From Deltaproteobacteria bacterium (GTDB lineage: Bacteria; Myxococcota; B64-G9), in NCBI GenBank assembly GCA_030622135.1, contig JAUXGL010000023.1, forward strand, positions 1 to 34,294: 34,294 bases of DNA, written 5' to 3'. The stretch's first letter is position 1; each line of letters starts with the position of its first letter. The translations under genes and the position numbers were made by a program. The notes below the pieces were generated by a model, which was given only the letters and a program-made list of their open reading frames with translations, ran no database searches and was not told the origin of the DNA. This document shows, piece by piece, positions 1-34,294 of the stretch.

Positions 1-112
1 GAGAGGACCACAAGTAAATTATCTCACTAGTATAGTGGCACCGCGTATATTGAGTTCCTTTGGGAAGTCAATATGTTATGTCGAAACGTAGGGGCACCAG
101 TGGGAGATTGGG
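1..112 (+). repeat. Partial copy (R1) of a dispersed repeat upstream of the glycosyltransferase gene
   Basis: Bases 1-110 match 1841-1950 at about 101 of 110 positions without gaps. The copy is cut by the window edge. Its right end, GGGAGATTGGGG, corresponds to the terminal inverted repeat of the complete copy at 1768-1954 with one mismatch. Like that copy it carries TAGGGG followed five bases later by GTG, but here that GTG opens a frame that closes after 11 codons. It lies about 55 bases before the preferred start of the next gene. Confidence 0.85.
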
Positions 113-167
113 GCCGGCTTTATTCACTTGGGTAACCAAGGTTGATAATATAGACTCTTTCGTCGAC

Positions 168-857
168 ATGAACCCGGATCTCACCGTGCTGGTTCCAGCA
201 TACAATGAGGAGGAGAACCTGCGCGTGCACCTGCCGGTGCTTTGTGAGGCGGCCGACGCCTGCACCTCGAACTACGAGATCCTGGTGGTGGACGACGGGA
301 GCACGGATTCCAGCGCGGACGTTGTCGTAAAGGCCGCGCGCGGGAACCGGCGCATCCGTCTGGTTCGCCATTCCAAAAACCTGGGGCCGGGCTCCGGGAT
401 TGTCACCGGGCTCTTCTGGGCGCGCGGCGAGTGGGTGATGTTTCTCCCGGCGGACCTGGCCTGCGAGCCGGAGGAGATCCCGGGGTTTTACGGCGCCCGC
501 CGGGGGGCGGACGTTGTGGTGGGCCTGCGTTCCGACCGGCGCGACAGCCCCGCCTGGCGGCGGGTGCTTTCGATCGGCTACATCGGGTTGCTGCGCCTGC
601 TGACTCGCACCCGGGTCCGGCAGTTCAATTACCTCCAGCTTTACCGCCGGAGCATCTTCGAGCGGTTGCCGGTTCGCAGCCGGGGTGTGTTCGTCACCGC
701 CGAGATTATTCTGCGGGCCGAGAAGGCCGGGTTGGTCGTGGCCCAGCACCCGCTGACCTATCGTCCCCGGACGAGCGGCCGGGCATCCGGGGCCAGCCCC
801 CGGGCGCTGGCGCGGACCTTACTGGATATGACCGCCTACTTTACAGGATTGTCGTGA
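168..857 (+). CDS. Family 2 glycosyltransferase (polyprenyl-phosphate-sugar synthase-like)
   Basis: The 229-aa protein is a GT-A fold glycosyltransferase of family 2. It begins TVLVPAYNEEENL, the nucleotide-binding strand of the family, followed by VVDDGSTD and, near residue 92, FLPADLACEPEEIP, which stands where DPM1-like enzymes carry their metal-binding Asp motif. Enzymes of this type move a sugar from a nucleotide donor to a lipid carrier or a glycan on the cytoplasmic side of the membrane. There are no C-terminal membrane segments, so it should be soluble or peripheral. I chose the ATG at 168 because the family motif follows at once; the open frame extends upstream to about 60 but that part lies in a repeat and has no conserved character. 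The stop codon overlaps the ribosome-binding site of pilD, so the two are probably co-translated. The substrate cannot be told; pilin or surface glycan modification would fit the context. Confidence 0.8.
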   Translation: MNPDLTVLVPAYNEEENLRVHLPVLCEAADACTSNYEILVVDDGSTDSSADVVVKAARGNRRIRLVRHSKNLGPGSGIVTGLFWARGEWVMFLPADLACEPEEIPGFYGARRGADVVVGLRSDRRDSPAWRRVLSIGYIGLLRLLTRTRVRQFNYLQLYRRSIFERLPVRSRGVFVTAEIILRAEKAGLVVAQHPLTYRPRTSGRASGASPRALARTLLDMTAYFTGLS

Positions 858-866
858 GGAGCGCCC

Positions 867-1745
867 GTGGAAATCTATCGTCTGCTTGAAGGGGTTATGG
901 TATTTTTGTTCGGCGCCACGCTGGGCAGCTTTCTCAACGTGGTCATCCACCGCCTGCCCCGGTGCGAGTCCATCGTCAAGCCCCGCTCCCGCTGCCCCGG
1001 TTGCGACCACTTAATTCGCTGGTATGATAACGTTCCCATACTGAGTTTCTTTTTGTTGGGTCGTAAGTGCCGCGATTGCGGGCAGCCCATCTCCTTTCGT
1101 TATCCGCTGGTCGAGGCGCTGACCGCCGGGTTGGCGTTGGTGCTGTGGTTGAAGTTAGGCCTCTCCAAGGAGCTGGGGGTGCATTTCGCCTTTACCGCCG
1201 CGCTGATCGCCACGACCTTCATCGACATCGATCACCGGATCATTCCCAACGAGATCAGCCTCCCGGGCATCCTGATCGGCTTCGCCTGCTCGTTCTTGTG
1301 GGAGGGCTTCTGGGTCAGCTCGTTGATCGGCCTGCTGGCCGGCGGCGGCGGGTTGCTGGGGATATCCCTGCTCTATTCCGTCATTCGCGGCCGGGAGGGC
1401 ATGGGCATGGGCGACGTGAAGCTGCTAGCCATGCTGGGAGCCTGGCTGGGTTGGCAGTGCTTGATTTTCATCCTCCTGTTCGCCTCCATCCAGGGAGTTC
1501 TGCTGGCGGTGATCTTGTGGGTTTCCGGGGTCGAGCTGAAGCCTCCGCTGCCGGAGGAATGGGAAGAAGAAGAGGAAGAAGAGGGAGAGAAAGAGAAAGA
1601 GAAAGAGAAAGAACCCGAAGAGGTCGGGGAGGAACCGGCTCCCTCCTTTCTGGCGGCGGCTATTCCCTTCGGTCCTTTTTTAGCCGTAAGCGCGGTGGAG
1701 TACATCTTTTTGGCGGATTGGTTTTATAGTTTGTTGAGACCATAA
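867..1745 (+). CDS. pilD: Prepilin peptidase / N-methyltransferase PilD
   Basis: This 292-aa inner-membrane aspartyl protease cleaves the leader of type IV prepilins and pseudopilins and methylates the new N-terminal Phe. The N-terminal domain has the FGATLGSFLNVVIHRLP signature and two zinc-type Cys pairs (CPGC and CRDC). The catalytic aspartates are in FIDIDHRIIPN (D120/D122) and GMGDVK (D183). The hydrophobic profile fits about eight membrane helices. The start is GTG, with GAGGA six bases upstream overlapping the stop of the preceding gene. Residues about 227-262 form an uninterrupted acidic/basic low-complexity stretch of Glu and Lys between the last two membrane segments, which is not normal for the family. 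Substrates are encoded downstream: the FimT, PilV and PilW homologues all have FTLIEL sites. Confidence 0.95.
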   Translation: MEIYRLLEGVMVFLFGATLGSFLNVVIHRLPRCESIVKPRSRCPGCDHLIRWYDNVPILSFFLLGRKCRDCGQPISFRYPLVEALTAGLALVLWLKLGLSKELGVHFAFTAALIATTFIDIDHRIIPNEISLPGILIGFACSFLWEGFWVSSLIGLLAGGGGLLGISLLYSVIRGREGMGMGDVKLLAMLGAWLGWQCLIFILLFASIQGVLLAVILWVSGVELKPPLPEEWEEEEEEEGEKEKEKEKEPEEVGEEPAPSFLAAAIPFGPFLAVSAVEYIFLADWFYSLLRP

Positions 1746-1767
1746 TCTCCCAGTGAATTTCCGGTCG

Positions 1768-1954
1768 ATCCCAATCTCCCGCGTAAAAAGGGACACTTGC
1801 ACCGTCCGTTTCATCGGACGGCACAAAAACGCACACTTGCGAGAGGACCACGAGTAAATTATCTCACCAGTATAGTGGCCCCGCGTATATTGAGTTACCC
1901 TGGGAAGTCAATATGTTATGTTGAAGCGTAGGGGTACCAGTGGGAGATTGGGAT
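1768..1954 (+). mobile_element. MITE-like repeat (R2) with 13-bp terminal inverted repeats
   Basis: ATCCCAATCTCCC at 1768-1780 is the exact reverse complement of GGGAGATTGGGAT at 1942-1954, giving a 187-bp unit with perfect 13-bp terminal inverted repeats and no coding capacity. Its right 110 bp recur at positions 1-110. Inside there is a 7-bp hairpin (CCGTCCG, 1802-1808, with CGGACGG, 1815-1821) without a U-tract. A second partial end-like string, AATCTCCCA, lies at 1744-1752. The right end carries TAGGGG (1929-1934) and a GTG five bases later (1940) that opens the kinase frame. The size, terminal repeats and second copy are MITE-like; no target duplication was identified. Confidence 0.6.
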
Positions 1955-3580
1955 GAGAGGCGGATATCAGCTTTGACCGCGCGTCGTTTTGGAATCGGGC
2001 TCAAGCCGCTGATCGCCTTGCAGCTCCTGGTGGTCCTGGGCCTGCTGGCCTTGTTGCTGGGTTACGCGGGCATTCGTCTGTCCCGGCATGGGCTGGTCAC
2101 GGAGCGGATCCGCTGGGCACGGGGATTTTTGCACAGCTCGGCCGAGCAACTCATAGACCTGTGTCCCAACCTGGAGGCGGGCGGGGCCTGCCTTGGGCTT
2201 TCGGCCTGGGCGGAGCGGCGCAAGACCGGCCATCCCGCCTTTCTGGTGCTGTCGGTGTACAACCCGCGCGGGGATCTTATGGTTACCACGGATTCCGGCC
2301 TGGCCGCCCGGGCGCTCTGGGATTCTTTCGGCGCGCGGGAGGACGGGGATGGCGGGGAGCGGGGCTGGTCGATCGGAGAGCACGCCGGGAGCCGGGTGGT
2401 TGTGGTGGAAGCACCGTTCGGAGCGGCGGGGTGGACGCAGAGGGGGATTTTCTCGCTGGCGCGGGTCGACTCGGAGGCGGGGCGCTTTGCCAAGAACATG
2501 CTGCTGTATGCCGCGCTGTTGACCACGGTCATGCTGTTTTTGGGCTGGGTGCTGCTGCACCGGTTGATCGTCCGGCCGGTGGATCGCCTGCTCGAATCCG
2601 CCGATCGCATCTCCGCGGGCGACCTGACCTTTCTGCTCTCGGCTGACCGGGGCAGCGAGCTGGGTCGCCTGGGATTTTCGTTCTCGCGCATGGCCCGGCG
2701 GATCGAGGAGGACCAGCGGCGCCAAAAGGATCAGATCGAGCAGCTTACCCGGCTCAACCGGGAGCTGCACCAGGCCCAGCAGGGGCTGATCCGCTCGGAG
2801 AAGCTGGCCTCGGTGGGGAAACTGGCCGCCGGGCTGGCCCACGAGATCGGCAATCCCATCTCGGCCATCCTGGGTTACGTGGAGATGCTGCAGTCGGAGG
2901 CGGTGGAAGCCGACGAGCAGCGCGACGCTCTCTCCCGGGTAAAGTCGGAGGTGGAACGCATCGACACGATCATCCGGGATCTGCTGGCTTACTCCCGGCC
3001 GGGGCGCGACAACGTCGTCGCGGTTAGCCCCGAGGATCTGGTCGAAGACGCCATGGCCCTCATTCGGCCGCAGAAAAAATCCAAGTCGATCGAGCTTCAA
3101 ATCGAGCTTCCCGACGATCTTCCCGAGGTTCGCGCGGATCCGGATCTGGTGCGCCAGGTGCTGGTCAACCTGATGCTCAACGCGCTGGACGTGCTGGAGT
3201 CGGGAGGACACCTCTGGGTTCGGGTAGCGGTCCTGGGGCGATCTCTGGAGGGTGAGCTGGGATGGCCGGGGCCCGGGGCGGCGCCTGCGTTTTTCGAGCA
3301 GGGCGAGATCCACAAGATCCGGCCGCCCGAAGACGGAAAAGCCATCAAGCCCGGACGAAAGGTGGTTGTGTTTACCGTGGTGGACGACGGGGCCGGTATC
3401 GCGGAGGAGCAACTCACAAAGGTGTTCGACCCCTTCTACACCACCAAGGAACCCGGAAAGGGCACCGGCCTGGGGCTGGCCATCTGCCACGCCAGCGTCC
3501 ACGCCATGGGCGGGGAGATCTGGGTGTTCTCAATGCCGGGTAAAGGCACCCAGATGGCCTTCACTCTCCCGGTGGTGTAG
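1940..3580 (+). CDS. Membrane sensor histidine kinase (NtrB/AtoS-type)
   Basis: The 546-aa protein has a membrane helix near residues 22-45, an extracytoplasmic sensor region to about 185, a second helix to about 206, a HAMP domain, a short coiled coil, a HisKA dimerisation helix with phospho-accepting His301 (AAGLAHEIGNP) and a HATPase domain with the N box (NLMLNALDVL), DDGAGI and FDPFYTTKEPGKGTGLGLAI. About 30 residues inserted after the N box (near 432-460) are not typical. It autophosphorylates and should pass the phosphate to the regulator encoded 44 bases downstream. The topology (two helices around a sensor domain) differs from classical PilS, which has six helices, so I do not use that name. 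The start GTG at 1940 lies in the end of a repeat with TAGGGG five bases upstream; TTG at 1973 is the alternative. Confidence 0.9.
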   Translation: MGDWDERRISALTARRFGIGLKPLIALQLLVVLGLLALLLGYAGIRLSRHGLVTERIRWARGFLHSSAEQLIDLCPNLEAGGACLGLSAWAERRKTGHPAFLVLSVYNPRGDLMVTTDSGLAARALWDSFGAREDGDGGERGWSIGEHAGSRVVVVEAPFGAAGWTQRGIFSLARVDSEAGRFAKNMLLYAALLTTVMLFLGWVLLHRLIVRPVDRLLESADRISAGDLTFLLSADRGSELGRLGFSFSRMARRIEEDQRRQKDQIEQLTRLNRELHQAQQGLIRSEKLASVGKLAAGLAHEIGNPISAILGYVEMLQSEAVEADEQRDALSRVKSEVERIDTIIRDLLAYSRPGRDNVVAVSPEDLVEDAMALIRPQKKSKSIELQIELPDDLPEVRADPDLVRQVLVNLMLNALDVLESGGHLWVRVAVLGRSLEGELGWPGPGAAPAFFEQGEIHKIRPPEDGKAIKPGRKVVVFTVVDDGAGIAEEQLTKVFDPFYTTKEPGKGTGLGLAICHASVHAMGGEIWVFSMPGKGTQMAFTLPVV

Positions 3581-3588
3581 CCTCATCT

Positions 3589-3616
3589 TTGACAACCCGG
3601 ATGACGAAGGTACAAT
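3589..3616 (+). promoter_or_regulatory. Sigma-70-type promoter in front of the response regulator
   Basis: TTGACA (3589-3594), a 16-base spacer and TACAAT (3611-3616) make a near-consensus promoter between the kinase stop and the regulator ATG at 3625. Transcription would begin about one to three bases before that ATG, so this transcript would be leaderless or nearly so. GGAG at 3617-3620 would then serve only read-through transcripts from the kinase gene. Confidence 0.5.
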
Positions 3617-3624
3617 GGAGCCGT

Positions 3625-5028
3625 ATGTCCGAACCGACCCGCATATTGGTAGTCGACGACGAGGAGAACGTCCGCCGGAGCCTGGCCGGGGTGCTTTCGA
3701 AGAAGGGTTTCGAGGTGGAGCAGGCCCCAAACGGCGCGGACGCCCTCAAGGTCTACCGGCAGAACCCCTTCGACATCGTCTTGTGCGACATGCGCATGCC
3801 CAAGATGGACGGGATGGAGTTTTTGCGTGAGCTGGGCGGGGCCGACGCGGCGGCGGAGGTAATCCTCATGTCCGCCTACGGAGACATCGAGCTGGCCCGC
3901 GAGGCGGTTCGCGCGGGAGCGGCCGACTACTTTTCCAAGCCGTACAAGATGGATGAGGTGATGCTGCGCATCTCCATCGCGGAGCAGCGCCTGAAGCTGA
4001 GGCGGGAGAACATCCAGCTCAAGCAGGAGTTCATCCAGCAGAATTCGTTCGAAAAGATCATCGGCCGGGCCGAATCCATGCAGTCGATGTTTCGCACCGT
4101 CTTGAAGATCGCCGAGTTCAAATCCACGGTGCTGATTTCGGGAGAGAGCGGCACCGGCAAGGAGCTGCTGGCCCGGGCCATTCACGTGCGCAGCCCGCGG
4201 AAAGACCGGTCCTTCGTGGCCATCAACTGCGGCGCCATCCCGGAGAACCTGCTGGAGAGCGAGCTGTTCGGTTATGTTCGCGGCGCGTTCACCGACGCGA
4301 TCCGCAACAAGCTGGGGCTGTTCGAGGAGGCCGACTCGGGAACCCTGTTCCTCGACGAGATCGGCGAGCTGCCCCTGGGCCTCCAGGTCAAGCTGCTGCG
4401 CGTCCTGCAGGAGGAGGAGATCCGGCGGGTGGGGGAGAACCAGCCCCGCAAGGTGGACGTGCGCATACTGGCCGCCACCATCCGCGACCTGGCCGATGAA
4501 GTCCGGGCCGGCCGGTTCCGCGAGGATCTCTTCTACCGGCTCAACGTGCTCTCGGTAAAGATCCCGCCGCTGCGCGACCGCAGCGAGGACATTCCCCTGC
4601 TGGTGGAGCACTTTTTGCAGCGCTGCAACCGGAAGCTCAAGACCAAGGTCAGAGGTGTGGACCCGGTGGCCATGAAGCTTTTGATGGAATATGCCTGGCC
4701 CGGAAACGTCCGTGAGCTGGAAAACCAGATGGAGCGCGCGGTGATCCTCTGCGACGGCGACCGGATAACCCCCGATCTTTTGACCGACAAGGTGTCCAAG
4801 ACCGCGCCCCAGTCGGCCGCCCACCTCCCCGCCGGCCAGCTCTCCATAAAGAAGACCACGCGGGCCATGGAGGAGGAGCTGATAAAACGGGCTCTGGCCG
4901 AAACCGGCGGCAACCGCACCCGCGCGGCCAAGCTCCTGGAGATCAGCCACCGCACCCTGCTCTACAAGCTGAAGGACTACCGGATAGACGCCGACTCCTA
5001 CGCGGGTACGCGGGAAGGCCGGCGTTGA
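3625..5028 (+). CDS. Sigma-54-dependent response regulator (NtrC/PilR-type)
   Basis: The 467-aa protein has three domains in the NtrC order. The receiver has acidic residues at VDDEEN, phospho-acceptor D55 (CDMRMP) and a conserved Lys in FSKPYK. The AAA+ domain has Walker A GESGTGKE, the sigma-54 contact loop as GAFTDA (a common variant of GAFTGA), and [10 protein letters not shown] as Walker B. The C-terminus is a Fis-type helix-turn-helix ([20 protein letters not shown]). It should activate a sigma-54 promoter when phosphorylated by the kinase encoded just upstream. A clear sigma-54 site lies 336 bases downstream, before the minor pilin operon, which makes a PilR-like role likely. I chose ATG 3625 because the receiver fold begins there and GGAG precedes it; in-frame starts at 3589 and 3601 would add residues lying over a promoter. 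Confidence 0.93.
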
Positions 5029-5077
5029 CCCGACTGTTGCACAACCCATGAGCCCAGACAGCCGCATGGTCAACGCA

Positions 5078-5170
5078 GGTGGGGCTAAGGGCTGTATTGA
5101 CATGCCGGTTTTGGATCGCACCTCCAGTACATTCCAAAACAAGTCAGCCAGAATGTTGTTTGGCCCCACC
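5078..5170 (+). repeat. Nested inverted-repeat element in the intergenic region
   Basis: Outer arms GGTGGGGC (5078-5085) and GCCCCACC (5163-5170) enclose inner arms GTTTTGGA (5108-5115) and TCCAAAAC (5133-5140). All arms are perfect. The 388-bp gap between the regulator and fimT otherwise holds only a terminator and the sigma-54 promoter. Possible roles are an activator binding region about 200-280 bases upstream of that promoter, a structured RNA at the end of the regulator transcript, or a small palindromic repeat. Confidence 0.45.
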
Positions 5171-5272
5171 AGACGTGTCTTGTAGCCACCGAGTGACTCA
5201 CGTTTATGCAACTGGCGGGTTGACGAGCCCGCAGGGGCCGGTTTTCCTTTTGTTTGAAATGTTTGCATCCCC

Positions 5273-5328
5273 CCCGCAATGATTTCACACGTGCACCCGG
5301 CCGGCCGGCGCCCCTTGCGGGTTTTTTT
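5273..5328 (+). terminator. Rho-independent terminator after the two-component operon
   Basis: CCCGCAA (5273-5279) pairs with TTGCGGG (5315-5321), and seven T follow directly. The loop contains a self-complementary CCGGCCGGCCGG run that can form its own stem. It separates the two-component genes from the sigma-54 promoter. Confidence 0.6.
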
Positions 5329-5363
5329 CTTTAGTTTTTGGGCGGTTATGCATACACGCGGGA

Positions 5364-5379
5364 TGGTACGTGAATTGCA
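5364..5379 (+). promoter_or_regulatory. Sigma-54 promoter of the minor pilin operon
   Basis: TGGTACG-TGAA-TTGCA matches the sigma-54 consensus TGGCACG-N4-TTGCW at all but one position, with the invariant GG (5365-5366) and GC (5377-5378) exactly ten bases apart. The expected start of transcription, near 5390, leaves a leader of about 28 bases that contains the GGGAGGAG ribosome-binding site of fimT. The sigma-54 activator gene directly upstream supports the call. Confidence 0.8.
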
Positions 5380-5417
5380 AACAAGATACCTACGCGCACA
5401 ATCCTCGGGAGGAGCGC

Positions 5418-6050
5418 ATGAATCGGACGCCGGTAGCAGACAACCGAGCCAGGGGATTTACGCTGATCGAACTGATGGTGGTGGTGGCCATCGTTGCCAT
5501 AGTATCAGCCGCGGTGGTGCCCTCCTTCTCCCTGTCGCTGCGCAAGAACCGCCAGCGCGAGGCGGGCATGTTAATCATAGAAGCCGTGTTCACGGCCCGT
5601 TCCCGGGCGGTTCGGACGGGCCGCTGCCACCGGGTCCGGGTGATGCTCAGCGATACCGCGAACGACGGTGGTTTCGGAGGGGCGGTGGCCATCGACGAGT
5701 CCACCACCAACACCTGCAACACCGCGGCACCGGAGCCCTGCATCGTGGCGCTCGGCGCCAATCTCTGGACGCGGGTGAGCTACAAGTCCGTGTGGACCTC
5801 GATGGAGATAGCCGACGATATCCAGGCCGACGCCCAGGGCGACAACCACGTGGGTTTGATAGGGGAGGACGTGGCCATTTTCGAGGTTACCGACCGGGCC
5901 GGTGCGGTGATCGTGCGGGATCCCATGCTCTTTGACTCCATCGGCAGGCTGGTGGACCGAATCGAGCGTTATTACGACATCGTGGGCGGTCCCGTGACCC
6001 GGCAGGTACGGGTCACGGCCGGCGGATCGGTGAGATACACGTTGCGCTGA
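5418..6050 (+). CDS. fimT: Minor pseudopilin FimT/GspH family
   Basis: The 210-aa protein carries a class III (type IV prepilin) signal: a 13-residue leader ending in Gly, then FTLIELMVVVAIVAIVSAAV, with the conserved Glu5 of the mature protein. PilD would cleave before Phe. The C-terminal domain is GspH/FimT-like with two Cys in the middle (residues about 90-101). Minor pilins of this type help to prime pilus assembly in the inner membrane and may bind DNA in some species. The start is ATG 5418, with GGGAGGAG four bases upstream. It is the first gene of a sigma-54-controlled operon and lies 19 bases from the pilV-like gene. Confidence 0.88.
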   Translation: MNRTPVADNRARGFTLIELMVVVAIVAIVSAAVVPSFSLSLRKNRQREAGMLIIEAVFTARSRAVRTGRCHRVRVMLSDTANDGGFGGAVAIDESTTNTCNTAAPEPCIVALGANLWTRVSYKSVWTSMEIADDIQADAQGDNHVGLIGEDVAIFEVTDRAGAVIVRDPMLFDSIGRLVDRIERYYDIVGGPVTRQVRVTAGGSVRYTLR

Positions 6051-6069
6051 GTGTCTTGAGGAGCGAGCG

Positions 6070-6738
6070 ATGAATCCAGGTGGACGGAGATACGGGCGGA
6101 GCGGGGACGAGAAGGGATTCACCCTGATCGAGCTGATGGTGTCGCTTGTGGTGATGACCCTGGGGCTGTTCAGTGTTATCCACCTCCAGGTTGTCACGGT
6201 CCGGGGTCATGCCTATGCCCGGGAGCGAACCCAGGCCACCCAGATTGCCCTGGGAGTGGCCGAGGAGATGCGCTCCCAGGCCAAGGGTTGGCTCGCCAAA
6301 AGGGACGGCGTCAAGGTTGCCTTCAACTCCCTTTTCCCCGACATAGTGCTGATAACTCCCGCCCCCGCCGTGGGGGATCAGCTCGACTTTGCCGACCTGC
6401 GTTCCCTGACGAAATACGCCGGGCAGGAAATCGCCGCCGACGCTGATTTCATAAACGCCTGGAGGATCAACACTTACGGATACAGCCCCGACAGCGGCAC
6501 GGCCTTGCCGGTCCAGTGGGTCGGCGCCATCTACCGGGTTCACTGCGTTGCCCATCGGGTCAATCTGCCGTTGCCGGCTCCCCAAAACACCCTGGTTCGG
6601 GTGACGGTTATCGTCTCCTGGGACAACAAGGATCACGGGGAGGGCACCGACTGGGCCAACTGGGTCGGAGAGGACAACTTCTGGAGGCGTCACATGGTGA
6701 CGAAGACCTTCTACCTTTACCGCACAAGCACATTTTGA
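6070..6738 (+). CDS. pilV: Minor pilin PilV-like
   Basis: The 222-aa protein has a 16-residue basic leader ending in Gly, then FTLIELMVSLVVMTLGLFSV, the prepilin cleavage and transmembrane helix. The next segment (HLQVVTVRGHAYARERTQATQIALGVAEEM) is typical of PilV, where an amphipathic helix follows the membrane anchor. The rest is a globular domain of about 170 residues. PilV acts with FimT, PilW, PilX and PilY1 in the tip complex that starts pilus assembly. The ribosome-binding site GAGGAG lies eight bases before the ATG; the stop overlaps the ribosome-binding site of the next gene. Confidence 0.85.
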   Translation: MNPGGRRYGRSGDEKGFTLIELMVSLVVMTLGLFSVIHLQVVTVRGHAYARERTQATQIALGVAEEMRSQAKGWLAKRDGVKVAFNSLFPDIVLITPAPAVGDQLDFADLRSLTKYAGQEIAADADFINAWRINTYGYSPDSGTALPVQWVGAIYRVHCVAHRVNLPLPAPQNTLVRVTVIVSWDNKDHGEGTDWANWVGEDNFWRRHMVTKTFYLYRTSTF

Positions 6739-6750
6739 GGAGGTGGTTCG

Positions 6751-7869
6751 GTGAAAGCGAGGCGTCAAGAGGCCTTTACCCTGATCGAGTTGATGGTTTC
6801 ACTGGTGGTGGCCGGCATACTCATGGCCGCGCTGGTGGGTCTATCCGGTACGGTGCAGCGATCCTTTGGGCGCTCCAAGGACATCATCGAGCTGCAGGGC
6901 AACCTGCGGATCGCCATGCACGGCCTGGTGGAGGACATCGGCCGGGCGGCCTACATGTACTCGCCGGACCCCGACAGGAACGTCGACTCGCGCACCCAGG
7001 GTTTTCTGCCCGCGGATGCCGGTGCGTCGGTGGGATTCGACTTGGGCAATGGCATGTTCACCCTGCGGGGGAACTACGTCAGCTCCCGCGACTATTTGTG
7101 GAATCTGGACGACAGCAACATATACTGCCGGAACGGGATGAGGTACGATGCGAATTGTTGCGATCCTTTCGGCCTCGGCGTCGAGCCATTCCAAATTCCC
7201 TTCGGAGACGGTCCCGGGTTCGACCAAGTCTTCTGCCCGGGTGAGCTGGTGCGGGTGGATATCGGCAACGGCCAGTTCTCCTACCACATCGTCAACTCCG
7301 CGACGAAGCCCACCGTTACACTGGCCCCGGCGCCGGTCCGGACCGACCAGGTCCAGGGAGAGTTTCGATGGATCAGCCCGGTCACCACGGTTCAGTACCA
7401 GATGATCAACGATCCCCTCTATGCCAGACCATACACCGGCGCGGTCCCGGCGGTGGACCGCTGGGTGCTGCAGCGGATCTCGACCGATTGCCGGGGAGTT
7501 CAGACCGCGGACGTGGCCGATTTTCTCCTTCCGCCGGCTGCCGCGGCGCCCGGCTTCGTGATCGCGCCTTACAACATCACCGCCATTGCCGGCCCGGTTA
7601 CCCAGATCTGCTTGCCGGATTTCGATTTTGCAGTCGATGCCGTTCCCACGCCCATCACCGCAGCGACGCCCATCCAGCCGGCGAGTCTCAGGGCCATCGC
7701 CGTCATCTTGCGCGGGCGGACCGAGATGGAGGATCCGGCCCTGACCGTGGCCCATCCCGATCACAGCGTGGATCTCGACGGGAACCCGGCCAACGGCATG
7801 GCTCACGTGCGGGCGGAGCGCACCATGATCCAGTTGCGGAACCTGGGGATCACTTATTGTGTGAACTAG
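6751..7869 (+). CDS. pilW: Minor pilin PilW-like
   Basis: The 372-aa protein begins with an eight-residue leader and FTLIELMVSLVVAGILMAAL. The residue before the cleavage site is Ala (QEA-FTLIEL) rather than the usual Gly; Ala is tolerated by some PilD enzymes but is uncommon. The long C-terminal region with several Cys fits PilW, the minor pilin that joins the priming complex under PilY1. The start is GTG with GAGGAGG seven bases upstream, placed across the pilV stop codon. Its position between the pilV- and pilX-like genes supports the name more than sequence similarity does. Confidence 0.8.
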   Translation: MKARRQEAFTLIELMVSLVVAGILMAALVGLSGTVQRSFGRSKDIIELQGNLRIAMHGLVEDIGRAAYMYSPDPDRNVDSRTQGFLPADAGASVGFDLGNGMFTLRGNYVSSRDYLWNLDDSNIYCRNGMRYDANCCDPFGLGVEPFQIPFGDGPGFDQVFCPGELVRVDIGNGQFSYHIVNSATKPTVTLAPAPVRTDQVQGEFRWISPVTTVQYQMINDPLYARPYTGAVPAVDRWVLQRISTDCRGVQTADVADFLLPPAAAAPGFVIAPYNITAIAGPVTQICLPDFDFAVDAVPTPITAATPIQPASLRAIAVILRGRTEMEDPALTVAHPDHSVDLDGNPANGMAHVRAERTMIQLRNLGITYCVN

Positions 7870-7906
7870 TGCCCGTCTCAAAATGGACACGAACTATGGA
7901 GGAAGA

Positions 7907-8620
7907 ATGAATAGGGCGAACAGTCGGATCGGGTGGGGGAGGTATTCCCGCCCGGTGGACAGGCGGGGCGGGCTTTGCAGTCCCGGCGACAGCCGGGGCA
8001 GGCTTTGCAGTCTCGGCGATAGCCGGGGAAACGCGCTGGTGCTGGCCGTGTTGATCTCGCTGGCGCTGACATCGGTGGCGGTGGTCTCGATGCAGCGCAC
8101 CAGCATCGACCTGAAGGTGGCCGGCAACCTGAGCCGCGCCGTCCGGGCGCACTCGGGAGGCGAGGCGGGGTTGGGGCACGGCCTGTCCCAGGTGGGCGGT
8201 ATCCCCGATGTTTTCGTGCACATGATCACCGACAAGAAGATAACCGCCCTGGACGACGGCGGCGCGGACACCGCCGCCAAGATCCTCATCTGGGATCAGG
8301 CCAACCAGGGCGGCTACAGCACCGCGCTTCCGGACGCGCAGGCGGCCTTCCGTATCCCGCACGTTTTGCGCGACACGGCGGCGCGCATCCGCCAGGACGT
8401 GGCTTACCGGGTGGAGATCGTTGCCGTGGGGGAGATCCACGATCCCCCGGGTTACGGGGTGGATTCGGATGTCTGCCTGCACTTGTTCGACTTCAACGCC
8501 GAGGGGGGGATTCCCACCGCGTTTGGAGAGTCGGTGGACGAGACGATGAGCCAGACGGACACAATAGTTGTCAAGAGCCGGGTGCGGGCGGCGGCCGGGC
8601 CCGGGAAGTGCCAGTATTGA
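7907..8620 (+). CDS. pilX: Minor pilin PilX-like
   Basis: The 237-aa protein has one hydrophobic segment, NALVLAVLISLALTSVAVVS, after an SRG motif, then a Q-R-T-S-rich amphipathic stretch as in PilX proteins, which lack the Glu5 of major pilins. It precedes pilY1 as PilX usually does. The N-terminal extension of about 40 residues before the hydrophobic segment is long and contains a tandem duplication (LCSPGDSRGR / LCSLGDSRGN). I chose ATG 7907 because GGAGGAAG lies just before it; an in-frame ATG at 7883 lacks such a site. If the start lay after the duplication the leader would be of normal size, but no good ribosome-binding site is visible there. Confidence 0.72.
   Translation: MNRANSRIGWGRYSRPVDRRGGLCSPGDSRGRLCSLGDSRGNALVLAVLISLALTSVAVVSMQRTSIDLKVAGNLSRAVRAHSGGEAGLGHGLSQVGGIPDVFVHMITDKKITALDDGGADTAAKILIWDQANQGGYSTALPDAQAAFRIPHVLRDTAARIRQDVAYRVEIVAVGEIHDPPGYGVDSDVCLHLFDFNAEGGIPTAFGESVDETMSQTDTIVVKSRVRAAAGPGKCQY
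7971..8030 (+). repeat. 30-bp direct tandem repeat in the pilX leader region
   Basis: Two copies of a 30-base unit beginning GGCTTTGCAG (7971-8000 and 8001-8030) agree at 27 of 30 bases and keep the frame. They duplicate ten residues just before the membrane segment of the PilX-like protein. Confidence 0.85.
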
Positions 8621-8651
8621 GCCGGACAGGCCGGAAAGGGAGGACTTGGCC

Positions 8652-11600
8652 ATGAGACGAATAGCGATAACTATAGCGATAGCGGCGGCGCTGGCGATGA
8701 GCTTCGGCGGCGCCGGCGAGGCGGTGGCCGGAGGGTTCGGGTCGGGGGACGATCCCCTGCTGGTCTTGCCCGAAGTGTTCATCATCATCGACACCTCGGG
8801 ATCGGTGCTCTGGGGAGTATACAAGGACCCGGCCGGCACCTGCACCGATAGCTGGACGAGCCGCTCGGGGGATGGTCTGAGCTGCAACTACGGCCACGGC
8901 GTCGAGTGCGTCGGCGGCGGGAAGGTTTGCAACTCGGGCGGGGGCTATGAATACTGTTCCTCCTGGGGAGCCTCCACGACCTGTTACCGCAACCGGGTCG
9001 AGGTGGTCAAGGAGATCCTCACGGGTGATTACAACTCCTGCGGCATCGGAGACTGCTGCGTCGATCAGGGAGACAACGGCCTGCTGGACGATTACGCCGA
9101 GGTGATCCGTTTCGGGTTTGCCACCTTCGACGCCAACAGCGGCAGTTGGTATTACCCCCCGGGTATATATGGGTTCAAGGGGCGCAACCAGGGGGCCGGG
9201 AGTCTCGTCGACCTGGTTGACCCGCTGGATACCTCGGACATTGTCGCCAACAACCGGCGGGTGCAGTTGGGGGCCTGCGGCATGCTCGCACCCAAACAGG
9301 GGACGCCCATCGGCGACTCCCTGAAGGACGCGGACCACTACTTCAAGAACTGGAGGAGCGAGATCGTCCCGCCTTACATCGACACGGTGGCCCATTGCCG
9401 CCCCCGATTCGTCATTATGATGACCGACGGCCAGAACACGGTCGGCAGCAATCCGGTCGCCCCGGCCGCGGCTCTGTGCAGCCAGGGCATCCCGGTGTTG
9501 GTGGTGGGCTTCGGGGGAGCGGATCTGAAGCCGAACCTGGACGGTATTGCCCATGCCGGGTCGGGTTCGGCCTGCTCGGCGGCGGTGCTGGATCCCTTCA
9601 TGGCCGAGGATCCGCAGGATCTCAAAAATAAGTTCAAATGGATTTTCGACGCCATCCTCTCCGGTACGTCCAGCCGCACCGAGTCTGTCTCCACGTCGGT
9701 GAACTTGACCACCGACTCTTCCTATATGTACGGGGCCTACTTCCGGATCAGCGAGACGGGACAAGGCTGGAAGGGATATCTGGTCCGGCAGAAGGTCGAA
9801 ACCGACGCGCCCGGGGAGTGGCAATGGAGCGCCAAGCCGGATGACTGCGACGGCGACACCCTGCTCTGCTTCCACAAGGAGCTTTTCGAGAGGAGCTGGG
9901 ACTCCCGCAAGATCTACACCGTGGCCCACGACCCGCGCAGCCAAGAATGCGCCGCCGCCCTCGATTGCCAACTGCCCCGGCCCCTGCACATGACCGATCC
10001 ACTGGTCGGTCTCTACCCGTTCAGCGAAGCGGGCAACAGCGGCGGCACCCTCACCGGCCCGATGTGCCTGGGCGACGACGGTTACGCCAACCGGATCATT
10101 CGCTACGCTCTCGGAGACGGTACCGAGACGGGCCGGGACGGTCCCGTGCTGGGTGACATTTTCCACTCAAGCCCGGTGGTGGTCCCTCCCCCGTCGGCGC
10201 TGACTCCGAACTTCCGCTACGAGGCTCATTTCCGGATGAACCGGGACCGCTATACCATGGTTTATGTCGGGGCCAACGACGGGATGCTGCACGCCTTCGT
10301 GGCCGAGGACCACAAGGACGACGACGGGGGCAACCACGAGGGGGAGGAGCTGTGGGGATTCATCCCCCACAACCTGCTGGCGAAAATCCAGAACATCAGG
10401 TCGGGGCACAGCTTCTACGTCGACGGCACTCCCGTGGTCAAGGACGTGTTTTTACGCGACACTCCTCTCATGGACCCCGAGGCTCCCGACAAGCCGCTGT
10501 CTATCGGTGGGAAGGTGGTCAAGGGGGCCTACCGCACCATTCTGATCTCCGGTGAGCGCGGGGGCGGCGGTACCTACTTCGCCCTGGACGTCACCGATCC
10601 CGAAAACCCGCGGTACATGTGGGAGTACCGCACCGGGGTGTCGGTGGTTCGCGACTACAGTGACATACAATGCACCGGCGGCAAGAGCATCCAGACCTGG
10701 GCCAAGCCGATCATCGGCCAGGTCTGGGTGAAACACGCCAATCCCCCGCCCGGCGAGCCGACCTACACCGGCCGCTCGGTGGCCATCGTTCCCGGCGGCT
10801 ACATGAATCCCAAGTTGCTGAACAACGCCAGGAGCTGCATCGAGTTCGTGGAAAGCCTGGCGAGCGCTGCCTCGCTCCACGTGATCGACATCGAGACCGG
10901 AAAGCTCCTGCGGAGGTTCTCCTTCGCCACCGGGGCGGACGCGGACAACCTGGCCAAGCTGGAGGCATACTACGAGCTGATCGACCAGGGTTCCACCGCC
11001 AAGTGGGGTGAGACTTTCAAGAGCGACGATTACACCGGCCCCGGGGGCTGGGCCTGGGGAAGCGACAACCCCGGGGGGGACGGCTGGTTGTGCCGGGAGT
11101 CGCGGGAGAACATCCAAAACCCGCCCCAGTTTCCCCCCGAGCTCATGGAGAGCTGCGTGGTTGCCCAGGACGACGCCGTCAAGTACGAGCTGAACTGCTG
11201 CTGGAAGGATTCCGGCCCGGTCGACCCGAGGGACTGCAACCCCAACGCGGTCGGGGCTTGCTACTACTCTTACATCAAGTACAAGGACGTACCCGGTGGC
11301 GTGGTCATCAAGCTCAAGGGCGTCAACTGCGAGCACCTGCTGTCTCTGGAGAAGGCCATGTTCAAGCTGTCCGTGGGTGAGAGCTTCATGCTCGAGAGCA
11401 CCTCCGCCACCCCGGCCGCTTACAATACCGCCCTGGGCGAGTACGTTTCCCGGGTGTTCGTGCCTACCACCAAGGGGATCGTCTACCGGGTGGATATGGC
11501 CCACGCCGAGTACGACCCGGACGCCGACGAGGGCGAGATGATAGCGGCCTATACCGACGAGGGCGGCCACGTCTACGATTGGAAGGTCACCAAGTGGTGG

Positions 11601-12164
11601 CCCAAGTCTCCCCAGGAAAGCCTGGGCCGCCCGATCCAGGTGACGCCTACCCTGGGCATGAGCTACGAGCGGGACCTGGTGCTTTTCTTCGGCACCGGGA
11701 TAATCGACTCCTTGGAGTGGACCGACACCGCGGACCACCTGTACGCCGTCAAGGAGAAACGCACCCTGAACGAGGATACCGGCTACTATACCGTGAACGA
11801 CACCGGGGAATGGTTCATCGACAAGGCCCACTCCAAGTTCACCGGTTTCGACTCGTCGGAGCGCCTCTTCTCCAGTCCGCTGCTGGTGGCCGGAAGCCTC
11901 TTCTTCACCACCTACAAGCCCAATCCCGACGAGTGCCTGCCCGGCGACGCGAAAACATACGGTATGCGTTTCGATGATCTCAACGACGGCATCATCTTCG
12001 AGGAGGAAAAGAAGCAGTCCAGCACGCCCAGCGCGCCCGCCATGCTCTGGACTCCCACCGGTCCGAAAATCGTGGTCCAGAGGGGCACCGGGGTGGAGGA
12101 ACTCGACCTGATCAATCCCCTCGAGCCGGCGTCCCACATCGTGCACTGGGGCAAGGTCTTGTAG
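8652..12164 (+). CDS. pilY1: Type IV pilus tip protein PilY1 with N-terminal von Willebrand A domain
   Basis: The 1170-aa protein has a cleavable signal peptide (residues 1-26, ending AVA). The von Willebrand A domain has a complete metal site: DTSGS (47-51), a Thr in KQGTPIGDS (near 218) and Asp in MMTDGQN (near 259). The middle and C-terminal part has the PilY1 beta-propeller signature, for example YVGANDGMLHAF near residue 537 and GERGGGGTYFALDV near 637. PilY1 sits at the pilus tip, primes assembly with the minor pilins and acts in adhesion and surface sensing. There are many Cys residues in and after the N-terminal domain. I chose ATG 8652 because GGGAGGA precedes it and the signal peptide follows; the upstream in-frame extension overlaps pilX and looks non-coding. 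It is the last gene of the sigma-54 operon, followed by a strong terminator. Confidence 0.93.
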   Translation: MRRIAITIAIAAALAMSFGGAGEAVAGGFGSGDDPLLVLPEVFIIIDTSGSVLWGVYKDPAGTCTDSWTSRSGDGLSCNYGHGVECVGGGKVCNSGGGYEYCSSWGASTTCYRNRVEVVKEILTGDYNSCGIGDCCVDQGDNGLLDDYAEVIRFGFATFDANSGSWYYPPGIYGFKGRNQGAGSLVDLVDPLDTSDIVANNRRVQLGACGMLAPKQGTPIGDSLKDADHYFKNWRSEIVPPYIDTVAHCRPRFVIMMTDGQNTVGSNPVAPAAALCSQGIPVLVVGFGGADLKPNLDGIAHAGSGSACSAAVLDPFMAEDPQDLKNKFKWIFDAILSGTSSRTESVSTSVNLTTDSSYMYGAYFRISETGQGWKGYLVRQKVETDAPGEWQWSAKPDDCDGDTLLCFHKELFERSWDSRKIYTVAHDPRSQECAAALDCQLPRPLHMTDPLVGLYPFSEAGNSGGTLTGPMCLGDDGYANRIIRYALGDGTETGRDGPVLGDIFHSSPVVVPPPSALTPNFRYEAHFRMNRDRYTMVYVGANDGMLHAFVAEDHKDDDGGNHEGEELWGFIPHNLLAKIQNIRSGHSFYVDGTPVVKDVFLRDTPLMDPEAPDKPLSIGGKVVKGAYRTILISGERGGGGTYFALDVTDPENPRYMWEYRTGVSVVRDYSDIQCTGGKSIQTWAKPIIGQVWVKHANPPPGEPTYTGRSVAIVPGGYMNPKLLNNARSCIEFVESLASAASLHVIDIETGKLLRRFSFATGADADNLAKLEAYYELIDQGSTAKWGETFKSDDYTGPGGWAWGSDNPGGDGWLCRESRENIQNPPQFPPELMESCVVAQDDAVKYELNCCWKDSGPVDPRDCNPNAVGACYYSYIKYKDVPGGVVIKLKGVNCEHLLSLEKAMFKLSVGESFMLESTSATPAAYNTALGEYVSRVFVPTTKGIVYRVDMAHAEYDPDADEGEMIAAYTDEGGHVYDWKVTKWWPKSPQESLGRPIQVTPTLGMSYERDLVLFFGTGIIDSLEWTDTADHLYAVKEKRTLNEDTGYYTVNDTGEWFIDKAHSKFTGFDSSERLFSSPLLVAGSLFFTTYKPNPDECLPGDAKTYGMRFDDLNDGIIFEEEKKQSSTPSAPAMLWTPTGPKIVVQRGTGVEELDLINPLEPASHIVHWGKVL

Positions 12165-12187
12165 GGGTGGCTGATTCTTTCAGGAAA

Positions 12188-12223
12188 AAAGCGCCGGCTG
12201 CCGAGGCAGCCGGCGCTTTCTTT
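12188..12223 (+). terminator. Strong Rho-independent terminator after pilY1
   Basis: GCGCCGGCTGCC (12191-12202) pairs perfectly with GGCAGCCGGCGC (12205-12216), flanked by A on the left and TTTCTTT on the right. It closes the minor pilin operon and may also work on the opposite strand. Confidence 0.92.
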
Positions 12224-12279
12224 CCCCACCGGTTGTATCCCCGGTGCGATTACGGTAAACGATCGAGGAGAGGTGAGAA

Positions 12280-12717
12280 ATGAATAAGAGAGTTCTTGGG
12301 CTATTGTCGGCGGTTTTTCTTTTCTGGTTTGGATTGTCCGGATGCCGGAGTTGCGGCTGTGAGAAAGAGGCCGCGGAAGAGCAGGCGGGCGCCGGGCCGC
12401 GGGAGGAGAGAACCCGGCAGCCCCAGCCGGAGCCTGAAAACCCTGGAGAGTCTTTGGAGAACTACAGCGGGCCGGTGAAAGGCGGCGCCGGCAGCCGGCC
12501 CGTAAAACCGGATATCCGGGCGGTCGATTTGAGTGGGATGCCGCCGGTCGAGCCGGTCGAAATGGATAAAGAGCGCAAGGCGCCTCCGGCAACCATTCGT
12601 ATAACCGGAGCCCTGAAAAGGCTTCAGGAGGAACAAAAGCGCCGCGAGGGATCCAAACCCGAAAAGCCGGTTCCCCACGTTGACAGTTTCGTAAAAAGCC
12701 GGAACGTGCCCCATTGA
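12280..12717 (+). CDS. Small lipoprotein of unknown function
   Basis: The 145-aa protein has a lipoprotein signal peptide, MNKRVLGLLSAVFLFWF followed by the lipobox LSGC, so it should be anchored in a membrane, probably the outer membrane. The mature part begins with three closely spaced Cys (C-x2-C-x-C) and is then charged, rich in Pro and Glu and probably disordered. No known domain was recognised. GAGGAGAGG precedes the ATG. It stands alone between the pilY1 terminator and the promoter of the pilM operon, so a pilus-linked role is only suggested by position. Confidence 0.7.
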   Translation: MNKRVLGLLSAVFLFWFGLSGCRSCGCEKEAAEEQAGAGPREERTRQPQPEPENPGESLENYSGPVKGGAGSRPVKPDIRAVDLSGMPPVEPVEMDKERKAPPATIRITGALKRLQEEQKRREGSKPEKPVPHVDSFVKSRNVPH

Positions 12718-12916
12718 TCGTCTGATTTCGAACCAAATCCGGCAAAAAAGGTCGAAATGTGGTGATCCATGAAACCCTCGGGACTTTTTACGAGGCCATC
12801 CACGTCAATGGGGAAAAAGAGTAAAATCAGGATACTATGGTGTCTTTGCGCCGGAAACGGTGAGTAGAAATTAACATTAATTATATATAAAAATAGTAAA
12901 ATTAACATTCAATTTC

Positions 12917-12945
12917 TTGACATTTCCATTCGCTTGAAGGACAAT
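12917..12945 (+). promoter_or_regulatory. Sigma-70-type promoter of the XRE-pilMNOPQ operon
   Basis: TTGACA (12917-12922), 17 bases, then GACAAT (12940-12945). It lies at the end of a noticeably AT-rich stretch (12845-12915) in otherwise GC-rich DNA, about 50 bases before the first gene. The rest of the 280-base gap before 12998 shows no other feature. Confidence 0.6.
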
Positions 12946-12997
12946 TCGCTAAAGTGGTTCCCACGTCTTTTAGGAAGGCGCCGGGCCAAGGAGACGG

Positions 12998-13297
12998 ATG
13001 CAAATGGCAAAGGATCGGAGAGCGGCTGGTGTCGGTGTCATTGAGGAAACAGCAGAAGACACCGAGCAGAAAGCCAAGAAGAAGCGTAACAACGTCAAAA
13101 AGATTCGCGAGTCTCTGCTGATTAGCAAGGCGGAGTTGGCTCGCAAGGCGGGGCTCTCCGCCCTGACCATCGATCGTATCGAGTCGGGTCACAATTGCCG
13201 GATGGATACCAAGCGCAAGATCATCCTGGCGTTGGGACTGCGGCTGGTCGACAAGGACCAGGTCTTTGTCGCGGAGCAAACCCCCGAAGACGAGTAA
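12998..13297 (+). CDS. XRE-family DNA-binding protein at the head of the pilMNOPQ operon
   Basis: The 99-aa protein has a lysine-rich N-terminal tail (about 35 residues) and one helix-turn-helix of the Cro/CI type: VKKIRESLLISKAELARKAG, then LSALTIDRIESGHNCRM and a closing helix (TKRKIILALGLRL). ATG 12998 has AAGGAG four bases upstream; ATG 13004 is equally possible. Its stop lies 19 bases before pilM, with no promoter between, so it is co-transcribed. It may act on the promoter in front of it or on other pilus genes. Its nearness to pilM and short tail suggest a constitutive housekeeping regulator rather than a phage repressor. Confidence 0.8.
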   Translation: MQMAKDRRAAGVGVIEETAEDTEQKAKKKRNNVKKIRESLLISKAELARKAGLSALTIDRIESGHNCRMDTKRKIILALGLRLVDKDQVFVAEQTPEDE

Positions 13298-13316
13298 GCC
13301 AGAGAGGGACGGATCC

Positions 13317-14381
13317 ATGGCGAAGTCGAAAACCGTAATCGGGCTGGACATCGGCTCCAACGCCGTAAAGCTCGTCCAGATGAAGGAATCCAAGCGGGGC
13401 TACCAACTGCTCAACTTCGGCATGATCCAGCTTCCCCCGGAGGCCATCATCGACGGCGCCTTGATGAACTCCACGGTGATCGTCTCCACCATCCGCGAGC
13501 TGGTCGCCTCCCAGCGCATCCGCCGCAAGGAGGCCGGGATCGCCATCTCCGGGCACTCGGTCATCATCAAGAAGATCACCCTGCCGTCCATGACCGACGA
13601 TGAGTTGGAAGAATCCATCCAGTGGGAGGCCGAGCAGTACATCCCCTTCGACATCAACGACGTGAACATCGATGTGCAGGTGCTTACCCCCGAGGCCTCC
13701 GAGGCCGGCCAGATGGATGTTTTGCTGGTGGCGGCCAAGAAGGACATGATCAACGACTACCTGGCCGTGGTGCAGGAGGCCGGGCTGACTCCCGTGGTGG
13801 TGGACGTGGCCGCTTTCTGCGTCGAGAACGCCTTCGAGGCCAACTACGATCTGCCTTCCACCGACACCATCGTGCTGGTCAACATCGGCGCGAGCGTGAT
13901 CAACATCAATGTGCTCTCGGACGGGATCACCTCGTTTACCCGGGATATCTCCATGGGCGGCAACCAGTTCACCGAGGAGATCCAAAAGCAGCTTAACGTG
14001 AGTTACGACGAGGCCGAGGCGCTCAAGCTCGGCGGAGGCTCGGCGGTCGACGCCGACTCCGTGGTTCCCCAGGAGGTCGAGCGGGTGATTGCCTCGGTGT
14101 CGGAGAGCCTGTCCGGAGAGATCCAGCGCTCGCTGGATTTCTACGCGGCCACCGCCGCCGACAGCCACATCAGCCGCATTTACCTGAGCGGCGGAGCCTG
14201 CAAGCTTCCCTCGCTTTACAAGGTAATCGAGAACAAGGTCGGCGTTCCGGTGGAGATCATGAACCCGTTCCGCAACGTCGAGTTCGATCCCAAGCGCTTC
14301 GACCCGGAATACATCCGGGAGGTAGGGCCCTCGGCCGCCGTGGCGGTGGGGTTGGGGATCCGGACGCCGGACGACAAGTGA
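13317..14381 (+). CDS. pilM: Type IV pilus alignment protein PilM
   Basis: The 354-aa protein has the actin/FtsA-like fold of PilM: VIGLDIGSNAVKLVQ at the N-terminus (phosphate 1 loop), DDELEESIQWEAEQYIPFD of the PilM signature, VNIGASVININVL as the second phosphate loop and YLSGGACKLPSL in the adenosine-binding part. It is cytoplasmic, binds ATP and grips the N-terminal tail of PilN, linking the motor to the periplasmic alignment complex. ATG 13317 has AGAGGGA upstream; the in-frame extension upstream overlaps the regulator gene and is not coding. pilN follows after ten bases. Confidence 0.96.
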   Translation: MAKSKTVIGLDIGSNAVKLVQMKESKRGYQLLNFGMIQLPPEAIIDGALMNSTVIVSTIRELVASQRIRRKEAGIAISGHSVIIKKITLPSMTDDELEESIQWEAEQYIPFDINDVNIDVQVLTPEASEAGQMDVLLVAAKKDMINDYLAVVQEAGLTPVVVDVAAFCVENAFEANYDLPSTDTIVLVNIGASVININVLSDGITSFTRDISMGGNQFTEEIQKQLNVSYDEAEALKLGGGSAVDADSVVPQEVERVIASVSESLSGEIQRSLDFYAATAADSHISRIYLSGGACKLPSLYKVIENKVGVPVEIMNPFRNVEFDPKRFDPEYIREVGPSAAVAVGLGIRTPDDK

Positions 14382-14391
14382 GGCCTGGCCC

Positions 14392-14994
14392 ATGATCAAG
14401 ATAAACTTATTACCCATCAAGGCGGCCCGGAAGCGGGAGTTCGTCAAGCAGCAGCTCATCCTGGCGGCGGTCCTGGTGCTGGGAGCCCTCGTGGGTTGCT
14501 ACATGTGGTATAGCTCCATGTCCGGGAGCATCGCCAACAAGAAGAAGGAGATCGCCAGCGCCAAACAGCAGATCGAGCAGTACAAGCTGGCTATCGGAGA
14601 GGTGGAGAAATACAAGGGGTTGGAGGCGGAGCTCAACCGCAAGCTGGAGATCATCGTAAGCCTGGAGAAGGGCAAGACCGGCCCGGTCCGCGTACTGGAT
14701 CACCTCAGCCAGATCATCCCCAAGCAGGTGTGGCTGACCACCTGGGCGGAGAAGAGCGGCGTGGTCAAGATCGGGGGCGAGGCGTTGACCAACAAGCACG
14801 TGGCCCAGTTCATCACCGTGCTGAAGAAGCCCGCGGAGAGCCTGCAGCCGATGGAGAAGCCCGGCCAACCCCAGAAAAGGCCGCACTTCTTCAAGGATGT
14901 TCGCCTGCTGGGGACCACGCTGAAGGAAGACCCGAAATTCAAGCGGGCGTTCGTGATTTTCCAAATCAACATAAAGGTGAACTACGCGATCTGA
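14392..14994 (+). CDS. pilN: Type IV pilus inner-membrane alignment protein PilN
   Basis: The 200-aa protein starts MIKINLLPIKAARKRE, the cytoplasmic INLLP motif that inserts in PilM. One membrane helix follows (about residues 23-42), then a coiled coil and a ferredoxin-like periplasmic domain (from about residue 90; VWLTTWAEKSGVVKIGGEA). It forms a dimer with PilO in the periplasm. It is shorter than neither the family nor its neighbours and lies in the usual MNOPQ order. Confidence 0.94.
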   Translation: MIKINLLPIKAARKREFVKQQLILAAVLVLGALVGCYMWYSSMSGSIANKKKEIASAKQQIEQYKLAIGEVEKYKGLEAELNRKLEIIVSLEKGKTGPVRVLDHLSQIIPKQVWLTTWAEKSGVVKIGGEALTNKHVAQFITVLKKPAESLQPMEKPGQPQKRPHFFKDVRLLGTTLKEDPKFKRAFVIFQINIKVNYAI

Positions 14995-15030
14995 GCGAGT
15001 GAAAGATACCCGGGCCTAAACGAGGTCGTT

Positions 15031-15630
15031 ATGGACAAGCTGTACATCTTCATTCAAAAGGCTCCCAACGCGCAGAAGGTGGCCGTGTTGGCCATGCTGA
15101 TGGGCATGATCGTGGGAGGTCACTACTGGTTTGTCTACCAGGACCAGGCGGAGGATCTGGCCAAGCAGGACAAGGTGCTGATCAAGCTGGAAGAGGAGTT
15201 GCAGGAGAAGCAAGAGATCGCCGGCAATCTTTCCATGTTCAAGAAGAAGGTGGAGTTTCTCCAGCAGAAGCTGGAAGAGAAACGTAAAAACCTGCCCGAC
15301 GACGCCAACATGGACCAGCTGCTCAAGACCCTGAACGAGCTGTCCGAAAAGTCGGACATCCGCATCGTGAAGTTTACGCCCAAGCCCGAGGTAAAGAAGA
15401 ACTTCTACGCGGAGATACCGGTTCAGATGGTAATTCAGGGCAACTACCACGAGATCACCACCTTCTTCGACAAGGTGGCCAAGGAGGACCGGATCATCAA
15501 CATCACCAACATCGTCATGGAGAAACCCGAGGAGAAGAGCGGCAAGATCGTGCTGGATGCCAGTTGTCTGGCCAAGACGTTCCGCGCGCTTCCGCCCCAG
15601 CAGCAAGCGGCGGCGGCCGGAGCGAAATAA
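15031..15630 (+). CDS. pilO: Type IV pilus alignment protein PilO
   Basis: The 199-aa protein has a short cytoplasmic tail, a membrane helix (about residues 15-34, VAVLAMLMGMIVGGHYWFVY), a coiled coil (to about 90) and a PilO-type ferredoxin fold with YHEITTFFDKVAKEDRIINI, the most conserved part of the family. It pairs with PilN and binds PilP. The ATG has GAGG about six bases upstream. The C-terminus is Ala/Gln-rich and probably flexible. Confidence 0.94.
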   Translation: MDKLYIFIQKAPNAQKVAVLAMLMGMIVGGHYWFVYQDQAEDLAKQDKVLIKLEEELQEKQEIAGNLSMFKKKVEFLQQKLEEKRKNLPDDANMDQLLKTLNELSEKSDIRIVKFTPKPEVKKNFYAEIPVQMVIQGNYHEITTFFDKVAKEDRIINITNIVMEKPEEKSGKIVLDASCLAKTFRALPPQQQAAAAGAK

Positions 15631-15637
15631 CGGGCCG

Positions 15638-15658
15638 GTGCCGCATGCCGTGCGGCAC
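15638..15658 (+). promoter_or_regulatory. Hairpin between pilO and pilP
   Basis: GTGCCGCA (15638-15645) and TGCGGCAC (15651-15658) form a perfect eight-base stem with a five-base loop just after pilO. No U-tract follows, so it is not a standard terminator. It may tune stability or relative expression within the operon. Confidence 0.4.
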
Positions 15659-15695
15659 AAGCGTCCGGCGGCTTTGATTCAAATGCCTTGGAAGG

Positions 15696-15725
15696 ACATG
15701 CCGTGAAAACACATGCCGTGAAAAC
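15696..15725 (+). repeat. 15-bp tandem repeat duplicating the pilP start region
   Basis: ACATGCCGTGAAAAC occurs twice in direct tandem without mismatch (15696-15710, 15711-15725). Each copy contains an in-frame GTG, so pilP has two possible starts five codons apart; only the first has GAAGGA at a good distance. Confidence 0.85.
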
Positions 15726-16230
15726 ACAGCCTATGCGTTGGGCGATGACGTTGGTCGTGGTGACCGGGTTTTTGGCCGCCGGGTGCGAGGAAAAGAAGTC
15801 TCCCCAGCCACAACCCTTCAAGCCGGCCGCGGCCATGCCCGCCCCGGCCGCCGCCGTCACCCAGGAAAGCTTGGCTCCTCCGACCTACATCTACACTCCC
15901 ATCGGCAAGCGGGATCCCTTCAGGTCGGTTTACAAGGTAATCCGCAAGCCGGACGAGAAGGCGCCCGGAGGGATCTTGACCCGGTACGAGATCGACCAGC
16001 TAAGGCTGACCGCGATTATCTCCGGGATCAGCCGGCCCCGGGCCCAGGTCGAGCTTCCCGACGGCAAGGGTGTGAGCATCCGGGTAGGCACCCGCATCGG
16101 CAAGAACTTCGGCCGCGTCGTGCGCATCAAGCACGATGAGGTGATCGTTTCCGAGGATTACCGCGACTGGAGCGGGCGCAAGGTGACCAACTACATCCAC
16201 ATGAAGATTAACAGAGAGAAGCAGAAATGA
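15703..16230 (+). CDS. pilP: Type IV pilus lipoprotein PilP
   Basis: The 175-aa protein is an inner-membrane lipoprotein with a lipobox (FLAAGC) after a hydrophobic stretch, then a Pro/Ala-rich linker and the PilP beta-sandwich domain: PIGKRDPFRS, the typical entry motif, LTAIISGISRPRAQVELPDGKG and VRIKHDEVIVSE. It ties PilNO to the secretin PilQ. The start GTG 15703 has GAAGGA six bases upstream; the next GTG in the tandem repeat and ATG 15733 are alternatives, and the signal peptide fits any of them. Its stop overlaps an ATG in front of pilQ. Confidence 0.93.
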   Translation: MKTHAVKTQPMRWAMTLVVVTGFLAAGCEEKKSPQPQPFKPAAAMPAPAAAVTQESLAPPTYIYTPIGKRDPFRSVYKVIRKPDEKAPGGILTRYEIDQLRLTAIISGISRPRAQVELPDGKGVSIRVGTRIGKNFGRVVRIKHDEVIVSEDYRDWSGRKVTNYIHMKINREKQK

Positions 16231-16250
16231 TTTACCTAAGGAGAGGATCC

Positions 16251-19031
16251 ATGGGGTCAAGGCACTTGAGAGGCCGAATTCTCCCGAGCCTGGCGATGTT
16301 GGCGGTCCTGGTTATGGCCGGGTCGGCGCCGGCGGATCCGGCCACGACGACCGGTGCGGAGAACGTCATAACCCGGCTGGATATCTACCAGGAGCAACAG
16401 ACCACTCGGGTGGTGTTGCGGGGTACCCGGACGCCGAACTTCACGGTGTTCAGGCTGAAGAACCCCGAGAGACTGGTGGTGGATCTGATCCACACGGAAG
16501 TGCAGGGTGTGGATGCTCCCCGGATCGTCGACGACGGCCGCATCGGCAGGATCGCCACCGCCCGTTTTCGCCAGGCCGGCAGCACGGTCAGCCGCTTCAT
16601 CATTGGGCTGAAGCCGAAGGTTCGCTTCCGCGCCAAGGCGGAAGGATCGGCGGTGGTTGTCACCATTTCCGGCCGGGATGCCGTGGCCAAGCCCGAGGCG
16701 GCGGTCGCGCCGCCCCCAACGGCCCCGCCGCCGGTCAAAAAGGCCGACAGTGTCCAAATGCCGGAGAAATCGGAGCAGGACTACCGGGTAGTGGAGAGTC
16801 GGGGGGACCGGGACAAGCCGGGCAAGGTAACCATCCGGCGCATCGTCACCACCGACGCGGCCGTAACCGTACTGACCAACCGGCCCATCCGGGCCTACGA
16901 AGTCCTGGAGGTGTTCGAGCCCTTCCGCCTGGTGCTGGATGTGTACGGAGCCTCAATGCGGGTCAAGAAGCACGACCGCAAGCTGTCCGGTAAGCGGGTC
17001 GAGCGCCTGCGCGTGGGGCAGCACCGCGGTAAGGTGCGGGTGGTTCTAGACTGTGCCGACGGTCGGCGCCAGCCGTACAAGATCGAACGGCTGAAGAAGG
17101 GGATTCGCGTACGGTTCGAAAAGCAGGTAGCCACACCGAAGCCCAAGCCCAAGGCGACCCGGCCGAAGCCGACGCCGCGAGCGGCACCGAAGGCGAAGCC
17201 CAGATTGGCGCTGGCTCCCAGGGCCGCGGAATCCGCCGCCCTCGAAGCGTTGAGGGAGCCGCCGCCCAAGCCGTCCACCCTGAAAGAGCTGAACTTCCGG
17301 CAGGACGAGAAGGTGGCCCGAGTGATTCTGGACCTGGACGGGTCGGCCGTTCCCCAGGTGGTTCACACCGACCACCGTTCCGCGGTGCTGGAGATCCCGC
17401 ATTGCAAGCTGCCCCTCATCCTGGAGCGCACGCTGGACACCTCCGAGTTCGGCGGCGCCATTTCGTCCCTGAGTGCCTACCGGGTTCGGGGAGAGAACAA
17501 GGTCAAGCTGGTGGCGGTAACCCAGAAGCGCATAAACAGCCGGCTGGAGCGCAAGGAAGGCCGGCTTCACTGGGTGTTCGAGACCGGCGCAGCCCAGGCG
17601 GCCGCGCCGGCAACGGCAAAAGACGCCGTCCGGTCCGTTACCTACACCTACCAGCCCGACCAGGTGGCCGGCTACAGCGTCCGCCGGCCGGATTTCCAGT
17701 CCAGCGTTGGGGGAGGCAAGAAGAAGAAACGGCGGTACACCGGCAAGCGAATTTCTTTGGATTTCAAGGATGCCGACATCCACAACATCCTGCGTTTGAT
17801 CTCCGAGGTCTCCAAGTTGAACGTCATCACCTCGGACGACGTGTCCGGGAAGATCACCGTCACCATGCGCAACGTGCCCTGGGACCAGGCGCTGGATATC
17901 ATTCTCAAGACCAAGAAGCTGGGCAAGGTGCGCCACGGCAACATCATTCGCGTGGCGCCGCTTACGACCCTGGTCGAGGAGCAGGAGCTGGCCGCCAAGG
18001 CCGCCGAGGCTCGCAAGAGCCTGGAGCCGCTGCGGGTGCGCCTGATCCCGGTGAACTACGCGGTGGCCTCGGACGTCCAGTCGCAGGTCAAGGACGTGCT
18101 CTCGGAGCGGGGCACGGTGAGCGTGGATAAGCGCACCAACGTCCTGATCGTAAAAGATGTGCTCGAGAACCTGATCAAGGCCGAGGGCCTGGTGCGTAGC
18201 CTGGACGCCGAGACGCCCCAGGTACTCATCGAGGCCCGCATCGTCGAGGCCAATACCCAGTTCGTCCGCGAGGTGGGTGTTCAGTGGGGCGGCGATCTCT
18301 CCTTTTCCGCCGCGACCGGAAATCCCACCGGCCTGCCCTTCCCCAGTCAGATAAACATGCAGGGCGGCGCCGACGATAGCAAGACCAGCACGGACATGTC
18401 CGGTACGGCCAACCCGGGGCAATTCGCGGTGAACTTGCCGGCGGCGGTCGGAGCGGGTTCCGGTGGCGCTTTGGGGTTTATCTTTGGCTCCGCGGGCGGC
18501 GCGGCGCATCTGAACCTACGCCTTAGCGCCTTAGAGAACCGGGGTGCGGTAAAGATCCTCAGCGCTCCCAAGATCGCCACCCTGGACAATCACAAGGCCA
18601 GGATCGGCCAAGGCGTTTCGATTCCTATCAGCGTGGTTTCCGCCGCCGGGGTAAACACCATGTTCGTGGAGGCCAAGCTGGAGCTGGAGGTGACCCCGCA
18701 CATCACCCAAGAAGGCAGCGTCCTCATGGAGATCAAGGTGAGGAAGAACGAGCCGGACTTTTCCCGGACCGGCGCCCGGGGCGATCCCTCCATTTTGAAG
18801 AAAGAGGCCGAAACCCAGGTGCTGGTGCGCGACGGGGATACCACCGTGATTGGAGGGATCTACACCAAGAAGACCTCCGATACGTTTACCGGTGTTCCGG
18901 TCCTGTCGAGGATACCGGTGCTGGGTTGGTTCTTCCGCAACAGTAAGAAGAACGACGAGCGTACCGAGTTGTTGATATTCATCACTCCCAGGATTGTAAA
19001 CCGTATGCGTTCCACGGTTACGCAAAGGTAG
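16251..19031 (+). CDS. pilQ: Type IV pilus secretin PilQ with three AMIN-like domains
   Basis: The 926-aa protein forms the outer-membrane channel for the pilus. It has a signal peptide (to about residue 29). Three AMIN-type repeats follow, each with a V-x-V-L strand and a closing R-L-V-x-D strand: residues about 38-145, 195-290 and 345-455. Lys/Pro- and Ala-rich linkers stand between them. Then come the STN/N0 domain (ISLDFKDADIHNILRLISEV), an N1 domain (RLIPVNYAVASDVQSQVKDV), and the secretin barrel with PQVLIEARIVEANTQFVREV and VPVLSRIPVLGWFFR near the C-terminus. AMIN domains bind peptidoglycan; three in a row is the arrangement known from Myxococcus PilQ. ATG 16251 has AAGGAG seven bases upstream. 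It ends the pilMNOPQ operon. Confidence 0.96.
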   Translation: MGSRHLRGRILPSLAMLAVLVMAGSAPADPATTTGAENVITRLDIYQEQQTTRVVLRGTRTPNFTVFRLKNPERLVVDLIHTEVQGVDAPRIVDDGRIGRIATARFRQAGSTVSRFIIGLKPKVRFRAKAEGSAVVVTISGRDAVAKPEAAVAPPPTAPPPVKKADSVQMPEKSEQDYRVVESRGDRDKPGKVTIRRIVTTDAAVTVLTNRPIRAYEVLEVFEPFRLVLDVYGASMRVKKHDRKLSGKRVERLRVGQHRGKVRVVLDCADGRRQPYKIERLKKGIRVRFEKQVATPKPKPKATRPKPTPRAAPKAKPRLALAPRAAESAALEALREPPPKPSTLKELNFRQDEKVARVILDLDGSAVPQVVHTDHRSAVLEIPHCKLPLILERTLDTSEFGGAISSLSAYRVRGENKVKLVAVTQKRINSRLERKEGRLHWVFETGAAQAAAPATAKDAVRSVTYTYQPDQVAGYSVRRPDFQSSVGGGKKKKRRYTGKRISLDFKDADIHNILRLISEVSKLNVITSDDVSGKITVTMRNVPWDQALDIILKTKKLGKVRHGNIIRVAPLTTLVEEQELAAKAAEARKSLEPLRVRLIPVNYAVASDVQSQVKDVLSERGTVSVDKRTNVLIVKDVLENLIKAEGLVRSLDAETPQVLIEARIVEANTQFVREVGVQWGGDLSFSAATGNPTGLPFPSQINMQGGADDSKTSTDMSGTANPGQFAVNLPAAVGAGSGGALGFIFGSAGGAAHLNLRLSALENRGAVKILSAPKIATLDNHKARIGQGVSIPISVVSAAGVNTMFVEAKLELEVTPHITQEGSVLMEIKVRKNEPDFSRTGARGDPSILKKEAETQVLVRDGDTTVIGGIYTKKTSDTFTGVPVLSRIPVLGWFFRNSKKNDERTELLIFITPRIVNRMRSTVTQR

Positions 19032-19052
19032 GCACTTGTCGATGGAAACGCG

Positions 19053-19064
19053 ACAACATGTTGT
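19053..19064 (+). promoter_or_regulatory. Perfect 12-bp palindrome after pilQ
   Basis: ACAACATGTTGT is fully self-complementary and lies 21 bases after the pilQ stop, about 125 bases before the next gene. It is a possible operator. Its function is unknown. Confidence 0.3.
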
Positions 19065-19112
19065 AAGGCCGGTTGGTGATGGCAGCGAGTGCCCGTGTCG
19101 GTTAAGCCAACA

Positions 19113-19140
19113 CTTTTTCCAAGCGAAGTCTTGGAAAAAG
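19113..19140. terminator. Hairpin at the end of the pil operon
   Basis: CTTTTTCCAAG (19113-19123) and CTTGGAAAAAG (19130-19140) form a perfect 11-bp stem with a six-base loop. The T-rich and A-rich arms could act as a terminator or RNA-stabilising end, although no separate U-tract follows. Confidence 0.45.
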
Positions 19141-19189
19141 CGTAGTTGCTTGCCGGGAGAAATGCTAAAATATGGGTGAGGAGGACGAC

Positions 19190-19912
19190 ATGGTCAATCG
19201 GATAGTAAGACGAGTCGTGCTTGCGCTGGTCGCGGCGGTCGTGCCGGCGGGCTTCATCGGCTGCATCGACAACGACAAGTCTCTGGTCGTTATGTACAAT
19301 GTGGTTCCGGACGAAAGTTGCATACATCAGATCGATCCGGAGTACGTGCGGACGCGGGGTTTCCTCGATCTCAACCACCCGGCCTACGGCGTTCCCGCCG
19401 AGCCGATCTACTACTTTTTTCCGCAGATCCACAACCTCATGCCCACCAACCTGTCGACTTGCAACAGCGAGCTTGACGCCATGGCCATCCAACTGAAGAA
19501 GGCCACCATCTCTTACGAGTGGCTGATCGGCCGCGACTCGCTGGGTACCCTGGGCCACAGCAATCTGCTGACGCTGGAGGACGGTACTTTCGACATCTAC
19601 CTCAGCGGCGTGGTGTCGGCGGCCTCCTCCTCGGGGGACCCCGGGCAGTTCGTCACCCATCTGCGCCTCATTCCTCCGGACGTGGGGACCCAATTGACCG
19701 CCCTTTCAACGGATGCGGAGGAGTTTGTCCTGGGCGTCCACGTTACCATCAAGGGCACCACCCTGGGCGGCCTGGACATCGAGTCAAACGAGTTTGTCTA
19801 TCCCATCGAGTTTTGCTGGGGCTGCCTCAGCTATGCTTGCCCGGACGGCACCTATCCCTCCTGCAATCCGGGCCAGGACTCCAACCCCCTGGAGTGCGAA
19901 GAAGTGACCTGA
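19190..19912 (+). CDS. Lipoprotein of unknown function downstream of pilQ
   Basis: The 240-aa protein has a lipoprotein signal (VALVAAVVPAGFIGC type; lipobox GFIGC) and a mature domain of mixed beta character with several Cys, ending in a Cys-rich stretch (CWGCLSYACPDGTYPSC). No known domain was recognised. ATG 19190 has GAGGAGGA four bases upstream. The style, a secreted Cys-containing lipoprotein of unknown fold, is common in Myxococcota-like genomes. A hairpin separates it from pilQ, so it may be a separate transcript. Confidence 0.7.
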   Translation: MVNRIVRRVVLALVAAVVPAGFIGCIDNDKSLVVMYNVVPDESCIHQIDPEYVRTRGFLDLNHPAYGVPAEPIYYFFPQIHNLMPTNLSTCNSELDAMAIQLKKATISYEWLIGRDSLGTLGHSNLLTLEDGTFDIYLSGVVSAASSSGDPGQFVTHLRLIPPDVGTQLTALSTDAEEFVLGVHVTIKGTTLGGLDIESNEFVYPIEFCWGCLSYACPDGTYPSCNPGQDSNPLECEEVT

Positions 19913-19984
19913 TCGGGTCCCACCCTCCCGCCGCGGCTGCTTTTAGAACCGCCGGGATCCCCCCCCCCTTATTTTTCCGGGACG

Positions 19985-20074
19985 CCAGATCGTTGCTGAA
20001 GTCGAGCGGAGGCGTGGTTCGGAACGTCGAGCATCGACTTCGGTGCCGCGACGCGGAGTTGCAAAACGATCTGG
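19985..20074. repeat. Large nested hairpin element upstream of a promoter
   Basis: Outer arms CCAGATCGTT (19985-19994) and AACGATCTGG (20065-20074) are perfect 10-bp complements; inner arms GAAGTCGA (19998-20005) and TCGACTTC (20034-20041) are perfect 8-bp complements. The unit lies in a non-coding gap, 16 bases before a sigma-70 promoter. It may be a terminator-like structure, a structured RNA or a small palindromic repeat. Confidence 0.55.
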
Positions 20075-20090
20075 GGGATCCGGGCATATC

Positions 20091-20119
20091 TTGACAAGTA
20101 CTGTGTACTCGACTACATA
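20091..20119 (+). promoter_or_regulatory. Sigma-70-type promoter of the small protein-Roadblock-efp operon
   Basis: TTGACA (20091-20096), 17 bases, TACATA (20114-20119). The first gene starts 38 bases downstream. The spacer contains GTACTGTGTAC, an 11-base string with GTAC at each end, a possible operator. Confidence 0.65.
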
Positions 20120-20157
20120 GAGTAGATTCTGGGTATGTGCGGCGAATTGAGGGCGAT

Positions 20158-20370
20158 ATGGATCAGCAAAGACGGCTGTCGGTTTTGAAGCGCATGCTGG
20201 CCCGGTTGACCGGCGTGGAACCGGAGCCGGAAGTGATAGCACCGGCTGTACCCGATACGCCCGTCCGGGTCGCTGTGCCCGCGCCGGTGCTCGCACAACC
20301 AGCCCCCGATCCGCGCGAGCGCAGGCTGCGGCTGTTGCAGTCCATGCTGTCGAAACTTCAGGGTTCCTGA
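20158..20370 (+). CDS. Small protein of unknown function (70 aa)
   Basis: The protein has a basic amphipathic N-terminal helix (MDQQRRLSVLKRMLARLTGV), a Pro/Ala/Val-rich linker and a second basic helix (RERRLRLLQSMLSKLQ). The two ends resemble each other (LSVLKRMLARL and LRLLQSMLSKL), as if one short motif were repeated to bind the same partner twice. GAGGG lies four bases before ATG 20158. The next gene, Roadblock-like, follows after 26 bases under the same promoter, so a shared function is likely but not shown. Confidence 0.6.
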   Translation: MDQQRRLSVLKRMLARLTGVEPEPEVIAPAVPDTPVRVAVPAPVLAQPAPDPRERRLRLLQSMLSKLQGS

Positions 20371-20396
20371 GCGGGCCACGTCCAAGGAGGTCAGGG

Positions 20397-20759
20397 ATGT
20401 CATTCCGGGAAGAGCTAGCGCAAATTTGCGAAGAGGTGCCGGGTTGCTGGGCGTCCGTTGTCATGAACCTGGACGGTATGGTGGTACACCGCCACCTGGT
20501 TCAGGACGTGGGCATGGATGACGAGGTGTTGCTGGTGGAGCTATCCGGCTCCTTAAAGCAGGCCCTGCACGCCACCGTCAGCGCGGAGGGCGGCGAGCTT
20601 GGGGAGTTTTGCGTGAGTTTCGACCGAGGCACGGTGGTTGTCCGCATGCTGAAGGACGAGCACTTCGTGGCCGCCCTGCTGGGCCCGCAAGGGCTGGTGG
20701 GCAAAGGACGCTACTCCCTGCGTCGTCACAGTCTTCCGCTGATTCAGGATCTGTTTTAA
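20397..20759 (+). CDS. Roadblock/LC7-domain protein
   Basis: The 120-aa protein is one Roadblock/LC7 domain: a first helix (REELAQICEEVPGCWASVVM), then NLDGMVV, a long middle helix (VELSGSLKQALHATVSA) and the strand pair ending HFVAALLGPQGLVGKGRYSLRR. Bacterial members such as MglB act as partners or GTPase-activating proteins of small Ras-like GTPases that set cell polarity and control type IV pili. No GTPase gene is in this window. ATG 20397 has AAGGAGG about seven bases upstream. It lies between a small helical protein and efp, and only three bases separate it from efp. Confidence 0.82.
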   Translation: MSFREELAQICEEVPGCWASVVMNLDGMVVHRHLVQDVGMDDEVLLVELSGSLKQALHATVSAEGGELGEFCVSFDRGTVVVRMLKDEHFVAALLGPQGLVGKGRYSLRRHSLPLIQDLF

Positions 20760-20762
20760 GAT

Positions 20763-21323
20763 ATGTACTCGACATCTGAGTTTAGGCGGGGCCTGAAGAT
20801 CGAGATCGACGGCGAGCCCTTCTTCATACAGGAGTTCCAGCACGTCAAGCCGGGCAAGGGGGGTGCCTTCGTCCGCACCAAGCTGAAGAGCTTTATAACC
20901 GGCAACGTCATCGACCGGACGTTCAAGTCCGGCGACAAGGTAGACCGGCCGGACATGGTGGAAAAGGAGATGCAGTACCTCTACCAAGACGGCGACAACT
21001 TCTACTTCATGGACAACGAGACGTACGAGCAGCAGTTCATCAACATCGAGCAACTCCAGGGAGCGGAGGCATTTCTGCAGGAGAACGTCCAGGTGACGGC
21101 CCTCTTCCACAACCAGAAGCCCATAGCGGTGGAGCTTCCTAATTTCGTGGAACTGACTGTTACAAAGACGGATCCCGGCTTCAAGGGAGACACCGCCAGC
21201 GGGGCCACCAAGCCGGCCACCCTGGAGACCGGGGCCACCATTCAGGTGCCCCTTTTCATCAAGGAGGGGGAAAAAATTCGCATCGATACCCGGACGGGGG
21301 AGTATGCCGAGCGCGTGAGGTAA
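20763..21323 (+). CDS. efp: Translation elongation factor P
   Basis: The 186-aa protein is a full-length EF-P with the three beta-barrel domains: KOW-like N-terminal domain with the modified-loop residue K32 (KPGKGGAFVR), the middle OB fold and the C-terminal domain ending ATIQVPLFIKEGEKIRIDTRTG, the family signature. EF-P rescues ribosomes stalled at polyproline. Several neighbours have proline runs (PilQ linkers, PilP, the TPR protein). There is no clear ribosome-binding site before ATG 20763, which lies three bases after the previous stop, so translation is probably coupled. The family usually carries Lys or Arg here; the matching modification enzyme is not in the window. Confidence 0.96.
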   Translation: MYSTSEFRRGLKIEIDGEPFFIQEFQHVKPGKGGAFVRTKLKSFITGNVIDRTFKSGDKVDRPDMVEKEMQYLYQDGDNFYFMDNETYEQQFINIEQLQGAEAFLQENVQVTALFHNQKPIAVELPNFVELTVTKTDPGFKGDTASGATKPATLETGATIQVPLFIKEGEKIRIDTRTGEYAERVR

Positions 21324-21363
21324 AAAACGATTTGCCTGCTATCACCCGATAGACAAAAAGAAA

Positions 21364-21392
21364 TTGACGGAAGTGCCGTAACCGGGTAAGAT
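21364..21392 (+). promoter_or_regulatory. Sigma-70-type promoter of the TPR gene
   Basis: TTGACG (21364-21369), 17 bases, TAAGAT (21387-21392). It would give a leader of about 145 bases before the TTG start at 21545. Confidence 0.5.
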
Positions 21393-21409
21393 CGCGGGTT
21401 AGGTGTATT

Positions 21410-21445
21410 CCCCGGAACCACGCGGAAACCAAGGAGTTTCCGGGG
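21410..21445 (+). promoter_or_regulatory. Mutually exclusive hairpins in the leader of the TPR gene
   Basis: CCCCGGAA (21410-21417) can pair with TTCCGGGG (21438-21445), or GGAAAC (21424-21429) can pair with GTTTCC (21436-21441). The two pairings share bases 21438-21441, so only one can form. Further on, ATG 21513 opens a seven-codon frame (MGFIVLG) whose stop lies eight bases before the TTG start. Both could be regulatory; neither resembles a known riboswitch. Confidence 0.35.
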
Positions 21446-21544
21446 TGCAAGTAGGTGGTGGTGTGCGTGTGAGCCGGACTTCGTTCCCATGAGAGGGGTT
21501 GTTTCGGCGGGCATGGGTTTCATCGTTTTGGGATAGGGCCACAA

Positions 21545-24500
21545 TTGGCGATCAACAAGAACAAGATCAACGACAACGCCCTTAAGTACATTCAGAAGGG
21601 CCAGGTCAAGAAGGCCATCCGCGAGTATGAGAAGATACTCTCAGAGGATCCTAGCGACGTCCGCACCCTGCTGAAGAAGGGCGACTTGCTCGTCCGGGTC
21701 GGGGAGAAGGCCCAGGCCGTCGACACCTACCTGCGGGTGGCGTCCACCTACTCGCAGCAAGGTTTTCACCTGAAGGCCGTCGCGGTATTCAAGCAGATTC
21801 TCAAGATCGACGATTCGCGAGTCGATGTGACTCTGCGCCTGGCGGATGAGTATCAGAACCTGGGGATCGTAGGAGATGCCATGTCCCACCTGCAGGTCGT
21901 GGCCACCCACTATGATCGGCAGGGTATGGCGCGGGAGTCTCTGAATATTCTCCGGCGCATCGTCGATCTCGATTCCGACAACATCGCCAGCCGAATCAAG
22001 CTGGCCGAGCTGTACTCCCGGGAGGACATGGCGGCGGAGGCGGTGGAGGAGTTCAACCGGGCCGCCGCGGACCTGAAGAGTGCCAACCGGATCGAAGACT
22101 ACATCAAGGTTGCCGAAAGACTCATCTACCACGACAGCTCCAATATCGCTCGGGTCAAGGAGTTGGCCAACATTTACCTGCAGCGCGGCGATACCAAACG
22201 GGCCCTGGGAAAGCTGCAGATCTGCTTCAAGTCCGATCCCCGCGACATCGAGACGCTGAGCATGCTGGCCATGGCCTTTCAGGAGCTCAACCAGCTATCC
22301 AAGACCATTTCCGTGTACAAGGAGATGGCCAAGATCTATCAGGAGCAGGGGGCGGTCGGGGAGATGGAGCAGGTATACCGCTACGTGCTGGAGATCGCTC
22401 CCGATGATCCGGAGGCCCACCAGATGCTTTCCGCGGGGCCGCCGCCGGGCGCCGTCCAGGAAGTCGAGATGGGTGCCGTTGAGACCACGGAGCCGTCTCT
22501 ACCCCAGATAGACGTGCCCACCGGTCCTACCACCGAATTACCCGAAATGGAGCCTATCGAGTTCCAGGCGGAGGTGGAGGAGATCGAAGATATCGAGGAT
22601 ATCGAGGAAGTAGGCGAAGTTGTCGAGGTGGTGGGCGCTCAAGATATGCGAGAACCGGAGCTCGAAACCGACCTGACCGTTCCGGAGAAGCCGTTGCCGG
22701 AGGGTGTCGAACCGGTCGTGAGCGAACCGCAGGCCGGCGATTCTTCCCGGGAGGCGGTCTCTCGGCTTCTTACCGAGACGGATGTGTACATCAAGTACGG
22801 CTTGAAGAACAAGGCCTTCGAGCATCTCAACCGGGTATTCCAACTGGATTCCAGCAACATCGAGGCCCACGTAAAACTGAAAGACCTCTACCTGGCCGCG
22901 GACGAGATGGAGCGAGCCGCCCAAGAGTTGCTTACCCTGGCCCGGCTTTTCTTGCACCACGGACAGGCCGAGCAGGCGCGCGATCATATCCGCTCCCTGC
23001 TCACCATCTTCCCGGGCCACAACGAGGGGCTGGCGTTTGCCCGGGAGCTGGAAGGCGAAGCGCCGGTGTCCGCCGTCCCCGATCCCCCCGATTCCCCCGA
23101 TTCCGAAGAGGAGGAGGCCGCAGGCGGCTTGCCGACCGTCGCGGACTTGGATGTACCCGACGTGATCATGCTGGAGTCCGATGCCACCGTGGAGGTGGGT
23201 GCGTTGGACGTCGATCTGGGCGAGGAGGTGCCCATCGACGAGGTGCAAATCGATGTGGACGGGGATTCGGTGATTGGCGCGGACGAAGAAGAGCCCACCA
23301 CGATGGTTGCCGACCGGTCGGCGCTGGAGTTGTTCGAGGCGGCCGGCCAGGTTGAAGCCGAAGCCGTGGCCGCTGAAGACGAGCACCAGATGCTCGACTA
23401 CGGCGGAACGAACGGGACCGTCGACGCCAATATGCTTACCACGGGGGTGTATCCGCCGGGCGGGGCGGATGAATACTTGGAGCATGTGGCCCAGGACCAT
23501 GCGGCCCCGACGGGGTTGCCGGAGGTTGTGGATTCGCTCGAAGAGCCAGAGGTGCTCGAACTGATGGAGGAGTCGCTGCCACTGGAAGAGGACGTGGAGC
23601 TGATCGAGTTCACCGAGGACGAGGATTTCTTCGGAGAGGTGGAGCCTTTCGCCGAGCAGATCATCCCGCCGCCCGAGGAAGCCCCGGCCGCCGACGAGTT
23701 CAACGATGCGGAGCCGGCGACCATGGTGGCCGAAGAACTGCCGTTGGATCAGCTGCCCCCGGATGATACGGAGCCGGCGACCATGGTGGCCGAAGAACTG
23801 CCGTTGGATCAGCTGCCCCCGGATGATGCGGAGCCGGCGACCATGGTGGCCGAAGAACTGCCGTTGGATCAGCTGCCCCCAGAGGATACGGAGCCGGCGG
23901 TTTTCGAGGAAGCGGACGAGGAAGAGGACGAAGAGGAGTTGGTCGACGCGCTCGAGGAGGTGGATTTCTTCCTGCAGCAGAACTTGCTGGAGGAAGCCCA
24001 GGACGAATTGGAGCGTCTGAAGGAAAACCATGCGGATCGCCCCGAGGTTCTAGAGAGGTTGGCCAAGCTGGAGCACCTGCGGACGGGGGAGGCATCCGTA
24101 GCCCAGATCTCTCCGGATGCACTGGAGGAGACGTTCGACCTGGCCGCGGAGATCGAAAGCGAGGTTGGGGACGAGGGTGCTCCCATTCCCCTGGACGAGG
24201 ATTTCCAGTACAGCTTCGATGACGTATTTTCCGAGTTCAAGAAAGGCGTCGAGAAGGTGGTGGCCAAGGAGGATTCTTCCACCCACTTCGATCTAGGTAT
24301 TGCCTACAAGGAGATGGATCTCATCGGCGACGCTATCAGCGAGTTCACCATCGCTGCTCAGGATACGAGCAAGAAGGTTGCCGCACTGACGATGGTCGGT
24401 CTTTGCCAGGTGGCGCAGGGGAGATACTCGGATGCCATCAACCGGTTCAAGGACGCTCTCCACGGGCCGGATATCACCGATCGGGAGACCACCGGCGTTT

Positions 24501-24694
24501 ACTACGAAATGGGACGAACCTACGAGTTGCTCGACGATCTGGAGGAAGCGCTCTTCTACTTCAAGAAGGTGTCCAAGCGCGACTCGAAGTTTCGGGATGT
24601 GGCCGTGCGGATCAAGGCCTTGGACCAGTCGGACGGCGGTGGGGACCAGGCCGCGAAACCGTCCAAGAGCAGGAGTAAGATCTCATATATGTAA
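21545..24694 (+). CDS. Giant TPR protein, candidate SgmX-like polar pilus activator
   Basis: The 1049-aa protein has an N-terminal block of TPR repeats (residues about 10-300; for example KGQVKKAIREYEKILSEDP, then QGFHLKAVAVFKQIL), an acidic region, a second TPR block (about 405-500, DVYIKYGLKNKAFEHLNRVF), a long acidic low-complexity part (about 510-800) and a C-terminal TPR block (about 915-1030, HFDLGIAYKEMDLIGDAISE). No signal peptide, so cytoplasmic. The acidic part contains three and a quarter copies of a 20-residue repeat with PATMVAEELPLDQLP. The start is TTG with only a weak site (AGGG); the MAINKNKI beginning fits TPR relatives I know from Deltaproteobacteria. In Myxococcus, SgmX is a multi-TPR protein that couples MglA to pilus formation and lies near the pil cluster, so this may be its counterpart. 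Confidence 0.8.
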   Translation: MAINKNKINDNALKYIQKGQVKKAIREYEKILSEDPSDVRTLLKKGDLLVRVGEKAQAVDTYLRVASTYSQQGFHLKAVAVFKQILKIDDSRVDVTLRLADEYQNLGIVGDAMSHLQVVATHYDRQGMARESLNILRRIVDLDSDNIASRIKLAELYSREDMAAEAVEEFNRAAADLKSANRIEDYIKVAERLIYHDSSNIARVKELANIYLQRGDTKRALGKLQICFKSDPRDIETLSMLAMAFQELNQLSKTISVYKEMAKIYQEQGAVGEMEQVYRYVLEIAPDDPEAHQMLSAGPPPGAVQEVEMGAVETTEPSLPQIDVPTGPTTELPEMEPIEFQAEVEEIEDIEDIEEVGEVVEVVGAQDMREPELETDLTVPEKPLPEGVEPVVSEPQAGDSSREAVSRLLTETDVYIKYGLKNKAFEHLNRVFQLDSSNIEAHVKLKDLYLAADEMERAAQELLTLARLFLHHGQAEQARDHIRSLLTIFPGHNEGLAFARELEGEAPVSAVPDPPDSPDSEEEEAAGGLPTVADLDVPDVIMLESDATVEVGALDVDLGEEVPIDEVQIDVDGDSVIGADEEEPTTMVADRSALELFEAAGQVEAEAVAAEDEHQMLDYGGTNGTVDANMLTTGVYPPGGADEYLEHVAQDHAAPTGLPEVVDSLEEPEVLELMEESLPLEEDVELIEFTEDEDFFGEVEPFAEQIIPPPEEAPAADEFNDAEPATMVAEELPLDQLPPDDTEPATMVAEELPLDQLPPDDAEPATMVAEELPLDQLPPEDTEPAVFEEADEEEDEEELVDALEEVDFFLQQNLLEEAQDELERLKENHADRPEVLERLAKLEHLRTGEASVAQISPDALEETFDLAAEIESEVGDEGAPIPLDEDFQYSFDDVFSEFKKGVEKVVAKEDSSTHFDLGIAYKEMDLIGDAISEFTIAAQDTSKKVAALTMVGLCQVAQGRYSDAINRFKDALHGPDITDRETTGVYYEMGRTYELLDDLEEALFYFKKVSKRDSKFRDVAVRIKALDQSDGGGDQAAKPSKSRSKISYM
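23705..23899 (+). repeat. 60-bp tandem repeat, three full copies plus a partial one
   Basis: The unit repeats at 23705-23764, 23765-23824 and 23825-23884, with 15 bases of a fourth. The copies differ at only a few positions, mostly near the GAT-GCG/GAT-ACG joint and one CCC-GAT to CCA-GAG change. The near-identity, synonymous sites included, points to recent expansion. It encodes 20-residue acidic repeats in the TPR protein. Confidence 0.95.
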
Positions 24695-24722
24695 CCGTTA
24701 GACGAGTCGGGAAGAGACGACG

Positions 24723-25694
24723 ATGAATTATCTCGAGCACTTCCAGTTAGATCACGAGCCGTTCTCAAGCGCTCCGGTTACCCGTTTTTATTACAATAGC
24801 GTTCAGCACTCCCAGGCCATGGTTCGCCTGATGTTTGCCGTGGACAACATGCGCGGGCTGGCCGTTTGCGTGGGGGACATCGGCGCCGGCAAAACCACCC
24901 TGGCTCGCCGGATGCTGGATAACCTGCCCGAGAGCCATTACGAGGCGGCTTTGCTGGTGATTATTCACGCCGGCATTACCGCTAGCTGGCTGTTGCGCCG
25001 CATCGCGCTGCAACTCGGCGTGGAGAGTCCGGCGGAAGAGAAACTTTCCCTCCTCAGTCAGCTGTATCAGCGACTGGTGCATCTGTACGAGTCGGGTAAG
25101 AAGGCCGTGGTTCTCATCGACGAGGCCCAGATGCTGCAGTCGCGGGAGCTGATGGAAGAATTCCGCGGCCTGCTCAACCTGGAGGTCCCCGAGCGCAAGC
25201 TTTTGTCTTTCGTGTTCTTCGGGTTGCCGGAGTTGGAAGAAAGCCTGATGCTCGATCCGCCGCTGGCCCAGCGGGTGGCTTTGAAGTACCGCCTGGAGCC
25301 GTTTAATCTCGAATCGACCGAGGCGTACATCAAGCACCGGCTGCGGATGGCCGGGTCGCGGAAAATGCTGTTCACCGGCCAGGCGGTTGAATCCGTGCAC
25401 CGCTACGGTCATGGTACTCCCCGGCTGATCAACACGCTGTGCGACAACGGTCTTTTCGAGGCGGCGCTGGCCCGGCGAGCGGTGGTGGATCGCTCCCTGG
25501 TGGATCAGGTGGCCAAGATCATCGGCCTGGATCGGCAGATGGAAATGTCCGCGGCGGTCCGGGCCAGGAGAGAGGCGGGCGTGCTGGTGCCGGGGGAGTC
25601 GTCCGCCGGCCAGATTTCGCTGCCCGGGCCCCAGCGTAAGTCCGTGACCATGAAAGAAATTGACAGTTTCCTTGACCGGCTCGGGAAGGTATAG
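24723..25694 (+). CDS. ExeA/GspA-type AAA+ ATPase
   Basis: The 323-aa protein opens with MNYLEHFQLDHEPFSSAP, close to the YLxxFGLxxxPF motif of ExeA/GspA ATPases, followed by Walker A GDIGAGKTT (51-59), Walker B VVLIDEAQ (129-136), a sensor region and GHGTPRLINTLCDN, the sensor 2 part of this family. ExeA works with ExeB to help secretins cross peptidoglycan. The classical C-terminal membrane segment and peptidoglycan-binding domain are missing, so this is a cytoplasmic version as often found beside pilus genes. It follows the TPR gene after 28 bases and is probably co-transcribed. It is the last backbone gene before the tRNA and the accessory element. Confidence 0.87.
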   Translation: MNYLEHFQLDHEPFSSAPVTRFYYNSVQHSQAMVRLMFAVDNMRGLAVCVGDIGAGKTTLARRMLDNLPESHYEAALLVIIHAGITASWLLRRIALQLGVESPAEEKLSLLSQLYQRLVHLYESGKKAVVLIDEAQMLQSRELMEEFRGLLNLEVPERKLLSFVFFGLPELEESLMLDPPLAQRVALKYRLEPFNLESTEAYIKHRLRMAGSRKMLFTGQAVESVHRYGHGTPRLINTLCDNGLFEAALARRAVVDRSLVDQVAKIIGLDRQMEMSAAVRARREAGVLVPGESSAGQISLPGPQRKSVTMKEIDSFLDRLGKV

Positions 25695-25764
25695 TAGGTC
25701 CTCTTGCGTTTTGATATCGGCGGCTTGGCTTCTGGGAGGTGGCGGTATATAAGCGTTGGCAAAT

Positions 25765-25811
25765 GCGGGTGTAATTCAGAGGTAGAATGCAAGCTTCCCA
25801 AGCTTGCGGTC
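25765..25811 (+). tRNA. Truncated tRNA-Gly(CCC) at the left end of the accessory element
   Basis: The fragment has a seven-base acceptor strand (GCGGGTG), TA, a four-base D stem (ATTC/GAAT) with loop AGAGGTA, and a perfect anticodon stem (CAAGC/GCTTG) with loop TTCCCAA, anticodon CCC at 25797-25799, then variable-loop bases CGGTC. After that the T arm and the 3' acceptor strand (CACCCGC expected) are absent. It should be non-functional. A tyrosine integrase gene ends about 100 bases away, so this is the attachment site. Confidence 0.85.
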
Positions 25812-25848
25812 CATGGCGCCAACCCCTTGACACAGCGAGCATTCCGCG

Positions 25849-25884
25849 CTCCCCGGTGACCGGGGAGTACCATCTGGGAGTACC
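25849..25884. promoter_or_regulatory. Candidate integrase arm-type sites next to the attachment site
   Basis: A perfect palindrome with nine-base arms (CTCCCCGGT-G-ACCGGGGAG, 25849-25867) is followed by the direct repeat GGGAGTACC at 25863-25871 and 25876-25884, 13 bases apart start to start. They lie between the broken tRNA and the integrase stop codon, where accessory binding sites of tyrosine integrases are normally found. Confidence 0.4.
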
Positions 25885-25913
25885 TTTTCGGGTCTTTTCC
25901 ACGCCCCGGGACC

Positions 25914-27098
25914 TCACTTTCCATCCTCCTCGACCAACCGGAGCATCGCCGCGCCGGCGGCCTCGCGCTCCTCCCGGCCGACGCCCGCGTAGATCCCCTG
26001 GACCTCCTCGGACCGCCACCCGGCCACCGCCCGGCGGACCATCCCATCGACACCGGCGAGCCGGGTTAGGTTCTCGAAGGTCCGCCGCAAGCTGTGGGGT
26101 GAAACTTCTGGCGCGCGCGCAGCCGCCGCGATCTTCCTCAACGGCTTCTGGAGGCACGACGGCGCGCGGTACCAGCTCACCTCCCCGCCGCGCCTCCTGG
26201 CCCCGCCCAAGGCGTGCGAGCGGTCGGCGGGGAACACCAAGGCGCTCGCAAGGCCGGGGTGCTGCGTCGCGACCAGCCAGCGCCTCTGCTCGCTAAGGGC
26301 GACCGCCACCGGCTCCACCACCGCCACCCTCCGGATCTCGCCCGTCTTGGTGGACTTCTCGATCCCGCGCCAGACCGACCGGCGGACATACACTTCCCCT
26401 TCCACCAGGTCGGTCCACTTCAACGCCAACCCCTCGCCGATCCTCAAGCCGGTCCAGGCGAGAACCACGACGAGCCGCCCCAGGTCGCCGGACAGCTCGC
26501 CACTCCCGGCCATGCGCTCGACCACGCCCAGGAACCGCCTGAACTCCTCCAGGGACAACGCTGTGCCCCGCCTGCCCCCGGTGCGCCCCTCGGGCAGCGC
26601 CTTGATCGCCTTCGCCGGGTTTGACTTCAGGATACCGTCCGCCACCGCGTCGTCGAGCACCTGGCGCAGGAGACGCAGCCAGTTGTTCAGGGTGACCGCG
26701 CCGAACTTCCCGACGCACCGCGCCTGCCAGGACCGGACATCACTCGGTTGGAGACCGTCCAGGTAGAACGACCCGAACGCTTCCACCGCGCGAGCGAGAT
26801 TAGTCACGTAGGTCTGCTTGGTTGACGGAGCCAGGCGGCTGGCGCGCAGCTCGATCCACCGCTCCGCGTAGTCGCCGAACCGCTCGCGCGTGCGCCGTCC
26901 CCCGAGAGTATCGCCAGCCTTCAGTTTCTCCTGGAGCGCTACTGCTTTTGGAAACGTTTCTACCATTCTTTCTATCTTCCTCCGCCGGCCCGTGCGTTTG
27001 TCCGTCTTCCTGACGCGCACCAGGAACTTGCCCGAGTCGATTTGCATGATTCCTGGAATTCGCGTTTTCTTCGGCCGGGTTTTCTTTTTCCTCGGCAT
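25914..27098 (-). CDS. Tyrosine site-specific integrase
   Basis: The 394-aa phage-type integrase has a basic N-terminal arm-binding part (MPRKKKTRPKKTR), a core-binding SAM-like domain (FGDYAERWIELRASRLAPST) and the catalytic domain with R219 (TGLRIGEG), HSLRR (H335, R338), Trp in AGWRS where a second His is more usual, and nucleophile Y370 (GIYAGVG). It cuts and rejoins DNA at att sites. I chose ATG 27098 because GGAGG lies just upstream; the open frame continues further but without domain content. It faces the truncated tRNA, with its 3' end next to the presumed attachment site, the standard layout of integrative elements. The upstream excisionase-like frame overlaps it by nearly 300 bases. 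Confidence 0.92.
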   Translation of the reverse strand: MPRKKKTRPKKTRIPGIMQIDSGKFLVRVRKTDKRTGRRRKIERMVETFPKAVALQEKLKAGDTLGGRRTRERFGDYAERWIELRASRLAPSTKQTYVTNLARAVEAFGSFYLDGLQPSDVRSWQARCVGKFGAVTLNNWLRLLRQVLDDAVADGILKSNPAKAIKALPEGRTGGRRGTALSLEEFRRFLGVVERMAGSGELSGDLGRLVVVLAWTGLRIGEGLALKWTDLVEGEVYVRRSVWRGIEKSTKTGEIRRVAVVEPVAVALSEQRRWLVATQHPGLASALVFPADRSHALGGARRRGGEVSWYRAPSCLQKPLRKIAAAARAPEVSPHSLRRTFENLTRLAGVDGMVRRAVAGWRSEEVQGIYAGVGREEREAAGAAMLRLVEEDGK

Positions 27099-27333
27099 CG
27101 TCCACCTCCTGCCCGGCCGGACGCTCCGTGCTGTCGCAACCGGAAGCATAGCACGCCGCCCGGACAAATCTGTCAAGCCCCGCGCGCGTGAACCTCCAGG
27201 ACCTCCCCACGCGCCCCTCCGGAACGAGCCGGCCCGAGGCAATCAGTCGGCACAGCGTCGAGCGGGAGACGCGCAGGTACTCGCACGCCTCGGCACTCGT
27301 GAGCCACTCGCTGATTTTCGCCTTGCCGTTCAC
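26800..27333 (-). CDS. Excisionase-like helix-turn-helix protein overlapping the integrase
   Basis: The first 60 residues from GTG 27333 form an excisionase/MerR-type helix-turn-helix: ISEWLTSAEACEYLRVSRST, LCRLIASGRLVPEGRVGRSW, RFTRAGLDRF. Such proteins bind att DNA and steer the integrase toward excision. The frame then runs on for about 100 low-complexity residues through the start of the integrase gene to 26800 without a stop. That tail has no family character, so the true protein may have lost its stop by an indel, or the overlap may be real. The integrase has its own ribosome-binding site inside this frame. GTG 27360 is an alternative start. Confidence 0.6.
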   Translation of the reverse strand: MNGKAKISEWLTSAEACEYLRVSRSTLCRLIASGRLVPEGRVGRSWRFTRAGLDRFVRAACYASGCDSTERPAGQEVDDAEEKENPAEENANSRNHANRLGQVPGARQEDGQTHGPAEEDRKNGRNVSKSSSAPGETEGWRYSRGTAHARAVRRLRGAVDRAARQPPGSVNQADLRD

Positions 27334-27367
27334 CTCATCGCCCTTGTTCCACAGTGACACCAGTTGT

Positions 27368-27673
27368 TTATTGCTTTTTACAAACCGCTGGCCCCAAGAA
27401 GTAGACCGCCGTCCGCCTCTCCTCGCGGTAGCGACGCTCGACGAAGCCAGCGGCCTCCAGCAGGGGGAGCACCCGCCGCACGGTCGAGCGACTACAGCCG
27501 GCGCCCCTGGCGATCTGCGACAGCGACAACGGCGCCCCCCAGGGCGACCCGTCGGGCGTCGTTTACCCGTAGGCGCGCGCGTAGATGAAAAGGAAGACCG
27601 CGCGGGCGACCATCGGCAGTTTGGCCTCCGCCAACAACTCGAAGAGAACGGGCGAGAGCGGGGCATCAGACAC
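27368..27673 (-). pseudogene. Winged-helix DNA-binding protein interrupted by an in-frame TAA
   Basis: GTG 27673 has GGGGAGG upstream and overlaps the stop of the preceding gene, so translation is coupled. The frame encodes 36 residues (ending FLFIYARAYG), then TAA (27563-27565), then continues in the same frame for 64 residues with a clear helix-turn-helix (LSLSQIARGAGCSRSTVRRV, LPLLEAAGFVERRYREERRT) to a second TAA at 27368. The two parts read as one protein of about 101 residues like phage/plasmid replication-associated regulators. The single stop could be a mutation, a sequencing error or, least likely, readthrough. Confidence 0.65.
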
Positions 27674-28067
27674 GGAGCGCCTCCCCACGAACGAGGCGCC
27701 GCAGATCATCAAACGAAAAGGCGCCGTCGCGAAGCCGGGCAGCCAGCTTCTGGCGCCGCCGGCGAGAGCGGATTCTACAAAGCAAGAGAGCACTGTCTTG
27801 TGTGAGACCCTCGCAGTCGGCTAGAGATAGGAGACGCGCGATACGAAGATAGTTGTACGAGGTTGCGCGCGTAACACCGAGCGAGGAGAGAAAAGCGGTG
27901 CGCGTGTGGTAGCCCAAATCCTTCCATTTTTTTTCTGTGAGAATATCGCGCAAGATAGATCCGATTTGGTGTGCTCGTTGTGCGCCATCCCTCGACGAGA
28001 TCAATTTTTTAATCTCGTCGATCAAGTCTTCGTTCGCTTGAAAAAGTTTCTCTTGCTCGGGTTTCAT
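27666..28067 (-). CDS. DNA-binding protein of unknown function (element-encoded)
   Basis: The 133-aa protein has a coiled N-terminal half (EKLFQANEDLIDEIKKLISS), then a segment read as helix-turn-helix (WKDLGYHTRTAFLSSLGVTR, ATSYNYLRIARLL) and a basic C-terminal part (RSRRRRQKLAARLRDG). I chose ATG 28067 because AAGGAGG lies five bases upstream; ATG 28106 overlaps the stop of the preceding Rep-like gene (ATGA) and is the coupled alternative. The next gene overlaps its stop. It probably regulates replication or expression of the element. No family name could be assigned. Confidence 0.72.
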   Translation of the reverse strand: MKPEQEKLFQANEDLIDEIKKLISSRDGAQRAHQIGSILRDILTEKKWKDLGYHTRTAFLSSLGVTRATSYNYLRIARLLSLADCEGLTQDSALLLCRIRSRRRRQKLAARLRDGAFSFDDLRRLVRGEALRV

Positions 28068-28102
28068 TCCGTCCTCCTTCGATTTCACTTCGTCCGTTAA
28101 TT

Positions 28103-28790
28103 TCATTTCGCCCAAAGTAAGCACCCTTGTCCCCAACCCGACCAACCCCTGACCACGTACCGGGTCGCAGCTCGTCGACGCCGCACCTTTTCCACGCGGA
28201 CAACCGGCAAAGGATCGCGTCCCGGCCTCCGACCGGTGAGAAGCTGAAGCTTGTGAGCCCATGCAGACCTCAGCGGATCGACGTCGATCCGCTGAGGCAG
28301 CGCCAAGCGAATCCAGCGCCCATCCCGGCGGGCGGCACCGGCCACAAGCACCTCGACGTGTGGCATCCACCCGCCCGGTCGGCTCCTGCCCTCCGGATGG
28401 ATCACCACCAGGCCAATCTCACAGTCGGGCACGTGGTTACTCACTGTTTCCCAGGCTGCCCGGCGCAGCCCGGCAAACGTGTCCAGCCTGCCCACGGTGC
28501 CGCGCAGTCGCGGCGGAACGTGCAGTGTGATCCAGAGCAGTCGCACGCGCCGTCCGATCTGCTCGTCGAGCTTTTTTAATGAACGTAAAAAAGGCCGCGC
28601 TCTGCGACAAGTGAGCCAACTCCGGCAGCGGGCACTTCGGCAACTCGACCGAAAACAGCCCAGACCGTTCCACCGCGTGCCCCCGCAATCGGTAGTTGGC
28701 CGAGTGAAACGATCCGGGCCGGTCAGTCGGCTCGGGGATTTCGAATTTTCTATCGCGCAGCTCACATAAAAAGCGTAGCGCGAATTTCAA
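28103..28790 (-). pseudogene. Rep-like (possible HUH/rolling-circle) replication protein, frameshifted
   Basis: Two frames join into one sensible protein of about 228 residues. From 28790 to about 28580 one frame reads naturally (MKFALRFLCELRDRKFEIPE to SAAFFTFIKK); from about 28590 to 28103 the frame shifted by +1 reads naturally (LDEQIGRRVRLLWITLHVPP to RGWSGWGQGCLLWAK). Beyond the join each frame turns into Arg-rich nonsense. The join falls in or between a T6/A6 pair (28572-28577, 28587-28592). WITLHVPP resembles motif 1 of rolling-circle Rep proteins, WMPHVEVLVAG their His motif 2 with Glu in place of the second His, and ATRYVVRG a Tyr motif 3. This is pattern recognition only. The start is uncertain (TTG 28790). 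An iteron-like array lies directly upstream. Confidence 0.5.
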
Positions 28791-28826
28791 GATCTGTAAC
28801 GAGGCGACGCGGCAAGATAAGACCCC

Positions 28827-28877
28827 GCTTATCTGTCACGCGGCCGTGTGACAGATAAGCACTCCCTTATCTGTCAC
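28827..28877. repeat. Iteron-like array, candidate replication origin or operator
   Basis: GCTTATCTGTCAC occurs at 28827-28839, its exact reverse complement at 28848-28860, and CTTATCTGTCAC again at 28866-28877. The first two form a 13-bp perfect inverted repeat with an eight-base loop. The copies start about 18-21 bases apart, roughly two helical turns. They lie in the non-coding gap directly upstream of the Rep-like gene, where plasmid origins or Rep autoregulatory operators are found. Confidence 0.7.
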
Positions 28878-28881
28878 ATGC

Positions 28882-29802
28882 TCAGGTAGCAGGTCTGAAT
28901 GGTTGAACGACGGGCGCCAGCGTGTCCAGATCCTTAAGGGCTCGCCTCTTCCACTGGCGGACGCGGTCGTAATCCTTGGACGTCGAACCCTCCTTCATCT
29001 CGACCGACGTGGTGGCGCCAGGGTCCGCCACCCCGTTGCGCTCGTACCGCAGCCACCGTCTCAACACTTCTATCATGCGGCCGGGATCTGCTCGGGGGCG
29101 ACTCCTCGACTCCAACCTCTCCCATGGCAGCTGCCCCGACCGCCTACCCGGATCGTGCCAGAAGTCTTGCCCAGGCGGCCGGTCCATGCTCCTCCACCTC
29201 TCCGTCACTTCGCCCAGGTCGGGCATGGCCGCGCTCTTGTCCGGCAGCGGGAACGCGGGGAACATCCGCCGCACCGCCTCCCGCTCGCTCGCCTTCTCCG
29301 CATACCGGGCCTTCCGCCCCTCCAGCCACCCGACGACGTTCCTATGGAGTCGGTCAACGCGGGTGACGAGACTGTTGAACCTGTCCCGATCCCCTGGAGA
29401 CTCGTCATTAATCTCAGGTTGGGAGTAATGCCCGCGCACAAGTGGGGAACCGACAAGCGGCCTCGTGACCGCTTCCAAAAGACTCTTGTAGCAGAGACCT
29501 TCTTCCTTCCTGTCGAACACGGTCATGTCGAACTTGTTCCCATAGATGACGACGACACGGTGCGCCTGCGTGAAGAACGGCACAGCCTCCAACTTCTCGA
29601 TTTCCTCGGGTAGCAGGATTGACTCGAACAATTCGGGGACTTCGGCACGGTACGGGTTCAAGATCGGATCGTCGTCAACTTCCCCAGGCACGAGCCACCT
29701 GGATCGGAAAGTCGCCAGCACCTTCTTGAACTCGGGCCGGAGGTAGTGAAGCACCCGGACGTACTCGGAATGCGTCCACGATCTTCTTTTTCTCTTGCCC
29801 AT
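28882..29802 (-). CDS. Element-encoded protein of unknown function
   Basis: The 306-aa protein has a basic N-terminus (MGKRKRRSWTHSEYVRVLHY), a beta-rich segment (HRVVVIYGNKFDMTVFDRKE), a helical region with a basic coiled stretch (RKARYAEKASEREAVRRM) and a C-terminus rich in Arg, Trp and Asp (RVRQWKRRALKDLDTL). No membrane segment or catalytic motif was recognised. I chose ATG 29802 because GGTGGAGG precedes it; GTG 29814 is possible. It starts just after a terminator on the same strand and ends at the iteron-like array. Replication or packaging accessory roles are possible but unsupported. Confidence 0.65.
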   Translation of the reverse strand: MGKRKRRSWTHSEYVRVLHYLRPEFKKVLATFRSRWLVPGEVDDDPILNPYRAEVPELFESILLPEEIEKLEAVPFFTQAHRVVVIYGNKFDMTVFDRKEEGLCYKSLLEAVTRPLVGSPLVRGHYSQPEINDESPGDRDRFNSLVTRVDRLHRNVVGWLEGRKARYAEKASEREAVRRMFPAFPLPDKSAAMPDLGEVTERWRSMDRPPGQDFWHDPGRRSGQLPWERLESRSRPRADPGRMIEVLRRWLRYERNGVADPGATTSVEMKEGSTSKDYDRVRQWKRRALKDLDTLAPVVQPFRPAT

Positions 29803-29830
29803 CGACGCCTCCACCTGCTGAGGCCCTGGA

Positions 29831-29895
29831 AAGAAAAGCGAGGGGCAGCCGCTCCAGGTAAAGCGGGGTTCGGCCGGCCGGGCCTAGCCCCTCGC
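29831..29895 (-). terminator. Rho-independent terminator on the minus strand
   Basis: Read on the minus strand, GCGAGGGGC (29895-29887) pairs perfectly with GCCCCTCGC (29846-29838), with an internal GC-rich structured loop, and TTTTCTTT follows at once. It ends the serine recombinase operon eight bases after the stop of its last gene; some read-through would be needed to reach the next gene. Confidence 0.65.
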
Positions 29896-29903
29896 AAGAC
29901 AAC

Positions 29904-30614
29904 CTACAACTTCGACTCCACCATCTCTCCACCTGCTGTTATCCGCGCCAATTTTTCGCGATCTTTTTTGCCGATTTGCTGCAACCTGTACACCGCCTCC
30001 GCCATCACGTCCGGGTCCGTTATGACCACCTCCAGCACCTGGATGACCTCCCTGACTATCTCGGTCGTCCTGTACTCCACCTCGACCCGGTCGGCGATGC
30101 CGAGCGCCTTGCGCTCCACCTCCACGCCCTTGCCCACGCCCTGCACGGCCGCCCGGAAAGCGTCGGTGGACTTGACCTTGTCCTTGGGCACGGGCACCTC
30201 CCCGCCGCAGTGCGGGCACTTCGTCTTGCCGAGCAGCCGCGCAAGGCCCGCTATGCGGTACTGCTCGGCCGTGTCCTGGAGCTCCCTGCCTTCCTGCATG
30301 TGCCTCTCGGCCGCGTCCTCCAGAATCTTCGTGCGCCGCTTCGAGTCGACCTCCTTGAACTTGCGGACAGTCTCCTCCATCACACCGCGCTGGTAGACCT
30401 CTCTCCTTTCCACCCAACTCCCACGCTTTGATCGGGCTCGAATTGTAGAAAAGGAGATTTCCCACTTCTCGGCAAGTGCGCGCAACCCGATCTTTTCGGG
30501 AACAAAGATGTATTCGTCATCTGGTGAGGAGAAAACCAACGTAGGTTTTTTCGTGGCCGGTCCGTGGCCACTTCGTGCCTCTGAGTCGGGCTTGCTCGAT
30601 CTTTTGCGGCCCAT
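29904..30614 (-). CDS. Terminase-small-subunit-like helix-turn-helix protein
   Basis: The 236-aa protein has near residues 40-70 a helix-turn-helix of the type seen in phage terminase small subunits (GLRALAEKWEISFSTIRARS followed by KRGSWVERRE), then a long charged helical region, a single C-P-H-C-G knuckle (near 130) and a helical C-terminal domain. Terminase small subunits recognise packaging sites; the same DNA-binding module also occurs in other element proteins, so the name is tentative. ATG 30614 has GAGG six bases upstream and lies two bases after the stop of the preceding gene. No large terminase or capsid gene is present. Confidence 0.6.
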   Translation of the reverse strand: MGRKRSSKPDSEARSGHGPATKKPTLVFSSPDDEYIFVPEKIGLRALAEKWEISFSTIRARSKRGSWVERREVYQRGVMEETVRKFKEVDSKRRTKILEDAAERHMQEGRELQDTAEQYRIAGLARLLGKTKCPHCGGEVPVPKDKVKSTDAFRAAVQGVGKGVEVERKALGIADRVEVEYRTTEIVREVIQVLEVVITDPDVMAEAVYRLQQIGKKDREKLARITAGGEMVESKL

Positions 30615-30616
30615 GA

Positions 30617-31000
30617 TCAACCTCGCTTCTTCCTGCGCTTCGCCCCGGCCGTCTTCTTTTTCCTGGCCGTGCCCGCTGCGGGCAATTCGTCGTCCAGCAC
30701 GGCGAGACCTTTTGCGACCGCCAGGCGCAACACGTCGCTTCTTGTGACCTCACCCAACACGGCAGCGAACTCAGACGCCCTCATCCTCGGCACCATCTCC
30801 TTCGCCTTCTTCAACAGACCGCCGGATATGTACATTGATGTCAGTTGGTAGCGCCCCACAATTGCCTCCAATGCGGGCAAATCGCCCGCGCAAAAACTCT
30901 CCGTTCGTTCGCTCACTTCGCTCCCTGCCTTCGCCGTGCGGCTCGCGATCCGGTCCAGGCTTGCCCGCACCTTCCCCAGGTTGACGACCTTCTTTTTCAC
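30617..31000 (-). CDS. Small protein with ribbon-helix-helix-like C-terminal region
   Basis: The 127-aa protein has a basic N-terminus (MKKKVVNLGKVRASLDRI), a Cys-containing middle part and a C-terminal segment, EVTRSDVLRLAVAKGLAVLD, which has the R-S-D-V-L-R-L-A-V-x-K-G-L pattern of ribbon-helix-helix proteins, then a lysine tail. It probably binds DNA or RNA. GTG 31000 has GGAGG about four bases upstream and overlaps the stop of the serine recombinase (GTGA), so translation is coupled. Confidence 0.65.
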   Translation of the reverse strand: MKKKVVNLGKVRASLDRIASRTAKAGSEVSERTESFCAGDLPALEAIVGRYQLTSMYISGGLLKKAKEMVPRMRASEFAAVLGEVTRSDVLRLAVAKGLAVLDDELPAAGTARKKKTAGAKRRKKRG

Positions 31001-31716
31001 GCGACCTCCGCCCTCATCGCGCCCTTGATAGATTGTGGATGCCAGCTCTTGTGGTTCCTGGCGAACACCCCGTGGCTCTCCAACTCCCGGGCTATCGCCC
31101 GGAGGGACAACCCCTCCGCTTGCAACTCCTTCATGTCCTGGACGTTCGCCTGTTCGGTCGGCTCCGGTTCGATGTGCTTCCCGTCGTTGGCCAGGCGCCA
31201 GCCGTAAGGAATTTTCTCCGACTTCCCGCCCGTGAACTCGTGGTTAGACTTCTTCACCTGCATGGCCTTCTTGATCCGCGCCCGGATGATCGCCCGCTCG
31301 TACTCGCTGAAAGCGTCCAGCAACCTCCTCATAAGCAGCGCTTCGGGACCGGAGCCGTTGCCCGCACCGTCGGCCGCCACGATCACCGCACCCTTGCGCT
31401 CCGCTAGCTTCTCGATCATTGCCGCCGCTATCACGTCCCGCGCCAGGCGATCCCTCTTTTGCACGACCAGCACCCCGGCACCGTGCTCACCCAGGGCGTC
31501 GACCGCTGACAGTAGCTCTGGCCGCTTGTCGACGGGCGCCGCACCTGACACCCCGTGATCCTCGAACGTGCCAACCAGCTCCACCCCGTTCGACTCGGCC
31601 CACCGTTCAATCTCTTCTAACTGCACCGCCGGTCCGATCTCCTGCCGGTCGGTTGACACTCGGAGGTAAGCAACCGCTTTCTTCGGATCTCCCTGCTTTC
31701 TGTTACTGCGTCTCAT
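30997..31716 (-). CDS. Serine recombinase (resolvase/invertase family)
   Basis: The 239-aa protein has the resolvase catalytic domain with nucleophile S21 (AVAYLRVSTDRQ), GVSGAAPVDKRPEL, VVQKRDRLARD with catalytic Arg residues, and SEYERAIIRARIK, then the recombinase linker (KIPYGWRLANDGKHIEPEPT) and a short helix-turn-helix C-terminus (GLSLRAIARELESHGV). It is of small resolvase size, so resolution of multimers or inversion is more likely than large-serine-integrase function. ATG 31716 has GGGAGG upstream. It is the first gene of the leftward operon, behind a sigma-70-type promoter. Confidence 0.93.
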   Translation of the reverse strand: MRRSNRKQGDPKKAVAYLRVSTDRQEIGPAVQLEEIERWAESNGVELVGTFEDHGVSGAAPVDKRPELLSAVDALGEHGAGVLVVQKRDRLARDVIAAAMIEKLAERKGAVIVAADGAGNGSGPEALLMRRLLDAFSEYERAIIRARIKKAMQVKKSNHEFTGGKSEKIPYGWRLANDGKHIEPEPTEQANVQDMKELQAEGLSLRAIARELESHGVFARNHKSWHPQSIKGAMRAEVA

Positions 31717-31755
31717 TTCAACCTCCCTGTTTTCCTTGGGCCTGTACATAATGCA

Positions 31756-31783
31756 AGTGTATCATATATGCATTGCCTGTCAA
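31756..31783 (-). promoter_or_regulatory. Sigma-70-type promoter of the leftward element operon
   Basis: On the minus strand TTGACA (31783-31778), 16 bases, TACACT (31761-31756). AATGCA (31750-31755) and TGCATT (31769-31774) form an inverted repeat around the -10 region and CATATATG lies between, a possible operator. Confidence 0.6.
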
Positions 31784-31789
31784 GAGAAA

Positions 31790-32115
31790 TCCGTCAATAC
31801 GCTACTGCTTTTTGACACCCACCCCCCAGGACGTGATCTCCATCACACGACAGGACCACATCTAGCCCCCGCCCCTACCCCGGCCGGGTGACCGGTGCCG
31901 CAGGACGTCCGCCGCGGTGGCCAAGGCCATCCCTCCGGCCTCCCGCTTCTCCTGCCGCACCTGAAACCTCTCGTCACCCTCGCCAGTGTGTCCTGGGGCT
32001 TCCTATCGCTTCAGATCCGCACCCACAACCGCCACCGCGTGCAGTGGGCAAGGGATAGACCTTCCCAAGCTGCCTCCACCGATCACACTCACATCCCTGT
32101 ATTATGGGGCCATCG
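31790..32115. other. Gene-free stretch at the presumed right edge of the element
   Basis: No convincing gene is seen. The part 31860-32050 is GC-rich and resembles coding-type DNA on the minus strand, with a short open tail ending at a TAG near 31864, perhaps a gene remnant. CTTCCCAAGCT at 32061-32071 matches 11 bases of the truncated tRNA anticodon region (25794-25804). To the right the base composition becomes visibly more AT-rich. Confidence 0.4.
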
Positions 32116-32120
32116 TTTGC

Positions 32121-32149
32121 TTGACACGCATCCGACTTTTCAGTAAGAG
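32121..32149 (+). promoter_or_regulatory. Possible promoter of the three-gene HEPN operon
   Basis: TTGACA (32121-32126), 17 bases, then TAAGAG (32144-32149), a good -35 with a weak -10. It lies about 50 bases before the first start codon. Confidence 0.45.
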
Positions 32150-32199
32150 TGTGGTGTGTTGAAGTTTCCTTTTGTGGGGTTTCTGAACAGGGGATTCTC

Positions 32200-32856
32200 A
32201 TGATCGAGCCTACTGGCGCGGTTCTGGTTGTGACCGCGAAGTCCTTCAATCCCTCTATCTTCACGCAATTATGGCTATCGAAGGAGGACTTGGTTGCCGA
32301 CAAAGACTTCGTGGGTGCTTCGCTCGCAACGGAGGCCGTTGCCCAGCATGATCTGGCTAACATGCAGCTTCTGGTTGTTCCATCACGCCTACAGGTTACT
32401 CTAAAACCTGGCGATGAAGCGTCTTCAGAAGCGGGCAAGACACTCGTTGACGGGATAGTTAAAAAGCTACCACATACGCCGTTTCAGGCACTCGGAATGA
32501 ACCTCGACTACCTAGTGACCTTCGATGCACAGAGCTTCGCGCAGGTAAACCGCGCAATGTTCCTGGCCCAAAGCGGACCATTCGTGAAGGCTTTCGTCGA
32601 TGGAAATTCCCTATTCGGTGGCTACTTCTCACGTAACATTAACGGGATCAGAATGAAGGTAGACATCAAGCCGATTTCTACAGGTGGCGAAGTTGGGGTA
32701 GGCGACAAGCTCCGCTGCGTCTTCAATTACCATGTGGATCTCAAGCAGGAGGACAACGTATCAGTGATTCATACCGCCCTAGCTAAATGGAGTGATATGA
32801 CTGCGCGGGCTGTGTCGTTGCTCGAAGTCGCCGAAGCTTTCAAAGTCGAGGATTGA
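32200..32856 (+). CDS. Unknown protein, first gene of the HEPN operon
   Basis: The 218-aa protein has a beta-rich N-terminal part (GAVLVVTAKSFNPSIFTQLW), then VVPSRLQVTLKPGD and LPHTPFQALGMNLDYLVTFD, and a C-terminal part with SRNINGIRMKVDIKPIS and a last amphipathic helix. No catalytic motif, signal peptide or membrane segment was seen. The general plan, alternating strands with a P-S-R-L-Q-V strand, recalls sporadically distributed accessory proteins of unknown function, but I cannot name a family. ATG 32200 has AGGGG upstream; the frame is open from 32149. Codon use is less GC-biased than in the pilus genes. The next gene starts two bases after its stop. Confidence 0.7.
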   Translation: MIEPTGAVLVVTAKSFNPSIFTQLWLSKEDLVADKDFVGASLATEAVAQHDLANMQLLVVPSRLQVTLKPGDEASSEAGKTLVDGIVKKLPHTPFQALGMNLDYLVTFDAQSFAQVNRAMFLAQSGPFVKAFVDGNSLFGGYFSRNINGIRMKVDIKPISTGGEVGVGDKLRCVFNYHVDLKQEDNVSVIHTALAKWSDMTARAVSLLEVAEAFKVED

Positions 32857-32858
32857 TA

Positions 32859-33626
32859 GTGGCCGAAGATAAACAGACAGAGACGCTTCATCTCAATTAC
32901 GAGGCTGGATTTCCCCGGCAGTTTGCTGGATTGCTGCTTGGCGGGGCAGAACTATCGGGATCTTGGGAGGCACGGGTCCAACTCCGCCCCTCAATAAAAG
33001 AACCCACCAAATGGGCTGAGGTGCCGACCTCTGTGGTTGAATCAACGGTGGACTTTGTTGCTGGGCGTACTTCCCGCGCAAAGGGCCTGATTGCTTCGGT
33101 GGCTCAATGCCACAAGACCAGCTGGATCGACGCCAATATGCTCCAGCCTTCTGCACAAGTAGCGTTTCTACGGCCCGAACCCGACTCAATTCCCGCAGGC
33201 GCCTGGCCACAGGCGGCGGATATACCGGGATTACCGCTCGCAGTAAATCTGAGGGATGACGATAGTTGGAACGAATTATCACAGGTCTACGTAGACGAGC
33301 ACCTGGCGTGCGAACAGAATAGGATGTCCCATGTTGCTGTTGACTTAACGCGCGACGCCGAAGAGTTTATCGCACGCAATCGGCTCACACGCGAGTTCCA
33401 CCAGGCGCGGGAGATTGTGGAGAGGACCTTCCCTGGGTTAATGCAAGTTGACGTCGTACTGGAGACAGATCCCGAAGACGATTCATCTCAACCGACACTC
33501 ATTCTTGGGGTGACAACGCGTGTCTCCTCGGTAGATTTCCGAACTGCACGGAGGCGTTTCTTCCGCACGCTCAGATGGTTAGGCTGCAGTCTTCTGTGTG
33601 AGTCGCTTGCGCTTGTAAGGGAGTAA
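32859..33626 (+). CDS. Unknown protein, second gene of the HEPN operon
   Basis: The 255-aa protein has no recognised domain. The first half contains LLLGGAELSGSWEARVQLRP and CHKTSWIDANMLQPSAQVAF; the second half, from about residue 165, has a long helix (FIARNRLTREFHQAREIVER), then strands (QVDVVLETDPEDD, LILGVTTRV) and a basic helix (DFRTARRRFFRTLRWLG), an arrangement like a small ferredoxin-type alpha/beta fold. GTG 32859 has GAGG seven bases upstream; TTG 32853 would overlap the previous stop. It is tightly packed with both neighbours and should act with them. Confidence 0.7.
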   Translation: MAEDKQTETLHLNYEAGFPRQFAGLLLGGAELSGSWEARVQLRPSIKEPTKWAEVPTSVVESTVDFVAGRTSRAKGLIASVAQCHKTSWIDANMLQPSAQVAFLRPEPDSIPAGAWPQAADIPGLPLAVNLRDDDSWNELSQVYVDEHLACEQNRMSHVAVDLTRDAEEFIARNRLTREFHQAREIVERTFPGLMQVDVVLETDPEDDSSQPTLILGVTTRVSSVDFRTARRRFFRTLRWLGCSLLCESLALVRE

Positions 33627-33629
33627 GGG

Positions 33630-34064
33630 GTGGATGCGAGCCAATTTCTAGACACAGCCAAAGATCTGCTTGGTAGTGCGAAACGCGAGGGGGATTACCG
33701 TACCTGCATCAGCCGGGTGTACTACTGTGTTTACCACACCGCTTGTGCGGCAGTCCGGAAGGGTGTTGCTCCAGACCTATGCCAAAGGGCGGAGATGGAT
33801 GCCAAGCAGTCAATTTCACACGATAAGATCATCCGTTGCCTTAAGAACGCGGACGATGGCGATGTGAAGGAAGTCGGTGATGAACTGAAGAATTTGAAAG
33901 CTACAAGAATACGTGCCGACTACCACCTTTGGAGAACAGTAAGCAAACAAAATGCTCTGGATGCCGTAAAAGACGCAGAAGGTCAGTGTACAACAATATG
34001 CGAATTGACACCCCAGCGAATCGGGAAGGCTGTTACTCCCTACTTGAAAAAGATTCACCCCTAA
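33630..34064 (+). CDS. HEPN-domain protein, third gene of the operon
   Basis: The 144-aa helical protein looks like a HEPN domain: DYRTCISRVYYCVYHTACAA corresponds to the S-R-x-Y-Y-x-x-x-H-A helix of the family, and TRIRADYHLW (residues 92-101) holds R93-x5-H99, which fits the R-x(4-6)-H site of HEPN ribonucleases and the R-x-x-A-D-Y variant of related proteins. HEPN domains cut RNA in many toxin-antitoxin, abortive-infection and CRISPR systems, but some are inactive. The usual partner, a small MNT nucleotidyltransferase, is not present; the two upstream genes take its place. GTG 33630 has AGGGAG upstream and follows the previous stop after three bases. Confidence 0.72.
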   Translation: MDASQFLDTAKDLLGSAKREGDYRTCISRVYYCVYHTACAAVRKGVAPDLCQRAEMDAKQSISHDKIIRCLKNADDGDVKEVGDELKNLKATRIRADYHLWRTVSKQNALDAVKDAEGQCTTICELTPQRIGKAVTPYLKKIHP

Positions 34065-34087
34065 GGTACATGATGTAACATGAAATA

Positions 34088-34107
34088 CCGGCGGTAGGGC
34101 TCGCCGG
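34088..34107. terminator. Hairpin between converging genes
   Basis: CCGGCG (34088-34093) and CGCCGG (34102-34107) form a six-base stem with an eight-base loop between the HEPN gene and the converging gene. On the minus strand it is followed by TATTTC; on the plus strand by C residues. It may end one or both transcripts. Confidence 0.35.
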
Positions 34108-34135
34108 CCCCCTTCAACTTATTCGCCAAACCGAT

Positions 34136-34294
34136 CTAGTTGAATGTGGCGCTGAACGGTAGCCCGCCGGCAGTCGTCACGATCTCCGCGGCGATGTTTT
34201 TCTCCGGCGAGCTTGCGAGGAACATCTGAAGTGCTATGCCGAGCCCCCAGTTCTCAGAAACCCACCATTCCTTGCCCACCATCAGGTTGACGCC
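34136..34294 (-). CDS. C-terminal end of a probable outer-membrane beta-barrel protein (partial)
   Basis: The last 52 residues of a gene that enters from the right edge read GVNLMVGKEWWVSENWGLGI, ALQMFLASSPEKN and LPFSATFN before a TAG. The W-x-V-S-x-N-W-G-L-G-I-A strand is typical of outer-membrane barrel proteins of the kind common in Myxococcota-like genomes. Most of the gene is outside the window, so size and start are unknown. It may be the first backbone gene beyond the accessory region. Confidence 0.6.
   Translation of the reverse strand, partial: GVNLMVGKEWWVSENWGLGIALQMFLASSPEKNIAAEIVTTAGGLPFSATFN

Follow-up and report, generated by a model that had tools for sequence, protein, structure and literature searches.

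Exchangeable effectors are a feature of systems such as Lamassu, Avs1 and the RT-associated MBL systems. In the HEPN/MNT systems (HepT/MntA), the HEPN protein is encoded downstream of its partner, a nucleotidyltransferase, in a compact operon (PMC7641770, PMC3710099). For HEPN-T proteins such as AF0298 (PDB 2hsb), a variant active site has been proposed, in which an aspartate replaces the histidine and another conserved histidine may complete the site (PMC3710099). The locus analyzed here shares with HEPN/MNT the compact operon with a downstream HEPN gene and departs from it in the genes that precede the HEPN protein.

The locus lies in a window that comprises an entire contig of 34,294 bases, part of a 4.8-Mb assembly. 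It consists of three genes on the plus strand: gene 1 (32200..32856, ATG start), which encodes a protein of 218 residues (P0002); gene 2 (32859..33626, GTG start), which encodes one of 255 residues (P0003); and gene 3 (33630..34064, GTG start), which encodes an HEPN protein of the HEPN-T/UPF0332 type of 144 residues (P0001). We propose that their products act as sensor or regulator, as antitoxin or adaptor, and as RNase effector, respectively. The genes are separated by gaps of 2 bases (genes 1 and 2) and 3 bases (genes 2 and 3), a GAGG stands eight bases upstream of the GTG of gene 2, and each of the other five frames contains 4–15 stops per gene. The reading frames, coordinates and gaps given in a first-pass annotation of this DNA were all borne out, as was its statement that the operon is poorer in GC than the backbone (0.528 versus 0.614). 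The GC3 of the three genes is 0.51–0.58, compared with 0.78–0.89 in backbone genes; together with the short gaps, this common low GC3 fits a single acquired transcript. The promoter suggested upstream did not hold up: a TTGACA at 32121 is accompanied only by a weak −10 element and is absent from the output of the promoter scan.

The mobile element that had been noticed next to the operon proved to be an integrative element with a tyrosine integrase (25914..27242, minus strand; phrog_1 integrase, E 3e-50), an int-alpA RNA (29824..29894, minus strand; Rfam RF02996, 49.7 bits versus a gathering score of 35.8) and, upstream of the operon, a serine recombinase (30997..31749, minus strand; Pfam Resolvase, E 1e-30; phrog_95 and phrog_125). 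The element, which lies to the left of the operon, also contains a weak match to a terminase small subunit; the open reading frame (ORF) concerned and an uncharacterised one flank the int-alpA RNA. Positions 28815–28877 hold a pair of direct repeats of 25 bases, 38 bases apart and each with AGATAAG and CTTATCT arms, which are candidate binding sites for a regulator or excisionase. Searches of the window for attachment-site repeats and for tRNAs yielded no convincing repeats and no tRNA. The contig ends 230 bases past gene 3, so that the right border of the island lies outside the view; the ORF at 34113–34294 on the minus strand, the C-terminal end of an outer-membrane-like protein cut by the contig end, is probably a host gene beyond the island.

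The HEPN assignment of gene 3 is firm: P0001 matches the Pfam HEPN family PF05168 at E 3.6e-7 (30.8 bits versus a curated cut-off of 22) and phrog_5176 at E 1.4e-19, and a subfamily profile built without P0001 recovers it at E 6e-22. The subfamily profile also matches PDB entry 2hsb and two more recent HEPN structures, 9xbd and 9xbc, at E values of 1e-9 to 1e-10. An alignment of nine members revealed Arg24, Tyr31, Tyr32, His36, His64, Arg93, Asp97 and Tyr98 among the invariant positions, whereas position 99 is occupied by His, Glu, Lys or Gln. Because position 99 varies among relatives, the R93-x5-H99 pattern that had drawn attention to this protein is not a family motif: Arg93 is conserved, His99 is not, and the classical Rx4-6H motif is likewise not conserved among the nine members. 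What is invariant instead is an aspartate in place of the histidine (Asp97) together with upstream histidines (His36 and His64), the combination proposed for HEPN-T proteins. Judged by sequence, the invariant set fits the variant active site of the HEPN-T/AF0298 class, and RNase activity of gene 3 is plausible. Unlike in HEPN/MNT operons, no minimal nucleotidyltransferase gene is adjacent, and neither gene 1 nor gene 2 matches any nucleotidyltransferase model, in keeping with the first-pass annotation, which had remarked on the missing MNT partner.

The variable position 99 also bears on a different reading, in which the HEPN protein has no catalytic activity and acts within a regulatory complex as a subunit for binding or scaffolding, and the operon is not a toxin system. 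In its favour, the classical histidine is not conserved, and among HEPN domains that lack the motif, non-catalytic modules for substrate binding are common (PMC3710099). Arg93, Asp97, His36 and His64 are, however, invariant across nine diverse members, and a genome-scale screen cited in the same work picked up motif-less HEPN proteins as toxins (PMC3710099). We consider an inactive HEPN protein very unlikely.

Relatives of gene 3 occur in one Vibrio phage and two Klebsiella phages, on plasmids of both genera (one Klebsiella plasmid has only 3.35 kb) and on IMG/VR contigs. Every relative examined (loci L005, L006, L007, L013, L014, L015 and L061–L067) is directly preceded by a protein of 245–268 residues, which is TPR-like in one member. 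With the HEPN gene immediately after a single partner gene, these phage and plasmid loci have the layout of toxin-antitoxin pairs. PADLOC returned at best a weak HEPN_IX match for this two-gene module, which was also seen between tail genes on other phage contigs. Chromosomal matches to phrog_5176 in the phylum were set aside; most of them resemble ordinary HEPN proteins, several lying beside nucleotidyltransferases.

Gene 2 was described at the outset as unrecognised, and so it is: P0003 matched no family in NCBIfam, PADLOC or PHROGs, and a single sub-threshold match (E 0.034) was obtained with Pfam. No credible relative emerged from plasmids, phages, viral contigs and several hundred genomes; matches to GspK-like proteins, biotin synthase and similar proteins were all judged to be due to chance. 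Comparison by hhalign with the partners of the phage HEPN proteins gave probabilities of 0.1–0.2% for the whole or the C-terminal part of P0003, and profile comparison with the gene 1 family and with the family of ∼190-residue proteins described below detected no similarity. An apparent strand-strand-helix resemblance in the C-terminal part was not borne out, and an AlphaFold2 model computed without an alignment was uninformative (pLDDT 34). Because gene 2 has no relatives, position is the only feature that ties it to inhibition, and it is from this position that we propose a role as antitoxin or adaptor.

Gene 1 had also been called unrecognised. It indeed matches no family in Pfam, NCBIfam, PADLOC or PHROGs; what had been missed is its membership in a family that is widespread, has no name and carries the signature FNPxIF...W...TPxxxxGxN. 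A model of 30 relatives built without P0002 scored P0002 at E 1.7e-17, compared with E 0.62 for the best of 2000 shuffles, and all 8 invariant columns of the family are kept. By these sequence comparisons, P0002 is a genuine though divergent member. It is in fact the most divergent one (branch 5.06) and may have changed its role. On a Pantoea plasmid, a relative of comparable divergence (E 1.4e-18) retains the usual partners of the family, so that divergence alone does not account for the exchange of partners seen in the window. Structure prediction by AlphaFold2, which the first-pass annotation had advised, gave a confident alpha/beta fold (mean pLDDT 82) with no clear relative among solved structures. 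A fold search gave weak matches to AdoMetDC-like proteins (TM about 0.4) and one match to an unnamed viral protein (TM 0.59), so that no function was assigned from the fold.

The usual partners of gene 1 are an entirely different pair. A scan of 84,980 species genomes yielded 34 loci of the gene 1 family; after removal of identical copies and addition of L004, L069–L072, L076 and L079, the neighbours of gene 1 were readable in about 40 distinct loci besides the window. They span at least 11 phyla and include phage contigs and plasmids. In every locus with readable neighbours, gene 1 is followed by a protein of ∼190 residues and then by an MBL-fold hydrolase (L027–L060, L004, L024, L026, L069–L072, L076 and L079; L039 and L058 stand outside the neighbour count, as their contigs stop inside or just after gene 1). 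The HxHxDH motif is present in 34 of the 36 MBL ORFs, the remaining two being fragments. Among PHROGs, the gene 1 proteins of these trios lie near phrog_36401. Two genomes of the same bacterial family as the window (G003 and G005) have the MBL form; the gene 1 family was located on contig L048 of the former (Deltaproteobacteria) and, within the same phylum, in a Myxococcales genome (G102, L040). In the window, neither the ∼190-residue second gene nor the MBL-fold third gene adjoins gene 1, and a search of the window's genome for the ∼190-residue family came up empty at the sensitivity used. Gene 1 marks a conserved trio that is missing from the libraries searched, a conclusion much better supported than that on the HEPN form.

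This distribution raises our chief alternative, that genes 2 and 3 form a plain HEPN toxin-antitoxin pair (gene 2 the antitoxin, gene 3 the toxin) serving element maintenance or phage exclusion, and that gene 1 is a captured, irrelevant leftover of an MBL trio that is merely co-transcribed. The HEPN relatives do form two-gene modules with one upstream partner, the homologues of gene 1 otherwise keep to the MBL trio, and P0002 is very divergent. A decaying remnant would, however, hardly look like gene 1, which is of full length, keeps all invariant positions and has a confident predicted fold; it ends 2 bases before gene 2 and has the same low GC3. On balance, we regard a leftover gene 1 as rather unlikely.

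The surroundings of the MBL trios hint at a function. The MBL protein is similar to LmuA, Avs1a and RT-associated MBL proteins; one trio (L034) directly follows a type I restriction system, another (L028) lies beside a type IIG enzyme, and plasmid copies adjoin recombinases. A scan of 111 flanking ORFs gave matches to defence models including AriA, AbiLi, PtuA, HEC-01 and HmaC; ten further flanking ORFs had no defence match, and many of the loci have no recognised defence neighbour. These neighbours, rather than statistics, are suggestive of a link between the gene 1 family and defence. They also weigh on the possibility that the operon in the window serves the neighbouring integrative element as a stress-response or addiction module and plays no part against phages. 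Toxin-antitoxin-like pairs commonly act in addiction, and the operon stands beside an integrase, a serine recombinase and an int-alpA RNA. That the MBL partners of its gene 1 relatives resemble anti-phage effectors, that such relatives occur on phage contigs, and that two of their loci lie beside restriction systems nevertheless argues against a purely element-serving role, which we think unlikely.

The trio as a whole was encountered once. Neither 195 genomes of the phylum nor wider scans yielded a second operon of gene 1, gene 2 and the HEPN gene, because the relatives of gene 1 keep other company and those of the HEPN gene follow a different upstream gene. On this count, as on the variable position 99, the refuting conditions set out in the first-pass annotation told partly against its proposal, and our claim for the HEPN form is correspondingly modest. 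The three proteins matched none of the families of PADLOC (2023 catalogue) at E values up to 5, and a search of mainly open-access literature returned no description of either trio. Neither gene 1 nor gene 2 belongs to a housekeeping family. Although the operon was seen once and His99 is not conserved, the context of the gene 1 family leaves the original proposal of an undescribed toxin-antitoxin or defence module as the best reading: a toxin-antitoxin-like module, probably directed against phages.

The explanation that we favour, tentatively and as nearly an even prospect, is a horizontally acquired toxin or immune module with the HEPN protein as effector, gene 2 as inhibitor and gene 1 as a sensor or regulator shared with the MBL trios. 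The effector would be an HEPN-T ribonuclease, probably acting as a dimer, with an active site made up of Arg93, an upstream invariant histidine (His36 and/or His64) and Asp97. The product of gene 2, translated immediately before the HEPN protein, would bind it and keep it inactive, and gene 1 would most likely sense infection or regulate the complex. Upon a trigger, the HEPN protein would be released and cleave RNA, and the infected cell would be halted. Relative to the MBL trio, a new middle protein and a new effector would have come in, with the sensor-first, effector-last order retained; the simplest account of the data is that a mobile module of the immune or toxin kind has exchanged its partners. 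A broader proposal, that gene 1 is the sensor of an undescribed, widespread three-gene immune system with interchangeable effectors (MBL common, HEPN rare, the window being the first example), is possible but more doubtful.

Defence surveys that rely on Pfam, NCBIfam and PADLOC miss the gene 1 family, since it and the ∼190-residue family are absent from these libraries in spite of the wide phyletic range of gene 1. The HEPN version offers a natural comparison, with one common component and two chemically unrelated effectors, and the role of sensor proposed for gene 1 can therefore be tested. The HEPN subfamily, in turn, is a test case for the alternative HEPN active site.

Taken together, the locus combines traits of several known and newly delineated systems. 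Its likeness to Lamassu (LmuA), Avs1 and the RT-associated MBL effectors runs through the MBL protein of gene 1's usual trio; the window itself has no MBL, SMC, STAND or RT component. The two-gene phrog_5176 module lacks gene 1 and has an upstream protein that is not detectably related to P0003, but shares with the window a homologous HEPN protein with the same invariant residues, a direct upstream partner and the effector in last position. The middle and last genes of the MBL trio, finally, are unrelated to P0003 and HEPN, whereas the overall design is the same in both: a homologous gene 1 in first position, three tightly ordered genes, an enzyme at the end and a mobile context.
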